64,000 nt of DNA from the NCBI GenBank assembly GCA_913056235.1, contig CAJXMW010000005.1:124001-188000 (forward strand), written 5' to 3'. The DNA is from an uncultured Fodinibius sp. GTDB lineage: Bacteria > Bacteroidota > Rhodothermia > Balneolales > Balneolaceae. Every line of letters starts with the position of its first letter. The stretch's first letter is position 1. Below the pieces are notes generated by a model. That model worked only from the letters and a program-made list of their open reading frames with translations, did no database searches and was not told the DNA's origin. Below, in pieces: positions 1 through 64,000 of this stretch. The position numbers and the translations under genes are program-made.

Positions 1-360
1 GAAATTATTGCGGGACACGACCTGAAAGTTGACACCTATATAGTACCGGCCACAACCGAAATTGCTGATGGGCTGGAGACCGAAACTTTCAACGGTGAGC
101 CGCTGATCGATATTTTCAGAAAGGCCGGCTGTAAGATCGGTCAGGCATCCTGCGCGGCTTGCCTTGGCGGTCCGTCGGATACCTTTGGCCGGCTGAATAA
201 TGATGAAACATGCATCTCCACGACCAACCGGAATTATCCCGGTCGAATGGGTTCTAAAGAGTCTGAGGTCTATTTAGCTTCGCCCTACACCGTGGCCGCC
301 TCAGCCATCACCGGCAAGATTACCGACCCACGAGTCTTCATTCACGAAACTATCATTTAA
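1..360 (+). CDS. leuC: 3-isopropylmalate dehydratase large subunit (LeuC), C-terminal 119 residues
   Basis: The reading frame is open from base 1 and ends with TAA at 358-360, so only the C-terminus is in the window. It carries the Fe-S cluster region CAACLGGPSDTFGRL and the conserved TCISTTNRNYPGRMG segment that follows it in LeuC and aconitase-family proteins; the CxxC pair would ligate the 4Fe-4S cluster. With LeuD it isomerises 2-isopropylmalate to 3-isopropylmalate in leucine synthesis. leuD and leuB follow on the same strand, which supports leuC over a stand-alone aconitase. The family is about 460-470 residues long, so most of the gene lies upstream. The 144-base gap to leuD holds no gene. 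Confidence 0.93.
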   Translation, partial: EIIAGHDLKVDTYIVPATTEIADGLETETFNGEPLIDIFRKAGCKIGQASCAACLGGPSDTFGRLNNDETCISTTNRNYPGRMGSKESEVYLASPYTVAASAITGKITDPRVFIHETII

Positions 361-504
361 CTCGATTAGAAGATAAAAACTATTACAATCATCCCCATTG
401 CACCCTTCAAAGGGGGACACTTCTCTGGAAATATAATGAGTATCAGCTAAGGGGATTCAAATACACTCTAGCTTCAACTAAATAAATTCTAGCAATTACC
501 AATT

Positions 505-1083
505 ATGTCAGAACAGAACCAAACAATTAAAGGAAAGGCATTTGTGCTCGGTAAAAATATCGACACCGACCAGATTATTCCGGCTGAGCATCTAGTCTAC
601 AGTCTCGATGATCCCGAAGAGCGCAAATTTTATGGACGGCATGCGCTTTCGGGCGTACCGGATGAACAGTCAGGTCTGCCACAAGGGGGAATCCCGCTGG
701 TCGAAGCGGACGAATTTGAAAGTGAGTTCAATATTATTGTGGGCGGTCCCAATTTCGGCTGCGGATCGTCGCGCGAACACGCCCCGGCCTCACTGGATAT
801 TGCCGGCGTGGAAGCGATTATCGCACCTACTTTTGCCCGTATTTTTTATCGCAACTCCGTGGACGGCGGTTTTGTTATTCCCTACGAAAGTCTGGAAAAT
901 TTGAGTAAAAAAGTCGAAACGGGTGATAAGCTTGAAATAGATCCGGCGAAGCAAACCGTTCGAAACATCAGCCAGGACGAAAGTTATGAAATTCGTCCAC
1001 TGGGCAGTGTCTCGGATATCGTTAACGCCGGTGGAATCTTTGAATTTGCACGAAAAGAGGGGATGATCGATGTCGCAAGCTAA
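505..1083 (+). CDS. leuD: 3-isopropylmalate dehydratase small subunit (LeuD)
   Basis: This 192-residue protein is the swivel-domain partner of LeuC. The N-terminal [10 protein letters not shown] (residues 18-27) and the [14 protein letters not shown] substrate-loop motif (81-94) are diagnostic of the small subunit of the isopropylmalate isomerase/homoaconitase group. Its position between leuC and leuB makes the leucine role nearly certain. The stop lies inside the leuB start region: the last 14 bases overlap leuB, pointing to translational coupling. I see no obvious Shine-Dalgarno sequence before the ATG, which is common in Bacteroidota-type genomes. Confidence 0.95.
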
Positions 1084-2179
1084 AGAAATTGTTGTGTTAC
1101 CCGGAGATGGAATTGGTCCTGAAGTCACCAAAGAAGCCGTTAACGTTTTAGAGATCGTTTGCAAACGGCATGGGCACAAGCTGCGGATACGCTCCTTCCC
1201 TGTTGGCGGAGCCAGCATCGACCGTTATGGACGACCACTTACGGATGAAACGCTGGAGGCCTGCAAGGACAGCGAAGCTGTATTGTTGGGAGCAGTCGGC
1301 GGCGATAAGTGGAATGACCAGCCCAAGGACAAACGTCCCGAATCGGCGTTGTTGAACCTCCGCAAGGAACTAGATCTATACGCCAATCTGCGTCCCATTA
1401 AGACGTATAAATCTCTAATCCATGCCTCTCCCCTTAAACCAGAAATTATCGAAGGTGTGGATATCATGATCGTCCGCGAGCTTACCGGAGGGATCTACTT
1501 TGGACGTCCACGGCTGATCGAGCAGACCGAATCCGGCGAACGCGCCGTAGATACAAAGGAATACACGACCCCGGAAATAAAACGTGTTGCTCATACAGCT
1601 TTTGAAACGGCCACCGTACGCAACCGAAAAGTGACGTCGGTAGATAAAGCCAACGTGCTGGATTCATCCCGACTGTGGCGGCGCACTGTCGAGGAATCAG
1701 CCAAGCAGTGGCCGGAAATCAAACTGGAACATATGCTGGTTGATAACTGCGCGATGCAACTCGTTCGCAATCCCGGACAGTTCGACGTTATTCTTACCGG
1801 CAATATGTTTGGGGATATCCTGAGTGATGAGTCTTCGATGATTACCGGCTCGCTCGGCATGCTGCCATCGGCCAGTATCGGTGAGGAATACGCCATGTAC
1901 GAACCTGTACACGGCTCAGCGCCCGACATTGCCGGTCAAGACAAAGCCAATCCATTGGCGGCCATTGCCTCAGTAGCACTCATGTGTCGCTACTCGCTGG
2001 ATATGCCTGAAGCAGCGCAAGAGATCGAAGAAGCAATCGTAGCCACGCTGCATGATGGCTTCCGTACGGCGGATATTGCTTCTCATTTCACCAAAGAACA
2101 TGAAGTAAGCACATCTGAGATGGGCAGCGCCATCCTAAAGCACCTCGATTCCGATCTGAAACCCGGAATTTTCTTGTAG
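1070..2179 (+). CDS. leuB: 3-isopropylmalate dehydrogenase (LeuB)
   Basis: The 369-residue protein catalyses NAD-dependent oxidative decarboxylation of 3-isopropylmalate to 2-oxoisocaproate in the cytoplasm. Visible family marks are LPGDGIGPEV near the N-terminus, RELTGGIYFGRPR in the substrate-binding region, VDNCAMQLVRNPGQFDVI and TGNMFGDILSDE in the metal/cofactor region, and EPVHGSAPDIAGQ towards the C-terminus. The length is normal for the family. The ATG at 1070 overlaps the end of leuD by 14 bases, consistent with one leuCDB transcript that ends at the hairpin just downstream. Confidence 0.96.
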   Translation: MSQAKEIVVLPGDGIGPEVTKEAVNVLEIVCKRHGHKLRIRSFPVGGASIDRYGRPLTDETLEACKDSEAVLLGAVGGDKWNDQPKDKRPESALLNLRKELDLYANLRPIKTYKSLIHASPLKPEIIEGVDIMIVRELTGGIYFGRPRLIEQTESGERAVDTKEYTTPEIKRVAHTAFETATVRNRKVTSVDKANVLDSSRLWRRTVEESAKQWPEIKLEHMLVDNCAMQLVRNPGQFDVILTGNMFGDILSDESSMITGSLGMLPSASIGEEYAMYEPVHGSAPDIAGQDKANPLAAIASVALMCRYSLDMPEAAQEIEEAIVATLHDGFRTADIASHFTKEHEVSTSEMGSAILKHLDSDLKPGIFL

Positions 2180-2188
2180 AAAATTGTA

Positions 2189-2219
2189 GACTTCCCAAGT
2201 GTGCAAAACTTGGGAAGTC
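2189..2219. terminator. Hairpin terminator between leuB and the rhodanese gene
   Basis: A perfect 12-base inverted repeat, GACTTCCCAAGT and ACTTGGGAAGTC, with a 7-base loop lies between two convergent genes. Neither side has a long T run, but the short A/T flanks on both sides suit a bidirectional terminator. Confidence 0.75.
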
Positions 2220-2228
2220 AAATAAAGC

Positions 2229-3071
2229 TTACCGCTCGATTGGTGCATCAATCAGGTTACCCCATTCAGTCCAGGAACCATCGTAGTTCTGAACATTAGG
2301 ATACTCGAGCAGCTCATTCAGCACAAACCATGAGTGTGCCGACCGTTCGCCGATGCGGCAATAGGCAACGATATCCTTATCGGACGTAATGCCTTCTTCC
2401 TCATAAATCTTCTTGAGCTGATCTTTGCTCTTGAATGTACCGTCTTCGTTGACCGCTTTTGACCACGGGATGTTCGAGGCTCCAGGAATATGTCCCGGGC
2501 GCTGCGACAACTCATTTACTCCCGGAGGTGCAAGTATCTCACCTCGGAACTCTTCAGGTGAGCGCACATCAACCAAGCCAAACTCCTTGTCTTCCAGACG
2601 TTTTTTGACATCCTCCCGAAAAGCACGGTACTCTTTATTCCCACTGGAAATTTTATAGTTGGTCTTATCATAATTTGGACGATCTTTAGTCAACTTGCGA
2701 TTTTCGGCCGTCCACTTTTTACGTCCGCCATCCAGAATTTTGACTTTCTCATGACCGTAATATTTCAACAACCAGTAAGCCCAGGCGGCAAACCAGTTGT
2801 TGTTATCCCCATACAGAATGATGATGGTGTCATTACTAATCCCGGATTGACGAAGCAGTTGTTGGAAATCATCTTTGGAGGCAATCGTCCGCCGAAGCTG
2901 ATCCTGCAACTGTGTCTTCCAGTTCCATCCTACCGCGCCGGGAATGTGTCCCGAGTCGTAAGATTCGGTATCAACGTCCACTTCCACAAAGCGGACTTCT
3001 TTGTCATTGAGATGATTGGCAGCCCAATCAGTTGTTACCAGTGTTTTAGTGCTAGTTAATACATCAGGCAT
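2229..3071 (-). CDS. Two-domain rhodanese, thiosulfate/3-mercaptopyruvate sulfurtransferase
   Basis: I start this protein at the ATG at 3071 (MPDVLTSTK, 280 residues), because the 34 extra residues of the longer ORF are not rhodanese-like. Two tandem rhodanese domains are visible. The N-terminal one keeps the GHIPGAVGWNW turn, but its active-site loop reads ILYGDNNNW with no cysteine, so it is structural. The C-terminal one has the catalytic loop YCRIGERSAH with Cys about residue 238. Such enzymes move a sulfane sulfur from thiosulfate or mercaptopyruvate to a thiophilic acceptor. CRIGERS resembles thiosulfate sulfurtransferases more than mercaptopyruvate ones (usually CGSGVTA). The cysteine operon lies 0.6 kb away in divergent orientation, so a link in sulfur supply is plausible but inferred. 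Confidence 0.88.
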   Translation of the reverse strand: MPDVLTSTKTLVTTDWAANHLNDKEVRFVEVDVDTESYDSGHIPGAVGWNWKTQLQDQLRRTIASKDDFQQLLRQSGISNDTIIILYGDNNNWFAAWAYWLLKYYGHEKVKILDGGRKKWTAENRKLTKDRPNYDKTNYKISSGNKEYRAFREDVKKRLEDKEFGLVDVRSPEEFRGEILAPPGVNELSQRPGHIPGASNIPWSKAVNEDGTFKSKDQLKKIYEEEGITSDKDIVAYCRIGERSAHSWFVLNELLEYPNVQNYDGSWTEWGNLIDAPIER

Positions 3072-3656
3072 AATGTTAACCTTTTGATTTTGGATTTGGA
3101 TTAGAGTAAGAACAAGCCCCAAAACCAGTCGCAGGAGAGTAGGATCACAAATAGCAAAGCCCACCACCTGCAAAAGGCAGCGGGCTCAGAATCTTTAACA
3201 AGATAAAATCATGTTATAGAATCACACCCACTACCTTCTGCGGTTTTCATACAGCAACAGTACATACACTGCATAGCCATACACATTGAACAGAAGTTGT
3301 AGATGTAATTAAATCCTCTCATAAAAATGTTATTACTTTCGCCTGATTAACAATAAAACTTGTAGCGGGGTAAGTCAACAACTACAGAAAATTTTACAAT
3401 CTAGGAACTTCTGCTTAGTATCAGACGTTTGACTATATTCAACAATTAGTAAAAACGCCATCACTTTGAACATCAGACAAGACATATTTCCCTTTTCTCT
3501 TTCGCACCATTGCTGTGCTATGTCTTGTTGTTGCTGTTGTTGTAGCTAGTTACCGGATCTAATTCCACTCACTTCTTACCGGTACCAGCTAGATGTTGAG
3601 CACTCAGCTCGCTCTGCTGTATTCCCTTTTCCCAACCAACAACTATTTTTTAGTAC
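3072..3656. other. Divergent intergenic region between rhodanese and cysteine operon
   Basis: This 585-base gap separates two divergent sulfur-related genes and should hold both promoters. I see no convincing ORF. A 9-base inverted repeat, CAAGACATA at 3478-3486 and TATGTCTTG at 3519-3527, is the clearest structure. I could not match the region to a SAM, cobalamin or T-box leader by eye. Confidence 0.4.
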
Positions 3657-4601
3657 ATGGACATCACCAACACTCTACAAACCAAAAATTTAACACTTAG
3701 CGAAAAAAGCCACCGATTAGATTCCTATATCGGGCAAACTCCACTATATCCGATTAATAATCTGCACCAAAATGAAGAGGTAAAAATATTTGCCAAGCTC
3801 GAGTGGCAGCAGTTTGGCGAAAGCGTAAAAGCACGACCGGCCTACCGTATCATTCAGGATGCTATTACCGCTGGCGATCTTACTATGGATAAACACTTGC
3901 TGGATGCCAGTAGCGGCAATACGGGCATCGCCTATGCTCAAATTGGCGCTGCGCTAAGCATTCCGGTCACCCTCTGCCTGCCAGAAAATGCCTCGGAAGA
4001 ACGCAAGCAGATACTGCGGGCGCTGCATGTTGACCTTCGACTGACCTCGCGCAGTGGCGGTACGGATGAGGCCCAGAAAGTAGCTAAGCAGATATACGAA
4101 AACCAGCCCGAGAAATATTTTTATGCAGACCAATATGGCAATCCCAGCAACTGGAAAGCACACTTTGATACCACCGGTCCCGAAATTCTGGACCAGACGG
4201 ATTACCAAATTACCCACTTTATTACCGGTTTGGGCACCACTGGCACTTTTACGGGCACCGGCAAAATTTTGAAAGAATACAACCAGGACATCAGACTTAT
4301 TGGTCTACAACCGAATATTGCCATGCATGGTTTAGAGGGTTGGAAACACTTAGAAACAGCCCACCGTCCCGACATTTATGATGATTCAGTACCGGATGAA
4401 ATCCGTTCGGTGAGTACTGAGCTGGCGTATGAGTTGGTCAAACAAACGGCTCACGAAGAAGGCTTGCTGATCAGTCCCTCCTCGGCAGCCAATCTGGCAG
4501 GGGCCCTGCAGTTGGCCGATGAAATTAAAGAAGGCACCATCGTGACCATCTTTCCGGATGACGGAAGTAAGTACAGTGAAATCTATAATCAACTTTTTTA
4601 G
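3657..4601 (+). CDS. cysM: PLP-dependent cysteine synthase, CysM type
   Basis: This 314-residue fold-type II PLP enzyme belongs to the cysteine synthase/cystathionine beta-synthase family. The PLP lysine is K58 in FGESVKARPAYR, the substrate-binding loop is SSGNTG (85-90), and TGLGTTGTFTGTG is the phosphate-binding loop. The family makes cysteine by beta-replacement on O-acetylserine or O-phosphoserine. The next three genes encode a JAMM protease, an ubiquitin-like sulfur carrier and its activating enzyme. This matches the CysM-Mec-CysO-MoeZ pathway of actinobacteria, where the sulfur donor is a carrier-protein thiocarboxylate rather than free sulfide. The usual PGGSVKDR context is altered to FGESVKARP, so the acceptor substrate should not be assumed. 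Confidence 0.85.
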   Translation: MDITNTLQTKNLTLSEKSHRLDSYIGQTPLYPINNLHQNEEVKIFAKLEWQQFGESVKARPAYRIIQDAITAGDLTMDKHLLDASSGNTGIAYAQIGAALSIPVTLCLPENASEERKQILRALHVDLRLTSRSGGTDEAQKVAKQIYENQPEKYFYADQYGNPSNWKAHFDTTGPEILDQTDYQITHFITGLGTTGTFTGTGKILKEYNQDIRLIGLQPNIAMHGLEGWKHLETAHRPDIYDDSVPDEIRSVSTELAYELVKQTAHEEGLLISPSSAANLAGALQLADEIKEGTIVTIFPDDGSKYSEIYNQLF

Positions 4602-4609
4602 GATTTGTT

Positions 4610-5059
4610 ATGAAGCTCGAAGTTAGTTCCGAAGCACTACAAAACATGCATCGACATGCCGAGGCCGATTATCCCAACGAGTGCTGTGGCTTCTTTTTGG
4701 GACTGGAAGGTGATGTGCGCCAAGTCAGGGTAATACGCGAAGTGGAAAATGCCAAAGAGGGCGATCAGCGTCGACGTTTCCAGATCGATCCCAAAGATTA
4801 CCAGCAGGCCGAAAAGTACGCCATTGAGCACGACCTGGACCTGCTGGGCGTCTATCATTCGCATCCGGATCATCCCGCCGAGCCTTCTGAGCATGACCGA
4901 AGCGTGGCCATGCCTTGGTTTTCATACATCATTATATCCCTGCAGGACGGCAAAGCCAGTAACACGCGATCTTGGCGACTTAATGATGAACGACAATTTG
5001 AAGAAGAACCGTTTGAGACCAAAGAATTTTCATCACAACCAAAAAACTTAGATATCTAG
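4610..5059 (+). CDS. mec: JAMM/MPN+ metalloprotease of the Mec family
   Basis: The 149-residue protein is a single JAB/MPN domain. The zinc site is complete: Glu24 in YPNECCGF, then HSHPDHPAEPSEHD, which fits H-x-H-x7-S-x2-D (H83, H85, S93, D96). In mycobacteria Mec hydrolyses the CysO-cysteine adduct to release free cysteine and regenerate the carrier. It starts 8 bases after the synthase and ends 4 bases before the carrier, so the three are one translational block. The carrier here ends in one residue beyond Gly-Gly, so this protease may also have to mature it (inference). Confidence 0.88.
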   Translation: MKLEVSSEALQNMHRHAEADYPNECCGFFLGLEGDVRQVRVIREVENAKEGDQRRRFQIDPKDYQQAEKYAIEHDLDLLGVYHSHPDHPAEPSEHDRSVAMPWFSYIIISLQDGKASNTRSWRLNDERQFEEEPFETKEFSSQPKNLDI

Positions 5060-5063
5060 CACT

Positions 5064-5339
5064 ATGGCTAAAATTGTAATACCTACTCCCTTACGGAAGT
5101 TTACGAATCAGAATCGCAGTTTTGAGACTGATGAAACCAAACTCTCTGGTGCTATTGAACAGTTTGTAGAAACCTATCCCGAAGTAAAAGAAAACCTGCT
5201 GGATGAGGAAGGCAACGTTCGCTCATATATTAAAATCTATATCGGCGATGAAGAGGTATCCCCTACCGAAGATGGGTCCCTTGAACTCAACCAAGATACA
5301 GAGGTCAGTATCGTGCCTGCCATTGCAGGAGGTATTTGA
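5064..5339 (+). CDS. cysO: MoaD/ThiS-like sulfur carrier protein (CysO type)
   Basis: This 91-residue beta-grasp protein starts MAKIVIPTPLRKFT and ends VPAIAGGI. The preceding EVSIVPAIAGG is the usual C-terminal strand and tail of MoaD/ThiS/CysO carriers. The tail Gly would be adenylated and then thiocarboxylated by the E1-like protein encoded downstream. Unusually, the ORF does not stop after Gly-Gly but adds an isoleucine; I checked the codons GGA GGT ATT TGA. The carrier would therefore need trimming before activation. Its neighbours identify the pathway as cysteine synthesis rather than molybdopterin or thiazole synthesis, although sharing with those is possible. Confidence 0.87.
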   Translation: MAKIVIPTPLRKFTNQNRSFETDETKLSGAIEQFVETYPEVKENLLDEEGNVRSYIKIYIGDEEVSPTEDGSLELNQDTEVSIVPAIAGGI

Positions 5340-5342
5340 GCA

Positions 5343-5389
5343 CGCTGAGGCGCTAAGACGTAGCGTCATTATGCTTAGCGGCTTCACGT
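5343..5389. other. Imperfect hairpin between cysO and moeZ
   Basis: The sequence GGCGCTAAG is matched by CTTAGCGGC about 20 bases later, with GACG/CGTC inside, giving an imperfect stem in the 83-base gap between two genes of the same operon. It lacks a T run, so it is more likely an mRNA-processing or attenuation structure than a strong terminator. Confidence 0.4.
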
Positions 5390-5422
5390 AAAAAACAGTA
5401 AATTTTCTAAAAGTTTATAATT

Positions 5423-6607
5423 ATGACTAATTGGAAAGACATTGAATTTTCTGGCGATGAACTTGGACACTACAGCCGACACCTGTCCATCCCCGAGTTT
5501 GGTATGGAGGGACAAAAAAAGCTGAAAGCTGCCAAAGTTGTGGCTGTAGGAACCGGCGGACTCGGTGCTCCTATGTTGCAGTACCTGGCTGCGGCCGGCG
5601 TAGGAACTATTGGTATTGTTGATTTTGACAAGGTGGAAGCCAGCAACCTGCACCGGCAGATTTTATTTGGCGCCTCCGATGTTGGACGTCCCAAGGTTGA
5701 AGTGGCTAAAGAAAGACTACAAGAAATCAATCCGCATATCGATATTCGAGTACATGAGACGCGGCTGACCAGCGACAACGCAATGGAGATTCTGAAAGAC
5801 TACGATGTCGTAGCTGACGGGACCGATAATTTTCCTACCCGTTATCTCATAAATGATGCCTGCGTGATGCTGGACAAGCCTAACGTGCATGGCTCCATTT
5901 TTCAATTCGAGGGGCAGCTTTCAGTGTTTAACCATGTTGATCAAGATGGCAATCGAGGTCCCAATTATCGCGACCTGTTTCCTGAGCCGCCACCTCCCGG
6001 TCTGGTACCTGACTGCGCCGAAGCCGGAGTGCTGGGTGTACTACCAGGCATCATCGGCTGCCTGCAGGCTAGCGAGATAATCAAGATTATTACCGGTATC
6101 GGCCAGCCGCTTTCGGGCCAGCTGTTTTTGTTTGATGCCCAAGATTTCAGCACGCGCAAGATGAACGTCAATAAAAATAAGGATAACCCACTGACGGGAG
6201 ATAATCCCGAAATTACCGAACTGATCGACTACGAAGCATTTTGTGGAGTTCCATCTGCCACGAATGGTGAAGAAGAAACAGAATCGGATGTGCCAGAAGT
6301 AAGCGTGCAGCAATACAAAGGCTGGCTGGAGGATGATGAGGACGTTCAGCTGATCGACGTGCGTGAACCTCACGAAGTAGAAATTGCCGAAATGGGCGGC
6401 GAACTTATTCCGCTTGATACTGTGCTTGATAATGCCGACAAAATCAGCCGCGATAAGAAAGTGGTAGTACACTGCCGCAGCGGAGCTCGAAGCGCAAAAG
6501 CGATTAGGCAGCTACAAGAAAAATATGGCTTTGAAAACCTCTACAACCTGGAAGGAGGCATTTTGGCCTGGTCGGAGAAAATTGACGAGACCATTCCACA
6601 ATATTAA
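5423..6607 (+). CDS. moeZ: MoeZ-type sulfur-carrier adenylyltransferase fused to rhodanese
   Basis: The 394-residue protein has an E1-like ThiF/MoeB domain (residues ~10-260) with the ATP loop VGTGGLGAP (42-50), the NLHRQILF segment, DGTDNFPTR and PDCAEAGVLG. A C-terminal rhodanese domain (~285-394) has the active loop VHCRSGARSA. It would adenylate the carrier's C-terminal Gly and pass sulfur onto it from the rhodanese persulfide. The two CxxC zinc pairs of E. coli MoeB are absent: PNYRDLFPEPPPPG replaces the first and no cysteine pair precedes ELIDYEAFCG. From memory this matches mycobacterial MoeZ, so it is a subfamily mark rather than damage. Confidence 0.9.
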   Translation: MTNWKDIEFSGDELGHYSRHLSIPEFGMEGQKKLKAAKVVAVGTGGLGAPMLQYLAAAGVGTIGIVDFDKVEASNLHRQILFGASDVGRPKVEVAKERLQEINPHIDIRVHETRLTSDNAMEILKDYDVVADGTDNFPTRYLINDACVMLDKPNVHGSIFQFEGQLSVFNHVDQDGNRGPNYRDLFPEPPPPGLVPDCAEAGVLGVLPGIIGCLQASEIIKIITGIGQPLSGQLFLFDAQDFSTRKMNVNKNKDNPLTGDNPEITELIDYEAFCGVPSATNGEEETESDVPEVSVQQYKGWLEDDEDVQLIDVREPHEVEIAEMGGELIPLDTVLDNADKISRDKKVVVHCRSGARSAKAIRQLQEKYGFENLYNLEGGILAWSEKIDETIPQY

Positions 6608-6615
6608 TTCAAATT

Positions 6616-6648
6616 ATTTGCCGGGCGACTTGAGCTCGTCCGGCAAAT
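6616..6648. terminator. Hairpin terminator between moeZ and msrB
   Basis: ATTTGCCGGGCGA at 6616-6628 pairs with TCGTCCGGCAAAT at 6636-6648 (13 positions, one G-T pair). It sits between two convergent genes and has A/T-rich flanks on both sides, fitting a bidirectional terminator. Confidence 0.8.
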
Positions 6649-6668
6649 CAAATATAAACAGCACCCTA

Positions 6669-7115
6669 CTATTCTTCGATCAGTTGTAACGAAGTAGAGT
6701 TAACGCAGTACCGTAATCCTGTGGGTTTAGGCCCATCTGGAAATACATGGCCTAGGTGGGCTTCACAAACATTACACAGTACTTCAATGCGGTGCATCCC
6801 GTGACTGAGGTCTTCCTCGTACTTAATCACATTATCTTGTACTGGTTCGGTAAAGCTGGGCCATCCAGAACTAGACTCATACTTTTCGGTGGAATCAAAA
6901 AGCTCAGTACCGCAGCAAACACAGGCGTACAAACCGGGTTGATGTGATTCACAATATTCACCTGTGCCCGGCCGCTCAGTACCGTGTTTGCGGGTAACGT
7001 AAAACTGCTCTTCAGTTAACTCTTCTTTCCATTCTTCTTCTGACTTCTCTACTCTGCGTGGAGGGGTTGGATTTTCTTCACCTGCGTATTCCTGTACCTG
7101 TTTCCAATCGATCAT
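6669..7115 (-). CDS. msrB: Peptide-methionine (R)-S-oxide reductase MsrB
   Basis: The 148-residue cytoplasmic enzyme reduces methionine-R-sulfoxide in proteins. It has the two zinc-binding pairs (CVCCGTELF and CNVCEAHLGHVF), the substrate segment SSGWPSF and the catalytic RYCVNSTSL with the active cysteine near the C-terminus. The N-terminal EEEWKEELTEEQFYVTRKHGTERPGTG is typical of full-length MsrB. No MsrA partner is adjacent. It lies downstream of tRNA-Pro but is separated from it by a terminator, so it probably has its own promoter in the short gap. Confidence 0.95.
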   Translation of the reverse strand: MIDWKQVQEYAGEENPTPPRRVEKSEEEWKEELTEEQFYVTRKHGTERPGTGEYCESHQPGLYACVCCGTELFDSTEKYESSSGWPSFTEPVQDNVIKYEEDLSHGMHRIEVLCNVCEAHLGHVFPDGPKPTGLRYCVNSTSLQLIEE

Positions 7116-7137
7116 GATCTTCTCGTTTATTCGTAAT

Positions 7138-7170
7138 CTTAAAAAAGGGTCAGACCAAAACCCTGACCCT
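7138..7170 (-). terminator. Rho-independent terminator after tRNA-Pro
   Basis: Read on the minus strand, AGGGTCAG and CTGACCCT form a perfect 8-base stem followed by TTTTTT. It lies directly 3' of the tRNA and before msrB. Confidence 0.9.
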
Positions 7171-7178
7171 ATTTGGAG

Positions 7179-7252
<74 letters not shown>

Positions 7253-7260
7253 AAAAATAA

Positions 7261-7300
7261 TTTAAAAAAGATGTAGTCCACTTTGAGAGTGGACTACATC
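7261..7300 (-). terminator. Rho-independent terminator of gapA
   Basis: GATGTAGTCCACT at 7270-7282 and AGTGGACTACATC at 7288-7300 form a perfect 13-base stem with a 5-base loop. It is followed on the minus strand by a T run, just after the gapA stop. Confidence 0.92.
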
Positions 7301-7311
7301 TGAATATCAAC

Positions 7312-8316
7312 TTAAGCAATCTTTTTGATCAAGTCAGCGGTACGAGCAGAGTAGCCTGCTTCGTTGTCGTACCAAGCCAAGATCTTAACCAACTTACCAT
7401 CGGCTTTGGTAAAACCGCTGTCATAGATACAAGAGTGTGGGTTACTGAGAATATCTGTGGAAACGAGCTCCTCTTCAGAATATTCAAGTACACCTTTCAT
7501 CGCACCATTAGCCGCATTGCGGAATGCTTCGTGAACTTCCTCAACGGTAGCATCTTTCTCAACAACAGCAGTCAGATCTGTCAGCGATCCGTCGGGAACG
7601 GGTACACGGACAGCGCTGCCGTCAAGCTTGCCATCGAGGTGTGGAAGTACGAGTCCTACAGCTTGTGCTGCACCAGTAGTTGTTGGTACCAAATTCGCTG
7701 CTGCCGTACGTCCACGTCGGGGGTCCTTATGCGGACCATCCAGGATATTTTGGCTACCTGTATATGCGTGCGTGGTTGTCATAAATCCTTTTTCGACGCC
7801 AAATGCATCGTCCAGTACCTTTACCATCGGTGCCAGACAGTTGGTAGTACAGCTGGCGTTCGAATAAATATTTGCGCTACCATCAATTTCATCATCATTG
7901 ACGCCCAGAACAATCGTTTTCACATCCTTGTCGCCTTTGGCAGGCGCAGAAATAATAACTTGTTCTGCACCAGCTTCGAGGTGCTTGGAAGCCCCTTCCT
8001 TAGTTCGGAACAAGCCGGTAGATTCAACAATAATATCTGCTCCGCGTTCTCCCCACTTCAGGTTTGCAGGATCACGTTCGGAAGATATCCCAATCTCCAT
8101 ACCATCGATGGTAATGCTATCTTCGCTGGCGCTTACTTCTCCCTGATAAGTGCCGTGCACTGAATCGCGTTTAAACAGATAAGCAAGCGTCTCCGCATCC
8201 ATCAGGTCGTTAATGCCAACAATATTTATGTCGTCTTTGTGATACGCTAATATGGAACGGGTGACCAACCTTCCGATACGCCCGAAACCATTTATTCCAA
8301 TGTTAATTTTAGCCAT
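7312..8316 (-). CDS. gapA: Type I glyceraldehyde-3-phosphate dehydrogenase
   Basis: This 334-residue NAD-dependent glycolytic enzyme shows the N-terminal Rossmann motif INGFGRIGRLVTR, the catalytic SNASCTTNCLAP with the nucleophilic cysteine, the THAYTGSQNILDGPHKDPRRGR loop region and the C-terminal WYDNEAGYSAR. The length is standard. It is monocistronic: a strong terminator follows, and about 136 bases separate it from the upstream ankyrin gene on the same strand. Confidence 0.97.
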   Translation of the reverse strand: MAKINIGINGFGRIGRLVTRSILAYHKDDINIVGINDLMDAETLAYLFKRDSVHGTYQGEVSASEDSITIDGMEIGISSERDPANLKWGERGADIIVESTGLFRTKEGASKHLEAGAEQVIISAPAKGDKDVKTIVLGVNDDEIDGSANIYSNASCTTNCLAPMVKVLDDAFGVEKGFMTTTHAYTGSQNILDGPHKDPRRGRTAAANLVPTTTGAAQAVGLVLPHLDGKLDGSAVRVPVPDGSLTDLTAVVEKDATVEEVHEAFRNAANGAMKGVLEYSEEELVSTDILSNPHSCIYDSGFTKADGKLVKILAWYDNEAGYSARTADLIKKIA

Positions 8317-8452
8317 AGGTGTCGTCTTTATTTGCCTCTATTTTGAGTTCAATTAGAACATCGTTGTAAGTTTTGGCGACTCAACTATCGAATCGCTCAA
8401 AAATAAGAGATCACAGTACCATTTGTAAAAAAAATCCCGGACGCTCTAGATC

Positions 8453-9133
8453 TTAATCGTCCTCATCTATTGCTTCTTCATCATCCATCAAATCATCAAA
8501 ATCCGGCGCGTCCATAACTTCACTGTCCTCCTCATCTTCATCAAAATCGGCATCAGATTCTTTACTTGCGGTTGCCTTGGCGCCAGCCCTGCGCAACTGA
8601 TTTGCAATTTCCTTATTGTCGTTGTCGAGTGCCATGGAAAGCGCAGACTCATCATTTTTGTCGCGCAGCTTCACTTTTGCGCCATTGCCCAGTAGATACT
8701 TCACAATCATGGAGTGACCTTCACGGGCAGCTAGCATCAGTGCCGTTTGTCCCCAACGTTGTTGAACATTGACATTAGCTCCCTTTTCGACCAGCAGTTT
8801 TACGGCCTTCAAGTTTCCCTCCCGGGCTGCAGCAATGAGCGACACATCACCTATTTCAGCATTGTGTTCCAACAGCTGTTTCATCACTTCAATGTTACCT
8901 CGTTCCGCGGCACGGCTAAGTGCTGTTCCTCCCAACGAGGTGGTAATATTGGGATCAGCTCCCTGCTTCAGCAGAAAGTCAACAACTTCAACATTGTTAT
9001 GCTCGGCAGCAATAATAAGTGCGGAGACTCCATTCTTGGCCGTCCTATTTAAATCCGCATCATCGTTCGCAAGTTTTTTTATCTGCTTCAAATTCCCGCT
9101 CTTGGCAGCATCCAGCATTGTTGATAGTTCCAT
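8453..9133 (-). CDS. Ankyrin-repeat protein with acidic C-terminal tail
   Basis: The 226-residue protein has about five ankyrin repeats between residues 5 and 190, seen as repeated G-x-T/S-A-L-x-x-A-A motifs such as GVSALIIAAEHNN, GGTALSRAAERGN and GQTALMLAAREGH. A roughly 45-residue tail rich in Asp and Glu (DEDEEDSEVMDAPDFDD) follows. There is no signal peptide, so it is probably cytoplasmic. Ankyrin repeats mediate protein contacts, and no partner is indicated by the neighbours. The function is unknown. Confidence 0.85.
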   Translation of the reverse strand: MELSTMLDAAKSGNLKQIKKLANDDADLNRTAKNGVSALIIAAEHNNVEVVDFLLKQGADPNITTSLGGTALSRAAERGNIEVMKQLLEHNAEIGDVSLIAAAREGNLKAVKLLVEKGANVNVQQRWGQTALMLAAREGHSMIVKYLLGNGAKVKLRDKNDESALSMALDNDNKEIANQLRRAGAKATASKESDADFDEDEEDSEVMDAPDFDDLMDDEEAIDEDD

Positions 9134-9226
9134 TTCAGTAAGTCCTTAATTCAGGGTAAATATATTGCTACTTATATCACAATAATCTGCTTATTTGTCA
9201 ATACGAATCTGTTACTTGTTATTTTT

Positions 9227-10141
9227 CTAATGCAGCATACCGATACCACTATAGCCATTCATAAAATCTTTTCCACTCATCCGGCGTTTTCCCTGTAGTT
9301 GAACTTCTTTAAGGATTAAAGTTCCCGTTTTACAACCTACAATCAAATCATCGCCAGACATCTCCAGTTGTCCCGGCGCCACCTTTTTAGACGGACCAAT
9401 TTCCGAGCGATAGATATTAAATTTCAGATCATCCACCTCAGCCCAGGCAGTGGGGAAAGGACTCAAACCACGGATTTTGTTATGGACTTGTTCGACCGGT
9501 TGATCAAAATCAATCTTACAGTCATCGGTAAACAACTTCGGTGCGGGCGTTGCTTTTGTGTCATCCTGTGGTTGAAGCTCGTACGTTCCCTGACCAATTT
9601 CATCTATTGATTCGACAAGCAACTCGCTTCCCAATTTCTTGAGGCGCTTATAGACATCGCCAGTTGTTTCGTTGGGACCTATCGAAGTTTCGCTCTGCTG
9701 GATGATATTCCCGGTATCGACTTGTTCATCCAGAAAAAACACCGTACAACCTGTTTTCTCTTCCCCGTTGATAATGGCCCAGTGGATGGGAGCTGCTCCT
9801 CTGTATTTAGGCAACAGCGAAGCGTGTAAATTGATCGATCCCTCGGTGGGCAATTCTAAAATCTTGGGAGGTAAAATCCGGAAAGCAACGACCACAAACA
9901 GATCGGCGTCCAGCGCCTTCAGCTTTTGATAAAAGTCGGGATCATCGAGTTCTTCAACCTCAATTACTGGCAAGTCCAGCTCCAGGGCTTTCTTTTTTAC
10001 CGCCGTGGGAGAAGTATCCCCCCCTCGTCCACGCCGCTTGTCCACATTACTGACTACCGATACAATATCGTGATCGGATTGATACAATTTCTCCAGGCTC
10101 GGGATGGCGAAATCCGGAGACCCCATAAAAACAATGCGCAT
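9227..10141 (-). CDS. fmt: Methionyl-tRNA formyltransferase
   Basis: The 304-residue enzyme formylates the initiator methionyl-tRNA using 10-formyl-THF. MRIVFMGSPDFAIPSLEKL is the usual N-terminus, and LHASLLPKYRGAAPIHWAIINGE holds the catalytic Asn/His/Asp region of the formyltransferase fold; the C-terminal OB-like domain follows (ILKEVQLQGKRRMSG). The upstream gene, 6 bases away, is peptide deformylase, the enzyme that removes the same formyl group. The fmt-def pairing is widely conserved. Confidence 0.96.
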   Translation of the reverse strand: MRIVFMGSPDFAIPSLEKLYQSDHDIVSVVSNVDKRRGRGGDTSPTAVKKKALELDLPVIEVEELDDPDFYQKLKALDADLFVVVAFRILPPKILELPTEGSINLHASLLPKYRGAAPIHWAIINGEEKTGCTVFFLDEQVDTGNIIQQSETSIGPNETTGDVYKRLKKLGSELLVESIDEIGQGTYELQPQDDTKATPAPKLFTDDCKIDFDQPVEQVHNKIRGLSPFPTAWAEVDDLKFNIYRSEIGPSKKVAPGQLEMSGDDLIVGCKTGTLILKEVQLQGKRRMSGKDFMNGYSGIGMLH

Positions 10142-10147
10142 AACCTT

Positions 10148-10717
10148 TTATTTTTGCTCAGCTTTCTTAGGTACGACCGGATAGGCGATGTCTGCCCGGC
10201 CTTCAGCAATCTCATTTAATTTAGAGCCCAGCAGTTTGCGCTTAAACATGGATAGATGATCCAAAAACAAAATGCCATCAAGGTGGTCGGTCTCATGCTG
10301 AATGACACGCGCCCACCAGCCGTCAATTTCAAGTTCCTGCTCGTTGAAATCACGATCCAGGTAGGAGACTACAATTTTTTCGGGACGCTTCACTGAAGCA
10401 TTCACCCCGGGAATGCTCAGGCATCCCTCATCCATGGCAACCTCATCGCCGCCCTGAAAGGTGATTTCGGGATTTATCATCGCAATGGGACCCATTTGCG
10501 GTCCTTCTCCTTCTTCCGACATCGCATCGGCATCAGCCACAAAAATTCGTCTTAGCTCTCCAATTTGCGGTGCAGCCAATCCAACCCCATCCGAGTTATA
10601 CATAGTATCGAACATGTCATCGATGAGCGTCTGAATCTCCTCAGAGTTTTTATTGACGGGCTCCGCTTCTTTGCGAAGCACTTCGTCATCATACGTAACG
10701 ATCGGTAATACGGACAT
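10148..10717 (-). CDS. def: Peptide deformylase
   Basis: I use the start at 10717 (MSVLPIVTYDDEVLRKEAEPV), which matches the usual N-terminus; the ORF track begins 7 residues earlier. All three metal-site motifs are present: GVGLAAPQIG, EGCLSIPGV with the metal-binding cysteine, and QHETDHLDG with the HExxH motif. It removes the N-formyl group from nascent chains. The start overlaps the end of ruvX by 29 bases, showing tight operon packing. Confidence 0.95.
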   Translation of the reverse strand: MSVLPIVTYDDEVLRKEAEPVNKNSEEIQTLIDDMFDTMYNSDGVGLAAPQIGELRRIFVADADAMSEEGEGPQMGPIAMINPEITFQGGDEVAMDEGCLSIPGVNASVKRPEKIVVSYLDRDFNEQELEIDGWWARVIQHETDHLDGILFLDHLSMFKRKLLGSKLNEIAEGRADIAYPVVPKKAEQK

Positions 10718-11144
10718 TGTTGGCTTCTGCGAGTTCAATATATTTCTGTAAAATGATAGCAGCCGCTGCTTGGTTGATACGGTCAGATTCGCGCCGCTTC
10801 ATCTTGGGAACGCCAGCCTCTACCATAGCACGTACAGCTTCTTTGGTAGTATAGCGTTCGTCGATTTTCTGAATTTCAATATCGGGAAATTTAGAGCTGA
10901 GCTCGGTAAGAAATTTTTCTACCATTTTTATGGCTCGTCCCTCTTGGCCACTCGGGGTAAGCGGCCATCCTACGACAAACATCTCAACATTTTCCTCTTC
11001 AACGAGTTCTTCCAGTTTGTCAAAAACGACTTCGTAATGGTAGGTACCAATGGGATTGGCTACGGTTTTAAGTAAGTCGGTACGAGCTAAGCCAATCCAT
11101 TTTGTTCCGACATCGATACCGACCAGTCTTCCGTATTCTGCCAC
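10689..11144 (-). CDS. ruvX: YqgF/RuvX family Holliday-junction resolvase-like nuclease
   Basis: This 151-residue RNase-H-fold protein starts with GIDVGTKWIGLARTD, the first catalytic strand with the conserved Asp. It has the VVGWPLTPSGQEG segment and the IDERYTTKEA motif, followed by DRINQAAAAIILQKYIE with the last acidic residue. The family processes Holliday junctions and, in some bacteria, pre-16S rRNA. It overlaps def and starts 2 bases after the HU gene, so it belongs to the HU-ruvX-def-fmt operon. Confidence 0.92.
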   Translation of the reverse strand: MAEYGRLVGIDVGTKWIGLARTDLLKTVANPIGTYHYEVVFDKLEELVEEENVEMFVVGWPLTPSGQEGRAIKMVEKFLTELSSKFPDIEIQKIDERYTTKEAVRAMVEAGVPKMKRRESDRINQAAAAIILQKYIELAEANNVRITDRYV

Positions 11145-11146
11145 TG

Positions 11147-11479
11147 CTAATCTTCCATTTCTTCTAATTCCTCTTCTTCAAGAGGTTGTTTCAAAAATTG
11201 TTTTAAAAGCTTACTCGGTTTAAAATGAGTCTTGCGATGCGGAGGCACATAAATCTCTTCGTTCGTCTTGGGATTTCGAGCCTTCGGCTTCGCTTTGGTT
11301 TTCTTGACTTCAAAAACACCAAAGTCGCGCAATTCGATCCGACAAGTCGGATCCGCGTCCATCATTGTCTCGCGAAGGGCAACAAGTACTGCATCAACCC
11401 ATGGCTCGGTTTGAACCATTGGCTCATCCAGCTCTTCCGCGACGCGACGTACAATGTCTCTTTTTGTGTATGTAATCAT
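11147..11479 (-). CDS. HU/IHF family DNA-binding protein
   Basis: The 110-residue protein has the HU/IHF fold: an N-terminal helical part (TKRDIVRRVAEELDEP), then RIELRDFGVFEVKKTKAKPKARNPKTNEEIYVPPHRKTHFKPSK, which is the beta-arm with the RNPKT tip motif and the Pro that intercalates DNA. An acidic tail (LEEEELEEMED) extends beyond the usual 90-95 residues. It is a nucleoid protein that bends DNA. It is the first gene of the HU-ruvX-def-fmt operon, and no hairpin separates it from ruvX. Confidence 0.93.
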   Translation of the reverse strand: MITYTKRDIVRRVAEELDEPMVQTEPWVDAVLVALRETMMDADPTCRIELRDFGVFEVKKTKAKPKARNPKTNEEIYVPPHRKTHFKPSKLLKQFLKQPLEEEELEEMED

Positions 11480-11632
11480 AGTCTGATCGTGATATTTATT
11501 AAACCTTTACTTTTTCTCTGACCCTGGTTGAGAGAATGATATAAATAGTACCAATTTTTCTGTGATTGATGATATTACTTTTCTACCAGATTTAAAAATA
11601 TTTAAGGGCGTAAATTTTAGAGAAACAACAAC

Positions 11633-13885
11633 TTACTCGTAACGATATACGCTCTTCACGCCGTCTACTTTCTGAAGTTTTGCAATTATGCGATCCAAGT
11701 GATCAATGTCTTCCACATAAACGGTGAGGATACCTTCGAACATTCCACTGTCGCTGTTCACATTGATACTTTTCATGTTGGTTTCAAGCGATTTTGACAA
11801 GACATCAGTAATATCATTAATCATGCCCACACGATCTTCGCCAATCACTTTAACAGCTCCCAGAAACTGGGAATCAATATTTTTGGCCCACGACACATCC
11901 ACGATCCGCTCGCCGTCGGTCTGGATAAGATGATGGATGTTTTTACAATTTGAGCGATGAATCTTCACATCACCTGTGCGACTTATAAAGCCCATCACGT
12001 CATCACCCGGAATGGGATTACAGCAGTTTGCATAATTATACTTCACATTCGTGAGCTCACCGTTGATGATCAGCGCCTTCTCATCACTAACCGAACGCGC
12101 CGCATTGATATATGTTTCCTGAATTTCTTCTTCGGTGGCCGGAGCTGTCTTCTCTTCCTCTTCTTGATCCTCTTCGATACGACCTTTGCTGGTATATTGC
12201 TTAACAGCCTTAAACAACTTATTTACATCAAATGTACCTTTACCAATATCGTAAAACAGGTCTTGGGTAGAATCAAAATTTAGCTTTTGGGCAACTTTGG
12301 TGAGATCCTGATCAGAAATCTCAACATTACCCCGCTTGGCGCGTTTTTCCCAGATTTCACGTCCCTCGTCGGCCGTCTGCCGCTCTTTCTGTTTGATAAA
12401 CTGACGGATCCGTGACTTCGCCTTGTGGGTCACCACATCGTTGATCCAATCCGGATTGAGGTTAATTTTATTTCCCGTGATGATCTCAACCTGGTCACCA
12501 ATATCCAGTTTCTGACGTAGCGGCGCCATTTTGCCATTAATTTTGGCAGCAATGGCTCGTTCGCCAATTTCGCTGTGAATATCAAACGCAAAGTCGATGG
12601 GAGTAGCTCCCTGCGGCAGAGTACGCAGCTCACCATCCGGGGTAAACACATAAATCTCATCCTGGTAGAGATTAAGCTGGAAATCCTTTACAAATTCCGT
12701 AGCCGCATCAGGACGAGGGTTGTCAAGTATATCACGCACCCAGTGGACAAACTTGTCCAGTGTCTCCGAACCACTGCCTTTGCCCTCTTTGTACTTCCAG
12801 TGCGCAGCTACTCCTTTTTCGGCGATATCATCCATATGTCGCGTGCGGATCTGCACCTCTACCTTGCGTCCCTTTTTGGTAATCACCGTGGTATGCAAGG
12901 ATTGATAACCGTTGGCCTTGGGCACCGAGATAAAATCACGGAATCGCTTCGGAATGGGCGTATACCAGTCAGTAATAATAGAATAGACACGCCAGCAATC
13001 TTCTTTAGTATGCGGCTCTTCCAGGATGATGCGGATGGCAAACAGATCGTAAATCTCCTCAAAGGGCTTTTGTTGCCGCTGCATCTTGCGGAAAATTGAA
13101 TAGATATGTTTGGGACGCCCTTTCATCTCAAACGTAAAGCCCTGTTCATCCAGCTCGTCCTGAATGGGATCCATAAACTCCTCAATAAAAGCTTCACGGG
13201 CCTCTTTCTTCTCGCGCAACTTCCGCGCAATAAACTTGTACGAGTTGGGATCAATAACCTTAAAACAGAGGTCTTCCAACTCACTTTTGATATTAAACAA
13301 GCCAAACCGGTGTGCCAAAGGGGCGTACAACTCCATGGTTTCGGTGGCCTTTTCCATCTGCTTTTCGCGCGGCAAGTGCTGTATAGTACGCATATTATGC
13401 AAGCGGTCGGCAAATTTGATCAGTACCACGCGGATGTCCTCAGCCATGGAGAGGAGCATCTTCATAAAGGTTTCGGCCTGTTTGGTGTTGCGGCTCTTGA
13501 AAACCCCAGTAATCTTGGTTACACCGTCAATTAAATGAGAAACCGTATCGCCAAACTTTTCTTCGATATCTTCAAGAGTGACTCCGGTATCCTCTACGGT
13601 ATCGTGCAGCAGCGATGCCACTACCGACACATCATCGATATTGATCTCAGAAGCCACAATCTTAGCTACAGACACCGGATGATAATAAAAAGGTTCCCCG
13701 GAAGCGCGATCGACATCTTTGTGAGAAATATAGCAGAGCTTGAACGCTCGTGCTATCATCTGCTCATCCACCTCTTCAAGGCTGTCTCGGCATACCTTTA
13801 GCAGCTGATCCAGATCCTCTTGCTGAGGTGGATCCAGAGTATAATCATCTAAATCGATATTATATTTCGTCTTGGTGTCTGCCAT
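11633..13885 (-). CDS. RelA/SpoT bifunctional (p)ppGpp synthetase/hydrolase
   Basis: The 750-residue protein has the full long-RSH architecture. The N-terminal HD hydrolase has YYHPVSVAKIV and LLHDTVEDTG (HD pair). The synthetase domain contains YDLFAIRIIL and NGYQSLHTTVI. A TGS domain (IYVFTPDGELRTLPQGATPIDFAFDIH), a helical/zinc-finger part with NCCNPIPGDD and a C-terminal ACT domain follow. The intact HDxxED motif suggests active hydrolysis, so this is a SpoT/Rel-type bifunctional alarmone enzyme. No other RSH gene is in the window. Confidence 0.95.
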   Translation of the reverse strand: MADTKTKYNIDLDDYTLDPPQQEDLDQLLKVCRDSLEEVDEQMIARAFKLCYISHKDVDRASGEPFYYHPVSVAKIVASEINIDDVSVVASLLHDTVEDTGVTLEDIEEKFGDTVSHLIDGVTKITGVFKSRNTKQAETFMKMLLSMAEDIRVVLIKFADRLHNMRTIQHLPREKQMEKATETMELYAPLAHRFGLFNIKSELEDLCFKVIDPNSYKFIARKLREKKEAREAFIEEFMDPIQDELDEQGFTFEMKGRPKHIYSIFRKMQRQQKPFEEIYDLFAIRIILEEPHTKEDCWRVYSIITDWYTPIPKRFRDFISVPKANGYQSLHTTVITKKGRKVEVQIRTRHMDDIAEKGVAAHWKYKEGKGSGSETLDKFVHWVRDILDNPRPDAATEFVKDFQLNLYQDEIYVFTPDGELRTLPQGATPIDFAFDIHSEIGERAIAAKINGKMAPLRQKLDIGDQVEIITGNKINLNPDWINDVVTHKAKSRIRQFIKQKERQTADEGREIWEKRAKRGNVEISDQDLTKVAQKLNFDSTQDLFYDIGKGTFDVNKLFKAVKQYTSKGRIEEDQEEEEKTAPATEEEIQETYINAARSVSDEKALIINGELTNVKYNYANCCNPIPGDDVMGFISRTGDVKIHRSNCKNIHHLIQTDGERIVDVSWAKNIDSQFLGAVKVIGEDRVGMINDITDVLSKSLETNMKSINVNSDSGMFEGILTVYVEDIDHLDRIIAKLQKVDGVKSVYRYE

Positions 13886-13975
13886 GATTAAAAAATTGCG
13901 ATCAAGAATCGTAACGGTCGGTATTCACCTAGATAAAACAATGCCAAAGCCGTCTACATTCAAATAAAGGAACTG

Positions 13976-13998
13976 TTTGGTGATTAACAATCACCAAA
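13976..13998. other. Short perfect hairpin upstream of the rel gene
   Basis: TTTGGTGATT and AATCACCAAA form a perfect 10-base stem with a 3-base loop in the gap upstream of the rel gene and 3' of the barrel-protein terminator. It may reinforce termination or act as an operator; the sequence does not decide. Confidence 0.5.
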
Positions 13999-14021
13999 AT
14001 GCTTACATATACAATTCAAAA

Positions 14022-14053
14022 ATAAAAAAGCGGACGCTTGATAACGTCCGCTT
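14022..14053 (-). terminator. Terminator of the beta-barrel gene
   Basis: AAGCGGACG at 14028-14036 and CGTCCGCTT at 14045-14053 form a 9-base stem, followed on the minus strand by TTTTTATT. It lies directly after the stop of the 14073-14663 gene. Confidence 0.88.
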
Positions 14054-14072
14054 AAGGTCAAAAGGTATTTAA

Positions 14073-14663
14073 TCAGAAAGAAATAGAAACCCCGAATATC
14101 ATACGTCCATTACTGTTTTTTATATCCTTCAACTCATCCTCATAGTTTGATACATCCTCCAAGCGATATTCTACAAATGGTTGGATGGGCAGGGCACTAA
14201 GTCTGGCTCCTACAAAGCCATTCCAATAAATGGCACTGTCGTTAGATTCAGAATTAAATGCCGAATTCTGTGGCAAATCATCTCGGTTTACATCCAGCGT
14301 GGATGCCCCCAAGCCAAGTCCAACATATGGACTAATGGGACCTACCGTTACACCACCGACGGCTGCCAGTCCGTAATCGTAGTTGGTAATATCCTGCGAA
14401 TAGGAATAGGTGGTATTGCCGTCCTGATAATCGATGCTATTTTCATCGTTGAAGTAACTGAAATGGGCTCGGATTCCCAGATTTACCAGAGGTAACCCTT
14501 GTAGAATACTACGCTCAATGCGCGCGCCAAAACCGTTTTTGGGTTGCTCTTGCCGAATTTCATAAGATGCACCCAAGCTCCACTGAGCTGACGCAACTTG
14601 AGGTGTTGCACTAAGTAACAATGCAAATGTAGCAAAAGCGAATACTATTTTTTTTACCTTCAT
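14073..14663 (-). CDS. Outer-membrane beta-barrel-like protein
   Basis: The 196-residue product begins with a clear signal peptide (MKVKKIVFAFATFALLLSATPQVASAQ, cleavage after ASA). The rest alternates polar and hydrophobic residues as in small barrels, with stretches such as WSLGASYEIRQ, GAAVGGVTVGPISPYVGLGLGA and the end RMIFGVSISF, whose terminal Phe is the usual outer-membrane assembly signal. It resembles the OmpA/OmpW-like porin families in design, but I cannot assign a substrate. It has its own terminator. Confidence 0.75.
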   Translation of the reverse strand: MKVKKIVFAFATFALLLSATPQVASAQWSLGASYEIRQEQPKNGFGARIERSILQGLPLVNLGIRAHFSYFNDENSIDYQDGNTTYSYSQDITNYDYGLAAVGGVTVGPISPYVGLGLGASTLDVNRDDLPQNSAFNSESNDSAIYWNGFVGARLSALPIQPFVEYRLEDVSNYEDELKDIKNSNGRMIFGVSISF

Positions 14664-15123
14664 AATATCTCCACAATTATTTTTTTAGAATATATTTAAA
14701 ACTATTTGAATACCAGGGAAAATAAGATCGCAACAACTTATCTGTCTGAAGTAACAATATCCATTCCATCTATGGAAATGCCAAATCCTAATCTAATGTT
14801 CCATCATGGTATTCAGATATGGGAATAACTTTATTAATGATAAAGACGTATTGTGATGCGGCAAATTTTTAAAATTTATTTCCTCATCTTAACTAAAATT
14901 GAGATTTGGTGTTTTCATCGAGAAGCTCGAGTATATTTTCAGACCAAGCTCGGTCGATCTGTGCCACTGTAATGGTAATCACTTCATTCAGTTCAGTCTT
15001 AAACTAATACAGAAGCTGACTATCACTAAGCTGATTGATGACATTGAACATGTCATGGTCAGCACCACTTTTTTCTCCTATGGTAGGTATCCACAAATCT
15101 TCCCTATAGTTGCCAGTCTAACC
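14664..15123. other. Intergenic region without a supported gene
   Basis: These 460 bases separate two minus-strand genes. The only ORF (14899-15156 plus, 85 residues) runs into the end of the next gene on the other strand and resembles nothing I recognise. The promoter of the barrel gene should lie in the first 150 bases. Confidence 0.4.
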
Positions 15124-18100
15124 CTATTTCAACAGGGTCATCTTTTGCACCTTTGATACCCCACCTGCTTTCAAGTGAATAAAATACATGCCGCTGGATA
15201 AATTACTACCATCAAAAGACACGGTATAGGCACCGGGCGTCTGGCGTTTGTTGACAAGCGTCCGCACTTTTTGCCCAAGCACATTATATACTTCCAGCGT
15301 AACCTCTGTTTGAACGGCTACCTCGTAACGAATCTTCGTAGATGGATTAAAGGGATTGGGATAATTGGGCAATAACTCATGTTCAGTAATGGCGGATGCG
15401 CCGCCTCTTTGCAGTAACAGCTTCTGGTGTGGTCGCTGAATTGTTGCTTTGCGACCAGCAGGCAACTGATAATGAACAGTATCTTGCCCGGTAACACCCG
15501 ACAACACATATCCAGACTGGGCATTTTGCGATACCGACACCTGAACCGGATATGTACTGGAAGTTAATTTTAACTCAGTACGTTTTTGCTCTGCCAATCG
15601 GAGGTCATTTGTGGTTCGCACATCAAGAGCCGGAGTGGGTGCCTTGGGTGGCATCCGGTACTGATCACGCATTACGTTGTCGATCGGTTTTGAAGTAGCA
15701 AAAAACTTCTGGACAGTCGGTCCATGACGAAACTGCAGCTCGTCCACCGAAGGGTCCTCACTGGCTAGCAGCTCTCGGCCGGAAGAACTAGATGCACCTA
15801 TTGTAAGCTGAATATCTCCCGCCTGGTCAGCATGAATCCAATAGCCCCGGGTTGGAGTAATCTCTGTTGCCGATTGGTAGGAGCCATTTTGATACTTAAA
15901 AATATCGGTAGCACTTCGCACCCCGTTGGGATCACTGATATCAGAGGTACTAACGGTATCACCGATCCCGCCTATCAGATTCCACCCCTCTTCCAGAGAA
16001 ATTGTAGCATCGGTTTGGGCCCCTCCACTAAATGTGATATTGGAACCTGCATCACTTTTGACCCAATAGCCTTCTTGGGGATTAAAACTGTTAGATGATT
16101 CATAGACCGATGAATAGCCATAAATTGTGATGTTACCTCCGCTCTGCATACCACTGGTTGCTGCCATTGGCGACCCTACCAATTGCCACTGGTTATCGAT
16201 AGTTGAACTTGCCAGGTGACCAACTACCAGTGTAGAAGTATCGCTCTCGTTACCTTCGGTATCAAAGGCCGAAACCCGATAATAACTAAAATCGTTATTT
16301 ACCTGCTGATCAGTATAAGAGGGATCCGAGGAGGCACTAACCGAGTCATACTTCACCAGGTTATTGCTGTCCGATCCCCGATAAATGTAATACTTCGAAA
16401 TATCCGATTCAGAATTGGCCACCCAGCTCAAATCAACGTCTGAGCTACTTACATCCAGTGCAAGTCCGGTAGGCGCAGCGGGGACCTGCCCATCTCCTAT
16501 TTGAAGTACATCAGCTTGCCCAACAAATATGCCACGTCCATGGGTAGCTACGGCAATCCTGCCATCCGAGGGACGAGAGACAATATATTCGGCCACCGAG
16601 TAACCGATACTTCCTGCCGAACCTCCATCTGATTCACGTGTCCACGTTGTGGAACTCCCGGACAGCGAAGTCGTTGAATACACACCGGTACTGGTACCTA
16701 CCAAATACGTGGTAGGCAAAATCGTGGCATTGCGAATTGAGGGACCCGGATTCTGTGAAGTGCCCTCCAAATTACCTTCAATAGCCGTCCAGTTACTGCC
16801 ACCATCAGTAGAGCGATACAACCCCACAACTCCATAATTCGAGATAACAGCAATAACCTCATCCCCATCCTGCGGATTTACGGCCAAATCATGTACATAA
16901 CCACCGGAAGGAGCACCGGAAATCGAAATATCAACCACATCCTGAGTATTAGTGGCATCATCGAGGTAAAAAATCTGTGGAGACTGATTGCTATTATAAG
17001 CAGCATAATACAACCGATCAGACGGTTGGTTTTGGGAAATCTCTAATGTGCTAATAACATAGTTTGTAGATGAGACCGCCGTGAAGGAATCCCAGTTCTG
17101 GGAAGTGCCGCCACTACTGCCGGTAATCTCATTAATAGATGTATTACGCCACATAGTCCGCCCACCGGGATAAAACATCACACTGTCGCTGGGCGCCAAC
17201 ACATAGGGATGTATAAACAGCTGATTAGAGGCACCGGATGGATACACGACACTATAATCAGTAGAAGTGGCCCCATCATATGGTGAGGTAAGGCTACCAT
17301 CGGATTTGATTCCTATTCGGAGGACTTTACCATTTTGGGATGAGACATATGCATAATCACTGCCCCATGCAGCATAACTTCCATCCCCACTGGAAATATC
17401 GGTCAGTGTCGTTTGTTGTCCTCCCTGTGCATCAGCCTCGAAAAACGGAGTCCCGTTATCTTGTGTCCCACCCATAATACGATCATCATCTTGCTGGGTG
17501 GGAATGGCTACCGTATAAAATTGACCAGTCACATATCCGTCATCTTGATCCTGCCAGCTTACCGACGAAGCCGTAATATCGGAGGTGATACTTAATCCCC
17601 CGTCGTGACTGCTCCAGACCTTATTGGGATCATTTGGATCAAAGGCAATAGCATGCTGGTCAGGGTGGTGCGACGAATATTGCGATACATTATTGGCTTT
17701 AGCATAGCCTCCAATCCAGTATTCATCTTTCTGAGAATTATCAGCGTTATCATACCCCCCTGTTGGCTTGGTAGCAAATCCATCACGCGACCGGAACAAA
17801 TTTGTTGCGCCAACTATCACAAAGTTGGGATCATCGGGCTTGACAGCCACCTCCATATTATATCCCCCTTGCAGGTTGACCCCACCCACAGGATCGCCGA
17901 AATCGGGTAGATTGGCAGAACGGTCTTCCGCTACCGGATTTTGGGGATCGCTGACATCGATCTTGAAAAAACTAATGCCTTGGTTGGTATCACTATTTTC
18001 TTTCTGAGAAAACACATACACGATGGAAGGATCGGAAGGAGCAAAGATGATAACGCTTCGGCCATGAGCAGATGGAAAATCAGAAGGCGTAATTTCGGTC

Positions 18101-19029
18101 CACGTTGAACCATCATCCGTCGAATAAAACACTCCCGGATTCCCACCGGACTGAAAGTTTTTGGTAGAAAAAACGGCCACAATATTGCCCTGCTGATCAA
18201 TATCAAAATCAGTCCAAACATGCAGGTTGGGACCACCTTTTACTGTTGTAAAACTACTACCATCATCACTAGACCGAAGCAATCCAAAAGCATTGCTGGC
18301 CGCAAAAACAGACCCCGTTGTTGGACTCACTTGAATAGCACTCAGATAATCGAACCGCGATGAAAAACTTTTATCCTTATCCTCTGTGGCCGGCAGTAGC
18401 GACCATGTTTCTCCATTATCAGTCGACTTATAAATGCCTGTTCCATAATAAAAAGCCGTATTCCCCCGATCCGAGGCTGAATTGCCAATATATTCACCCG
18501 ATGTATAGTACCAAGTATCCGGATTGGTAGGATCCTGGGTCAGGCCGGTCACACTCATATTCTGGTTGGGATCCGTCTTCATCTGCCAGCTATCGCCCCC
18601 ATCAGTACTCTTCCAGACGCCACCCGAAACACCACCAGCAAGCACTACATTTGAATTACGCTGATCGATTGCTAGTGCACGGGTGCGTCCACCCAGCTCC
18701 TGAGGTCCCGCCGATTGCCAGGTTATATCAGTATTCATTTGATTGACACTGCTTGATCTTCGCAGGAAGTCTCCTCCACGCGAAGGCAGATCCTTCGAAT
18801 ACTCCAGTTCGCGAGATCGAATATTCGGAGGAATGCGGTTGGTGGCCGGGTCGCGCAACATCCAGAAAAAATACTCCGCGCGCGCCCTTTTCATTTCTAT
18901 TTCGTTCTCCTCAGCTTCTTCCAGCTTTTTTACTTCCTGCTGTTCAGATGAAATAAGCTGCCATATTCCGGCGACCACAACCAGCATTATGATTCCAGTT
19001 GTTATCCAGATATACGCTTTTTTACCCAT
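15124..19029 (-). CDS. Large secreted BNR/sortilin-like beta-propeller protein with FnIII and C-terminal sorting domain
   Basis: The 1301-residue protein opens with a membrane segment (AYIWITTGIIMLVVVAGIWQLI). The region ~95-850 has repeated Asp-box motifs (STDGGDSWQ, STDNGETWS, STDDGSTWTE, STDGGSNWTA) typical of BNR/VPS10 propellers. A fibronectin type III domain follows (PAAPTGLALDVSSSDVDLSW). The last ~90 residues, NYPNPFNPSTKIRYEVAVQ to YFIHLKAGGVSKVQKMTLLK, form the FlgD-like/type A sorting domain seen on secreted proteins in this phylum. It is probably exported and surface-associated. No catalytic residues are identified, so a glycosidase role should not be assumed. It follows the small 19042-19542 gene by 12 bases. 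Confidence 0.8.
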   Translation of the reverse strand: MGKKAYIWITTGIIMLVVVAGIWQLISSEQQEVKKLEEAEENEIEMKRARAEYFFWMLRDPATNRIPPNIRSRELEYSKDLPSRGGDFLRRSSSVNQMNTDITWQSAGPQELGGRTRALAIDQRNSNVVLAGGVSGGVWKSTDGGDSWQMKTDPNQNMSVTGLTQDPTNPDTWYYTSGEYIGNSASDRGNTAFYYGTGIYKSTDNGETWSLLPATEDKDKSFSSRFDYLSAIQVSPTTGSVFAASNAFGLLRSSDDGSSFTTVKGGPNLHVWTDFDIDQQGNIVAVFSTKNFQSGGNPGVFYSTDDGSTWTEITPSDFPSAHGRSVIIFAPSDPSIVYVFSQKENSDTNQGISFFKIDVSDPQNPVAEDRSANLPDFGDPVGGVNLQGGYNMEVAVKPDDPNFVIVGATNLFRSRDGFATKPTGGYDNADNSQKDEYWIGGYAKANNVSQYSSHHPDQHAIAFDPNDPNKVWSSHDGGLSITSDITASSVSWQDQDDGYVTGQFYTVAIPTQQDDDRIMGGTQDNGTPFFEADAQGGQQTTLTDISSGDGSYAAWGSDYAYVSSQNGKVLRIGIKSDGSLTSPYDGATSTDYSVVYPSGASNQLFIHPYVLAPSDSVMFYPGGRTMWRNTSINEITGSSGGTSQNWDSFTAVSSTNYVISTLEISQNQPSDRLYYAAYNSNQSPQIFYLDDATNTQDVVDISISGAPSGGYVHDLAVNPQDGDEVIAVISNYGVVGLYRSTDGGSNWTAIEGNLEGTSQNPGPSIRNATILPTTYLVGTSTGVYSTTSLSGSSTTWTRESDGGSAGSIGYSVAEYIVSRPSDGRIAVATHGRGIFVGQADVLQIGDGQVPAAPTGLALDVSSSDVDLSWVANSESDISKYYIYRGSDSNNLVKYDSVSASSDPSYTDQQVNNDFSYYRVSAFDTEGNESDTSTLVVGHLASSTIDNQWQLVGSPMAATSGMQSGGNITIYGYSSVYESSNSFNPQEGYWVKSDAGSNITFSGGAQTDATISLEEGWNLIGGIGDTVSTSDISDPNGVRSATDIFKYQNGSYQSATEITPTRGYWIHADQAGDIQLTIGASSSSGRELLASEDPSVDELQFRHGPTVQKFFATSKPIDNVMRDQYRMPPKAPTPALDVRTTNDLRLAEQKRTELKLTSSTYPVQVSVSQNAQSGYVLSGVTGQDTVHYQLPAGRKATIQRPHQKLLLQRGGASAITEHELLPNYPNPFNPSTKIRYEVAVQTEVTLEVYNVLGQKVRTLVNKRQTPGAYTVSFDGSNLSSGMYFIHLKAGGVSKVQKMTLLK

Positions 19030-19041
19030 CTCGATGTTTAT

Positions 19042-19542
19042 TTATTGTGTAAGTTCAACCAGTGACCAGCGCTGCTGGTTCGTCGATCCTTCTACGGCCA
19101 ACCCCTGTTGCGAAGCAAGAAGCAACTGAACTTCTGCATCTTGCTGAATCTGCTCTCGTAATTCAGGATTGGATTCCAAATAGCCCTTTACATTAAGTTC
19201 CAGCTCGGTGCCGGCTGGCAGTGGTGGAGTGGCCGAACCGTAGCCCAATACCTCATCCACACGGATGGTGACTGCCGCCGGTTGTCCTCCAGCGTGCTCA
19301 ACAGAAAGGATAGTCGATTTTATCATGGCAGTACCGGGCGATAAAGCTTCGCCTCTAGGATCCGGTACCGTATCTGTGGTATCTTTTTGATTCGTAATAG
19401 ATGGTCGATCAGCCGCAGGAATACTGTCCATATCAGCAGCAGATAGCTTTTGGGGCTGATCCGGTGACGGCTGAGAAAAATACCAATACCCTCCTACGGC
19501 GGCAAATATTAGAACAAACAAGACTATTCTTTTTGGCTCCAC
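19042..19542 (-). CDS. Hypothetical membrane-anchored protein
   Basis: This 166-residue protein of unknown function has an N-terminal membrane segment (RIVLFVLIFAAVGGYWYF), a low-complexity Pro/Asp/Thr linker and a small beta-rich domain (IKSTILSVEHAGGQPAAVTIRVDEVLGYG, LELNVKGYLE). The beta-rich part resembles an OB-like fold, but this is a guess. It ends 12 bases before the large propeller gene and probably shares its transcript, so the two may act together at the envelope. Confidence 0.7.
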   Translation of the reverse strand: MEPKRIVLFVLIFAAVGGYWYFSQPSPDQPQKLSAADMDSIPAADRPSITNQKDTTDTVPDPRGEALSPGTAMIKSTILSVEHAGGQPAAVTIRVDEVLGYGSATPPLPAGTELELNVKGYLESNPELREQIQQDAEVQLLLASQQGLAVEGSTNQQRWSLVELTQ

Positions 19543-19691
19543 ACTACTCCCCGATTACTTAATATTGTTGATTGGCGTTTAGCTTATTAACCCAATGAAA
19601 TATCAATAAACAAATAATTCTTTAATCCTGAAATTATTCTGGCAAACTCACATTTTCAGCTTGGCTCCCAGCAGATGCAAAAAACGGTAAT

Positions 19692-20441
19692 TCAGATAAT
19701 ATGATCCTTAATTGTATCGGCATAAGTGCGGCTTACCTTCAATTCGGTATTATCCTGTAAAGTAGCCGTAAAGCCACCATATCCATCCGGACTCAAATCC
19801 CGGAGTGCCGATAAAGATATCGCATGCGACCGGTGAACCCGTACAAACTTTCCGGGATCCAGCCGTTCGAGCAGCTTGCCAATTCCCAGCCCACAAAACA
19901 ACTTCTTATCCTCCAAATAGATTTGGGTGTAATCACCTTCGGCCTCAATCCATAATATATTCTCCACCTCTACAGGCACAATTCGATTGCGACTGCGAAC
20001 AAAAAGCTGGCTGGGATAATCTTTCTTCTGTTGCACTTGGCGAAGCAACGCCTGTATACGTTCCTGCTGACTGCCAGCCGCTGTTGCCATATTTTGGACG
20101 CGCCGAAGGGCCTCCAAAAATCGCTCCTTGGTATAGGGTTTAAGCAGGTAATCTACCGCATTGATATCGAAAGCACGAATCGCATATTCGTCATAAGCAG
20201 TAGAAAAAATAATCTGGGGAATATCCTCTAGCTGACTTACCAGCTCAAAGCCATTCATCTGCGGCATCTGGATATCCAGGAAAAGCAGATCCACGGAATG
20301 TTTCTTCAGGTAGCTCAGCGCCTCACGCGGATTGCTAAATGACTGCTGGACCTCAACCCAGTCAACGTCCTCGAGATATTCCAGGATTACATCACGTGCC
20401 GGCGGTTCGTCATCAATAACAATTGCTGAGAAGTTCTTCAT
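19692..20441 (-). CDS. LytTR-family response regulator
   Basis: The 249-residue protein has a receiver domain (residues 4-120) with acidic pocket VIDDEPPARD, phospho-acceptor Asp in LLFLDIQMPQMNGFEL, and the Thr/Lys switch (FSTAYDEYAIRAF, LLKPY). A LytTR DNA-binding domain follows (~145-249: FVRSRNRIVPVEVENILWIEAEGDYTQIY and FVRVHRSHAISL). It is cotranscribed with the kinase, with an ATGA overlap (20438-20441). LytTR regulators typically control envelope genes, and the rest of this operon encodes envelope proteins. Confidence 0.95.
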   Translation of the reverse strand: MKNFSAIVIDDEPPARDVILEYLEDVDWVEVQQSFSNPREALSYLKKHSVDLLFLDIQMPQMNGFELVSQLEDIPQIIFSTAYDEYAIRAFDINAVDYLLKPYTKERFLEALRRVQNMATAAGSQQERIQALLRQVQQKKDYPSQLFVRSRNRIVPVEVENILWIEAEGDYTQIYLEDKKLFCGLGIGKLLERLDPGKFVRVHRSHAISLSALRDLSPDGYGGFTATLQDNTELKVSRTYADTIKDHII

Positions 20442-21538
20442 GGTGACACCTCATTTAGTGGAATAGTAAACCAAACCTTGGTTCCTCCCTTTTCTTCGGA
20501 TTCAAACTGCAAGGTAGCTTCCTCACCGTAGCGTTTCTTCAGGTGTTTATTTGTGTTACGGATACCAATGCCATCAGACTCAGCCAACTTCTCGGGATTT
20601 GAAATACCCTGACCAGTATCAGCTACCTGTATTGCCATACCCTTTTGATTTCGAGAGATATCAATAGTAACCGCTCCGCCATCCTCAGCAGGCGCAACTC
20701 CATGCTTAACCGCATTTTCAACAATCGGCTGGATGGTCATCGGCGGAATTTCGACATTTGATAACCCCTCATCTACCTCGATCGCGTAACTCAGGCGATC
20801 CCCATAACGATGCTTTTCAAGCTCCAGGTACTTCTCCACAAATCCAACTTCCTCCTCCAGCGGTACCCGCTCTGTCTCGAAACTATCGAGCGAATACCGC
20901 AGCATCTCCGAGAGCATCGCAATCATGTTGCGGGTCTGTTCAACATCCCGCGAAACCATAGCATTAATGCTGTTCAGCGTGTTAAATAAGAAATGTGGAT
21001 TCAGTTGTGCCTTTAGATTCGCAATCTGCTGCTGGTTTGAGAGCTCCCTCAGCTGGGCCGCCTGTTGTTCGCGCTGCTTGAGCTTTTTTAAAGAATCAAT
21101 AACATGAATTATCGAAAAAGCTATGGCGTATTCAAGGTAGCCTGAAAACATCACCCAAACGCTATTTTTGAGAAAGCCGCCACCCTGTAGATACTGTAAC
21201 CCAAACAGCCAATCAAACAGTAACAGGTAACCGTAATACCAAGTCACTACAAAGAAAACCCCCGTTACCACATGCACACCAAGCTTGATCCAGCCGCTGA
21301 AGGCATGCATTTCACGAACAATAAAGTACCAACTGCCCAAGAGTAAAAGTCCCTTTATCGATGTGCTTAGTGCAGTCCCTATCAATGCCGGCAAAAACGG
21401 CACTCCTTCAACATTGGATAGCACCGCTGTATAAAACAGGGTGTATAAGAAAGCAATCAGCAGTGCCAACCCCACCCCCTTTCGGGATAGCGTTGGTTTG
21501 CCGGATTGATATTCAATCGTATCTAATGTCGCGTTCAT
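20438..21538 (-). CDS. LytS/YehU-type sensor histidine kinase
   Basis: The 366-residue membrane kinase has four predicted transmembrane stretches in the first ~150 residues (GVGLALLIAFLYTLFYTAVL, LLLLGSWYFIV, VTGVFFVVTWYYGYLLLF and others) and a short coiled coil (KKLKQREQQAAQLRELSNQQQ). The His_kinase domain has its phospho-acceptor in AQLNPHFLFNTLNSINAMV. The ATP-binding domain has PPMTIQPIVENAVKHGVAP (N box) and VADTGQGI (G1). There is no separate periplasmic sensor domain, so the signal is probably sensed in or near the membrane. It pairs with the LytTR regulator downstream. Confidence 0.94.
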   Translation of the reverse strand: MNATLDTIEYQSGKPTLSRKGVGLALLIAFLYTLFYTAVLSNVEGVPFLPALIGTALSTSIKGLLLLGSWYFIVREMHAFSGWIKLGVHVVTGVFFVVTWYYGYLLLFDWLFGLQYLQGGGFLKNSVWVMFSGYLEYAIAFSIIHVIDSLKKLKQREQQAAQLRELSNQQQIANLKAQLNPHFLFNTLNSINAMVSRDVEQTRNMIAMLSEMLRYSLDSFETERVPLEEEVGFVEKYLELEKHRYGDRLSYAIEVDEGLSNVEIPPMTIQPIVENAVKHGVAPAEDGGAVTIDISRNQKGMAIQVADTGQGISNPEKLAESDGIGIRNTNKHLKKRYGEEATLQFESEEKGGTKVWFTIPLNEVSP

Positions 21539-21549
21539 AGCCCTTTAAC

Positions 21550-22440
21550 TTAGGAAAATACAACCGGAATTATCATGGTAACCCCGTGTACTACGGCCGG
21601 GGCCAGAAAGCTGCCGCCCTTTTCCCGGATTACCCCAAAACCAAGGCCAGCACAAAATGTCCAGAAACCCCATGACCACTGCATGGGATTTTCGCCCGGG
21701 CTTATCACGTGGGCCAATCCAAAAAGTGCCGATGCTATAATAATGCCCCAGCCAAAGTTTAGATTCAGAAATTCAAACGGTTTGCCGAAAGCCATATTTA
21801 ACCGTGACTGCATATATCCCCGGAAGAGAAACTCTTCAGCAAATCCGACAAACACAAGAGCAATAAGTATATCGCGGGCAATAGCATTCACTTGGTGCAA
21901 TACTGCAATCAGAGCTATCCCGCCCAGAAATATCCAGCCGGCAGTTCTGGCGTCCGATTTTGAGAAGGAGCTTTCCTCAACCGTTTGCTCGCCTTTCAAC
22001 ATCCACAACACAATAAGGGTCGCTGCTAGGTAAAAATGACCGATAATCACAGCACCGCCCCAGTCCGTAACCCCGAACCCCAAACTCTGGGCGACTGGGA
22101 ACCCAAAAGTGGCCAAAAACATGATTAGTAAAGACTTTCCACCATTTTTCAATGCTTTTTTGATCGCATTGTCGCTGAAAATGTTCGGGGTATTACGAAG
22201 GCCGTGCAGATAAAACATCAATACCCCCGTCAATCCCAAATAACAGGATATGCTCAGGATTGCGCGGCCAAAATTTGCCTTCTGCCAAGATTCAAAACCG
22301 GGGATCAGTTCAGAAATCCACATGAGGCCCACCACCGAGGTATATACTAGGACCACCTCGCTAACGGCCAGTAACTTGTTTTGACATTTAGCTCGTACTT
22401 CGCTCCTGACGGTTGTCATATCTACAGATTCCATGTCCAT
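21550..22440 (-). CDS. CPBP family intramembrane metalloprotease
   Basis: The 296-residue polytopic protein has about seven hydrophobic segments. The CPBP/Abi (CAAX protease-like) signature is visible: EEFLFRGYMQSRL (EExxxR), FGLAHVI (FxxxH) and the third motif VVHGVTM. Members of this family cleave prenylated proteins in eukaryotes; bacterial ones are linked to envelope signalling and bacteriocin immunity. Four bases separate it from the TPR gene and eleven from the kinase gene, so it is an integral part of the operon and may process a component of the signalling path (inference). Confidence 0.88.
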   Translation of the reverse strand: MDMESVDMTTVRSEVRAKCQNKLLAVSEVVLVYTSVVGLMWISELIPGFESWQKANFGRAILSISCYLGLTGVLMFYLHGLRNTPNIFSDNAIKKALKNGGKSLLIMFLATFGFPVAQSLGFGVTDWGGAVIIGHFYLAATLIVLWMLKGEQTVEESSFSKSDARTAGWIFLGGIALIAVLHQVNAIARDILIALVFVGFAEEFLFRGYMQSRLNMAFGKPFEFLNLNFGWGIIIASALFGLAHVISPGENPMQWSWGFWTFCAGLGFGVIREKGGSFLAPAVVHGVTMIIPVVFS

Positions 22441-22444
22441 AACT

Positions 22445-23212
22445 TTACTCGGCCTTTTTGTCTAACTCAGGAAGCAATTTCTTCTGCACCCACGGATATC
22501 CGGGTTTTACCTCCAGCGCTTTTTGGAAAGCCTCCCGCGCTTGATCATACTTTTCGGCCTGCATATATCCCTGACCAAGCCACGCATAGACCTCCGCATT
22601 GCCCCATCGGGGAGCGAACGCATTGGGCGGCTGCCAATTTTTATAAAGATCCACAGCTTTTTTAAATCCTTCGATAGCGCCCTCAGTACTACCTCCAAAC
22701 ATGGAAGGCTTAAATAGTTTGCCAATAGCATTAAGCATCACTACGTGGGGATTGTTGGGGGCTATGTCTAGGGCTTTTTCCATCGAAGCATCAGACTTGG
22801 GACCGTACTTCATGCCCGACAAAAAACCGGAGGCCTTGATGCCATAACAGCTACCCAACATTGCATGCGCCTCGGCAAACTGAGAATCCAGCTCAACTGC
22901 ACTCTCAAACATCTCCACCGCTTGATCAATATATTTTTCTTTTTGATCCTCACTAATATTGCTAAAAGAAGATTGCAGCCGGTAGTAGCTATACCCGCGA
23001 TAGTAATAGGCGTACTTTTGAACCTTTGAGTTCCCGCTCTCGGCTAAAGAAGTTAACCGATTATTCAGGGTGATCAACTTACCGGGTTGCAGTGAATCCA
23101 CCGCCGTTTCAATCGTCTGACGGATATCTGCGAACTGTTTAGCCTGGGCCGATAACTGATAAGGCAAATTTAGCATGCACAAACAAAGAAATATGCTTAC
23201 AAGATATTTCAT
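22445..23212 (-). CDS. Exported tetratricopeptide-repeat protein
   Basis: The 255-residue protein has an N-terminal signal peptide (YLVSIFLCLCMLNLPYQLSAQA) and several TPR units. Examples are VEMFESAVELDSQFAEAHAMLGSCYG, SMEKALDIAPNNPHVVMLNAIGKL and AREAFQKALEVKPGYPWVQKKLL. It probably acts in the periplasm as a scaffold for protein contacts. It lies 12 bases after the TonB receptor and 4 bases before the CPBP protease. No enzymatic motif is visible. Confidence 0.85.
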   Translation of the reverse strand: MKYLVSIFLCLCMLNLPYQLSAQAKQFADIRQTIETAVDSLQPGKLITLNNRLTSLAESGNSKVQKYAYYYRGYSYYRLQSSFSNISEDQKEKYIDQAVEMFESAVELDSQFAEAHAMLGSCYGIKASGFLSGMKYGPKSDASMEKALDIAPNNPHVVMLNAIGKLFKPSMFGGSTEGAIEGFKKAVDLYKNWQPPNAFAPRWGNAEVYAWLGQGYMQAEKYDQAREAFQKALEVKPGYPWVQKKLLPELDKKAE

Positions 23213-23224
23213 AGCTATTGGATT

Positions 23225-25486
23225 TTAGAGTTTTACATTAATGGTGACGCCGGCATACACAAACCGGCTGTAATCGCTGTATACAGGTTTCCGTTGGGAA
23301 TAATCGTTGTTGTAGGTATAATCCATTACGTTTTTCCGGTTCAACACATTGGATACCGAAGCGTAAAAGGTGACTGACCAATCTTCTCTGGGTATCCAAT
23401 AATAGCTGAAATTCAGATCCAGCCGGTGAAAGTTCGGCAGCCGCTGCGAGTGGACATGCCCTTCAATAGGAAGATGATAACCGCGCGATGTGGGCTCCGA
23501 ATTCACGACCGGTGTAAACGGTTGTCCGGTAGAGAATCGATAGGTTGCCCCACCGCTTAACATCCCAATGATTCGGGCCTTTGCCACCACGTTCAGATTA
23601 TGTGTAATATCAAAAGCCGAAGGAGCATACTCGTATTGGTACCCATGGGCTAGCTGGCGTGGATGTAGCCGCTTGGATCGCAGGAAGCTGTAAGAAATCC
23701 AGCCGTTGAACGGTGTTTTCAGAAAATCAGAATATTTGAAGAAGAAATCCGCACCGTAAGCTTCCCCATATCCCTTGTTGGATAAGTTCTGTTGCTCACT
23801 TTTGATGACCAAATCGTCATAAGACTTGTAATAGCCTTCCATCCGCAAGTGGTAAAGTTCTTTCTTAAATTCATAGCCCGCGATATAGTGCCACGCCTGT
23901 TGGACATCCAAGCCGGGATTTCCGGTGGAAGTATTGTACTGAAACGGCTCGGCATACTGATGGTAGCGTCCCACAGCCAGGCGAATTCCGTGATAGCTAC
24001 CCACCTGATATCGCAACGACATTCTGGGATCCAGGATCCAGTCTTCGGAATTATTTTCGTAATCCGTGCGGAGTCCCGTCTGTAACTTTAAGCCGGGTAA
24101 AAGCTGATATTCTGCTTCCACGTAGCCACCCAGCCGTTGTGTAGTAAAATTTTCATCCAGCGGTTGCAAGTTAGTCGAGGGATCCAAAATTTCGTCGTTA
24201 GTGGGCACCAAGCCTGTAAAACGATTACCGTAGCGCATCCACTCCATACCGGCATACCAGGTAACTCCTTTCATGCCTGAAAACTCCAGATCCGAGCGAA
24301 CTTTGTAGGTACGATCTTCCTCATCCATATCCAAGGCGCCAAACTGCTGGCTTTTCTGATATCGGTTAACCGATAAACTTGTTTTGAGCAACCAGTTCCC
24401 CCACAACTGCTTCCACTGTAAGTTGTGCAGTCTATTTTGCTCCTCACTATGAAAGGTACCCTCAAACGAAGGACGCGGTACCCGCACTCCCACGCGACTT
24501 GTATTCACATAATTAAATAGCTTAATAGTTGTCCCTTTGTAGGGTTTGGCGATCAGGCTCAAATTCCCATCTCTGCCCATGGGCGCCTGCTGAAACACCT
24601 CAGCCTTCCCGTTCACCTCAAACATAAAACGCGTTAGACTGCGATTGCCCGAAAACCGCACGCCCAGCTTACCGGGGATCACCGGCACCGATCCGCCGGC
24701 CGAAAGCGCCCCCAGCCCCACATTGGCATCCAATTGGGTAGTTTCGGGCATCCCTTTGGATTCCATGGCCAGCACCGCCGACAGCGCATTGCCATACTTG
24801 GCTGAAAACCCGCCGGTAGAAAAGTAGGTGCGCGATACCAGAAATGGTGGTATAGTACCAAATACCCCACCCGTCGGACTCTCGTATTTATACGGCTGCA
24901 CCACCGAAGCTTGGTCCAGAATGAACGACACCTCACTAACATCCCCGCCGCGAACAAATAATCCAGACCCATTATCGATATTGGAAACACCCGGGAAAGT
25001 TTTAAGGGCACGAAAAATATCAGCTGCCGCTCCCGGTGTCGTCACAACCTCGGTAGGCGATAAAGTCACGCCCTCCACCTCCCCGGTCGTAAAAGCGCTG
25101 GCCGTAACGGTGGCCTCTCCGATAGACACTTTTTCGATTGGAAGATCAAAATTCAGCTCAACGGTTTTCCCTTTTTGAAACGTAACTTCTTTTTCAACGG
25201 TTTGATACCCAACCATCGAGGCCGTAATTACGACTGCACCAGTTGTATCGGCCCTGAACTGAAACCGTCCTTGCTGATCCGTTGCAGCCCCCATAGTACT
25301 TCCCTTGACCATTACATGAGCAAGGTGGAGTGGGACATCTTTTGTGGTCGTTACCTTTCCTTTAATTACTGCAAATCCCTGAGCAGTAGCAGACTCGATG
25401 TCAACCCCTAGAACTAAGACTAATAAAACTATGAACGATGTTATAATATGTCGTTGAGCACGAAACATGTTGTTGCTTTCGATCAT
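23225..25486 (-). CDS. TonB-dependent receptor with carboxypeptidase-regulatory-like N-terminal domain
   Basis: The 753-residue outer-membrane receptor has a signal peptide (ITSFIVLLVLVLGVDIESATAQ) and a beta-sandwich regulatory-like domain (VIKGKVTTTKDVPLHLAHVMVKG ... DQQGRFQFRAD). A plug domain (GAAADIFRALKTFPGVSNIDNGSGLFVRGGD) and a C-terminal barrel ending FVYAGVTINVKL follow. The start could also be Met7 at 25468. No SusD partner is present, so a glycan-uptake role is not supported. It is the first gene of a five-gene operon with a TPR protein, a CPBP protease and a LytTR two-component pair. The substrate is unknown. Confidence 0.9.
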   Translation of the reverse strand: MIESNNMFRAQRHIITSFIVLLVLVLGVDIESATAQGFAVIKGKVTTTKDVPLHLAHVMVKGSTMGAATDQQGRFQFRADTTGAVVITASMVGYQTVEKEVTFQKGKTVELNFDLPIEKVSIGEATVTASAFTTGEVEGVTLSPTEVVTTPGAAADIFRALKTFPGVSNIDNGSGLFVRGGDVSEVSFILDQASVVQPYKYESPTGGVFGTIPPFLVSRTYFSTGGFSAKYGNALSAVLAMESKGMPETTQLDANVGLGALSAGGSVPVIPGKLGVRFSGNRSLTRFMFEVNGKAEVFQQAPMGRDGNLSLIAKPYKGTTIKLFNYVNTSRVGVRVPRPSFEGTFHSEEQNRLHNLQWKQLWGNWLLKTSLSVNRYQKSQQFGALDMDEEDRTYKVRSDLEFSGMKGVTWYAGMEWMRYGNRFTGLVPTNDEILDPSTNLQPLDENFTTQRLGGYVEAEYQLLPGLKLQTGLRTDYENNSEDWILDPRMSLRYQVGSYHGIRLAVGRYHQYAEPFQYNTSTGNPGLDVQQAWHYIAGYEFKKELYHLRMEGYYKSYDDLVIKSEQQNLSNKGYGEAYGADFFFKYSDFLKTPFNGWISYSFLRSKRLHPRQLAHGYQYEYAPSAFDITHNLNVVAKARIIGMLSGGATYRFSTGQPFTPVVNSEPTSRGYHLPIEGHVHSQRLPNFHRLDLNFSYYWIPREDWSVTFYASVSNVLNRKNVMDYTYNNDYSQRKPVYSDYSRFVYAGVTINVKL

Positions 25487-25753
25487 AATTCGTCCATAGA
25501 CTAAGCAACAGTATTATATTTTACCTACTAAAATCGATGAGTTGCAGAATTAGTCGATAAGGCTCAAAAATAGGAATGGAGCGTATGAGGGCAGGAATAT
25601 AATTTTTGTTTAGAAATTGAGATGGACATTCCAATAACTTCATCGTATCTTATAACATAATTTTAATTCCCACCTTTAAAGGATATCCTGAGAATTGGTT
25701 CTCAATTCATTAGACGGATAAACTCTAAGGTGAACAAAACAATACTAGTATAC

Positions 25754-25972
25754 ATGTCACAACAAGGTAAAGTTAAATGGTTCGACGTTGAAAAAGGATA
25801 CGGATTTATCGAACCTGAGGACGGAAGCAAGGATGTATTCGTCCACCGCAACAACGTAGAAAATTTAGACTATAATCAAGGCCTCGAAGACGGAGAGAAT
25901 GTTGAATTCGACGTCGAAGAAACCGACAAAGGTTTGAGTGCTGTTGAAGTACGTAGCCTTGATTACAAGTAG
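25754..25972 (+). CDS. Cold-shock domain protein
   Basis: Starting at the ATG at 25754 (MSQQGKVKWFDVEKGYGFIE) gives a 72-residue protein, the usual size; the ORF track adds 8 residues upstream. The RNA-binding motifs RNP1 (KGYGFIE) and RNP2 (VFVHRNNV) are intact. Such proteins melt RNA structure and affect translation and transcription. The strong terminator directly after it and the 267-base leader upstream indicate a single-gene transcript; cold-shock genes often have long regulatory leaders. Confidence 0.95.
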   Translation: MSQQGKVKWFDVEKGYGFIEPEDGSKDVFVHRNNVENLDYNQGLEDGENVEFDVEETDKGLSAVEVRSLDYK

Positions 25973-25996
25973 TTTGTAGCCAACATTTGGTTTAGC

Positions 25997-26026
25997 AAAA
26001 GCCCGCTTTTCCAAGCGGGCTTTTTT
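25997..26026 (+). terminator. Rho-independent terminator of the cold-shock gene
   Basis: AAAAGCCCGCTT and AAGCGGGCTTTT form a perfect 12-base stem with a 4-base loop and a run of six T residues at its 3' side. Confidence 0.95.
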
Positions 26027-26190
26027 ATTGTACATCGAGAAGATCGAGAGAACTCAATCCCCCGGAAGGAACATTTTAATCGCTTTTTAGTGCAACCAAT
26101 ATTATTGTGATTTCGTAACATCACGATTATTGTTAGATCACATAGAAATGAGAAGTTCTGTATCCGAACAATGCTCAAATAAATAGACGA

Positions 26191-26427
26191 ATGCATCAAT
26201 CACCATCCGAAATTCTACAAGACTATTTACAGTTATACCACATAACCCCGCAACAATTTGCACGTCTATCCGGCATGCCCATAAGCGAAGTACGAGGCCT
26301 TCTTGAAGGAAGCCTCGCATTTACAGAACTCCGGGCCAATCACCTTGCTGCTGTTTTTAATACTCCTACTAACATCTGGCTCAGCGGCCGAACCAAGAAG
26401 TCGAAACCCACAACGTCGCTGGTATAA
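26191..26427 (+). CDS. HigA-like XRE-family regulator
   Basis: The 78-residue protein matches the HigA antitoxin plan: PSEILQDYLQLYHITPQQFARLSGMPISEVRGLLEG is the helix-turn-helix, followed by FTELRANHLAAVFNTPTNIWL, like the usual 'xxxALRLAxxFGTSPExWL'. HigA proteins repress their operon and neutralise a RelE-like toxin. No HigB ORF lies upstream (165 bases to the csp terminator) or downstream, so it is a solitary antitoxin-like regulator or the remnant of a module. Confidence 0.75.
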   Translation: MHQSPSEILQDYLQLYHITPQQFARLSGMPISEVRGLLEGSLAFTELRANHLAAVFNTPTNIWLSGRTKKSKPTTSLV

Positions 26428-26438
26428 TTAGACACCCC

Positions 26439-26740
26439 CTATTTTTTCCGCCGGATCCTTATGTCGCGGTGAACATCTCCTTCGATATCTTCAATGTGAT
26501 GCAGGTGAAAGACATTAGCTATAAAAAGCGTTGCCAGAGTTCCCATCATAGCAAAAAGAGCACTCCGGTAAGCTGCAAATACACCCCAAGCATTCCTATC
26601 ACAACCGCTCCAAAAGTCCCCCATACAATATTACTAACCAGCGTTATGCCTTCATGACCTACCCAATAAGCAACAATCCACCTGGTGGTAGCTCCAAGTA
26701 GAAATAGCCCAAAAATTGTAGTAGCACTAATCGTTTCCAT
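26439..26740 (-). pseudogene. Small multi-spanning membrane protein split by a frame change
   Basis: Two overlapping minus-strand ORFs look like one gene. The first (26546-26740) encodes METISATTIFGLFLLGATTR, then VSNIVWGTFGAVVIGMLGVYLQL, and stops soon after GVLF. The second (26439-26624) continues with AMMGTLATLFIANVFHLHHIEDIE and a basic end. Joining them by a -1 shift at a run of five T (plus-strand AAAAA at 26553-26557) gives an approximately 100-residue protein with three hydrophobic segments. The design recalls the YeaQ/YmgE transglycosylase-associated family, but that identity is uncertain. A disabling indel, a sequencing error or real frameshifting are all possible. Confidence 0.55.
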
Positions 26741-27017
26741 AGCATTTGGGATATGATGTTATCAGTACTCTCAACCTATTAACCTTATGCTGATAAACAT
26801 GTAAGGAAATCCCGCTATTCTGCCTCGTTGGTTATCGTACATCATAAGTCGTTGATGTTATCTCACTTAGCGTAGCCTCTTGCAATTACCGCTAGACCCT
26901 GAATTATTAATATTTCTGGCAACCGCATATTTTGCTTCCGCAGGATTCTTAATCTCAGTAACTTTATTGTTGCAGTCTACCTATGACCTGCAAACTAATA
27001 ATCCTAGGAGTATAGAA

Positions 27018-27875
27018 ATGAAAAAGACAATTCTGTTACTAATTATGGCGGTGTGGTGGGCAGGAAACACCTATGCCCAGTCACCGTGGTTGAGTGATAC
27101 TCGTCTTTCTTCAATATCACTCGAATGGGACAAACCCCTGTTCGATGATCGGACCTTTGATCGCAGTGATGTGTCCAACGCAAGCTCAGTACTGTTTCTG
27201 AGTGGTCGTATCAGGGTAAATGACAATTTCCGCTTTGTGGCTGAATTACCCGTCTCTAATTTTGGATATCAAGGCAACAATCCATTTGGTGGTGATGACA
27301 ACAGTACCGTTATCGGCAACATCTATGCCGGTGGCATCTACGACGTAAATACTGGAAATCCTAACACCCATTCCTTTATTGAACTGGGAGTTCGCATTCC
27401 TACTACGCCTGACCCACGAACCAATAAGCGGTTTGGCAGCAGCACGGGCAGATTTTCAGAACTTGAGCGTCAAGAAGCTTTTGGCTCGGATCAATGGTCG
27501 GTTCCGTTGATTGGAAACTATGTAACAACGGTTAGTGACCCGTTCGCAGTTAAATTCCGACTTGGAACGGTTTACGACCTTTTCGTAGATAACCTCAAGA
27601 ATCTGGACAACCAGCTACACTTGCTATATAGATTGTCTGCGATGTATCGACCGACAAACTTTGAAGCTTATCTCGGATTCTCCGGACGTAATCAATATGC
27701 CGGTTTACCTTCAGGAATTGATTTCTGGGATAGCGGCCTGACGCAGCTTCGAGCTGGAATAGCACGGCCGTTTCAAAACATCACCCCAGGCGTATATGTC
27801 CGAAAGCCACTAGGCGACAACTACAATCGAGCACTCGATTTTGCCTACGGTTTCAGTATTGAAATCCGTGGCTAA
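27018..27875 (+). CDS. Exported protein, probable outer-membrane beta-barrel
   Basis: I choose the ATG at 27018, which follows AGGAG by about 8 bases and gives a signal peptide (KKTILLLIMAVWWAGNTYAQ); the ORF track start 138 bases upstream lacks these. The mature part of about 265 residues has many alternating strands (VLFLSGRIRVNDNFRFVAELPVSNFGY, HSFIELGVRIP, FAVKFRLGTVYDLFVDN, LHLLYRLSAMYRP) and ends with DFAYGFSIEIRG. The pattern suits a small porin-like barrel. I recognise no specific family. It is monocistronic. Confidence 0.7.
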   Translation: MKKTILLLIMAVWWAGNTYAQSPWLSDTRLSSISLEWDKPLFDDRTFDRSDVSNASSVLFLSGRIRVNDNFRFVAELPVSNFGYQGNNPFGGDDNSTVIGNIYAGGIYDVNTGNPNTHSFIELGVRIPTTPDPRTNKRFGSSTGRFSELERQEAFGSDQWSVPLIGNYVTTVSDPFAVKFRLGTVYDLFVDNLKNLDNQLHLLYRLSAMYRPTNFEAYLGFSGRNQYAGLPSGIDFWDSGLTQLRAGIARPFQNITPGVYVRKPLGDNYNRALDFAYGFSIEIRG

Positions 27876-27900
27876 TTAACCAACTTTATCCTTGGTATTT

Positions 27901-27929
27901 AGGGCCGGTGACGACGAGTTGCCGGCCCT
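27901..27929. terminator. Hairpin between convergent genes
   Basis: AGGGCCGG at 27901-27908 and CCGGCCCT at 27922-27929 form a perfect G+C-rich stem between two convergent genes, followed on the plus strand by AACTTTT. Confidence 0.75.
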
Positions 27930-27937
27930 AACTTTTG

Positions 27938-29059
27938 CTACAAACTCTTGCGGTAGGTCCGGCGTCGTTTGTGAAGCCTGTTCTCGTACCTATTCCAGAG
28001 AGCCTGGATATCATCGTTGTCTTCAAGCTCGGGATTAGTCTCCACTTTTGTAATGCCGCGCCGGTTAAACATCTCATTCATCTCCTTGAAAATGATGGAG
28101 GTTAGCCCCTTGCCCTGGTACTTCGGCTCAATGCCGATCAGGTAAAAAGCCGCCCGATTATGAAAATAACGCGCCTTTAGCAGATGTAACCATCCAAACG
28201 GAAACAAGTGACCATTGGCTTTCTGCAGCGCTTTTGAGAACGAAGGCATGGTAATGGCAAATGCTACCAGATTTCCGTCATCGTCAGCCACACAATTAAT
28301 AAAGTCAGGATGGAGATAGCGAAAAAACTTATCTTTATAATATGAAACATGTGTTTCCTGAATGGGTACGAAGGTACTGAGATCACTGTAGGTTTTGTTA
28401 ATCAGATCGAACATCTCATCGGCATGATCAATAATTTCCCGGGTATTTGAAAACCGAACCACCTGAAGGTCGTACTTCTCGAGTATCAGATTCGAAAATC
28501 GTTGTACTTTTTCCGAAGGTCCATCCTCCGGAATCTTGATTTCAAACTCAACCCACTCCTTTTCTTTAACCATTCCCAGCTCCTCAAAATGCTTACTATA
28601 ATATGGCAAACTGTACCAGGTAATCATGGTATTCAACTCATCAAAGCCCTCCACAAGCACTCCCGCCTTATCCATATTGGAAAATCCGAGCGGCCCTTCC
28701 ATAAACTCCAAATCATTTTCTCGTCCTACTTCTGCCACGCGCTGCAGCAGCGCTTCCGTAACCGCTAGATCATCAACAGCATCGAACCAGCCAAACCGTA
28801 TTTTGGGCTTTCCCTGCTCGTTCACCTCCAGCCAGTTTATAATAGCAGCCACCCGGCCCACTGGTTTGTCGTCTTTATAAGCCATAAAAAAACGGGCCTC
28901 GGCATTCCTTCGAACAGGGTTTTTTTCGGGGTCAAAACTTTCTAATTCCTCCGAAATAATAGGAGGAGCCCAGTACGGGTTATCCTTTAAATTTGAAAAC
29001 TGGAATTTTACAAACTCCCTGAGCTGAGCAGTCGTTTTCAATTCCTCTATTTCGATCAT
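27938..29059 (-). CDS. GNAT-fold N-acyltransferase-like protein
   Basis: The 373-residue cytoplasmic protein has a GNAT-type domain in its C-terminal half: FYLIGIEPKYQGKGLTSIIFKEMNEMFNRRGITKVET fits the acetyl-CoA-binding motif A (Q/RxxGxG/A). The N-terminal half (FKDNPYWAPPIISEELESFDP, ARFFMAYKDDKPVGRVAAIIN) also has a GNAT-like strand pattern, suggesting a tandem arrangement. The size and the 'PYWxPP' opening match uncharacterised GNAT proteins common in Bacteroidota. The substrate is unknown. Confidence 0.75.
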   Translation of the reverse strand: MIEIEELKTTAQLREFVKFQFSNLKDNPYWAPPIISEELESFDPEKNPVRRNAEARFFMAYKDDKPVGRVAAIINWLEVNEQGKPKIRFGWFDAVDDLAVTEALLQRVAEVGRENDLEFMEGPLGFSNMDKAGVLVEGFDELNTMITWYSLPYYSKHFEELGMVKEKEWVEFEIKIPEDGPSEKVQRFSNLILEKYDLQVVRFSNTREIIDHADEMFDLINKTYSDLSTFVPIQETHVSYYKDKFFRYLHPDFINCVADDDGNLVAFAITMPSFSKALQKANGHLFPFGWLHLLKARYFHNRAAFYLIGIEPKYQGKGLTSIIFKEMNEMFNRRGITKVETNPELEDNDDIQALWNRYENRLHKRRRTYRKSL

Positions 29060-29420
29060 GAGTCACTTTTTATTACTGGAATGTGGCCAAAAGCCTGTCT
29101 GATGATAATCATTTTTTCTGTTCCTATGATAATCAATAGCAATAGAAATGAACAATGATTTTTTGCTGTGCGTTGCTGTAAAAATTACGGGACTATCAGA
29201 CAAACATCACGATAAGCACTATCGGCATCCCAAAAAATTAGTTCATCGATGCATTACATACGTGGCGCATTATTTAAAGATACAGCAGCACTGTCCTGTC
29301 AAGGATTTAATCGATCCTGCAGAAACAGGCCCCGCCTGCATGTAAGGTATTTCCCTATTTTTTCTAGCTCAAAAACTATATAGACTATGCATAACCTTCT
29401 AATTTTAAAGGGATAGCAAT
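29060..29420. other. Intergenic region between divergent genes
   Basis: I see no convincing gene here. A 65-residue plus-strand ORF (29148-29345) is rich in His and Lys and resembles no family I know. The divergent promoters of the GNAT and SRPBCC genes should lie here. Confidence 0.35.
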
Positions 29421-29993
29421 ATGAAAATATTAAAAATCATCGGGATTGTTGTTTTAGTACTGGTAGTGCTTTTCTTTGGGATCGCGATGTTTCTGCCTTC
29501 GAAGGTGCATGTTGAGCGCTCGCTGATAATACCGGCCTCCAGTGAGGTGGTTTTCGACCAGGTTAACGATTTACGCAACTGGAAAAACTGGTCGCCCTGG
29601 CACCAGATGGATCCGGATATGAAAATCACTTATAAGGGATTTCTACAAGGAGAGGGCGCTTCCTATCAATGGGAAAGCAATAAAGTTGGAAATGGCAAAC
29701 TCACCATTACTGAAAGCCATCCACACCAATATATTGCCACAGAAATGGATTTTATGGAAGAAGGCAATGCTATGGGATATTACAGGTTTGAACCAACCAA
29801 TGAAGGCACCCAGGTCACTTGGGTCTTTGAAACCGATATGGGGAGCGATCCCGTTGACAAATATATCGGGCTCATGATGGACAGCATGATTGGTTCGGAT
29901 TTTGAAAAGGGGTTGAACAATTTGAAAAAACACGTTAAAAAAATGCCGTCAACTATGATGACCGGAGACACACCGGTGGAAACGACCAATTAG
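29421..29993 (+). CDS. SRPBCC-family protein with N-terminal membrane anchor
   Basis: The 190-residue protein begins with a single membrane segment (IIGIVVLVLVVLFFGIAMFLP). A START/SRPBCC domain follows: VERSLIIPASSEVVFDQVNDLRNWKNWSPW is the usual opening of polyketide-cyclase-like members, and VTWVFETDMGSDP is a later strand. The domain forms a hydrophobic pocket for lipids or other small molecules. The anchor would place it at the cytoplasmic or periplasmic membrane face. The ligand is unknown and the neighbours give no hint. Confidence 0.82.
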   Translation: MKILKIIGIVVLVLVVLFFGIAMFLPSKVHVERSLIIPASSEVVFDQVNDLRNWKNWSPWHQMDPDMKITYKGFLQGEGASYQWESNKVGNGKLTITESHPHQYIATEMDFMEEGNAMGYYRFEPTNEGTQVTWVFETDMGSDPVDKYIGLMMDSMIGSDFEKGLNNLKKHVKKMPSTMMTGDTPVETTN

Positions 29994-30022
29994 TTCCACT
30001 GATTGTAGAAATAATATACAAT

Positions 30023-30053
30023 ACGTCATACGTTCTATTGAGAGGTATGGCGT
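30023..30053 (+). terminator. Possible terminator after the SRPBCC gene
   Basis: ACGTCATAC pairs with GTATGGCGT (one G-T pair), followed by TTTAGTA. The stem is short with a weak T tract, so this is only a probable terminator. Confidence 0.5.
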
Positions 30054-30170
30054 TTTAGTATCGTTCCTTTCCCCTACAAAGAGGCACAAGCTTACACTAC
30101 GGTCTACAACTTTTAACCCTTTCGATCCCTTCTCTTAAAGAACTTATCGTATGGCTGTAATATATCACCA

Positions 30171-30677
30171 ATGATCTATAGCATGGAACCTATTACTTCG
30201 GTTAAGGAATTATATCTCAAATTCATCAGTGATATCTATCACGGTGAAGTACTGTTGGTCCCTGAACTGCGTTTCTTCATTGAACAGTCCAAATCTGTAG
30301 AGCTTCAAAAAATAATCAAGAAACATCTGTACAATACCCGTTCCCATACCGATCAGCTCGAAGAGCTCCAAAAAAATATACTCACCAATATTCTTCGCGA
30401 ACACTGCCGAACGATGAAATCCATGATTCTTGAAAGCAAAGAGCTGGTTGATCGCTGTACCGACGCCAATACGTGGGAACGCGCCATTGTGGGATTATTA
30501 CATCGCATTACAAATTGCCTGTCAACGGCATATCAAATACTGATTGCCATGGCCGATGAACTTGACTTGCCCCACATCACCAAAAAATACTACAACACCA
30601 CCTGGAAGAGGAACGCATATTGGAGTACCAGACTCTATTCCAGGAATTTAACCTTCAAAAGAAACTATGATGACTAA
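30171..30677 (+). CDS. DUF892 (YciE/YciF-like) ferritin-fold protein, first of a pair
   Basis: The 168-residue mostly helical protein fits the DUF892 plan: VKELYLKFISDIYHGEVLLVPELRFFIEQS is the first helix, and LLHRITNCLSTAYQILIAMADEL a later one. In the family the equivalent positions form a four-helix bundle with a ferritin-like di-metal site; here several acidic/His positions are replaced (EVLLVPEL for the usual EKQLLKAL), so metal binding is doubtful. The start may be Met5 at 30183. It overlaps the next DUF892 gene by 11 bases, and the two may form a heteromer (inference). Confidence 0.65.
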   Translation: MIYSMEPITSVKELYLKFISDIYHGEVLLVPELRFFIEQSKSVELQKIIKKHLYNTRSHTDQLEELQKNILTNILREHCRTMKSMILESKELVDRCTDANTWERAIVGLLHRITNCLSTAYQILIAMADELDLPHITKKYYNTTWKRNAYWSTRLYSRNLTFKRNYDD

Positions 30678-31224
30678 ACAACAAAATAACGATACCTTCG
30701 ATATTTATGATCTGTTGCTCGAACAGATACGTGATATTTACGATGGAGAACTGCAGCAAATTGATTTTTTTAATGAGCTGTCGGATTCAACGAACTCTTT
30801 TGAACTCAACGAGTTTTTGCAGTACCACCTGCGAGAAACCGAGCGACAGACCGGCAGAATTGAGAGTGTATTAGAAGAACTGGCGGAAGTGCTTTCGGGA
30901 GAATCCTGCGACGGTATAAAAGGACTCATTAAAGAAACCCGGAAATTGGCTAAACGCTGTTTGAACGACGAAGTTTGCGATGCAGCTATTGTAACGGCTA
31001 TCCAACATATCAACCATTACGAGATGGCCGGGTATGGAACAGCTATTGCCTATGCAAAGGCACTGGAACGTCACGAAATCGCCGAACAACTTCTGGAAAC
31101 ACTCCGCGAAGAAAAACGAGCTGATATGGGACTTAGTGACCTCGCGGAAAACCAGATTAATTCCCATGCCAAGTGGTCTGCTATAGTGGAAAAAATTGAG
31201 CCACGGATCGGGGCAAAGAAATAA
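30667..31224 (+). CDS. DUF892 (YciE/YciF-like) ferritin-fold protein, second of a pair
   Basis: The 185-residue protein is a more canonical member: LLLEQIRDIYDGELQQIDFFNELS, then LQYHLRETERQTGRIESVLEEL with the E-x-x-H/Q pattern, IQHINHYEMAGYGTAIAYAKAL, and LLETLREEKRADMGLSDLAEN. These match the helices of the YciE/YciF fold, which is linked to stress conditions in enterobacteria. The ATG lies inside the end of the previous gene (11-base overlap), so the pair is translationally coupled. The pair probably arose by duplication followed by divergence. Confidence 0.85.
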   Translation: MMTKQQNNDTFDIYDLLLEQIRDIYDGELQQIDFFNELSDSTNSFELNEFLQYHLRETERQTGRIESVLEELAEVLSGESCDGIKGLIKETRKLAKRCLNDEVCDAAIVTAIQHINHYEMAGYGTAIAYAKALERHEIAEQLLETLREEKRADMGLSDLAENQINSHAKWSAIVEKIEPRIGAKK

Positions 31225-31381
31225 ACGACTGCAAACCATAAAATGTATTCGGGCTCAGACCTGGATAATTTCCATGATCTTTTCCTTCAGCATATAAGTA
31301 TCGTATGTACGCTATTATCCTTGGATCACAAAGTGTATTATAGCTCATCAGTATGCAATACGCTCAAATCTGTGCCTCATA

Positions 31382-31585
31382 TCACCTATTCTTGACCAGA
31401 AAAGAGACTTTGGCATTTACTCGATAGCGGACAATCTTGTTCTTTTCTACAACGCCCTGCATATTCTCGACATATACGCTCTTGATATCCTGTACTGTTT
31501 TAGCAGCCAGCATAACCGCATTTTCAAGCGCCTTTTCCATGGTTTCTCCTTCGGCCATCACTTCTATCACTTTTGCTAATGTCAT
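31382..31585 (-). CDS. Dodecin (flavin-binding small protein)
   Basis: The 67-residue protein matches the dodecin fold and length: KVIEVMAEGETMEKALENAVMLAAKTVQDIKSVYVENMQGVV and RYRVNAKVSFLVK correspond to the beta-alpha-beta-beta plan. Dodecins form hollow dodecamers that store or buffer riboflavin and FMN. The usual flavin-stacking Trp is not present in the expected NxxWxEV segment (here IKSVYVEN), so a tyrosine-containing subtype or altered ligand binding is possible. It stands alone in a stress-related neighbourhood. Confidence 0.85.
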   Translation of the reverse strand: MTLAKVIEVMAEGETMEKALENAVMLAAKTVQDIKSVYVENMQGVVEKNKIVRYRVNAKVSFLVKNR

Positions 31586-31799
31586 GATACTCTCTCCTTG
31601 GATTTATTAAGTGAAATTATTTTTCAATTTACGCACTCCAGCAGACAGCTAAACAACCAGTTGCCCTGATTATGATGTAGGGTATTCCCAACAAAGTAAA
31701 AGAAATACAGTATAGTGATTTGCCTACATCAAGACGGCACTTTTCCCTGAAAGCTTTGTAGCTGTATTTTTTGTACGATACAGGAAGTAGTAAACAGTA

Positions 31800-32108
31800 A
31801 TGAGCAAAATCATGAAAAAAGCCAGTAACAAAACGGTCAAAATATTGGTCAATTCGCAATTCCTGTCGCCTTCTGATATCAGTGATCTGGAACAATGGGA
31901 AAATGAAGGCGGACAAACAGCCACGAAAAATGATTTCTTGCGTTCTTTTGCTCCTGTTAAACGCGGTGATATCTTTGAAGTTAAGGTCGGCGATTTCCAT
32001 TACGACAACGGCACGCTCTATTTTGAAGTTGAAATTAAAATCCTGGCCCTGCCTAACGCTAACCAGGAAAAACCGTACATCTCAAGTAACCATTTATCCA
32101 CAGGATGA
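31800..32108 (+). CDS. Small hypothetical protein
   Basis: The 102-residue protein has a basic, helical start (SKIMKKASNKTVKILVNSQFLSPSDISDLEQWENEG) and then a beta-rich part (VKRGDIFEVKVGDFHYDNGTLYFEVEIKIL). An AGGAAG box lies about 18 bases upstream. The composition looks like a real globular protein, unlike the minus-strand shadow ORFs over the same bases. I recognise no family and infer no function. Confidence 0.5.
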   Translation: MSKIMKKASNKTVKILVNSQFLSPSDISDLEQWENEGGQTATKNDFLRSFAPVKRGDIFEVKVGDFHYDNGTLYFEVEIKILALPNANQEKPYISSNHLSTG

Positions 32109-32228
32109 AAGGGTATTACAAGCTACTATTCCCCTTTGACTATAAATATGTTATATGTGAGTAGAGAGAATAAGGTTTACTTTTTTTGTTCTTATGGCAT
32201 CATATGATGTCGAAAAAATTAGGGGTTT

Positions 32229-32318
32229 GGGTTGAGGGTGTTCTGTTAAGCCGGGACTGAGATTATACCTTTTGAATCTGATCTGCTTCATTGCAGCGAA
32301 GGGAATACCAGAACTCCA
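32229..32318 (+). promoter_or_regulatory. TPP-riboswitch-like element (THI box)
   Basis: The core reads GAGGGTGTTC, then GGGACTGAGATTATACC, GAATCTGATCTGC and GCAGCGAAGGGAATA. This follows the THI-box order: GGGTG...CTGAGA...ACC...CTGATC...GCGxAGGGA. The P2 stem GTTC/GGAC and the CTGC/GCAG stem can form. It deviates in ATCTGA for ACCTGA and TTCATT for TTAAT, so ligand affinity may be reduced. A terminator follows about 30 bases later. No thiamine gene lies downstream in the window: the next loci are two tRNA genes and an integrase. Confidence 0.75.
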
Positions 32319-32346
32319 GTTTTAAAGATCAAAAATGTAAGCAAGG

Positions 32347-32378
32347 AGCCTGACATTTGAATGGTGTCGGGCTTTTTT
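32347..32378 (+). terminator. Intrinsic terminator after the TPP-like element
   Basis: AGCCTGACAT at 32347-32356 pairs with GTGTCGGGCT at 32364-32373 (two G-T pairs), followed by TTTTT. The position suits either riboswitch-controlled termination or simple transcript ending. Confidence 0.85.
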
Positions 32379-32841
32379 AATTGAACGTAATAGCCATGGC
32401 TCATTGCTAGTCATACAAAAATGCGTTACCGGCCAAACACCAATATCAGCACCGAGCATCCTATTCTTAAAACTTTCATTAGCCCTTAGGATTATATTCT
32501 TGAACTTATGTTTCCCTTGTAGCTATGGCGCTATTTGAAACTCGTTTCAAAAAACCAAAATGTCAGCTTATTACTTTTCAATTCCATTTTGAAAATCAAT
32601 TGAATCCCTAGATTATAAATACCAAAATTACGTTGTAGAAGTAATTCTTAATGCCTTATATTTGGACTCTCGAAAATTCATTGTTCATTCACAAATTGCT
32701 AGCAGGACTTAGGCACCGATTTTGTTACCAAATTGTTACAAAAATGGGAGCAAAACCGGGGGTAGAAGTACGATATTCAATAAAAGTCACTTTTACCAAA
32801 AAGTACTCTAAGTCGTTGCAAGGCAACTGTTTAAAGCAATT
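32379..32841. other. Gene-free stretch between terminator and tRNA-Leu
   Basis: About 460 A+T-rich bases have no believable ORF; the 70-residue ORF at 32651-32863 runs into the tRNA. The promoter for the tRNA genes presumably lies near the 3' end. Confidence 0.4.
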
Positions 32842-32929
32842 GCCCGAGTGGCGGAATTGGTAGACGCGTCGGACTTAAAATCCGATTGGTATCTAAATGC
32901 CAGTGCCGGTTCGAGTCCGGCCTCGGGTA
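32842..32929 (+). tRNA. tRNA-Leu (anticodon TAA)
   Basis: The class II tRNA has acceptor GCCCGAG/CTCGGGT (one G-T pair at position 1), D arm TGGCGGAATTGGTAGACGC, anticodon arm TCGGACTTAAAATCCGA with TAA, a long variable arm, and T arm GCCGGTTCGAGTCCGGC. The discriminator is A and no CCA is encoded. Confidence 0.95.
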
Positions 32930-33055
32930 CACAACTCACATAAGTCATTTATAATGGCTTATATTAAAACATAGAATAAAATTGGTGAAAGGAACTTTTA
33001 GCAAATGTGTCATTAACTAGCGAATAATATATTATTTATTAGCTATTATAGTATT

Positions 33056-33128
33056 GGGCCCGTAGCTCAGCGGTTAGAGCAGTCGACTCATAATCGATTG
33101 GCCGCAGGTTCAAATCCTGCCGGGCCCA
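33056..33128 (+). tRNA. tRNA with CAT anticodon, probably tRNA-Ile2
   Basis: The acceptor stem GGGCCCG pairs with CGGGCCC. The anticodon arm GTCGACTCATAATCGAT carries CAT and the T arm is GCAGGTTCAAATCCTGC. The stretch GGTTAGAGCAGTCGACTCATAATCGATTGG is closer to the E. coli isoleucine tRNA that decodes AUA (lysidine-modified) than to elongator or initiator methionine tRNA. It is the last tRNA before the integrase and the likely attachment gene of the element. No CCA is encoded. Confidence 0.9.
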
Positions 33129-33426
33129 CTTTTCTTTTCCTTCCCCTTACCTCCTCCAAGTCACCCTCAATTACATTTAAACGGTATATTTTAGGCCTAT
33201 TCCCTCCTTTCATACAAAAATACCTTCGTGAAAGCATTTCACTTTCTGCAACAATTTATGTAAATAGTGGGTACAAAAATGGGTACACCAGTTGGTACAT
33301 ATACCCACCTTTGCTTAAAGGCTCCAAAAGGCCTGTTAATTGATTAGAATCGATTGCAGAATTAGTCCTAGAGCCTGTAAAGTGGTAAAATCACAAATAT
33401 TGCACATTTGAAGAATAGAGGAAAGT

Positions 33427-34602
33427 ATGGCAAGTCTTAAGAAACGGGGAGATGTCTACTACATTCGGTTTTTTGCAAAAATAAATGGCAAACGAAAGCG
33501 AAAGGCACTGAGTCTAGATACTACTCAAAAAAGAGAGGCACAAAAACTATTAATTGAATATGAGGAAAAATTCCAGCGGGGCGAAATCGATCCGTTTAAC
33601 GGATGGAATCCTAAAAAGGAAGCCGAAAAGAAAAGACAAAAGCTACGGGGCAAATATATCGCCTTGCACAAGGCAGCCGATCAGTTTATTGAAGAACGTA
33701 GTCAGGCCAATCAGAATACCAAAGACAACTACCGGCGACACTTGGATATGCTAGAAGATCAGCTCGGACAGACTATGCCCGTAACGGAAATTATGGAAAA
33801 GGACATACGGGAGTTTTGCTTTCGGGATGATCTCGCTCCGGCCACCCAGGCAAGCTACCTTCGACACTTGAAGGTGTTCTTCAAATGGATGCACGAAAAA
33901 GAAATCCTGAAGGAGGATATTACCGCTGATATTAAACCACCGAAAGTCCCGCAGAAGATTGCTCAGAAAACGATTTCAAGAGAAGAGCTCGACAGGGTGT
34001 TTGAAGCCTACGACAAATTCTATAAAGAGCAGAAAGAGAAAGGCTACGTGACCAAACCACATCAAATGCGGTTATGGTTTAAGCCAATGATCAACACCAT
34101 GTATTACTGTGGCATGCGGGCAAGCGAGGCGGTAAATCTTCAATGGAACGAGGTTGACCTTGAGGGAGATCCTGATGATCCGGACGATTACGGCCATATC
34201 ATGATTATCAACACCGATGAAAATACCACAAAGTCTAAAAAAGAGCGCTCGATTCCTATTAGGGAACCACTGAAGCCGTGGCTGGTGGAATGGCACGAGA
34301 AGCAAGGCGAACCCAAGGATGGATACGTTTTTCCAAGCTCGACGGGCTTGAACCGTTTTCACGGGATGACGGCAGGATCATTATCCCGATCTTTTAAAAA
34401 GTTCGTACGACTGGCCGAAGATGTACCCAATTCTATAACCTTGCACGGCCTCCGACACTCATGTGCTACCGACCTGTTGCGTAAAGGGGTCCCTATTCAT
34501 TTGGTCCAAAAAATAATGGGACACTCGTCCATTGATGTCACCCAGATTTATGAGCATCTGGATCAGAAGGACCTTAAAAACGCAGTAAAGGGAATTGATT
34601 AA
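33427..34602 (+). CDS. Tyrosine recombinase (phage/island integrase)
   Basis: The 391-residue protein has an Arm-type N-terminus (KKRGDVYYIRFFAKINGKRKRKALSL), a SAM-like core-binding domain (ADQFIEERSQANQNTKDNYRRHL) and a catalytic domain. Catalytic residues visible are Arg in YCGMRASEAVNL, HGLRHSCAT (HxxR), GHSSIDVTQIYEHL (His and the Tyr nucleophile). It would integrate the element at an attachment site; its start is 298 bases after the CAT tRNA. The intact active site suggests it could still be functional. Confidence 0.93.
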   Translation: MASLKKRGDVYYIRFFAKINGKRKRKALSLDTTQKREAQKLLIEYEEKFQRGEIDPFNGWNPKKEAEKKRQKLRGKYIALHKAADQFIEERSQANQNTKDNYRRHLDMLEDQLGQTMPVTEIMEKDIREFCFRDDLAPATQASYLRHLKVFFKWMHEKEILKEDITADIKPPKVPQKIAQKTISREELDRVFEAYDKFYKEQKEKGYVTKPHQMRLWFKPMINTMYYCGMRASEAVNLQWNEVDLEGDPDDPDDYGHIMIINTDENTTKSKKERSIPIREPLKPWLVEWHEKQGEPKDGYVFPSSTGLNRFHGMTAGSLSRSFKKFVRLAEDVPNSITLHGLRHSCATDLLRKGVPIHLVQKIMGHSSIDVTQIYEHLDQKDLKNAVKGID

Positions 34603-34615
34603 ATAGGGAGCATAA

Positions 34616-34704
34616 AAAATTCGTAAGGATCTTAACGAATGGGGTGAATTAGGGTTATTTCGTCCAAAAGGAAAAACCAAAAGCCGCCGTTATGAACTGA
34701 TTTA
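34616..34704 (+). pseudogene. C-terminal remnant of a winged-helix-like domain
   Basis: After the integrase stop, a short frame without a start codon reads IRKDLNEWGELGLFRPKGKT then KSRRYELI and a stop. This looks like the last wing of a winged-helix domain, as found at the end of some Fic proteins and regulators. A stop codon lies just upstream in the same frame, so the rest of the gene is gone. It suggests earlier rearrangement inside the element. Confidence 0.4.
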
Positions 34705-34800
34705 AAATTCGGAAATAATTCGGAATATTTGGGAGGAAATTTACGAGTACCTGGATTAACGACCATTAAATTACAATATGAGGGATTGACTACTTACAGT

Positions 34801-35532
34801 ATGACTAAGCAACAAGGAAACAATCTGATCAAAATACTCTGCAGTTCACTTTGGATCAGTCACTCCATCAACAAGGAACTTTCTGTACCTGATTTGGCTG
34901 TTGATTATAAAAAGCTAAGGGGCTCATTTCATCAGGAGATGGATGAGGCATTGAGGGAATTTGATGAGACAAGTATGAAAGAGGTCGAAGAGTCCCCTTT
35001 TAAACCGAGGTTGAGCAACATCGATAATAAAATTTCGAAACTATCGGACCAATTCAGGACAAATGCACCAAAACCTATTAAGCGGGAAAGCCCTTCAAAA
35101 GGTGAGTCCAAATATGTGGAGATACATGATATCAACGTTGAGGAACACCCGATCATAAAGAAATGGTTTAAAAAGTTTACCTTTATGGGAGGGAATCACT
35201 GCTATCAATTTGAATCAGATGATCTGAACACTCCTAAAAGGAAACTCTCAAAAATTGCCAGCTACCAGATCAAGTATGATGCGATGCAGCAAGTTGAAGA
35301 TGAAGCTTCTTTAAACGGTCAATATCATTTTCAAAAAGAATTTCAAAAAGTCCCGGATGCGTGCAAGTATTTCAGGAAGAAATTGGGCGATCAATATACA
35401 AGGGACTTACTCAAAGAAAAGATTAAAAACCGAGCCCTGATATATGAAAATGGAGATATCTTAGAGGATTGGTCAACGATTAATCGCAGAATAAACGCAT
35501 GGTTACATCATGAAAAGAATAAATATAATTGA
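34801..35532 (+). CDS. Hypothetical protein of the integrated element
   Basis: The ORF track starts at a TTG (34729); I prefer the first ATG at 34801 (MTKQQGNNLIKILCSSLWIS), giving 243 residues. The protein is helical and charged, with a disordered-looking middle (KRESPSKGESKYVEIHD) and a C-terminal helical part (DQYTRDLLKEKIKNRALIYENGDILEDWSTINRRINAWLHHEK). I recognise no family and no catalytic motif. It lies between the integrase and the oppositely oriented Fic gene, so it belongs to the element's cargo. Confidence 0.6.
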   Translation: MTKQQGNNLIKILCSSLWISHSINKELSVPDLAVDYKKLRGSFHQEMDEALREFDETSMKEVEESPFKPRLSNIDNKISKLSDQFRTNAPKPIKRESPSKGESKYVEIHDINVEEHPIIKKWFKKFTFMGGNHCYQFESDDLNTPKRKLSKIASYQIKYDAMQQVEDEASLNGQYHFQKEFQKVPDACKYFRKKLGDQYTRDLLKEKIKNRALIYENGDILEDWSTINRRINAWLHHEKNKYN

Positions 35533-35591
35533 TGCGTCGACCCTTCTGCCTTTTTATAAAAACCAACGAAAGAGCTAAGCAACAAAATTTC

Positions 35592-37136
35592 TCAAAGTCT
35601 AAATATCTCTTGGTATTTCTCCTCTAACATAACCACTTCCTCTTCGGTCAACGCCTCAAACTCTTTAGTACGAGCACGTTTGGATAGCTGACCATCATTT
35701 TGACGTAAGAAGCCGATAAGGTTTTCCATGTCCTTGTCTGGCATATCAAAGTGCTCAGAAATAAAGGTTCTCATCTTGTCATGTCGCTCCAGGTACTGAA
35801 CTTCTTCCGGTAACGTATCGGTAACCGTTTCTTCTACGCATTCATATAGAAATTCAGCATGTTTGGTAGCATCGAAATAGCGGTAAAGATCGATGGTATT
35901 GTTTAAAACTTTGACATTTCCATCTGGTGTTGGCTCCCATTCAATGAAGTCAAGCCGTGGCTTGGAATAAGATTCCAGTACTTCCCTATACTCATCAATT
36001 CGGTCAAGGATAACCGCTGAAACAGGAAAAATAAGTCCCTTCGGCGCAAATTCTTTTTTAGCTAAAACATGATGAATTAAATACCGGTGTACACGGCCGT
36101 TTCCGTCAGCAAAGGGATGGATAAACACAAAGCCAAAGGCAATGAGGGTAGCCGCTAACACTGGATCGTAATCACTATTAATTAGTGATTCGTTTGTTTT
36201 TAGTAAGCCTTCCATGAGTTGGGGAACATCTTGCCACTTTGCAGAAATATGATCTGGGACCGGCTTGCTATTCACTCGGTTATGGACACCTATAAACCCT
36301 CCTTCTTTTCGCCAGCCCATATCCACAAATCGACGGTCTTCTATAACAATCTCTTGGAGTCGCAATAGTTCATCCTTAGTAAGGTCTTTCTGGCCGGCCT
36401 GACCAATGGCTTTACCCCAACGTTCTGCACGATTTTCCGGAGGTGTTTCGCCCTCTATGGCATAGGAGGCTTTGGAATCTTTGAGCATAAGGAAAGCAGC
36501 GGCTCTTGATAACAAATCAGGATGAACCTTACCTATCGTGTCTTTTACCTTTTTTCCTAAGTCTTCAATACTAAAATGTTCGAGCTTTTCTGTTCGGCGT
36601 ACCAAAGGACAGAAATCCTTATTACCTGGTAGGTTATTCCATACTCTGTGGCGCTTGGATCTTTCTTTAGATCCTGGATATTGTAAATCAGGATCAAGAG
36701 AATCTACATAGTTACCTGTTTTGACGTCATCTACATTAAGTTTTTGATCTGTTAACCATTCATAGAAAAACCATATTCTTCTACTGTATTGACCGGTAGG
36801 TTGCTCTTTGACAATAGCTTCAATCTCACCTTTGTCAATTTTTTCGAATAATTTATTGAGAACTAAGAGGTCAACACCTTCATATCGCAAAGCAAATGTG
36901 AGATGGCCCAATAAGGATTCGTCTGGTGTATGGATATTTCTAAATATCTGCCAGCGTCCCTCACTATATCTTTTATGTTTGGTGCTGATAGCAGAAATAT
37001 GTTCCGGCAAAGGGACTTCCAGGTCATATCGATATATTAAGGCACTATACCCTGCCAGTTTCATTCCAGACTCAGGAAGAGTATATTTACGAAAAACTGT
37101 TATATGATCTGAAAAGTTATTCCCTTCGGCCATCAC
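35592..37136 (-). CDS. Fic-domain protein with N-terminal inhibitory motif (class II)
   Basis: The 514-residue protein carries the Fic active site HPFADGNGRVHRYLI, matching HxFx(D/E)GNGRxxR, for AMP transfer from ATP to a target hydroxyl. An inhibitory helix motif, SYAIEG (S-x-x-x-E-G), lies about 130 residues before it, which makes this a self-inhibited class II Fic enzyme. A helical C-terminal region follows. No separate antitoxin gene is next to it. Upstream lie repeated GATTACT motifs that probably control it. Its role in the element could be stability or host-target modification; the target is unknown. Confidence 0.9.
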   Translation of the reverse strand: MMAEGNNFSDHITVFRKYTLPESGMKLAGYSALIYRYDLEVPLPEHISAISTKHKRYSEGRWQIFRNIHTPDESLLGHLTFALRYEGVDLLVLNKLFEKIDKGEIEAIVKEQPTGQYSRRIWFFYEWLTDQKLNVDDVKTGNYVDSLDPDLQYPGSKERSKRHRVWNNLPGNKDFCPLVRRTEKLEHFSIEDLGKKVKDTIGKVHPDLLSRAAAFLMLKDSKASYAIEGETPPENRAERWGKAIGQAGQKDLTKDELLRLQEIVIEDRRFVDMGWRKEGGFIGVHNRVNSKPVPDHISAKWQDVPQLMEGLLKTNESLINSDYDPVLAATLIAFGFVFIHPFADGNGRVHRYLIHHVLAKKEFAPKGLIFPVSAVILDRIDEYREVLESYSKPRLDFIEWEPTPDGNVKVLNNTIDLYRYFDATKHAEFLYECVEETVTDTLPEEVQYLERHDKMRTFISEHFDMPDKDMENLIGFLRQNDGQLSKRARTKEFEALTEEEVVMLEEKYQEIFRL

Positions 37137-37150
37137 TTAGAAGTATCTAT

Positions 37151-37272
37151 TAACAATTACTTTTGAGTTAATATCATAAAAATCGATTACTTTTTATAAA
37201 AAACAGTTATATATAGGGTGTTTTTATAAAAATCGATTACTTTTTTGCCGGAGTAATCATGAGTAATCTTTT
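37151..37272. promoter_or_regulatory. Repeated GATTACT/AGTAATC operator-like cluster upstream of fic
   Basis: A perfect 20-base direct repeat, ATAAAAATCGATTACTTTTT, occurs at 37176-37195 and 37226-37245, exactly 50 bases apart. A weaker ATTACTTTT copy lies at about 37156, and two inverted AGTAATC copies at 37252-37258 and 37265-37271. All are within 140 bases upstream of the Fic start. This pattern fits cooperative repressor binding. Confidence 0.6.
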
Positions 37273-37507
37273 ATTTCTGCCCATCTCGATAAGAAAGACC
37301 TCTTAGATTAATAAGTCGAGAAAAGATATAAGTTTCGCCGCGTCTATATAATAAGCCGAAATTTTGTGTTTTCTTTCTATTGCTCCGAGAAAAACAGGAT
37401 TTCCAGTCCTCTTTTCCGGCAAGCGTATAGATGGTTTCATCGATGAAAAGTTATATATGTCGATAAGATCAACATATTTGTGGGTTTTTAAGCATCTCAA
37501 AAAATTA

Positions 37508-37604
37508 TTTCTATAGCATTTCTATAGTTCGGGTGCCGATTTCTATAGTTCTACGACCTATATCTATAGCAAACTGCGACATTTCTATACATTCCATATA
37601 GAAA
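37508..37604. repeat. Helically phased TTTCTATAG iteron-like array
   Basis: Five direct copies of TTTCTATAG (two with one change: TATCTATAG, TTTCTATAC) start at 37508, 37519, 37540, 37561 and 37582, that is with steps of 11, 21, 21 and 21 bases, one or two DNA turns. An inverted copy (TATAGAAA, 37597-37604) closes the array. It lies about 80 bases upstream of an HTH gene and a truncated replication-initiator-like gene. The regular spacing is typical of initiator iterons. Confidence 0.75.
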
Positions 37605-37683
37605 TAAAATTCTCTAAATCATTGATATACATGCATTTACGGTATATTCAGGTAAAGCAAATCACCAATGAAAACATTTACCG

Positions 37684-37941
37684 ATGAGTGAAGAAAAATT
37701 AAACAGAATCGAGAAAAAACTGGACCTTCTTCTTAACTCTAACAAACATCGCATTAACGAAAAGAAATATATAACGGCTCGGGAAGTTGAGGATCTTACC
37801 GGGCTCAACTATAGAACCATTCTTAACCGCTCCAACCTGGACGAGGACCATCACCGCTATATCCCATCTATCCAATTCGGGGGCAGCCGCCGAAAATATT
37901 TCGAGCGCAAGGTAATCGAACGCATTTTTCACCTGAGCTAG
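37684..37941 (+). CDS. Small HTH DNA-binding protein
   Basis: The 85-residue protein has a coiled N-terminus (EEKLNRIEKKLDLLLNSNKH) and a helix-turn-helix of the AlpA/excisionase type (KYITAREVEDLTGLNYRTILNRSNL). It ends with GGSRRKYFERKVIERIF, like the wing and the end helix of MerR-fold excisionase proteins. It directly follows the iteron-like array and ends 9 bases before the rep-like fragment, so it may regulate the array or assist recombination. The exact role is not shown by the sequence. Confidence 0.7.
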   Translation: MSEEKLNRIEKKLDLLLNSNKHRINEKKYITAREVEDLTGLNYRTILNRSNLDEDHHRYIPSIQFGGSRRKYFERKVIERIFHLS

Positions 37942-37950
37942 CAAGAGCTT

Positions 37951-38169
37951 ATGCCACGGTTACCTGAAGTTACCTGCTTTACGATGATTCCAAACGTTAT
38001 CCTTGATAAATATTTGGAATTACTGAGCGAGGGAGAGCTAAAAATATTACTGGTCATCTATCGCCAAACGGTAGGCTTTAAAAAGGTAATAGAAATTGAA
38101 GACGTATCGGATCGACCGATGTGGAAGCTTAAGAATACCAACAACAATACGAACCCGACATATACATAA
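37951..38169 (+). pseudogene. Truncated replication-initiator-like protein (N-terminal part only)
   Basis: The 72-residue ORF begins CFTMIPNVILDKYLELLSEGELKILLVIYRQTVGFKK. This matches the N-terminal winged-helix part of phage/plasmid replication proteins ('F..IPN.ilD.ll..Ls..ElKvll.i.R.T.GF.K'). After residue 47 the similarity stops and an Asn/Thr-rich tail (KNTNNNTNPTYT) leads to a stop. Full proteins are several hundred residues long, so this is a truncation. With the iteron array it suggests a former origin of replication. Confidence 0.6.
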
Positions 38170-38174
38170 ATACT

Positions 38175-38462
38175 ATGGAAAACGCTGTACAAATAACGTT
38201 AAGTGACGAACTGCTCGACGCATTAACCCAGTCAATCAAAGAAGCTGTCAAAGAGGAGCTGCCCAAATACCAGGATAGTTTTCAGAAAGATTGGCTTTCG
38301 ACGGAAGAAGTGATGGAGATGTTAAACGTTTCTAGACGGACTTTACAAAATTATCGAGACGAAGGGGAAATTTCCTATTTCCAGAAAGGACGAAAGATCC
38401 TTTATCCGAGAGAAGGAATTGAAGAGTTTCTGCGTAAAAATACGACTAAAGCCTATCGATAA
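38175..38462 (+). CDS. Excisionase-family helix-turn-helix protein
   Basis: The 95-residue protein has a helical N-terminus (LSDELLDALTQSIKEAVKEELPKY) followed by the excisionase-type HTH (WLSTEEVMEMLNVSRRTLQNYRDEGEISYFQKGRKILYPREGIEEFL). This order and length are typical of the small HTH proteins of Bacteroidota conjugative transposons and islands. It probably directs excision with the integrase or controls element genes. Confidence 0.85.
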   Translation: MENAVQITLSDELLDALTQSIKEAVKEELPKYQDSFQKDWLSTEEVMEMLNVSRRTLQNYRDEGEISYFQKGRKILYPREGIEEFLRKNTTKAYR

Positions 38463-38541
38463 TAGGTTGTAGAAAAAGGAGGCTGACCAAGTTCACTTGT
38501 TGTTTAATCCTTTCACCTTAATAGCTCAAATTTTCTTCTAT

Positions 38542-38907
38542 ATGTCTAACAATTCCGAACATTGCTGCCTTTCTTGTGGGATAGATATCTCAGATAAACG
38601 CATTGATGCGAAGTACTGCAGCGACCGTTGCCGCATGCGGTACCGACGCGCCCAGAAAAACAGCAAATTAGTAAACGAACTGATTGATCTTTTCACTCAG
38701 ATACCGAACCATTCCGTACACAACACAGGTGAAGGGGTCTGCCTCCAATCGTATGACGCAATAAACGGAAAAACAGAAAATTGGTGGGGTTCGGAGCTAA
38801 GAAGTATGTCAAACCAACGGTTAAAAGACCTGATTAAGAAGAAAAGGGTACTGTTGACCGGGGATGTAATAGGAAAATTCGTTAAAAAATTCTTCCAAAA
38901 TTCCTGA
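38542..38907 (+). CDS. Small zinc-ribbon protein
   Basis: I start at the ATG at 38542 (MSNNSEHCCLSCG), giving 121 residues, since the 15 extra residues of the ORF track are hydrophobic and not conserved-looking. CLSCGIDISDKRIDAKYCSDRCRMRYRRAQK is a C-x2-C ... C-x3-C treble-clef/zinc-ribbon with a basic tail, as in other small mobile-element proteins. The rest (RLKDLIKKKRVLLTGDVIGKF) is helical. The function is unknown; nucleic-acid binding is likely from the finger and the basic stretch. Confidence 0.7.
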   Translation: MSNNSEHCCLSCGIDISDKRIDAKYCSDRCRMRYRRAQKNSKLVNELIDLFTQIPNHSVHNTGEGVCLQSYDAINGKTENWWGSELRSMSNQRLKDLIKKKRVLLTGDVIGKFVKKFFQNS

Positions 38908-39647
38908 TTTTGCAACCAAATAACATATTAAAAAAACCAGAATGTTTAACGATTTTTGTTGAACAAATAGCTAAAATGCCCTTGTAATCGTTTAAAACAC
39001 CAACAAAATCAGAAAATAACATCTTTAAAGATCATACTTTTAATACAAAAACCTGATAATTAGGCCGTTTATTAAACACTTTTTAATATATCAGACTTTT
39101 AAAGAGGTAAAACAAAAAACCTATAGATTGTCTGATGTTTAACAGCCTAATTAGGTTAAAAGTCTGACTTTCCCCTCCCGAAAATTGAAATTTATAACAC
39201 TCTTACTTCTAATAACCTGATTATTTATATTTTTTTGTCATAAAAATAATTGTTGATAGAAATGTTTGACCAACCAACATTTGTACAAACTAGATATTTA
39301 ACGTTTGATTGTTGTGGGAGGGACAAATATCACCACTTTGGCTTAGTAACCAGCAATGTCGTTAGATAAAAAAACTACTCTCTCTTTGGTATTCTCTTCC
39401 CTGAAAGCTGAGCGTTTTAACAGTAGAAAAAAATCACTACACCCCATTCCAAAAAGAACAATTTCTCGAATCCTGTAAAATATTAGTCTAACAATAAACC
39501 TGATACCATATCTCCCGTAAACAGTTTTCTTCAACTCGAATTTTACAAAACAAGAACACTCGAAGATCATCAAACGACCAAGATTCTTTGCTCCTCTCTC
39601 ACTTTATAACGTAGTCACTCAGTTACCCAATCACCTAATAACGAAAT
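38908..39647. other. A+T-rich gene-free stretch at the end of the element
   Basis: These ~740 bases lack a believable gene; the 76-residue minus ORF at 39343 has no family features. Visible structure: a perfect 12-base inverted repeat, TCAGACTTTTAA (39091-39102) and TTAAAAGTCTGA (39156-39167), and CCTAATTAGG at 39146-39155. The right border of the element probably lies here. GTCACTCAGTTACCCAATCA at 39614 belongs to a dispersed repeat also found near 44.66 and 47.0 kb. Confidence 0.45.
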
Positions 39648-39682
39648 AAAAAAGGCCCTCACTCTGTTGAGCAAGGGCCTTT
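39648..39682 (-). terminator. Terminator of the LVIVD gene
   Basis: AAAGGCCCT and AGGGCCTTT form a 9-base stem extended by a few pairs around a 13-base loop. It is followed on the minus strand by TTTATTTCG, just after the stop of the 39708 gene. Confidence 0.8.
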
Positions 39683-39707
39683 AAAATTTTAAGAGTAAAT
39701 TACCTAC

Positions 39708-41750
39708 TTATTTCGAAGCTAACTTCTCCAAGGTATCCGTTAATTTGCGGACCTTGTCTGATTGCGAAGAGCTACTTGCCTGACTCTTCATCTCATCGGC
39801 CAGATCATTAAGCATGCCACTACGCTTACGGCCGGAAGCTTTTTCTGCCTTGGCAAGCTGATTACGTGCAGAATTAATCTTATCCATTGACAGGCCATTA
39901 TGACGCTCCAGCTGATCCAGATACGCCTTGGCAAGTACAAACGTAGCCGGCCAGTCGTACTTAGGCTGTCCCTGCGGATTAAGCTGCTCAAAAGTAACCG
40001 TGTTGGCCGCAGCAATCTCATTTTCCGTCAGGTAAGGACTCGGTTCCAGCTTGAAGATATCCAGTCCCCGGGCAATCTCAGAGTTTACGATATTGCCGTT
40101 ATACCAGTATACCGACCAGCTTCCGCCCATCTGCATACGTGTAGAGTCAACGGGACCGCGATCATGGTAGGCAATCTCAACAGGATTGTTGGGATCAGTC
40201 CAATCAAATACTGAGATACCGCCCTGATACCACGACTGAACCATTACATCACGATCCGGGATCGGGATCAACGAGCCGTTGTGAGCTACGCAGTTCTCCT
40301 GCTCGGTCTGTACCGCAGACATCTTATAGTAGCTCTGGAAATCCATCTCGTTATTTTCATCAATGGTGAAGATCGCATTCGCACCCCATTGCATAGGGTC
40401 TTTCTCGCGGCACTTGGGCTGTCCGCCGCCGCCCCATTCATCCGTAAACAACACTTTGTCTCCTTCATTGCTGAAGGTTGCCGAGTGCCAATACGCAAAG
40501 TTGGAATCAGCTACCGCATCTACGCGCTTGGGAGCAGCCGGATCTTTAATATCCAGCAGTAGACCATATCCTTCACAAGCACCACCGGCTAATCCGATTT
40601 CGGGATAAAGCGTGATATCATGGCACTGATTAGGACCGCGTTCAGCCATGGGATCATCTCCGCCCCCGCCAAAACGCTCTTCAATAATCTTTGATAAATT
40701 CTTACGAAGCTTGGCACTGTCAGCCGCTGTCGGCTCGCCACTTCCACCCCGCTGTTTGACCATACTTTGCAACATCTGCTTGGCATAACGGTCAGGGACA
40801 ACCCGCTTTTGACCAAAAATTTCAGCAACGTATTTCCCTTGCTCTTCCGCTTCTCGGATTTCTTCTTTATCAGCAGGTGACATTCCGTGCGAAGGAGCTG
40901 GATCCAGGTTCTCAAAAATGCGGGGAGAGTTCACGATCTTGGCCTCTTTTGGATTATCCAGCGGAACCTTTATTACCTCAATCCTAAAGAGTGCAGAGTT
41001 GGGATCTTCATCCGGCATGACATCAGTGCATCCGGGCAGCTCTTCAGAGGGACGCACCGGCGCCGATCCTGATACATACACATATACATTCTCATCATCC
41101 CGCGGATCATCCAGTACGGAATGGGTATGCGAACCACGACACGTCTGTACGTTGGATACATACTTTGGATTCTCAACATCAGAGATATCAAAAATTCGGA
41201 TTCCGCGCAGGCGTTCCTGGCTTACCTCTTTGTCGATACCTTCGGTTCCACAATCCAGGCGGCCACCCATCCCTTCACCGGAAACAAACAGCAGATCGCC
41301 ATAGACCGAAACGTCGCTCTGAGAAGCCGGGCAGAGAAAATCTTTCACCAGTGTTGGATTCGCTGGGTCTGAAATATCCCAGACCATGAACCCATTATAA
41401 TTACCCTGGAAAACATAATTCCCTTTGAATGCCAGATCAGAATTGGTGACGCCGATAAAATCTTTTGGTGGCTTCTTCTGAGCAACCATATTGAGATTCC
41501 AGCTGGCTTCACCGGCATCAAACAAGCCCGCCTTCAATCCCTCACGGGGATCCGGGCTTGGAGCCTCTACCTGAGTCATCGGTTTGGGCGTAATGCCCTT
41601 ATCCATAGACGATGAAGACTCCGTCATCTCTGATGAGGGAGCACAGGCATAACTGCCAAATAGTACAATAGTCAGCAACAGCCAGAGGCTGTATTTACTA
41701 AACCCGGCATTGCCAAAGGCAAACAGAGTTCTTTTTGAATCGTTGTTCAT
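39708..41750 (-). CDS. LVIVD-type beta-propeller lipoprotein
   Basis: The 680-residue protein has a lipoprotein signal (LWLLLTIVLFGSYAC with the lipobox Cys) and many propeller-like repeats of the LVIVD kind. Examples are GNYVFQGNYNGFMVWDISDPANPTLVKDF, VYGDLLFVSGEGMGG, IRIFDISDVENPKYVSNVQTC and ISVFDWTDPNNPVEIAYHDRG. It would be anchored at the outer membrane or periplasm. The repeat type is linked to extracellular propellers of unknown ligand. The C-terminus is helical (DEMKSQASSSSQSDKVRKLTDTLEKL). It is cotranscribed with the upstream DUF305 gene (48-base gap). Confidence 0.85.
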   Translation of the reverse strand: MNNDSKRTLFAFGNAGFSKYSLWLLLTIVLFGSYACAPSSEMTESSSSMDKGITPKPMTQVEAPSPDPREGLKAGLFDAGEASWNLNMVAQKKPPKDFIGVTNSDLAFKGNYVFQGNYNGFMVWDISDPANPTLVKDFLCPASQSDVSVYGDLLFVSGEGMGGRLDCGTEGIDKEVSQERLRGIRIFDISDVENPKYVSNVQTCRGSHTHSVLDDPRDDENVYVYVSGSAPVRPSEELPGCTDVMPDEDPNSALFRIEVIKVPLDNPKEAKIVNSPRIFENLDPAPSHGMSPADKEEIREAEEQGKYVAEIFGQKRVVPDRYAKQMLQSMVKQRGGSGEPTAADSAKLRKNLSKIIEERFGGGGDDPMAERGPNQCHDITLYPEIGLAGGACEGYGLLLDIKDPAAPKRVDAVADSNFAYWHSATFSNEGDKVLFTDEWGGGGQPKCREKDPMQWGANAIFTIDENNEMDFQSYYKMSAVQTEQENCVAHNGSLIPIPDRDVMVQSWYQGGISVFDWTDPNNPVEIAYHDRGPVDSTRMQMGGSWSVYWYNGNIVNSEIARGLDIFKLEPSPYLTENEIAAANTVTFEQLNPQGQPKYDWPATFVLAKAYLDQLERHNGLSMDKINSARNQLAKAEKASGRKRSGMLNDLADEMKSQASSSSQSDKVRKLTDTLEKLASK

Positions 41751-41798
41751 ATTATTCCTTGATTTGATATGTATTGGTATTATTAAAAAAGCTGTGAG

Positions 41799-42494
41799 CT
41801 AGCGGGTTTCCGTAATCTGATCGAGTATCATTTTCATCCGTTCAATTTCCGTTTTTTGATCTACCTGTATATTTGATGCCAAACGGAACGACTCCTCATC
41901 CTGTGCAGCGCCATCCGTTTTAAATAGATTGTCCACCATATAGACTGCACCCGAGTGATGTTCGATCATCTGCTTCAGGAAAAGCTGATCAAAGGTTTTC
42001 CCTTTCTTGCTGGCAAGTGTTTCCAACTGCTGCTGGGATAATACGCCGCGCATCTTACGATAGGTAGTCCATTCCTCGTCATCAATTTTAACTGTCAGAT
42101 TAATGCCATCAATATGATATTGCACTACCGGCTGATTACGATCCCGAAGCCACTGCTGCATACTCGCAATCTCATCTTTTTGTGCATTGATAATACGTGA
42201 CGCCAGTCTCTGAATCTGGGGACTCGCATTGTTTGGGGGAGCCAGACGCGACATCACCAGCGCCTGGGCATGATGGGCAATCATCCCCGTCATAAACTTA
42301 ACATCAGCCTCCGTAAATGAAGCCATCCGGGCACTGTCTATTTTCGACCAGTAAAGCTCCTCTAGGTTTTCTTCATTTTCTGATGCTGTAATTTCATCAG
42401 TTTGTGATTTTGTTTGATCAGTGCTTTTGCAAGCCAAAAAGCTGACACCTACCAAAAAAAGTACGACCAGTTTGGACGCTAGTGAATTATTCAT
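41799..42494 (-). CDS. DUF305 family lipoprotein
   Basis: The start at 42494 (MNNSLASKLVVLFLVGVSFLAC) gives a proper lipoprotein signal with the lipobox Cys; the ORF track adds 15 residues. The 231-residue product has two DUF305 repeats: FMTGMIAHHAQALVMSRLA and FLKQMIEHHSGAVYMVDNLF. The paired M-I-x-H-H motifs are the family mark and are thought to bind metal, often copper. Cotranscription with the LVIVD propeller suggests both work at the cell surface. Confidence 0.9.
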   Translation of the reverse strand: MNNSLASKLVVLFLVGVSFLACKSTDQTKSQTDEITASENEENLEELYWSKIDSARMASFTEADVKFMTGMIAHHAQALVMSRLAPPNNASPQIQRLASRIINAQKDEIASMQQWLRDRNQPVVQYHIDGINLTVKIDDEEWTTYRKMRGVLSQQQLETLASKKGKTFDQLFLKQMIEHHSGAVYMVDNLFKTDGAAQDEESFRLASNIQVDQKTEIERMKMILDQITETR

Positions 42495-42724
42495 TGTCCT
42501 TCCATCCTGTAATTTGCTATTAATAAAACACCCTGTCATTTAGACTATCTATTATATATCCATTATTGCACAAATTCCATACCTTTTAAAGCATTTTACG
42601 AACGGGGGTATACTCAAAGAGTAGCCGATCAACGCATATCAGTTTAACATTTAATTATTCCACACGATGTGTTATACTCATTTTATGAGTGACTAGTTGG
42701 GACAAGAGAGTAAAATTCAAGACT

Positions 42725-43063
42725 ATGGGTACAAATCGGGAAGTTCTTACTAAGACTTTAGCCACACTGAATAAACACCAAGAATACCTCAAAGCAGTTA
42801 AATTTCTGAGTCAGGAGCCTAACACCAATGGATTTATCGATGATATGAATTCCCAAACGGCAAAAAAATTGCTCCAAGAGATGAATGAGTCACCAATCCA
42901 GGCATCGATATTAGTCGAGGCCATGGACATGGTTTTGAATAGTGACAATAATCAGGAACTGAATGACCTTCCATATGATCGGGATTTTCTTCGCAAGGCC
43001 CGAACGATAACAACACAAATAAATGATACCATTTCTTTGAAAATAAGGTGCTTAAAAGGCTGA
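42725..43063 (+). CDS. Small hypothetical protein
   Basis: I prefer the ATG at 42725 (MGTNREVLTKTLATLNKHQEYL; 112 residues) to the GTG start of the ORF track at 42689. The protein is helical and hydrophilic (FIDDMNSQTAKKLLQEMNESPIQASILVEAMDMVL). I recognise no family. It lies alone between the DUF305 gene (divergent) and a nucleotidyltransferase pseudogene (convergent). Confidence 0.5.
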   Translation: MGTNREVLTKTLATLNKHQEYLKAVKFLSQEPNTNGFIDDMNSQTAKKLLQEMNESPIQASILVEAMDMVLNSDNNQELNDLPYDRDFLRKARTITTQINDTISLKIRCLKG

Positions 43064-43130
43064 ATTAGAACGGGTAACCCAAACTCTGTCCGGACTGCTT
43101 ACTTTTCACAGTTATGGTTTAAGTCGAGCG

Positions 43131-43606
43131 TCAGTCTATGTTTCTCAGATATTTTAAATCTTCTAAATCCTTATTTCTTGCCATTTCTTGTTTATTCCTG
43201 ATTAGATGCCTCAAACTGATAATATAAACCGGGATCTTTTCTCCCTTAAAAAAAACAAACTCCTCTACTCGGTTGGTCCAAGCTTCATTAAACGATATTG
43301 CCTCGATACTATTAAGCAGGTCAATTCATTGGGGGGCACACCAAATTGAATAACATAACCAGGACTTTGTAACTCTTCAGAGTCACGTAACCCGGGAATG
43401 TCATCATCCCAAAAATCCAACAGGGCTTTAAACAATAGATCAGAATTTTGATCGTCAGGAGAATAGAAAAAATCAACATCACCTGTTAACCTAGGATACC
43501 CATAATAGATAACCGCCTCCCCTCCGACAATTATATACCTAACCTCATATTTGGACAATAAACGTAAAAATTCTAGCGTATCGGAAGAAAAATAACTTGC
43601 ATTCAT
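43131..43606 (-). pseudogene. MNT-type nucleotidyltransferase broken by a frameshift
   Basis: The intact part (MNASYFSSDTLEFLRLLSKY) has the nucleotidyltransferase core VGGEAVIYYGYPRLTGDVDFFYS with the GG...DxD metal site. The frame then fails after VPPNE near 43320-43326. The neighbouring frame continues as DLLNSIEAISFNEAWTN, then FVFFKGEKIPVYIISLRHLI and ends KYLRNID at 43131. One extra base would restore a protein of about 158 residues. The family is the minimal nucleotidyltransferase group, often the toxin or antitoxin part of two-gene modules. It is coupled to the small gene upstream by an ATGA overlap. Confidence 0.75.
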
Positions 43607-43773
43607 CTATCTTTCTTTTCCCATTTCCTGATATCGGGTTTTTCCCCGTATGCTCGTTTCTTTAGGGCAAGCGCAACTTTTTGACGCTCTTCAGGAAACA
43701 TACTTAAGGCTTGTTTAACATCCCATCGAAAAGCCTCATCCTGATCTTTTGCAATATTAACCACACGTTCCAT
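43603..43773 (-). CDS. Small partner gene of the nucleotidyltransferase (56 residues, below ORF-track size)
   Basis: Translation on the minus strand gives MERVVNIAKDQDEAFRWDVK followed by QALSMFPEERQKVALALKKR, then a basic end and TGA. The stop overlaps the start of the nucleotidyltransferase in ATGA, so the two are translationally coupled. The small, charged, helical protein resembles the partner gene found in front of such nucleotidyltransferases in Bacteroidota. It may be the cognate antitoxin or modified substrate (inference). The gene itself looks intact although its partner is broken. Confidence 0.7.
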   Translation of the reverse strand: MERVVNIAKDQDEAFRWDVKQALSMFPEERQKVALALKKRAYGEKPDIRKWEKKDR

Positions 43774-44276
43774 TTCAATGCGAAAGTTATTATATAGATA
43801 GTTATCACCTATCTAATATCTGCGAAACTTCACTATATAACAAATAAAAACACTTTGTCCATGTATTTTAACAGGCCTACAGGAGTTTTAAAAGGATCGA
43901 GGTTACTAAATTAATTGAGAGTCGAATGAATCCCAATATGTTTAGAACACTTTCAGAATTCCTGCGCCACCCCGGCTTGCTGGTTCCGGTCCAACGCGAT
44001 TTATCACTGACTTTCCTATTTATTTCTTATCGGCCCTTCCTCGACCTTTCCATGCCTCACCTGCTAAGCCCCACGGACGGGCATATCGAAACCGCTTCAG
44101 GGTTTTTATTTCGGGGATTCGGGGCGAACCGGCTGATCCCGAATTTTCGGGATTTACTGACAAAAAATGAACACAACAATCCACCGGTGCCCGTAGAACG
44201 AGGGACAACTTACTTAGACAGAGCCCCTCTCCCTTTATCCAATGCCAGCTACAAGGGTTCAAAAGCCCGGCCTAAT
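43774..44276. other. Intergenic block with G+C-rich repeat-like sequence
   Basis: No gene is supported. The ORFs at 43926 (plus) and 44020 (minus) cover the same bases and contain translated palindromes, for example ATCCCGAA/TTCGGGAT at 44141-44158. The G+C-rich block looks like part of the dispersed repeats that fill the gaps of the following polysaccharide locus. Confidence 0.4.
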
Positions 44277-44465
44277 GAATTCTGAGTGAAGAACAAGAGG
44301 CGAACAGGAGTATTTCGTACTGGTGATTATCCATTTGATAGATCTTGAAAGTCAATTGACCATTGAAATACTCCCGCCGAAGGTCGAAACGTTATCAGAA
44401 TTCTCAGCCGGTGACTTTTTTGGATACTTTTTTCGTCACTGAAAAACAGTATCAGAAAAAAGTAT
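44277..44465. repeat. Structured repeat element, copy A
   Basis: Nested stems: outer GAATTCTGA (44277-44285)/TCAGAATTC (44395-44403); GGCG (44299)/CGCC (44375-44378); inner GGAGTATTTC (44307-44316)/GAAATACTCC (44365-44374). A second hairpin follows: ATACTTTTTTC (44424-44434)/GAAAAAAGTAT (44455-44465). Copies B and C keep the same plan with different bases. A third small hairpin, AACCCTGG/CCAGGGTT, lies at 44561-44579 after ACTAAAGTACCGGTCTAA. Confidence 0.8.
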
Positions 44466-44606
44466 AACGAAGTAAAAAACTAGATCCCCTCCCTTAGCCC
44501 GGCACCCGTAGGACGGGGCACGGCACTAAAGTACCGGTCTAACAAGAAAGCCCATTTTCAAACCCTGGCAACCAGGGTTATTAGTAGTAATCTATTTTAA
44601 TCATGC

Positions 44607-44699
44607 AGAATGAGAATCAGGATTGTCAGGATTAAAAGATGACTGGGATTTTTCTTTGTCACTTTGTTACTCAATCACATAGTCACCCAATCACTATTC
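44607..44699. repeat. Dispersed repeat (AGAATGAGAATCAGGATT type) plus TTACTCAATCAC tail
   Basis: AGAATGAGAATCAGGATTGTCAGGATT is one of three similar blocks; the others are at 46544-46586 and 46933-46975. The following TTACTCAATCACATAGTCAC resembles GTCACTCAGTAACCCAATC at 39614 and 46999. Confidence 0.65.
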
Positions 44700-44714
44700 A
44701 CCCAACAACTACCC

Positions 44715-46325
44715 TTAAAACGTTACCTGCCCATACACCTTAAAAAGTCCAATAAACTCCCTATCCGACACTCCCTCAATATTATTATGATTCTCCACAA
44801 CATTAATCCCCATATCCGCATCAAGCCACCAGTTGAAACGCACGTCATTAGAAACCCCAAACAAGTTGCTGCCTATCGGCTGGTAGCGCAATTCTAACGA
44901 TGGCCGTACCGTCCGCTCCACCGTACCGGCTAGGATAGCAGGAATCTGGCTCCCATCCGGTTCCGTAGAGGTACGCAAATCGCGTAGGTCCTCTGTGCCC
45001 TTCCAATACAATGTCACGCCCGGTTCCAGCATTAGTCCTTCCGCCCAACTGGGATAGAAAGTGGCTGAGGCTTTAGTTCTGATATAATCACTGAAATTAG
45101 TAGCCAGTCCCCGCTGGGCATAGGTCCACTGATCTTGGTAACGATTGGAACGGTAGGCATTGGCGCCCACCAGATCTGCTTCCAGGCCTAAGTCAAAAGT
45201 GTTGGCTACATCAGCTATGGTTATAGAACTATTGACGGTATATGTTGTAGGTATAAGATTATTATCTTCCCTCAACTTTTCACGGTCTTTATAAACGAGA
45301 TCATCAAGCATAGCTTGAGCATACAGCGTTAAATTTCCTTTTTGATACCAAACACTGCCGCCAAGAAGCAGATTACTATTATTATTCATGGGAGCATTGT
45401 GACTCTCAAAAAAAAGAAAGTGCAGTGGCAGCAGGTTACGCATCTGTATGCTTGCAGTGGGACTAAAATAGACTTCCCCCTCAATGAAACTAAGCTTCAA
45501 ATTAGGCACCGGACTCCAATCCAACCGATGTAAAAACAGGTATCGCCGATATGATCCCAACTGATACGACCGACCGTCAAAGGTACTGTCCGGACTCATG
45601 CTATCCATCTCTCCCAATATACTACTAAAAGATAGTTTGGAGTTGCCAAACTCCAGCTGAATTTGATCAAAGGATTGAGGATTGTCGGTCAGGAATGCTC
45701 CTCTCCGATCAAAGACACTCCAGTGATTATCAAACCGTCCAACATACAGATCTATGATATCTCCATTATATCCGAAATACGTTTCTTCGCTGCGCATGTA
45801 TAATCGATAAACGGTATCTAACCCATCGGGATCCACATCATAAAACCAGTCGAAGGTAATACCCGCCTGACCAATCCAGTTCTTCCACTCCAGGTAGCTC
45901 CGGAACTCTGCCTTTGGCAATATAGGCTTAGCTTCATAGGCGGGATTTATCACGTTCAGCCGCCCGCTGCTGCTCTTACGTGCCCCTCCTTCAATATATC
46001 CGCCCACACGCATGCTGTCCACATTTGTGGGACGTTCTTCAAAACGCTTGGCCAGCAGATCTACCCATCGCTGCTCTTTGTCTCCCAGCTCATTTTCATC
46101 AATACGTGATAGCGCGGCCTTGATATCCTTTTCGGCATACGGCAGATCAGTGGGATTGAGCCGCAACATATATCCCCGCTGTTGCAGGCGCTTGATATAC
46201 TCGTACTGCCAGCTGTAGGTATTCACGAAGCGGTTATCTTGCGCGTGGCTTACTACTGATCCAACAGTAAGGACTAATAGTACAGTCCCAACTGATTTCA
46301 AGAGAATCTGTTTAATATATGTCAT
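44715..46325 (-). CDS. Wzi-like capsule assembly outer-membrane protein
   Basis: I start at 46325 (MTYIKQILLKSVGTVLLVLT), which gives a normal signal peptide ending VVSHAQ; the ORF track adds 18 residues. The 536-residue product looks like an 18-stranded barrel of the capsule-assembly Wzi group. The N-terminal YEYIKRLQQRGYMLRLNPTDLPYAEKDIKAAL opens the family, and the strands include LRLYMRSEETYFGYNG-like segments and LFLHRLDWSPVPNLKLSFIEGEVYF. Wzi helps attach capsule polysaccharide to the outer membrane. It is at the distal end of the polysaccharide locus, which supports the call. Confidence 0.75.
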   Translation of the reverse strand: MTYIKQILLKSVGTVLLVLTVGSVVSHAQDNRFVNTYSWQYEYIKRLQQRGYMLRLNPTDLPYAEKDIKAALSRIDENELGDKEQRWVDLLAKRFEERPTNVDSMRVGGYIEGGARKSSSGRLNVINPAYEAKPILPKAEFRSYLEWKNWIGQAGITFDWFYDVDPDGLDTVYRLYMRSEETYFGYNGDIIDLYVGRFDNHWSVFDRRGAFLTDNPQSFDQIQLEFGNSKLSFSSILGEMDSMSPDSTFDGRSYQLGSYRRYLFLHRLDWSPVPNLKLSFIEGEVYFSPTASIQMRNLLPLHFLFFESHNAPMNNNSNLLLGGSVWYQKGNLTLYAQAMLDDLVYKDREKLREDNNLIPTTYTVNSSITIADVANTFDLGLEADLVGANAYRSNRYQDQWTYAQRGLATNFSDYIRTKASATFYPSWAEGLMLEPGVTLYWKGTEDLRDLRTSTEPDGSQIPAILAGTVERTVRPSLELRYQPIGSNLFGVSNDVRFNWWLDADMGINVVENHNNIEGVSDREFIGLFKVYGQVTF

Positions 46326-46379
46326 CCTGATAGACGATATCGTTGTAGTTTCTTGGGCGAAAAGATCACTTTTTTTCAA

Positions 46380-46667
46380 TTGAATATCATCTATGAATTT
46401 GATCTATCCACTACTACGTTAAAACTTCGTAGAGCAGGCTAACTCCCTCTTTTTTTAGAGGGAAATTTGCTTGCCAACTTCGCGGTTTTAATCAATCCGG
46501 CATAATGAATTCTGAGTGAAGAATCACATCGATTTCAATTTTTAGAATAAGAATCAGGATTTATAGGATTATAAGATGATCAGGATATTTTGACCCACCC
46601 TAAATCCCTCCCATCAATGTGTGTAGGGAGGGACTTTCTTGGACTAGCTTCACTTTTGGGGACCTTG
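46380..46667. other. Intergenic region with hairpin module and dispersed repeat
   Basis: No gene. TCCCTCTTTTTTTAGAGGGA (about 46443-46462) forms a hairpin, followed by GCGGTTTTAA and CATAATGAATTCTGAGTGAAG, the same order as in front of copy C. A dispersed AGAATAAGAATCAGGATTTA block lies at 46544-46586. Confidence 0.55.
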
Positions 46668-46839
46668 GATTCTGAATCGAGTGAAGCCGGGTGAAAAGGA
46701 TAATTCCATACCGGCTCTTAGTGTCGACATATTTCAAAAGGAGAAAGACCATTGGAATTATCCAACCCGACGAACGGAGTGACTTCAGAATCCCATGTCT
46801 TGATTTTTTAGTACCTTTTTTATCAAGAAAAAAGGTACT
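46668..46839. repeat. Structured repeat element, copy B
   Basis: Nested stems: outer GATTCTGAA (46668-46676)/TTCAGAATC (46784-46792); CGGGT (46688-46692)/ACCCG (46765-46769); inner GGATAATTCC (46698-46707)/GGAATTATCC (46754-46763). Second hairpin: AGTACCTTTTTT (46810-46821)/AAAAAAGGTACT (46828-46839), loop ATCAAG. It is followed by GATACCGGTCTAA and the small hairpin AACCCTATAAATAGGGTT near 46890. The changes relative to copies A and C are paired on both sides of the stems. Confidence 0.85.
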
Positions 46840-46932
46840 CCCAATAACCCGTCATTAAGATACCGGTCTAATTATGAATAACCAGAAACCCTATAAATAG
46901 GGTTCTTAACAGGCCACCATTCCAATTCCCCC

Positions 46933-47045
46933 AAATAAGAATTAGGATTCACAGGATTACAAGATGAGCAGGATTCAGCCTTGTTCCTTTGCAACTTTGT
47001 CACTCAGTAACCCAATCTCTTAATAACCCAATCACCTAATAACGA
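46933..47045. repeat. Dispersed repeat (AAATAAGAATTAGGATT type) plus GTCACTCAGTAACCC tail
   Basis: AAATAAGAATTAGGATTCACAGGATTACAAGATGAGCAGGATT (shown in parts elsewhere) matches the blocks at 44607 and 46544. GTCACTCAGTAACCCAATCT and ATCACCTAATAACGA (46999-47045) match 39614-39644. It ends at the stop of the WecA-like gene. Confidence 0.65.
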
Positions 47046-47047
47046 TT

Positions 47048-48277
47048 CTAAACTGCTAGCTCCTCTACCTTCTCCTTCTTATCCACATCCTCTTCAGAAA
47101 AAGAGCTGCCATTCGAAAAGCCATTCCCATTTTTAACTACTGTCTTGGGCGGGGTACCAAACTTCATTTCCAACACCTGAATCTCCCGCTTCGAAGGCGT
47201 ATCCACACCCAACTTGTCAAGGGCCTTGCGTTTAAGTCGTACCGTGGGAAAAAGAATGACCGATGCTCCTAACACTGTGGCAAATAACAGGTTGACCTCC
47301 AGGCCGGACAAGAGCAGTGTTATTCCAACGATCGTTAGATTGAACCCAAAGATCAGAAAACAGCTAGTACGATGAGAAAAACCCATATCAATCAGCTGAT
47401 GGTGCACATGCAGGCGATCCGCGGAAAAGGGCGACTTTTGCTCGCGGACAGCCCTGATCAGAAACACGCGCAGCGTATCATACAGGGGGACAATCAATAC
47501 CGAAAGCACCAGCACGGGCACCGCATTCTTGAAGGGCACGGCCGCTTTAGCAATTCCGGCATTCACGAACGAGACGGCAAAAAATGCCAGCAGGTGCCCC
47601 ACAACCTGAGATCCCGTATCACCCATAAAGATCGAGGCCGGCTGAAAGTTATACCGCATAAAGGCAGCAAGGGCGCCAACTAATGTTAAAGCCAATACTG
47701 CATGCGACATCATCCCGGCCTCCCAGAACCACCAGGCAAAAAAGGAAGAAGCAATGATACCGATTCCCCCAGCCAGGCCGTCAATACCATCAATAAGGTT
47801 ATAGGCATTAATCACAACCACCATAGTAAAGAATGTAAGACCAATCCCTGCCCAACTAGGGATTTCATGAACCCCAAACATCCCTCCCATATCGGTGATA
47901 ACCATGTTGCCACCAGCCATGACCGCAACAATAGCCGTTATCTGTAGCAGTAATTTCTTGTTGGGGGCTATAACGAGCAAATCATCCTTGATCCCCGAAA
48001 ACAGCAAAATAATCAGCCCGGATGACAGGTACGGCAACCAGGGCTGGAAGGCATAGCCACTCAGCAAGAAACTGATGATAACCGCCGCAAAAATGCCTAC
48101 ACCACCCAAATTGGGAATAGCACTAACGTGCAGCTTACGATCGTCGGTGGGATCATCAAACAGATGTTTTAAATGTGATACATCGATGATAACTGGTATC
48201 ACCAGATATGCCACGACAAACGCCCCGACAGCCACCAGTAAAGGCAGCAAACTTGCAAATGCAATTTCCGTCTCCAT
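47048..48277 (-). CDS. MraY/WecA-family undecaprenyl-phosphate sugar-phosphate transferase
   Basis: The 409-residue polytopic protein has about ten membrane segments. Family motifs include DDPTDDRKLHVSAIPNLGGVGIF, the catalytic acidic loops GIKDDLLVIAPNKKL and NAYNLIDGIDGLAGGIG, and the cytoplasmic HVHHQLIDMGFSHR. It transfers a sugar-1-phosphate, probably GlcNAc-1-P, to the lipid carrier and starts glycan synthesis. The polysaccharide locus around it supports a WecA-like role rather than MraY. A 45-residue charged C-terminal tail is an extension. Confidence 0.92.
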   Translation of the reverse strand: METEIAFASLLPLLVAVGAFVVAYLVIPVIIDVSHLKHLFDDPTDDRKLHVSAIPNLGGVGIFAAVIISFLLSGYAFQPWLPYLSSGLIILLFSGIKDDLLVIAPNKKLLLQITAIVAVMAGGNMVITDMGGMFGVHEIPSWAGIGLTFFTMVVVINAYNLIDGIDGLAGGIGIIASSFFAWWFWEAGMMSHAVLALTLVGALAAFMRYNFQPASIFMGDTGSQVVGHLLAFFAVSFVNAGIAKAAVPFKNAVPVLVLSVLIVPLYDTLRVFLIRAVREQKSPFSADRLHVHHQLIDMGFSHRTSCFLIFGFNLTIVGITLLLSGLEVNLLFATVLGASVILFPTVRLKRKALDKLGVDTPSKREIQVLEMKFGTPPKTVVKNGNGFSNGSSFSEEDVDKKEKVEELAV

Positions 48278-48629
48278 ATTTGACCCTGATTACTGAAACT
48301 AGCCCGTTCACTCCTGATTTTTATGTAGGTGAATAGACTACAAAAAAACACTCAGAAGATAAATCTCATAAACATTCATTAACTATTTCTAATGTTTATT
48401 GAGATGACTAATACTGCTATCCATATTCGAAGGAATAGCTCCACCCAGAGAGGGCACTGAATAGTAGAGTATTTCGGTTGGGGCGGGGCTCCGAATTCTA
48501 AGGAATAGTCTATTGATTCAATAGTAAGAAAAACGTAGCCAAAACTGATCTTGGAAGGGCCAGCACTGGTAATATGGAATCTACCAGTAAACCTCAACAT
48601 TCAAAACTCCTCATTCAACATTCTAAAAA
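48278..48629. other. Intergenic region with imperfect palindromes
   Basis: No gene is supported. CTCATAAACATT and AATGTTTATTGAG (48367-48404) form a stem with one bulge. AGCTCCACCC and GGGCGGGGCT can also pair imperfectly near 48438-48490, followed by CCGAATTCTAAGGAATAG. This may be a degenerate relative of the structured repeats. Confidence 0.4.
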
Positions 48630-49973
48630 CTACGCCTGCCAAATATGAATATTGGACTTACGCTCAATGCCATTCATCTCGTGGCGGCTGTCCACAATAC
48701 AATCCGACCATTCGGCCAGCTCTTGATAATCGACATCAGAGTGATTAGTTGAAATAATGACTGCATCATGTTCACTAACCACTTCTTCGTTCCACCCGAT
48801 ACTTTCTTTGCCCGTCCACTCAGGGTGCTCTCTCGTAGGTTTAATGGCCGGTATATGCGGATCATAAAACGATACCTCCGCACCATACTCCTCAAGCAGA
48901 TCCATGATCTTAAAAGACGGCGACTCTCGCTGGTCATCCACATCCGGTTTATAAGCCAGCCCAATAACTAACACCTTGCTCCCGTTCATCGGTTTCTGAT
49001 GGGCGTTCAGTGCTTTCAGGGTCTGATCAACTACATACTGTGGCATGGAGGTATTAATCTCTCCGGCCAGCTCAATAAAGCGCGTATTTTCTTCGTACTC
49101 CCGAGCTTTCCATGTCAGGTAAAACGGATCAATGGGAATACAGTGCCCACCCAGGCCGGGACCGGGGACAAATTTCATAAAACCAAAGGGTTTGGTATCG
49201 GCGGCATCTAAAACCTCGTGGACATTAATGTCCATCTCCTGGAAGACTACTTTAAGTTCATTAACCAAAGCGATGTTTACGGCTCGGAACACATTCTCAG
49301 TTATTTTCACTGCCTCGGCGGTCTTTGTATCGGAAACCGGTACGGTTTCCACAATAGCCGTATCATACATGGCGCAAGCCAGCTCAATGCCCTCTTGGGT
49401 ATGTCCGCCCACCACTTTGGGGATACTGCCGGTATCGAAGTCGATATTGCCGGGATCTTCGCGCTCAGGGCTGTAGGCCACATAAAAATCCTCTCCGGCT
49501 GTCAAATTGGACTTCGATTCCAGAATTGGGATAATCAGTTCTTCGGTCGTACCTGGATAAGTGGTCGATTCAAGAATCACCAGCTGACCTTCCCGCAGGT
49601 TTTCCCCAATTGTCATGGCCGTTTTCTCTACATACTGCATATCCGGCTCGCGGTGGTGGTCCAGCGGCGTGGGCACGCACATTAAAATAGCATCAGCCTC
49701 ACTCAAGTGACTAAAATCTGCGGTAGCATCGCAGCGATCGCTTCCTGCCAGTCGCTTCATCATCTTTTCACCCAGATGCTTGATATAGGGACGTCCCTCA
49801 TGCAGACAATCGATCTTCTCCTGATCGATATCGTAGCCAATCACCGGCATGCCCGCATCGTGGAAGGTCCACATCAGCGGCAGGCCGACGTAACCAAGAC
49901 CTACAATGCCTATGGTGTACTCTTTGTCTTCTATTTTCTGAAGTAAATCTTCTGCAACTAACTCTTGAGACAT
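48630..49973 (-). CDS. Nucleotide-sugar dehydrogenase (UDP-GlcNAc/UDP-ManNAc 6-dehydrogenase group)
   Basis: The 447-residue enzyme has the NAD-binding IGIVGLGYVGLPLMWTF, the central substrate region (ITENVFRAVNIALVNELK), the catalytic-cysteine motif GPGLGGHCIPIDPFYL and the C-terminal domain (KVLVIGLAYKPDVDDQRESPSFKI). It oxidises C6 of a UDP-N-acetyl-hexosamine to the uronic acid. The WecB epimerase gene lies just upstream, so the pair could make UDP-ManNAcA (WecBC-like). A WbpA-type UDP-GlcNAc dehydrogenase is equally possible from the sequence alone. Confidence 0.92.
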   Translation of the reverse strand: MSQELVAEDLLQKIEDKEYTIGIVGLGYVGLPLMWTFHDAGMPVIGYDIDQEKIDCLHEGRPYIKHLGEKMMKRLAGSDRCDATADFSHLSEADAILMCVPTPLDHHREPDMQYVEKTAMTIGENLREGQLVILESTTYPGTTEELIIPILESKSNLTAGEDFYVAYSPEREDPGNIDFDTGSIPKVVGGHTQEGIELACAMYDTAIVETVPVSDTKTAEAVKITENVFRAVNIALVNELKVVFQEMDINVHEVLDAADTKPFGFMKFVPGPGLGGHCIPIDPFYLTWKAREYEENTRFIELAGEINTSMPQYVVDQTLKALNAHQKPMNGSKVLVIGLAYKPDVDDQRESPSFKIMDLLEEYGAEVSFYDPHIPAIKPTREHPEWTGKESIGWNEEVVSEHDAVIISTNHSDVDYQELAEWSDCIVDSRHEMNGIERKSNIHIWQA

Positions 49974-50088
49974 GTTCTCCTTTTTCTAAAACCCAATTAT
50001 TTTGAAGGCAGAATATAGGGCGATTAAAGTTTTAAGTAAAAAGTTTAAAGTGGTAATAAATCACCCGGTCGCTTTGTTAAACATAACT

Positions 50089-50177
50089 ATGTCATCTCGA
50101 CCGTCAGGGAGAGATCTTTTTTGTTGGTGTGATAAAATACAGATTTCTCATTGCGTTTCACTCCAATCGAAATGACA
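50089..50177. repeat. REP-like imperfect palindrome
   Basis: TGTCATCTCGACCG ... GAGAGATCT on one side and AGATTTCTC ... TCGAAATGACA on the other make a long imperfect stem of about 89 bases. Similar TGTCATTTCGA...TCGAAATGACA elements are common intergenic repeats in Bacteroidota. It lies just before ACTAAAGTACCGGTCTAA (50190) and copy C. Confidence 0.65.
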
Positions 50178-50275
50178 AGCAAGCCCGGCACTAAAGTACC
50201 GGTCTAATAATAAAATCTTACGGTAAACCCTACTAAAGCAGGATTTGCAATTTCACGGTTTTAAGAAAGACATAA

Positions 50276-50446
50276 GAATTCTGAGCGAAGTCCGGAGGGA
50301 GAACAGGATAATTTTATACCGGTGTCAGTTTCAAAAGTAGTTACTAATGTGAAGGACCATTAAAATTATCCCTCCCGCAGGATGTAGCGTATTCAGAATT
50401 CTAAGTCTTGATCTTTTACCACCTTTTGTATCAAGACAAAAGGTGG
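50276..50446. repeat. Structured repeat element, copy C
   Basis: Nested stems: outer GAATTCTGA (50276-50284)/TCAGAATTC (50393-50401); GGGAG (50297-50301)/CTCCC (50372-50376); inner GGATAATTTT (50306-50315)/AAAATTATCC (50362-50371). Second hairpin: CCACCTTTTGT (50419-50429)/ACAAAAGGTGG (50436-50446). The ACCGGTCTAA module and a weak AAACCCT hairpin precede it (50195-50245), whereas they follow copies A and B. Confidence 0.85.
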
Positions 50447-50495
50447 ACCAAAATACAGTACTTGCAATATACCCATCGGAAGGCAACCCCAACGA

Positions 50496-51599
50496 TCAGA
50501 TGGAGTACTCCTTAATCGCCTTCACAATCCTCTTCGCCGTCTTCCCATCCCAGTAAAGCGGCTTCGGCAGGTCCTTAGTTCCAGCAACCCCATTCTGCAG
50601 ATGTTTTTTAATATGATCTAAAATAACTTCAGGATCCGTACCCACAAGTGTATTGGTTCCCTCAGTAATAGTAATAGGACGCTCGGTATTTTCGCGGGCC
50701 GTCAAGCAAGGCACGCCCAGCGCCGTCGTCTCCTCCTGGATACCCCCTGAATCGGTCAACACCAATCGGGCATTATTCATCAGACAGACGTTATCTAAAT
50801 AGCCTACCGGCTCCAACAGGTGTAGGTTGCCAATAGACTGTAACCTATCCCAAAACCCAAATTCCTCGGCCCGGTTCTTTGATCGCGGATGCACCGGCCA
50901 AACCATAGGCAGATCCTGGGCAGTCTCTTCCAATATTTCTACAAAGTTGCCAAGCGTATCTTCCTGGTCTACGTTGGAGGGTCGATGCAGCGTCACCAAA
51001 GCATACCCCTTCTCTTCAATACCCAAATCTGCAAGAATAGTGGACTCATCCGACCGCTTGCGCATGTTAAAGAGCGTATCGATCATGATATTGCCCACAA
51101 ATTTTATCTTTTCATCGGCAATACCTTCTTTTTTGAGGTTCATATTACCATCAATGGAAGGCGTAAGCAATAGGTCAGCAATGCTGTCGGTAAGCACCCT
51201 ATTTATCTCTTCGGGCATATTACGGTCGTAGCTACGTAAGCCTGCCTCTACATGGGCTACCTTGACCCCCATTTTATTTGCCACGATGGTACAAGCCATG
51301 GTAGGATTTACGTCGCCCACAACAACCACCCAGTCGGGCTCTTCTCGTTTTAAGACTTTCTCAAACTCGGTCATGACCTTGGCGGTCTGCTCGGCATGCG
51401 TGCCGCTACCGACGCCCAGGTGAAAATCGGGCTCGGGAATACCCAGCTCGTCAAAAAAGATCTTGGACATTTCGTAGTCATAGTGCTGACCGGTGTGCAG
51501 CAGTTGGGCATCGATCTCTTGATGATGTTTGTATTCCTCCAACAGTGGCGCGACTTTCATAAAGTTTGGACGCGCACTGGCTACATTAATTATTTTCAT
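50496..51599 (-). CDS. wecB: UDP-N-acetylglucosamine 2-epimerase (non-hydrolysing)
   Basis: The 367-residue cytoplasmic enzyme interconverts UDP-GlcNAc and UDP-ManNAc. It opens with MKIINVASARPNFMKVAPLL, followed by LLHTGQHYDYEMSKIFFDEL, VVVVGDVNPTMACTIVA, VAHVEAGLRSYDRNMPEEINR and the C-terminal LTDSGGIQEETTALGVPCLT, all hallmarks of WecB. With the neighbouring dehydrogenase it could supply an N-acetyl-hexosaminuronic acid for the glycan. Upstream at 51682-51708 lies a scrap of a second copy of its first nine codons. Confidence 0.95.
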   Translation of the reverse strand: MKIINVASARPNFMKVAPLLEEYKHHQEIDAQLLHTGQHYDYEMSKIFFDELGIPEPDFHLGVGSGTHAEQTAKVMTEFEKVLKREEPDWVVVVGDVNPTMACTIVANKMGVKVAHVEAGLRSYDRNMPEEINRVLTDSIADLLLTPSIDGNMNLKKEGIADEKIKFVGNIMIDTLFNMRKRSDESTILADLGIEEKGYALVTLHRPSNVDQEDTLGNFVEILEETAQDLPMVWPVHPRSKNRAEEFGFWDRLQSIGNLHLLEPVGYLDNVCLMNNARLVLTDSGGIQEETTALGVPCLTARENTERPITITEGTNTLVGTDPEVILDHIKKHLQNGVAGTKDLPKPLYWDGKTAKRIVKAIKEYSI

Positions 51600-51681
51600 A
51601 GTGTTTTGTAATTCAATTTTTTAAAATAATTGATTTAGCATCTAACATAGTCTGCAGTCCTACGAAGCTTCTGCGAAGTTG

Positions 51682-51708
51682 GGCACTGGCAACGTTGATG
51701 ATCTTCAT
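51682..51708 (-). pseudogene. Scrap of a second wecB start (MKIINVASA)
   Basis: Minus-strand ATGAAGATCATCAACGTTGCC then AGTGCC encodes MKIINVASA, identical to the first nine residues of WecB but with several synonymous differences. The frame then diverges (QLRRSFVGLQ) and stops. It looks like the edge of a diverged wecB gene removed by recombination, located where the locus changes from the conserved to the variable part. Confidence 0.55.
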
Positions 51709-51881
51709 TGATTATGATCTAAAATTAGTTCAAATTTTGAACTCAAAATTATTTTCATATGCAGAGTATAATGTAAAACTACAGAGTTAGCAGTCTCTAT
51801 TCATCATTCAATGATTTTATACTTAGAAAAGCCACTGCTCTTTTATCATTCAGCCTCTGACTTTTTTGAAATGTGACCAAT

Positions 51882-53018
51882 TCAATTATATGCTTTTTTT
51901 AAACCTCGTTCATATATATCGGCCGTTTGCTCCGCAATGATATCCATTGCAAAAGTCTCTTCAGCAAACTCTCGACCTTTTCGTCCCATTTGCTCTCTTT
52001 GATTCTTATTTTCAATCAAGTACTTAAGTTTATTTGCAAGCGATTCGTGATCTTTGATTGGAATAAGAAAACCAGTCTTTCCATCTATGACGGCATCTCT
52101 GCAACCCGTGTTATCTGTTGTTACGATGGGACAACCAGATGCAGCAGCCTCAATGAGAGTCTTCGGCACCCCCTCCTTACCAAGGGATGGCAGACAGACG
52201 ATATTCACTTTTTTGTAGAATCCAGCCATATCATCTATATACCCCCACCATTCAATAACGTTTTTTCTCTCCCACCTTTTTAATTCTTCTTCTTTAAATG
52301 AGTCGGGCCGTGTGGGATCAACGAAACCTGCCAATACAAAGCGAGCTTCGACTTCTTTTTCTTTCTTTAGTATTTCAGCTGCACGAATAAAGATACCCAC
52401 GCCCTTGGCTTTAACCATCCGTGCGGGCAGCGCCACGATGGGCCGTTCATTGTCATTGTGGTGCACATCATAAAGGTCGGTATTTACACCCGAACTCCGA
52501 ACCAGATGAGCATGTGCTTTCTCCAATACCCCCCTTTCTTGTAGGTAATTCATGTCCTCCATATTTTGAAAAATTACGTCAGTACTTGAAAGGGCAAAAC
52601 GGTACCAACGAAGAATAATCTTGCGAAGCAAATTGGTTCTAATCCCCGATCGGTCAGGCTCAAATATATATCCCAAGCCGGTGATGGAGTTGACAACCGT
52701 ATTCACACCACTCCACTTGGCCGTAGTTGAACCGTAGAGTACACCCTTGGGTGTAAAATTATGTACCACATCAGGCTTTTCCTTATCAAAAATCCTTTTT
52801 AATTCCCATATCGTTTGAACTTCTCTAAAGGGATTCATACTAGTTCGAAATACTGTTACCCGAACATGCCGGAATCCAGCTTCTTCAATTTTAGAAACAA
52901 ACTCTCCCTCGGGTGAAGCCATCACAATTTCGTGCCCTAATTTCTTCAGCTCGTTGGCCAGAGGAACTCTAAAATTATACAGACTCCAATCAGTATTGGT
53001 AAATAAAAGTATTTTCAT
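51882..53018 (-). CDS. Glycosyltransferase family 4
   Basis: The 378-residue GT-B protein has an N-terminal domain opening MKILLFTNTDWSLYNFRVPLANELKKLGHEI. The C-terminal GT4 domain contains ALPARMVKAKGVGIFIRAAEIL and VCLPSLGKEGVPKTLIEAAASGCPIVTTDNTGCRD, the E-x7-E nucleotide-sugar motif. It would add one sugar to the lipid-linked repeat unit on the cytoplasmic face. The opening resembles N,N'-diacetylbacillosaminyl transferases of the PglA type, but specificity is not predictable. Confidence 0.9.
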   Translation of the reverse strand: MKILLFTNTDWSLYNFRVPLANELKKLGHEIVMASPEGEFVSKIEEAGFRHVRVTVFRTSMNPFREVQTIWELKRIFDKEKPDVVHNFTPKGVLYGSTTAKWSGVNTVVNSITGLGYIFEPDRSGIRTNLLRKIILRWYRFALSSTDVIFQNMEDMNYLQERGVLEKAHAHLVRSSGVNTDLYDVHHNDNERPIVALPARMVKAKGVGIFIRAAEILKKEKEVEARFVLAGFVDPTRPDSFKEEELKRWERKNVIEWWGYIDDMAGFYKKVNIVCLPSLGKEGVPKTLIEAAASGCPIVTTDNTGCRDAVIDGKTGFLIPIKDHESLANKLKYLIENKNQREQMGRKGREFAEETFAMDIIAEQTADIYERGLKKAYN

Positions 53019-53020
53019 TA

Positions 53021-53731
53021 TTACCTTTCTTTTCTGCTTCTATTACCGTAAATAAGTGGAATTTTTCTATTTGTTCCTATATTGCGTTTTTTAAGTGGAA
53101 GTTGGCTAATAAATTTGTCAATATCTTCTTCATACGAGTCTAAATTCACTTTAACACATTCATAACGGCTATAAAAAAGAGACAATAAATGTGTTACTAT
53201 GTAGTGGGGAAAGCCAATAAATAATGTATGTAACAAACGTCTTACAAAAGGTTTTTTTTCTCCTTTTTCAATGTTAGAGTTTTTACCTTTCAGTAATGAT
53301 CTGAATACTCCTAAGGAGCTTCGACATGGTTTTACAAAGTACACCTCATTAAAAGCATAGTTCAAATAAATCCCCCTCATAAAAGAATCCAACGTCGTTT
53401 TGGAGCTGTCAATAATAATATCAGTCTCAGGATCAATTTCCACACGATCGAATAGCTTCTCCCAAATTTCCCTATATTTTTCTCTCTTATTCCACCTTGT
53501 AAATCCAAATAAATTATCAAATCGAATAATCTCTTTTGAATACTCTTCTAATAAGTCCTGATTTTCACTTTTAAAGGTAAGCCAATATTGATTCAATAGA
53601 TCATCTTTACTATCTCTATACAAGTATTTTACCTCCCCCAAATTAATCGCACCTAACTTATTCTCTAATACCTGTGAAAGCTTTGTACTCCCTGAACGCC
53701 CATAACCAATTATATAAATAATCACTAACAA
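53021..53731 (-). CDS. Sulfotransferase-like protein
   Basis: The 236-residue protein has the 5'-phosphosulfate loop IIYIIGYGRSGSTKLSQVLE at its N-terminus and a 3'-phosphate-binding-like segment YFVKPCRSSLGVFRSLLKG (the usual RDPR is replaced by KPCR). IIDSSKTTLDSF lies between. These mark PAPS-dependent sulfotransferases, which transfer sulfate to sugars. It lies 2 bases before the GT4 gene. The altered 3'-loop lowers certainty about activity. Confidence 0.75.
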   Translation of the reverse strand: MLVIIYIIGYGRSGSTKLSQVLENKLGAINLGEVKYLYRDSKDDLLNQYWLTFKSENQDLLEEYSKEIIRFDNLFGFTRWNKREKYREIWEKLFDRVEIDPETDIIIDSSKTTLDSFMRGIYLNYAFNEVYFVKPCRSSLGVFRSLLKGKNSNIEKGEKKPFVRRLLHTLFIGFPHYIVTHLLSLFYSRYECVKVNLDSYEEDIDKFISQLPLKKRNIGTNRKIPLIYGNRSRKER

Positions 53732-53760
53732 ATGAATACTAATAAATTTGGATTATAATC

Positions 53761-54828
53761 CTACCCTTGGTCCCAAAACCTAATTCTATCAGCTAGGATA
53801 TATTCATTATCAATATATTCTCTAAGTATTTTGGGGTTGAAAGTATTGAATTCCATCCCCACTATCTTTTCGCTCAGGTTATCACTCTTTAAGTCAACTA
53901 AACGACCTACACTATTATCTTTAATAAACTTATTATCGACACAGTCTATTGCTATAACATTTAACCCGAATGATAAATATTGCGCGATTTTTTGAGAATA
54001 AGAAGCCTTACCATATTCTGTATCTACTGAGGTTAAGTCTATACCATACTTATATTTTGGCAACTCACTTTTTAAATAATCATATTCAACTTTCCCTTTA
54101 AAATTAATATTCTTAAAATTTTCTGCGTGATTTGCTACTATATAATCCATTTCACCAAACCCAAAGATATCTATAGATTTATCAAGTTCGGTAAATGCCG
54201 CCAACAGCTTATCCGTATTCCTTTTCTTACTTAATCTGCCCATATAAATATATTCTTTCTTCCTCTCTTGCCTTGAAAAATTAGTAATCTCTGTACCATT
54301 TCTTGATACAAGAACCCTCTTTATTTGGAATTCATTTTTTATGAATTCTTTAGTTATAAATGAAGGGGTATCACATCCGTATATTATATTTCTTTTGATT
54401 AGTATGCTACGAAACAAGCCAACTAAGTCATGCACAAACCCTTCCTTTTGACTAGTTTGTAGAAAGGTTAAATGTTTTAAAAAAATTTTCTTGCTGGTAA
54501 ACAGGCCTAAAAAAAGAATATCGATAGGGAATACCCCCCATCGAAAAACATATTTTTCAATATTTTCCTGATTACTTAAATAAATGATATAGTAAATCTT
54601 ACTTAATAGATAAAAAGCATATTTAAAAGGGTTCCGCCTATTTAATTTATAACAGAAATAAACATTTTCATTACTTCCGATTCTGTTACTTAACTCATGC
54701 TTAGGTTTGGGAATTAGAACTTTTATATTTTTAGCAATAAGACTCTTAACAAAATTACGTTCGTTAATACCAGAACCATTTGTTCCTGAAATATCGACTT
54801 CTGGAATGTATAAAATTTCACTATTCAT
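53761..54828 (-). CDS. Glycosyltransferase, GT4-like
   Basis: The 355-residue protein has a GT-B-like C-terminal half: KKEYIYMGRLSKKRNTDKLLAAFTELDKSIDIFGFGEMDYI and YGKASYSQKIAQYLSFGLNVIAIDCVDNKFI match the usual GT4 nucleotide-binding and acidic-motif regions, although the E-x7-E motif is weak. The N-terminal half contains a patch of hydrophobic residues that may touch the membrane. Its ATG directly follows the TAG stop of the upstream GT. Donor and acceptor are unknown. Confidence 0.75.
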   Translation of the reverse strand: MNSEILYIPEVDISGTNGSGINERNFVKSLIAKNIKVLIPKPKHELSNRIGSNENVYFCYKLNRRNPFKYAFYLLSKIYYIIYLSNQENIEKYVFRWGVFPIDILFLGLFTSKKIFLKHLTFLQTSQKEGFVHDLVGLFRSILIKRNIIYGCDTPSFITKEFIKNEFQIKRVLVSRNGTEITNFSRQERKKEYIYMGRLSKKRNTDKLLAAFTELDKSIDIFGFGEMDYIVANHAENFKNINFKGKVEYDYLKSELPKYKYGIDLTSVDTEYGKASYSQKIAQYLSFGLNVIAIDCVDNKFIKDNSVGRLVDLKSDNLSEKIVGMEFNTFNPKILREYIDNEYILADRIRFWDQG

Positions 54829-55977
54829 CTAATCTAAATGTCTTGCTTTAATCCAATTAACGATTTTAGAAGAACGTTCTTTTGATTCATGGTTTTTAGC
54901 GTATCGTAAAGAGTTTTTAGACATCTCATTCATTTCTCTTTTATCGGCAAAGAGCTTTTCTATAGCTAATGCTATTCTGCTTGGAGACATTGGATCAACT
55001 AAGATACCACGACTACTATCAACCTGTTCTCTAACAGCTTCAATATCTGAAGAAATTATAGGTAGACCACAAGCCATTGCTTCCATTATAGCATTACATG
55101 AACCTTCATTTAGAGTGGGTAAAACAAACAAATCTGCAGCACTTAATAATTCTGGTACTTTCGTATGGGTAACACTTTTAGAGAACAGTACTTTTTCACC
55201 TTCTGGTTTTTGCGGTCCATCACCAATAAAAATACCTTTTACATCATCACTTAATACATCTAGCGCCTTTTGCACTCGCAGAGGTCCTTTGCGCTCAACA
55301 TGATGACCTAAAAAGGCAACGATATTTTCATCTTTGGGCAACCCATGCTTTTCTCTCATTGCCAGTTTATCCCTAGGATAAAACAGCGCTGTGTCAACAC
55401 CATTAGGAAAAACTTTAACCTTATCTTTTTCTACATCTAATTTTTCGGTGCAGTAACGTTTGTTTTTAAGTGATACACTAATTATAGAGGAAAAATTGTT
55501 GGCTACTTCTTTCATATTATTACGGTCATAAATACTCTTGTGCTTGGCAAGTGTAGACTCACCAAGTGCTACTACCGAAGGTATATGCAGGTATCTGCCA
55601 ATATTAACTGCAACAGCACCCCACGGGAATAAAAAATGACCGTATACAACATCCGCCTTAAATGAACTATCATTTAAAGACTTTTTTACTGCCCTTGTTA
55701 AAGTTTGAATATTTAATCTCCCTAAGGAATAATTTTTAACTCTTATTCTGTTAGGAAAGTCAAAATAATAAGGTCTCATCACATTAGCAGATTCATCACC
55801 ATACTTTTTTTTTCCAGGGCTATCAAAATATTTTCCCCGGCTTTTCCACCAACGTTCTGGAGATATGACAAGTACCTCATGCCCAATATTTACAAAATCC
55901 TGAACAGTACGATAAACAAAAGTACACCTATCTGCATAATAATCCGAAGGATAGTTACTTATTAAAAGTATATTCAA
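54829..55977 (-). CDS. Glycosyltransferase family 4
   Basis: The 382-residue GT-B enzyme has the N-terminal MNILLISNYPSDYYADRCTFVYRTVQDFVNIGHEVLVISPERWW. The C-terminal FLGHHVERKGPLRVQKALDVL, IFIGDGPQKPEGE and ADLFVLPTLNEGSCNAIMEAMACGLPIISSDIEAVRE give a full E-x7-E motif. The order and quality of motifs make it a confident GT4 member. It is the first of three tightly packed minus-strand genes (gap 0 to the next GT). Confidence 0.92.
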   Translation of the reverse strand: MNILLISNYPSDYYADRCTFVYRTVQDFVNIGHEVLVISPERWWKSRGKYFDSPGKKKYGDESANVMRPYYFDFPNRIRVKNYSLGRLNIQTLTRAVKKSLNDSSFKADVVYGHFLFPWGAVAVNIGRYLHIPSVVALGESTLAKHKSIYDRNNMKEVANNFSSIISVSLKNKRYCTEKLDVEKDKVKVFPNGVDTALFYPRDKLAMREKHGLPKDENIVAFLGHHVERKGPLRVQKALDVLSDDVKGIFIGDGPQKPEGEKVLFSKSVTHTKVPELLSAADLFVLPTLNEGSCNAIMEAMACGLPIISSDIEAVREQVDSSRGILVDPMSPSRIALAIEKLFADKREMNEMSKNSLRYAKNHESKERSSKIVNWIKARHLD

Positions 55978-56010
55978 GCTATATATTTTACCTTAGTTAA
56001 GAATCTAAAA

Positions 56011-57210
56011 CTACATTGAGTTGTGTTCAACCTCATTCCTTTCTTGTTTTTTTAAATATGCATAGGTAGCCGCAAAGATAAACCAGTGAGTTATAGAATT
56101 ATAATAATGAAATCCAAAAGAAGTTAGAAAGAATGCCAAAAGACATATAAGGACAAATAATGCCTCAATATTATTCGGATGATTTTTATAAAACTCTATT
56201 GTTTTTTTGCCGTACTTATAATACATCGCAAATAGCAAAGTAAAAGCGATTATACCACCACTCGCTACGACTTCAGCAATATATCCATGTGCAGTACCAA
56301 TACTAACCACTTTTAGATTTTCCAAACCTACGCCAAAAAATGGATGATTAAAAAACACTTTAAAAGCTTCGACTTGTGCCATTAAACGTGTATTTCCAGC
56401 CTGTTCTAAAGAAGTTTCATTGGTAAATCTTAAATATAATTCAGTCTGCTTAAATAAATTCATCAACTGTTCATATCCCAGAAAAATAAATGTCCCTCCT
56501 AATAAAGCTATGAAAATCAGATGCTTGGGTTTGTTATACTTTAGGATTATAATAACTCCAGAAACAATTATAATATAAAGAGCAAACTTCCTCGACCCTG
56601 TAAAAAACAGGGTATAAATACTTATAAAAAAAGCAACTAATAATAAGCTTTTTAAAAATTTATTATCCTTTTTAGCAAACAAATAAAAAACACCAATTAT
56701 AACATAAAACAGATTAGTAGCTAAGGAATTTGGATTATTGGTTAACCCCTGAAATCTTCCTGAATTTGCATAAATAATTTCAGAATTCCCCATTCCTAAC
56801 AGGTAGCCATAAGCAGACAAAAGACCCCCTATTACTAATACCCATGCTAGAATTTTAAAATTTTCAAACTCATAAAAAGCCGAATATACAACGATGCTCA
56901 TTAAGTAAATACTTATCAGACGTTCAATTTGATCCAAAGCTATAGAACTATCTACCGCCACCAAAAAAGCACCAATTATACTCCATCCTATGAAAGCTAA
57001 ATAATAGTTAAAGATTCTGTTATACTTTATTTTTTGGTAGACCAACAGATATATAGAAGCAAATAGTACTAAAGAAACCTTATTCCCAAGCCTGTGAAAT
57101 GAGGAGTTAACTTGCAAACCAGTGCTAATCAGGAAATAGCTTAAAAGAAAAAAAGTAAGTACTGCGAATATTTTCCTTTTTTGTAAAGATAGTAAATTGT
57201 TAAATATCAT
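56011..57210 (-). CDS. O-antigen ligase/polymerase-like membrane protein
   Basis: The 399-residue polytopic protein has about ten membrane segments. The central stretch GSRKFALYIIIVSGVIII and the periplasmic loop FKVFFNHPFFGVGLENLKVVSIGTAHGYIAEVVASGG are like the Wzy_C/O-antigen ligase signature (HNxxL-type loop with the 'GxG..N' context). It either polymerises repeat units (Wzy) or ligates the glycan (WaaL). Such genes are low in G+C and poorly conserved, as here. Confidence 0.85.
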   Translation of the reverse strand: MIFNNLLSLQKRKIFAVLTFFLLSYFLISTGLQVNSSFHRLGNKVSLVLFASIYLLVYQKIKYNRIFNYYLAFIGWSIIGAFLVAVDSSIALDQIERLISIYLMSIVVYSAFYEFENFKILAWVLVIGGLLSAYGYLLGMGNSEIIYANSGRFQGLTNNPNSLATNLFYVIIGVFYLFAKKDNKFLKSLLLVAFFISIYTLFFTGSRKFALYIIIVSGVIIILKYNKPKHLIFIALLGGTFIFLGYEQLMNLFKQTELYLRFTNETSLEQAGNTRLMAQVEAFKVFFNHPFFGVGLENLKVVSIGTAHGYIAEVVASGGIIAFTLLFAMYYKYGKKTIEFYKNHPNNIEALFVLICLLAFFLTSFGFHYYNSITHWFIFAATYAYLKKQERNEVEHNSM

Positions 57211-57441
57211 AATCAGTCACTAAATTACTGATTGGGTCATCTTCTTAAATAAATTGTCTTTTATAGAAATTTACTTTTTTATCCTCATAATTCATCTGTA
57301 TCTCTCAACAATTCATTTCCATAGTTTAGACTCTTTATCAGAATCATAAATAAAGCCAAACCCTAAAGAATATCCTCCAATCTTTCCAGTAATTTTAAAA
57401 ACGACTAAAAGCAACTTTTGTATCTTTCTGGAGGTCATTAA

Positions 57442-58368
57442 TTATTTGTCTACAATCGTTAAATCGATCCAACTGCCAAATTTGTAATCCCATTCCTTAG
57501 GATGGAAGGGTTTCATTCCTTCATGATGAAAAAATGTATATTCCCCAAATAAAATTCTTCCATTTACATTGTATAAATCAATTCTTACATGTGGTAAACC
57601 TTTGGAAAGCTTTCTAGCTATTTCAACCATTAAATCATAATTCTTAGGTTTACTAAATGTCTTCCCACTTTTGGGATGAACTTGAACTATATCAAGATGA
57701 TTAAACTCTATATCAAAATAGTCAAACTTAACTTCAGTTTCTTTTTGCCTCTCAGTTGCAATAAATAAAGCTTTAGGCTCACCATGAAAGCAAAAAAATT
57801 TATAATCTCTAAGTTCAGTTTCACTTTCGTCAACTATAAATTCTTCTGCAATTATACGAGGTTCAACATTTTTATATGGCCACTCCCGCGTCCGATTAAA
57901 AATATTATTATTTAAATGTCTATTAATTTTTTTCTTAGCACCTTCTAAATTAAAAGTTGATTTGTCTTTGCATAATACTACGCCCCCTTGGTCATGAGTC
58001 GTTTTTAAAACAAATTGATTAGGCAATTTGTTAAAATCAATTTGGTCAAACTCATCCCAAACCCCGTAGTTTTTAATAACATGTTCTTCACCTATTTCTT
58101 TTTTTACGTGTTCTTTAACAGCATATTTGTCGACAAGCTTTGTAAGGTATTTCTCTCTAAAGTTTAATTTTAGCCATTGTAACTTCTGATTATAAGTTTT
58201 TGGCTTTTTTAAATTTAATTTATAGCCTACTTTTAAAGGGAAAAGTAATTTCAAATAAAGCCTGTCACTGAACATTGGAGACAAAAAGTATAACAACTTA
58301 ATAAATAGCGTCTCAGGCTTTTTTATAAAGGTTTGTATTTTTCGGCGAAATATTTTAATAGTCTCCAT
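57442..58368 (-). CDS. TupA-like ATP-grasp protein
   Basis: The 308-residue protein matches the ATP-grasp proteins (TupA-like family) common in polysaccharide loci. LYLKLLFPLKVGYKLNLKKPKTYNQKLQWLKLNFR opens the family, followed by LVDKYAVKEHVKKEIGEEHVIKNYGVWDEFDQIDFNKLPNQFVLKTTHDQGGVV. The metal/ATP segment DYKFFCFHGEPKALF and RIDLYNVNGRILFGEYTFFHHEGM complete the fold. It would form an amide or ester bond, perhaps adding an amino acid or other acid to the sugar chain. It is flanked by 231- and 376-base gaps. Confidence 0.88.
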   Translation of the reverse strand: METIKIFRRKIQTFIKKPETLFIKLLYFLSPMFSDRLYLKLLFPLKVGYKLNLKKPKTYNQKLQWLKLNFREKYLTKLVDKYAVKEHVKKEIGEEHVIKNYGVWDEFDQIDFNKLPNQFVLKTTHDQGGVVLCKDKSTFNLEGAKKKINRHLNNNIFNRTREWPYKNVEPRIIAEEFIVDESETELRDYKFFCFHGEPKALFIATERQKETEVKFDYFDIEFNHLDIVQVHPKSGKTFSKPKNYDLMVEIARKLSKGLPHVRIDLYNVNGRILFGEYTFFHHEGMKPFHPKEWDYKFGSWIDLTIVDK

Positions 58369-58744
58369 GTATATTATTATTTTAGAATCTAAAAGTATCT
58401 ATAATAGCCTTTATTTCAATTATTCTTCCCCATCTCCAATTTATAGTTAACAAGGGTCACGATGCGACTGGCACAATAAATAATTATTAAGTCACAGACA
58501 CTTCTCTTTGCTAACAAATGAAGGCAATAACTTGTGAATCTCTAGTGTATTTATATATCTATTCTTTAAGATAGATGATTCTAAATTTACGATAGTGTAA
58601 TCACTATTATTCAAATATTCATGAATATTACTACTGATATGAACCTTAGAACTTTTTTATATTTTTTTGAACTTAGCAAATGACTGCTATATCATGCACA
58701 AATATTTAACACCGCAGATTTTTTTATTCAAGTAAAAGCTCTTA
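58369..58744. other. A+T-rich intergenic gap inside the locus
   Basis: These 376 bases have no ORF above noise and no clear hairpin. Stop codons are frequent in all frames. It may hold a promoter for the downstream TupA-like gene or be a scar of gene exchange. Confidence 0.35.
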
Positions 58745-59614
58745 TCAAGAGATATTCAATATTTTGCTATATAATCTAAAAAAAGGCATCCCCCGCATTT
58801 TTCGTCTCCATGAATCATCGTATTTAATTTTTCTTTTTTTATTTTTATTGGGTGTACCTGCAATAGTATGAATATCATCGTGCACATACATATACTCAGG
58901 AGGATCAAAATATGGCAAGCTTAGACTATTACATATTTTTTTTAAAGTTTTACTTGTATTTGTTGCCAGATCCTTATAATGAATAGTCACTTTATCTTTA
59001 GGGCTTATAAAGTTAAGCATTCTCATACGACGAAAGGATCTTAACTTATTTATAGTCAACATTTTAAAAAGCCCGTAGTTCTCTCCTCTCAGTTTTTCCT
59101 TCCATTTAACTTTTGAATAAGTAATAGCCCTTAAATCTCTTTTTAGATATATAATTTTTACGGGATATTTCACTTTGTCATAAACACATATTCCCTGCAT
59201 AGGATTTTTGGAGGAATCAATTATTATATTCTTTTCACTTTTCTTAAATATTTCGGTATATAAATCCCCCAAAAAAGATAACGTTTCTTGGTTATATTTT
59301 TTATTACAAACGCTCTTTTTGGATTTCAATAAATCTATAAAAATACCATTTCCTTTTATTTTTGTCTGTGGAAAGTGAGATACCGTAACATTTAATTCAT
59401 TTAATACTGCAGACCAAAAATTGCAATTAACCAATTTTTCCCCACATGAACATTTCCATCTCTCAGTATTACCGACTCCCACTTCTTTAATATAGTTATA
59501 CAAAAGGCGCAACTCACCAACCGGAATCGTTTTAGAAGATTTTGAAAGAATATTTTCTAACAAAGTAGAGCCACTTCGTTGATCTGAAATAATATATAAG
59601 ATCATCTTGTCCAT
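58745..59614 (-). CDS. Sulfotransferase
   Basis: The 289-residue protein has the PAPS 5'-loop MILYIISDQRSGSTLLENIL, IIIDSSKNPMQGI, and a 3'-phosphate segment IIYLKRDLRAITYSKVKWKEK that keeps the usual R-D-x-R pattern. A CSCGEKLVNCNFW motif in the middle may bind metal. This is the most canonical of the three sulfotransferase-like genes and the likeliest to sulfate the glycan. It lies 18 bases after the GT8-like gene. Confidence 0.87.
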   Translation of the reverse strand: MDKMILYIISDQRSGSTLLENILSKSSKTIPVGELRLLYNYIKEVGVGNTERWKCSCGEKLVNCNFWSAVLNELNVTVSHFPQTKIKGNGIFIDLLKSKKSVCNKKYNQETLSFLGDLYTEIFKKSEKNIIIDSSKNPMQGICVYDKVKYPVKIIYLKRDLRAITYSKVKWKEKLRGENYGLFKMLTINKLRSFRRMRMLNFISPKDKVTIHYKDLATNTSKTLKKICNSLSLPYFDPPEYMYVHDDIHTIAGTPNKNKKRKIKYDDSWRRKMRGMPFFRLYSKILNIS

Positions 59615-59632
59615 TACGGCCTATTCCCCGTG

Positions 59633-60364
59633 TTACTTAAAGTAATATTTTAGAAACCTTGATATATTTAAATTATTCATGACGGATCTTGTAATCATTT
59701 TTATACTATTAAATGTTACCATACTATGTGTATATTTATAATGATGAAGAATCTTAGGAGTAATTTCTTTTTTATGCCAAGTTAGAAATTTCCTCTTATG
59801 TCTAATATTGTATTCAGGGGGCAATACAAAAAAATTAATGTCTAATTCCCAAAGTAATTCCCTAAATGGCACCTGATCTTTATTTACATTTCGTTCTTCA
59901 AATTCTTTTTCCCATTTATCAAAAAGTGTTTGGGTTTGTTTATTTCTATTAAAAACAATAACACCCGTATTTAGTTGAGGGAAACTGTAGGGGATCGCTT
60001 GATTATAATTAAACTTATTATGTGTACTTACTCGGTTATGAGCATGGCAAACTGCTAAATCATATTTTCCCAACAAAGAAAACAACTCATCAATAGGATT
60101 AACAACACGTATATCAGTATCCAAATAAATAGTTTGGTCAAACGGTGTTTGACTCAAACTTTGAATTTTATTTGACTTAAGCTTTTTGCTTATATCAATT
60201 ATTTCATAGCTATCAATATATTCACTTCTAACTTCTTTATCTGAAAAGACATGTATTTTTAGATCATTAAAATCCTTTATGCTTTTGGCAGCTTTGATTA
60301 CCGAATTAACGTGCCGACTTCCCTTTGCAAAAAAAATGACCCCCCTATTAGCTTTTTCTCCCAT
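59633..60364 (-). CDS. GT-A-fold glycosyltransferase-like protein (GT8-like)
   Basis: The 243-residue protein shows a GT-A layout. VIFFAKGSRHVNSVIKAAKSIKDFNDLKIHVFSDKE opens the nucleotide-binding fold, QTIYLDTDIRVVNPIDELF carries the DxD metal motif, and FPQLNTGVIVFNRNK plus the closing WHKKEITPKILHHYK fit the GT8 and related families. The donor sugar is unknown. It lies between an FkbM methyltransferase and a sulfotransferase. Confidence 0.75.
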   Translation of the reverse strand: MGEKANRGVIFFAKGSRHVNSVIKAAKSIKDFNDLKIHVFSDKEVRSEYIDSYEIIDISKKLKSNKIQSLSQTPFDQTIYLDTDIRVVNPIDELFSLLGKYDLAVCHAHNRVSTHNKFNYNQAIPYSFPQLNTGVIVFNRNKQTQTLFDKWEKEFEERNVNKDQVPFRELLWELDINFFVLPPEYNIRHKRKFLTWHKKEITPKILHHYKYTHSMVTFNSIKMITRSVMNNLNISRFLKYYFK

Positions 60365-60407
60365 AAAGTTCTTTACAATAGTTGATAAAGATAGCTTTCT
60401 ATTCTTA

Positions 60408-61208
60408 TCAATATTTTATTCCTTCGATTTGAACATTGTGTCCATTATCTAGAATAATATTAATATCGAAACCATATTCACTCAATAGATTGGTCGCTTC
60501 AGTAACTTCACTTCCTTCACTTCTATGAACTTCACAAATAATATATCTAACGTTATTTTTTAATATCTTCTCCATACCTCTTAGCACATCCATTTCTGCA
60601 CCTTCGACATCAATTTTGACAATGGTAGGGTTATCACATTCACTAATATCATCAGCTTTCCTAACTTTTATTGGGATTTTATTATCTGATTGGCTGCTAG
60701 TTACTTGGTGCTCTCCGTATCCAGGAACAGTATTACTATTAGTTAAGTATAGTTTCTTATCTTCATTGCCTAAAGCGTTTTTCATGACTTTAATATTTTC
60801 AAATCTATTCTTCTCAATATTTTCCTGCAATTTTGAATAGTTACTAGGATGTGGCTCAAAAGAGTATACATATCCAGAAGAAAGAACTGAAGCCATTAAT
60901 AATGAATGAGTACCAATATTTGCTCCAATATCCCAGAAAATATCTTCCTCCTGCGCATTTTTCAATAAATATTTTAATTCGACCTTACTATCTGTCTTGT
61001 AATGTAATCTTTTAAATTCTTCAAAGAAATCTACCATAAAATCGGCACTCGCTTTAGATATACTTAAAGTATAACTACTGCCACTAAGTTTATACTTGAT
61101 AAATTTTGGCAAATTATTGGCATGATATTCTATTTTTTTGATTACAGTATGCAATCCAATTGATAAAAATACTTTTTTTAGGAAATTCTTATAAAATTTT
61201 CTTAGCAC
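60408..61208 (-). CDS. FkbM-family methyltransferase
   Basis: The 266-residue enzyme has the SAM-binding motif DIFWDIGANIGTHSLLMAS, YSFEPHPSNYSKLQENIEKN, and the FkbM mark PTIVKIDVEGAEMDVLRGMEKIL followed by YIICEVH. It transfers a methyl group from S-adenosylmethionine, in polysaccharide loci usually to a sugar hydroxyl. It follows the ABC transporter gene by 48 bases. Confidence 0.92.
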   Translation of the reverse strand: MLRKFYKNFLKKVFLSIGLHTVIKKIEYHANNLPKFIKYKLSGSSYTLSISKASADFMVDFFEEFKRLHYKTDSKVELKYLLKNAQEEDIFWDIGANIGTHSLLMASVLSSGYVYSFEPHPSNYSKLQENIEKNRFENIKVMKNALGNEDKKLYLTNSNTVPGYGEHQVTSSQSDNKIPIKVRKADDISECDNPTIVKIDVEGAEMDVLRGMEKILKNNVRYIICEVHRSEGSEVTEATNLLSEYGFDINIILDNGHNVQIEGIKY

Positions 61209-61256
61209 AGTTTAAACCCTCAGAATTTTGATACAATTATACTTCATAAGTCAGCA

Positions 61257-63050
61257 TTACGCCAATTTCATTTTTTGAAAGTCGTAACTTGATTCTAAAA
61301 GCTCGTCATATGTCCCTTTTTCTATCACTTTTCCATCCTTCATCATATATAAAACATCACAATTCTCAACCGTAGTCAGTCGGTGCGCAATCATGATTAT
61401 TGTTCTTTCTCCTTTAAGAGCTTCTATTGCAGAGATAACCTTCCTTTCTGTAACATTATCTAAAGATGAAGTTGCTTCATCCATGATAAGTACATCAGGA
61501 TTATCATAAAGAGCCCTTGCGATTCCAATACGTTGTTTTTGTCCACCTGATAGTCGAACGCCCTCCTCTCCCACTACTGTATCAATTCCTTCCGGCAAAT
61601 CTTGTATAAAATCTTCAAGTTGAGCAGCTTCAATAGCAGCGTTTATCTTTTTTTCTGATATCAATTCTTCTGGAATACCAAAAGCAATATTATGTCTAAT
61701 TGTATCATCTGAGAGATAAATGAATTGTGGTATATATCCAACATTATTTTGCCAAGCTCGTTTATTTTCAGAAATATCAGTTTCATCAACAATTACTTTA
61801 CCCTTGTCAGGTGATAGAAGACCTAAAATAACATCAACTATTGTAGATTTACCAGCACCAGTAGAACCAACAAAACCAATAGCTGAATTTTTCGGGACTT
61901 TGATATTTATATCTTTTAAAACAAAATCTTCAGTATTTGGATATTTATACCATAGGTCTTTTACTATAATTGAATTATTGAATTTGAGTTTTTCATTATT
62001 ATTACTGCTCTCTTTCGTTTCTAAATAATATTCTTCCATACTTGTTAAGTCTGCATGAACAGGCGATAATGCATGTATATAATATCTCAAACCTGTTAGC
62101 TGGTTAACAACTCGGTTTACAGCAGGCATTAGACGTACTGTCGCAGCACCAAAAAGGGTTAAAACAGGAACTACTGTACTGATAGGTCTATCTTGCCATA
62201 TCATTGCAAATGCAATGAAAATCATGCCAAATACTGATGCAAACTCAATAATTGGTTTACTTGATGCTTTAGCGGTTCCTTTAAAAATTTCAGCTTCAGT
62301 TAAATTGTTGACATATTCTTTAAACTTGTTGAAAAACATTTTTTTACGGTTCATTACCGTAACATCTTTAAATCCGCCCAATCCTTCATTTACACCTTGA
62401 ATCATACGTGACCTCTCTCGAGAAGCAATTACCCCATATTTACGTAGCTTTTCTCTTAAAAATTTTATCATAAGCCCACCTCCTCCACCGATAACAGAAA
62501 AAGTTATCACTGTAATTAATGGCTCAGAAAAAAGCAATAGTACAAAAATACCAACAATCGTAACTGAATCCTTTAAAACATTCATAGCTGGCATCATCAC
62601 GTTATTAGAAATATAACGTGTCTCATTAGTGACATTACGGATTAGTTCTGCGGTATTTCTATTTAAGTGTAAGGTGTAAGGTGCACTCAAATATGTTTCA
62701 AATAACCGAGAGGCTATTTTTCCAAAACGATTATAAATAAACTTTGATTTGATATAGTTAAACCAAACCAAATACACTCCTTTAACTAAAAATATTACTA
62801 CTAAGAAAATCCCCCCATATAAAAGAAGTTCTTCTCCTGTGGTTATACCCAGATATTTAGCAATTTCTCCTAACCATTGATGTTCAAGTACTAAGTCTGG
62901 ATCAGCTACTGCACTTATAAAAACGGGGATCATGCCAATTCCCGCTACTTCTAAAGCAGTTCCAATCATCATTAGCACAAATAATGCAACAAATTTCCAT
63001 CGGTCAGACTTAGGTAAAATTTCAAGGAGCTTTTGGAAAGTTTCTATCAT
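61257..63050 (-). CDS. ABC transporter with fused permease and ATPase (PglK/lipid-linked glycan flippase type)
   Basis: The 597-residue half-transporter has six membrane segments in the first ~330 residues and one ATPase domain. The ATPase has Walker A VGSTGAGKST, signature RLSGGQKQRIGIARAL, Walker B VLIMDEATSSLD and switch His MIAHRLTTVE. The size and context match the PglK-like lipid-linked oligosaccharide flippases and MsbA-type exporters. In this locus it probably flips the undecaprenyl-linked unit, since no Wzx is present in the window. Confidence 0.93.
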   Translation of the reverse strand: MIETFQKLLEILPKSDRWKFVALFVLMMIGTALEVAGIGMIPVFISAVADPDLVLEHQWLGEIAKYLGITTGEELLLYGGIFLVVIFLVKGVYLVWFNYIKSKFIYNRFGKIASRLFETYLSAPYTLHLNRNTAELIRNVTNETRYISNNVMMPAMNVLKDSVTIVGIFVLLLFSEPLITVITFSVIGGGGGLMIKFLREKLRKYGVIASRERSRMIQGVNEGLGGFKDVTVMNRKKMFFNKFKEYVNNLTEAEIFKGTAKASSKPIIEFASVFGMIFIAFAMIWQDRPISTVVPVLTLFGAATVRLMPAVNRVVNQLTGLRYYIHALSPVHADLTSMEEYYLETKESSNNNEKLKFNNSIIVKDLWYKYPNTEDFVLKDINIKVPKNSAIGFVGSTGAGKSTIVDVILGLLSPDKGKVIVDETDISENKRAWQNNVGYIPQFIYLSDDTIRHNIAFGIPEELISEKKINAAIEAAQLEDFIQDLPEGIDTVVGEEGVRLSGGQKQRIGIARALYDNPDVLIMDEATSSLDNVTERKVISAIEALKGERTIIMIAHRLTTVENCDVLYMMKDGKVIEKGTYDELLESSYDFQKMKLA

Positions 63051-63064
63051 ATTAACTAATAATA

Positions 63065-63688
63065 TTACTGAAAAATACCTTTGATTTTTTCTACAAAAGA
63101 GCTAGATGTTTCATTTTTATGTGGGAAACTTGTATCAGGCATCTCTTTCCCCAAGAATGGACACAATTTTTCCCAACCATCTCCTTTTGTAATATCCATT
63201 ACAAGTAAGTCCTTATTATGTTTTTCAAAGTAATTAATTATTTCTTCATTATGTTTTCTATACTCTTCCAACCATCTTTTTTTGCTTGCTGAATTTTTTG
63301 CTGGATTTGCATGCTTTCCAAACTTCCATTTCCTCATTGGTCTAACACGTCTACCTGAAAGATATCGTACACAGCTATCAATCCATTCATCTTCATTTCG
63401 TATAGTTAATATATATTTCGCCTCTGGATAAATCTCAGTTATCTCTCTCCAAATACTGAAATATGGATTATCTGTGAAGGCATCGTATATATCAAATGTG
63501 GGTAATTCATAATCCCCTTTTTTTATATAATCATTTATTAACATTCTACCTTCTGTTCCTTCATGCAAAGGAGAATTTTTGCCATCACCATGAACAGTTT
63601 TATAGCCTAAAACTTCTAATGCTTGGGCTAATGAGGTTGTTCCAGTTTTATGAAAGCCAATACCGAATACTTTATTTTCCTTTTCCAT
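63065..63688 (-). CDS. Sulfotransferase-family protein
   Basis: I prefer the start at 63688 (MEKENKVFGIGFHKTGTTSL) because the ORF-track start at 63745 would overlap the upstream gene. The 207-residue product has the 5'-loop GIGFHKTGTTSLAQALEVLGY and the segment KYILTIRNEDEWIDSCVRYLSG at the 3'-phosphate site, as in the Sulfotransfer_4-like group. It may sulfate the glycan, but the group includes proteins of unknown activity. The ABC gene follows after 14 bases. Confidence 0.82.
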   Translation of the reverse strand: MEKENKVFGIGFHKTGTTSLAQALEVLGYKTVHGDGKNSPLHEGTEGRMLINDYIKKGDYELPTFDIYDAFTDNPYFSIWREITEIYPEAKYILTIRNEDEWIDSCVRYLSGRRVRPMRKWKFGKHANPAKNSASKKRWLEEYRKHNEEIINYFEKHNKDLLVMDITKGDGWEKLCPFLGKEMPDTSFPHKNETSSSFVEKIKGIFQ

Positions 63689-63716
63689 TTGAGTAACAAA
63701 TATTTCCCAATTTATA

Positions 63717-64000
63717 TTATTCACTTGTTGCGAGTTCTGACTCATTTATCCTTGGTCGCCCCACACTGATGTAGGTGATACCAGCCTTGCGGGCACGTTC
63801 GAGGTCGTAGAGATTACGGCCGTCAAAGATCACCGGCTGTTTCATCACGTCATTGAAGTTGTCGACGGTCGGGCGGCGGAATTCATTCCACTCGGTGCAG
63901 ATGACCAGCGCATCGATATTATCGAGGGCCTCCTCCTGCTTGTGGACGAAGGTCGTGTTGTCCAGCACCTGCTGGCTGGTGGCCTGTTTGAAGGTACCGA
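63717..64000 (-). CDS. ugd: UDP-glucose 6-dehydrogenase, C-terminal part (cut by window end)
   Basis: The frame is open to base 64000, so only the last ~94 residues are present. The sequence ATSQQVLDNTTFVHKQEEAL followed by IDALVICTEWNEFRRPTVDN and PVIFDGRNLYDLERARKAGI is the C-terminal UDP-binding domain of the Ugd/TuaD family, which makes UDP-glucuronate. The base composition is clearly richer in G+C than the neighbouring locus, marking the edge of the variable region. Confidence 0.9.
   Translation of the reverse strand, partial: GTFKQATSQQVLDNTTFVHKQEEALDNIDALVICTEWNEFRRPTVDNFNDVMKQPVIFDGRNLYDLERARKAGITYISVGRPRINESELATSE

Follow-up and report, generated by a model that had tools for sequence, protein, structure and literature searches.

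A phased array of short direct repeats upstream of a phage O-like initiator gene as a probable origin component of tRNA-Met islands in the Balneolaceae

RESULTS

Genes and features of the locus

The DNA analyzed here was a stretch of 64 kb (“the window”) from a genome that belongs, as judged from its named relatives, to the Fodinibius group of the Balneolaceae. The genes for tRNA-Leu and tRNA-Met are followed in this stretch by an integrase gene, ORF-B, a Fic gene on the opposite strand, a repeat array, the genes for HTH85, an O-like protein, and an HTH_17 protein, and a small treble-clef-like ORF. The features are as follows.

33056–33129, + strand: tRNA-Met (CAT), integration site of the island (ARAGORN)
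33427–34602, + strand: tyrosine integrase, 391 aa, intact (PF00589, E 3e-33)
34729–35532, + strand: orphan ORF-B, a backbone gene, start probably at 34801 (24–48% identical homologue in seven relatives)
35592–37136, − strand: Fic-domain protein, 514 aa (PF02661, E 1.8e-13; PADLOC candidate PDC-S24, E 5e-206)
37508–37604, + strand: iteron-like array, with direct 9-mers at 37508, 37519, 37540, 37561, and 37582 and an inverted copy at 37596–37604
37651–37682, + strand: possible leader hairpin GGTAAA...TTTACC, immediately ahead of the HTH85 start and more distinct in relatives
37684–37941, + strand: HTH85, 85 aa, N-terminal helix plus MerR/Xis-like winged helix
37951–38169, + strand: O-like replication initiator with in-frame internal deletion, 72 aa left (alignment; PHROG O-like, 3e-6)
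38175–38462, + strand: HTH_17 protein, 95 aa (PF12728, E 6e-17; 82–88% identical in two relatives)
38497–38907, + strand: small treble-clef/zinc-finger-like ORF (two relatives have a 76% identical ORF; the match to PF09889, E 1e-4, falls short of the cutoff)

The ORF-B homologues of the seven relatives sit between the integrase gene and the array as well, and ORF-B had no match in Pfam or PHROG. No homologue of the Fic protein was found in the other fetched island stretches, and its gene is cargo specific to the window copy. Upstream of the Fic gene, two 44-nt direct repeats with the core ATAAAAATCGATTACTTTTT are located at 37152–37245. Because the stretch 37035–37245 is shared with genome G286 at 77% identity (locus L106, 2800–3011), the Fic gene and its upstream DNA may travel as a single mobile cargo unit.

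The repeat array in the window

Three of the five direct copies (37508, 37519, and 37540) are exact TTTCTATAG, and those at 37561 and 37582 are the variants TATCTATAG and TTTCTATAC, respectively. The copies follow each other in steps of 11, 21, 21, and 21 bp, and the array is closed by the inverted copy TTTCTATAT on the minus strand, which has one mismatch. An earlier note, made from the sequence of this stretch, had described such a phased, iteron-like array of five direct copies and one inverted copy, and every copy was located.

The 9-mer as such is not rare, since 31 copies with one mismatch were seen in the window compared to 22 expected. A search of the 3.97-Mb genome, as proposed by the earlier note, found exact 9-mer pairs within 33 bp at the array only (two overlapping matches), so that the paired cluster is unique in this genome, and a control with the reversed pattern gave zero matches in the same sequence. 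The refuting case named by the note, a 9-mer common throughout the genome at random spacing, therefore did not arise. Compared with shuffled sequences, the array was most self-similar at lag 21 (p = 0.0005). A model of four sites with 20–22-bp steps, which had been trained on the other elements only with the window excluded, scored 43 at the window array, and the maximum in 60 shuffled windows was 17.7. The phased cluster, rather than the bare 9-mer, is the exceptional feature. The A+T content of the array region is about 70% and is high near the array but not limited to any clear unwinding element. In a scan of 11 loci, the 330 bp preceding HTH85 contained no DnaA box (TTWTNCACA), and nothing in Rfam matched near the array.

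Conservation of the array in related islands

Twelve further copies of HTH85 with 74–98% identity were found within the family, spread over ten other genomes. The array was present in seven relatives, resulting in eight elements together with the window, all with four to five direct copies in 20–22-bp steps. An extra copy 11 bp upstream exists in the window, G274, and G151, and a clear inverted copy 13–14 bp past the last direct copy in six of the eight elements. The site positions were nearly constant with respect to the HTH85 start, about −166, −145, −125, and −104, with the inverted copy near −90. In leave-one-out scoring, the models reached 20–46, again compared to the shuffled maximum of 17.7. 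The window array was among the best kept, though the initiator gene of this element is broken.

The letters of the 9-mer differed from element to element: the window has TTCTATAG, G330 has TTCTGTAG, G089 has TTCTGAA, and G143 has TTCTAATA/TTCTATTA. In most cases, the inverted copy followed the letters of its own element. Site identity was 7.19 of 9 positions within an element versus 6.25 of 9 between elements (permutation p 0.0002). Such a fixed geometry with letters that change together would be expected of sites bound by one diverging protein.

A different kind of repeat was observed in L049 at 11480–11720, ahead of a second HTH85 copy that is not accompanied by an O-like gene. It comprises about 14 repeats of about 10 bp with TGYA steps, is strongly self-similar at lags of 10, 20, and 40, and does not resemble the 21-bp array.

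The O-like initiator

In most relatives, the first or second gene after HTH85 encodes an O-like protein of 270–294 aa. Full-length versions matched PF04492 (Phage_rep_O) above the Pfam cutoff, with E values of 5e-16, 2e-13, and 3e-9 and a best match of 59 bits versus a cutoff of 28.7. Against the PHROG families “replication initiation O-like,” the best E values of the relatives were 1e-17 to 1e-23, and the matches among annotated phages were mostly genes for replication protein O of lambda-like phages. The structure model of the protein displays a winged helix (residues 1–98), a disordered linker (99–156), and a helical C-terminal domain; a fold search with this model returned winged-helix regulators at E about 0.01, with no initiator near the top.

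The gene in the window retained about 51 N-terminal and about 15 C-terminal codons, joined in frame, of about 270–290, and the product was 71% identical over 45 aa to a 270-aa relative. The deleted segment runs from the recognition helix into the C-terminal domain, most of which is missing. Because of this deletion, the window copy scored only 17.8 bits against Phage_rep_O, which is below the cutoff. According to the earlier note, the array is followed downstream by an HTH gene and then by the front part of an initiator-like gene. Both genes are there, and the last 15 or so codons of the latter were kept in addition to its front. Intact elements with the same array and a full-length initiator, which the note had suggested to look for, were found among the relatives. 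Isolates that hold members with a full-length initiator are Fodinibius halophilus 2W32, Aliifodinibius salipaludis WN023, and Rhodohalobacter sulfatireducens WB101. A gene for a P-like helicase loader was not recognized downstream in two intact relatives, where several genes are without a known domain.

In G171, the only such case among the close relatives of HTH85, the place of the O-like gene is taken by a gene for a 771-aa primase (phrog_1139), and the array is absent. This suggests that replication modules, O-like or primase, were exchanged between elements.

L048 (8390–9831) and L052 (7890–9340) both contain paired adjacent O-like genes for products of about 205 aa and about 275 aa. In L051 (9416–11731), a primase-like protein of about 770 aa (phrog_1139) is encoded right after HTH85, in place of the O-like gene. 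Primase homologues with 53–55% identity follow HTH85 in L060–L062, with a tRNA-Arg identified in the case of L060 and L061.

A possible hairpin between array and HTH85

A possible leader hairpin spans 37640–37683 in the window and is located at the same place in L043–L052. Its inner dyad TTAGTGA-N7-TCACTAA is perfect in L050 and reads TTAATGA/TCATTAA in L045, and its outer stem varies in sequence, with 10 bp in L052 and 9 bp in L047. The folding free energy gave p ≤ 0.02 in 7 of 13 loci, and the p of 0.13 for the window copy was not significant. A test for contiguous stems was weak, and the hairpin was set aside as the main feature; it is possibly a leader RNA or an operator.

Integration sites and cargo of the islands

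Integrase orthologues with 61–91% identity were present in all 11 relative loci fetched, ten of which adjoin a tRNA-Met (CAT) and one a tRNA-Asn. In five relatives, a half-copy of the tRNA-Met that begins in the anticodon loop is located at the far end on the same contig and strand, at a distance from the tRNA-Met of 35.2 kb in G274, 33.3 kb in G151, 37.0 kb in G302 (contig C23), 30.4 kb in G143, and 31.3 kb in G211. The second copies in G151 and G274 are 48–63 nt long. The half-copies in G089 and G171 are on another contig. In the window, the corresponding portion of the tRNA-Met is 33086–33133, from the anticodon loop to the 3′ end. Half-copies of this kind are what integration into a tRNA gene usually leaves behind, and the islands of this family measure 30–37 kb where both ends were found. 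Of the features of tRNA-targeting elements, integrase and tRNA were found in the window and the relatives and the far-end repeat in five relatives, in agreement with the integrated element that the earlier note had assumed. Relatives of HTH85 were absent from viral contigs, and no description of the family was found in the open-license papers searched.

The island in G151 carries genes for a BREX system (BrxA, BrxB, BrxC, PglX, and BrxL), an E1-E2/JAB protein, a patatin-like phospholipase, and a reverse transcriptase-Mrr fusion, and that in G274 for a type I restriction-modification system, Druantia DruE, a CARF regulator, and a TIR protein. A similar gene pair for products of 279 and 331 aa is located at the distal end of both islands, and the pair in G151 matches AbiEii/AbiEi. 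Judged from these annotations, at least two islands of the family, G151 and G274 being the two examined, carry defense genes. A scan of two intact relatives, covering the genes that lie whole within the fetched pieces, recognized neither a relaxase, terminase, or capsid gene nor a partition gene.

The window island as a remnant

Homology of the window DNA to G151 reaches 39139, the last recognizable island sequence. No distal att site of the window island was found, neither in the window by exact and mismatched searches nor in the genome by DNA and pattern searches, and the genome holds just the complete tRNA-Met and no second half-copy. With its O-like gene deleted internally and the distal att copy lost, the window island is a remnant. 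Since the distal att site is gone and the O-like gene encodes neither the recognition helix nor the C-terminal domain, an origin at this position is probably silent unless the initiator is supplied in trans. Outward PCR, recommended by the earlier note, would probably be negative at this island because the distal att copy is lost.

The block 9873–31200 of the window precedes the tRNA genes, and in G081 (L104) it follows the tRNA-Met in inverted orientation. A chromosomal rearrangement of this block may explain the missing distal att site.

DISCUSSION

Evaluation of the array needs to consider which protein may bind to it. HTH85-type loci contained the array in 8 of 10 cases with an O-like gene and in none of 11 without (Fisher p 2e-4, a value that ignores relatedness). 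The latter include G171, G306, and the tRNA-Arg elements, so that an array without an O-like gene, which the earlier note had named as contrary evidence, did not occur in any relative. Of the two exceptions, L050 combines a truncated O-like gene with a degenerate-looking array, and L049 (G302), at its first HTH85 copy, has an O-like gene but no ORF-B. The elements with a distant HTH85 (L060–L068), several of them at tRNA-Arg and some with a related primase, were all without an array. In addition, HTH85 is 93–98% identical among the window, G274, G151, and G203, yet the 9-mers differ (TTCTATAG versus TTCTGTAG). Because the array tracks the O-like gene and HTH85 is nearly invariant where the 9-mers differ, the O-like protein is favored as the partner of the array.

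Alternatively, the array could be an operator for HTH85 or an excisionase site, where a MerR/Xis/BldC-like protein on phased direct repeats controls the operon or bends the DNA. In favor of this, the HTH85 gene is immediately downstream of the array, and in L049 the second HTH85 copy is preceded by a different array of 10-bp repeats. The AF2 model of HTH85 (pLDDT 82.5) has as its nearest folds BldC (Z 6.6), Pukovnik Xis (Z 6.0), and Tn916 Xis (Z 5.2), a weak level that is common among winged helices, and BldC binds direct repeats. From the model, HTH85 is more likely an excisionase or regulator. The 11 arrayless loci and the near identity of HTH85 despite differing 9-mers argue against the array being its binding site, as does the distance of about 4 kb between array and att site, and this explanation is unlikely.

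The earlier note had read the array as a theta-type origin inside an element that may descend from a plasmid. Short direct repeats phased at 21 bp, together with an inverted pair upstream of an initiator operon, do resemble the iterons and operators of plasmids (for phasing, see PMC5043065). However, the initiator is a phage O-family protein and not a plasmid Rep, the DnaA box is absent near the array, relaxase and partition genes were not recognized among those scanned in two intact relatives, and a plasmid collection yielded seven records with a short, weak O-like match, five of them Acinetobacter records of 0.66–4.1 Mb. The reading as an origin was retained, as the phased array and the relatives with a full-length initiator point to it, with an initiator of the phage lambda O type (PF04492). 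Plasmid descent is not indicated, the annotated matches being mainly O proteins of lambda-like phages, and an origin from an integrated plasmid is decidedly improbable. The chances of an accidental or low-complexity cluster are close to nil: the region is A+T rich and single 9-mer copies are common, but eight elements with conserved geometry, the model scores compared to shuffles, and the concerted change of letters within elements refuted this possibility.

The array is probably the initiator-binding part of the replication origin of a family of tRNA-Met integrative islands, with a remnant of such an island in the window. The best reading would be a phage O-type origin with plasmid-like phased iterons that is used upon excision of the island. 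Several observations speak against it: one O-like gene of G302 (L049) comes without the array, neither a clear unwinding element nor a DnaA box nor a P-like loader gene was recognized in the loci scanned, the iterons of lambda are placed and built differently, HTH85 also adjoins the array, and the window array is well kept despite its broken initiator gene. We infer initiator binding, unwinding, autoregulation, excision, and replication to proceed as follows. In intact members, the integrase would excise a circle, after which the HTH85-O operon would be expressed. The lambda O-type initiator may use its N-terminal winged helix to bind the direct 9-mers along a single face of the DNA and then open nearby A+T-rich DNA, and its C-terminal domain could recruit or load the host helicase. 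The inverted pair at the end of the array, nearest to the operon, may serve the initiator as an autorepression site, as in iteron plasmids. For the complete scenario, in which 30–37-kb defense islands at tRNA-Met genes of the Balneolaceae excise, replicate as circles by an O-type initiator and phased direct iterons, and in some cases swap this module for a primase, the chances are about even.

Parts of this arrangement have counterparts in known systems. The iterons of lambda are located inside the O gene and are inverted repeats of about 19 bp bound by dimers (PMC5043065). The island and lambda initiators share the family and, for the island protein as judged from its model, the order of winged helix, disordered linker, and separate C-terminal domain, and both systems place several phased initiator sites near the initiator gene. 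In contrast to lambda, the island sites are direct 9-mers 5′ of HTH85, joined by a single inverted copy, and a P-like loader was not recognized in two intact relatives. The PLE satellites of Vibrio cholerae are integrated islands with their own initiator and iterons in a noncoding region, and the DNA-binding part of the initiator and the origin co-vary (PMC8263062). The islands described here are likewise integrated, with an initiator of their own and iterons in noncoding DNA. RepA of PLE, however, belongs to another initiator family, its three iterons of about 30 bp are semipalindromic, and PLE depends on phage ICP1, whereas there is no known helper for the island family. PICIs possess an integrase, a small MerR/AlpA-type regulator, a replication gene, an iteron origin, and phage-interference genes (PMC6092414). 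All of these have equivalents in the island family, but PICIs use a primase-Rep with an origin 3′ of Rep and two iteron sets flanking A+T-rich DNA, and the islands have an O-type initiator, an array in the 5′ position, a size of 30–37 kb where both ends were found, and no recognized packaging gene. Iteron plasmids also have helically phased direct repeats with an inverted pair near the initiator promoter; they use another initiator family, and the island array is integrated and without a DnaA box. Mobile defense islands (PMC10121019) similarly carry defense cargo in a site-specific island, but the present family has its own replication module, which certain members appear to have swapped for a primase.

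Islands that possess an iteron origin, such as PLE and PICIs, were known, and lambda O with its iterons is classical; the islands described here appear to combine a phage-type initiator with a plasmid-like layout of repeats. Descriptions of defense islands often center on the cargo, and less is clear about the way the islands move. The present family provides a concrete replication module, a matched initiator and iterons with natural variants of both and isolates with a full-length initiator, which makes the replication of islands after excision and the paired evolution of initiator and origin testable. If the proposed explanation is true, BREX, restriction-modification, and Druantia genes would gain in copy number through replication, for example, when phages attack or the island is transferred.
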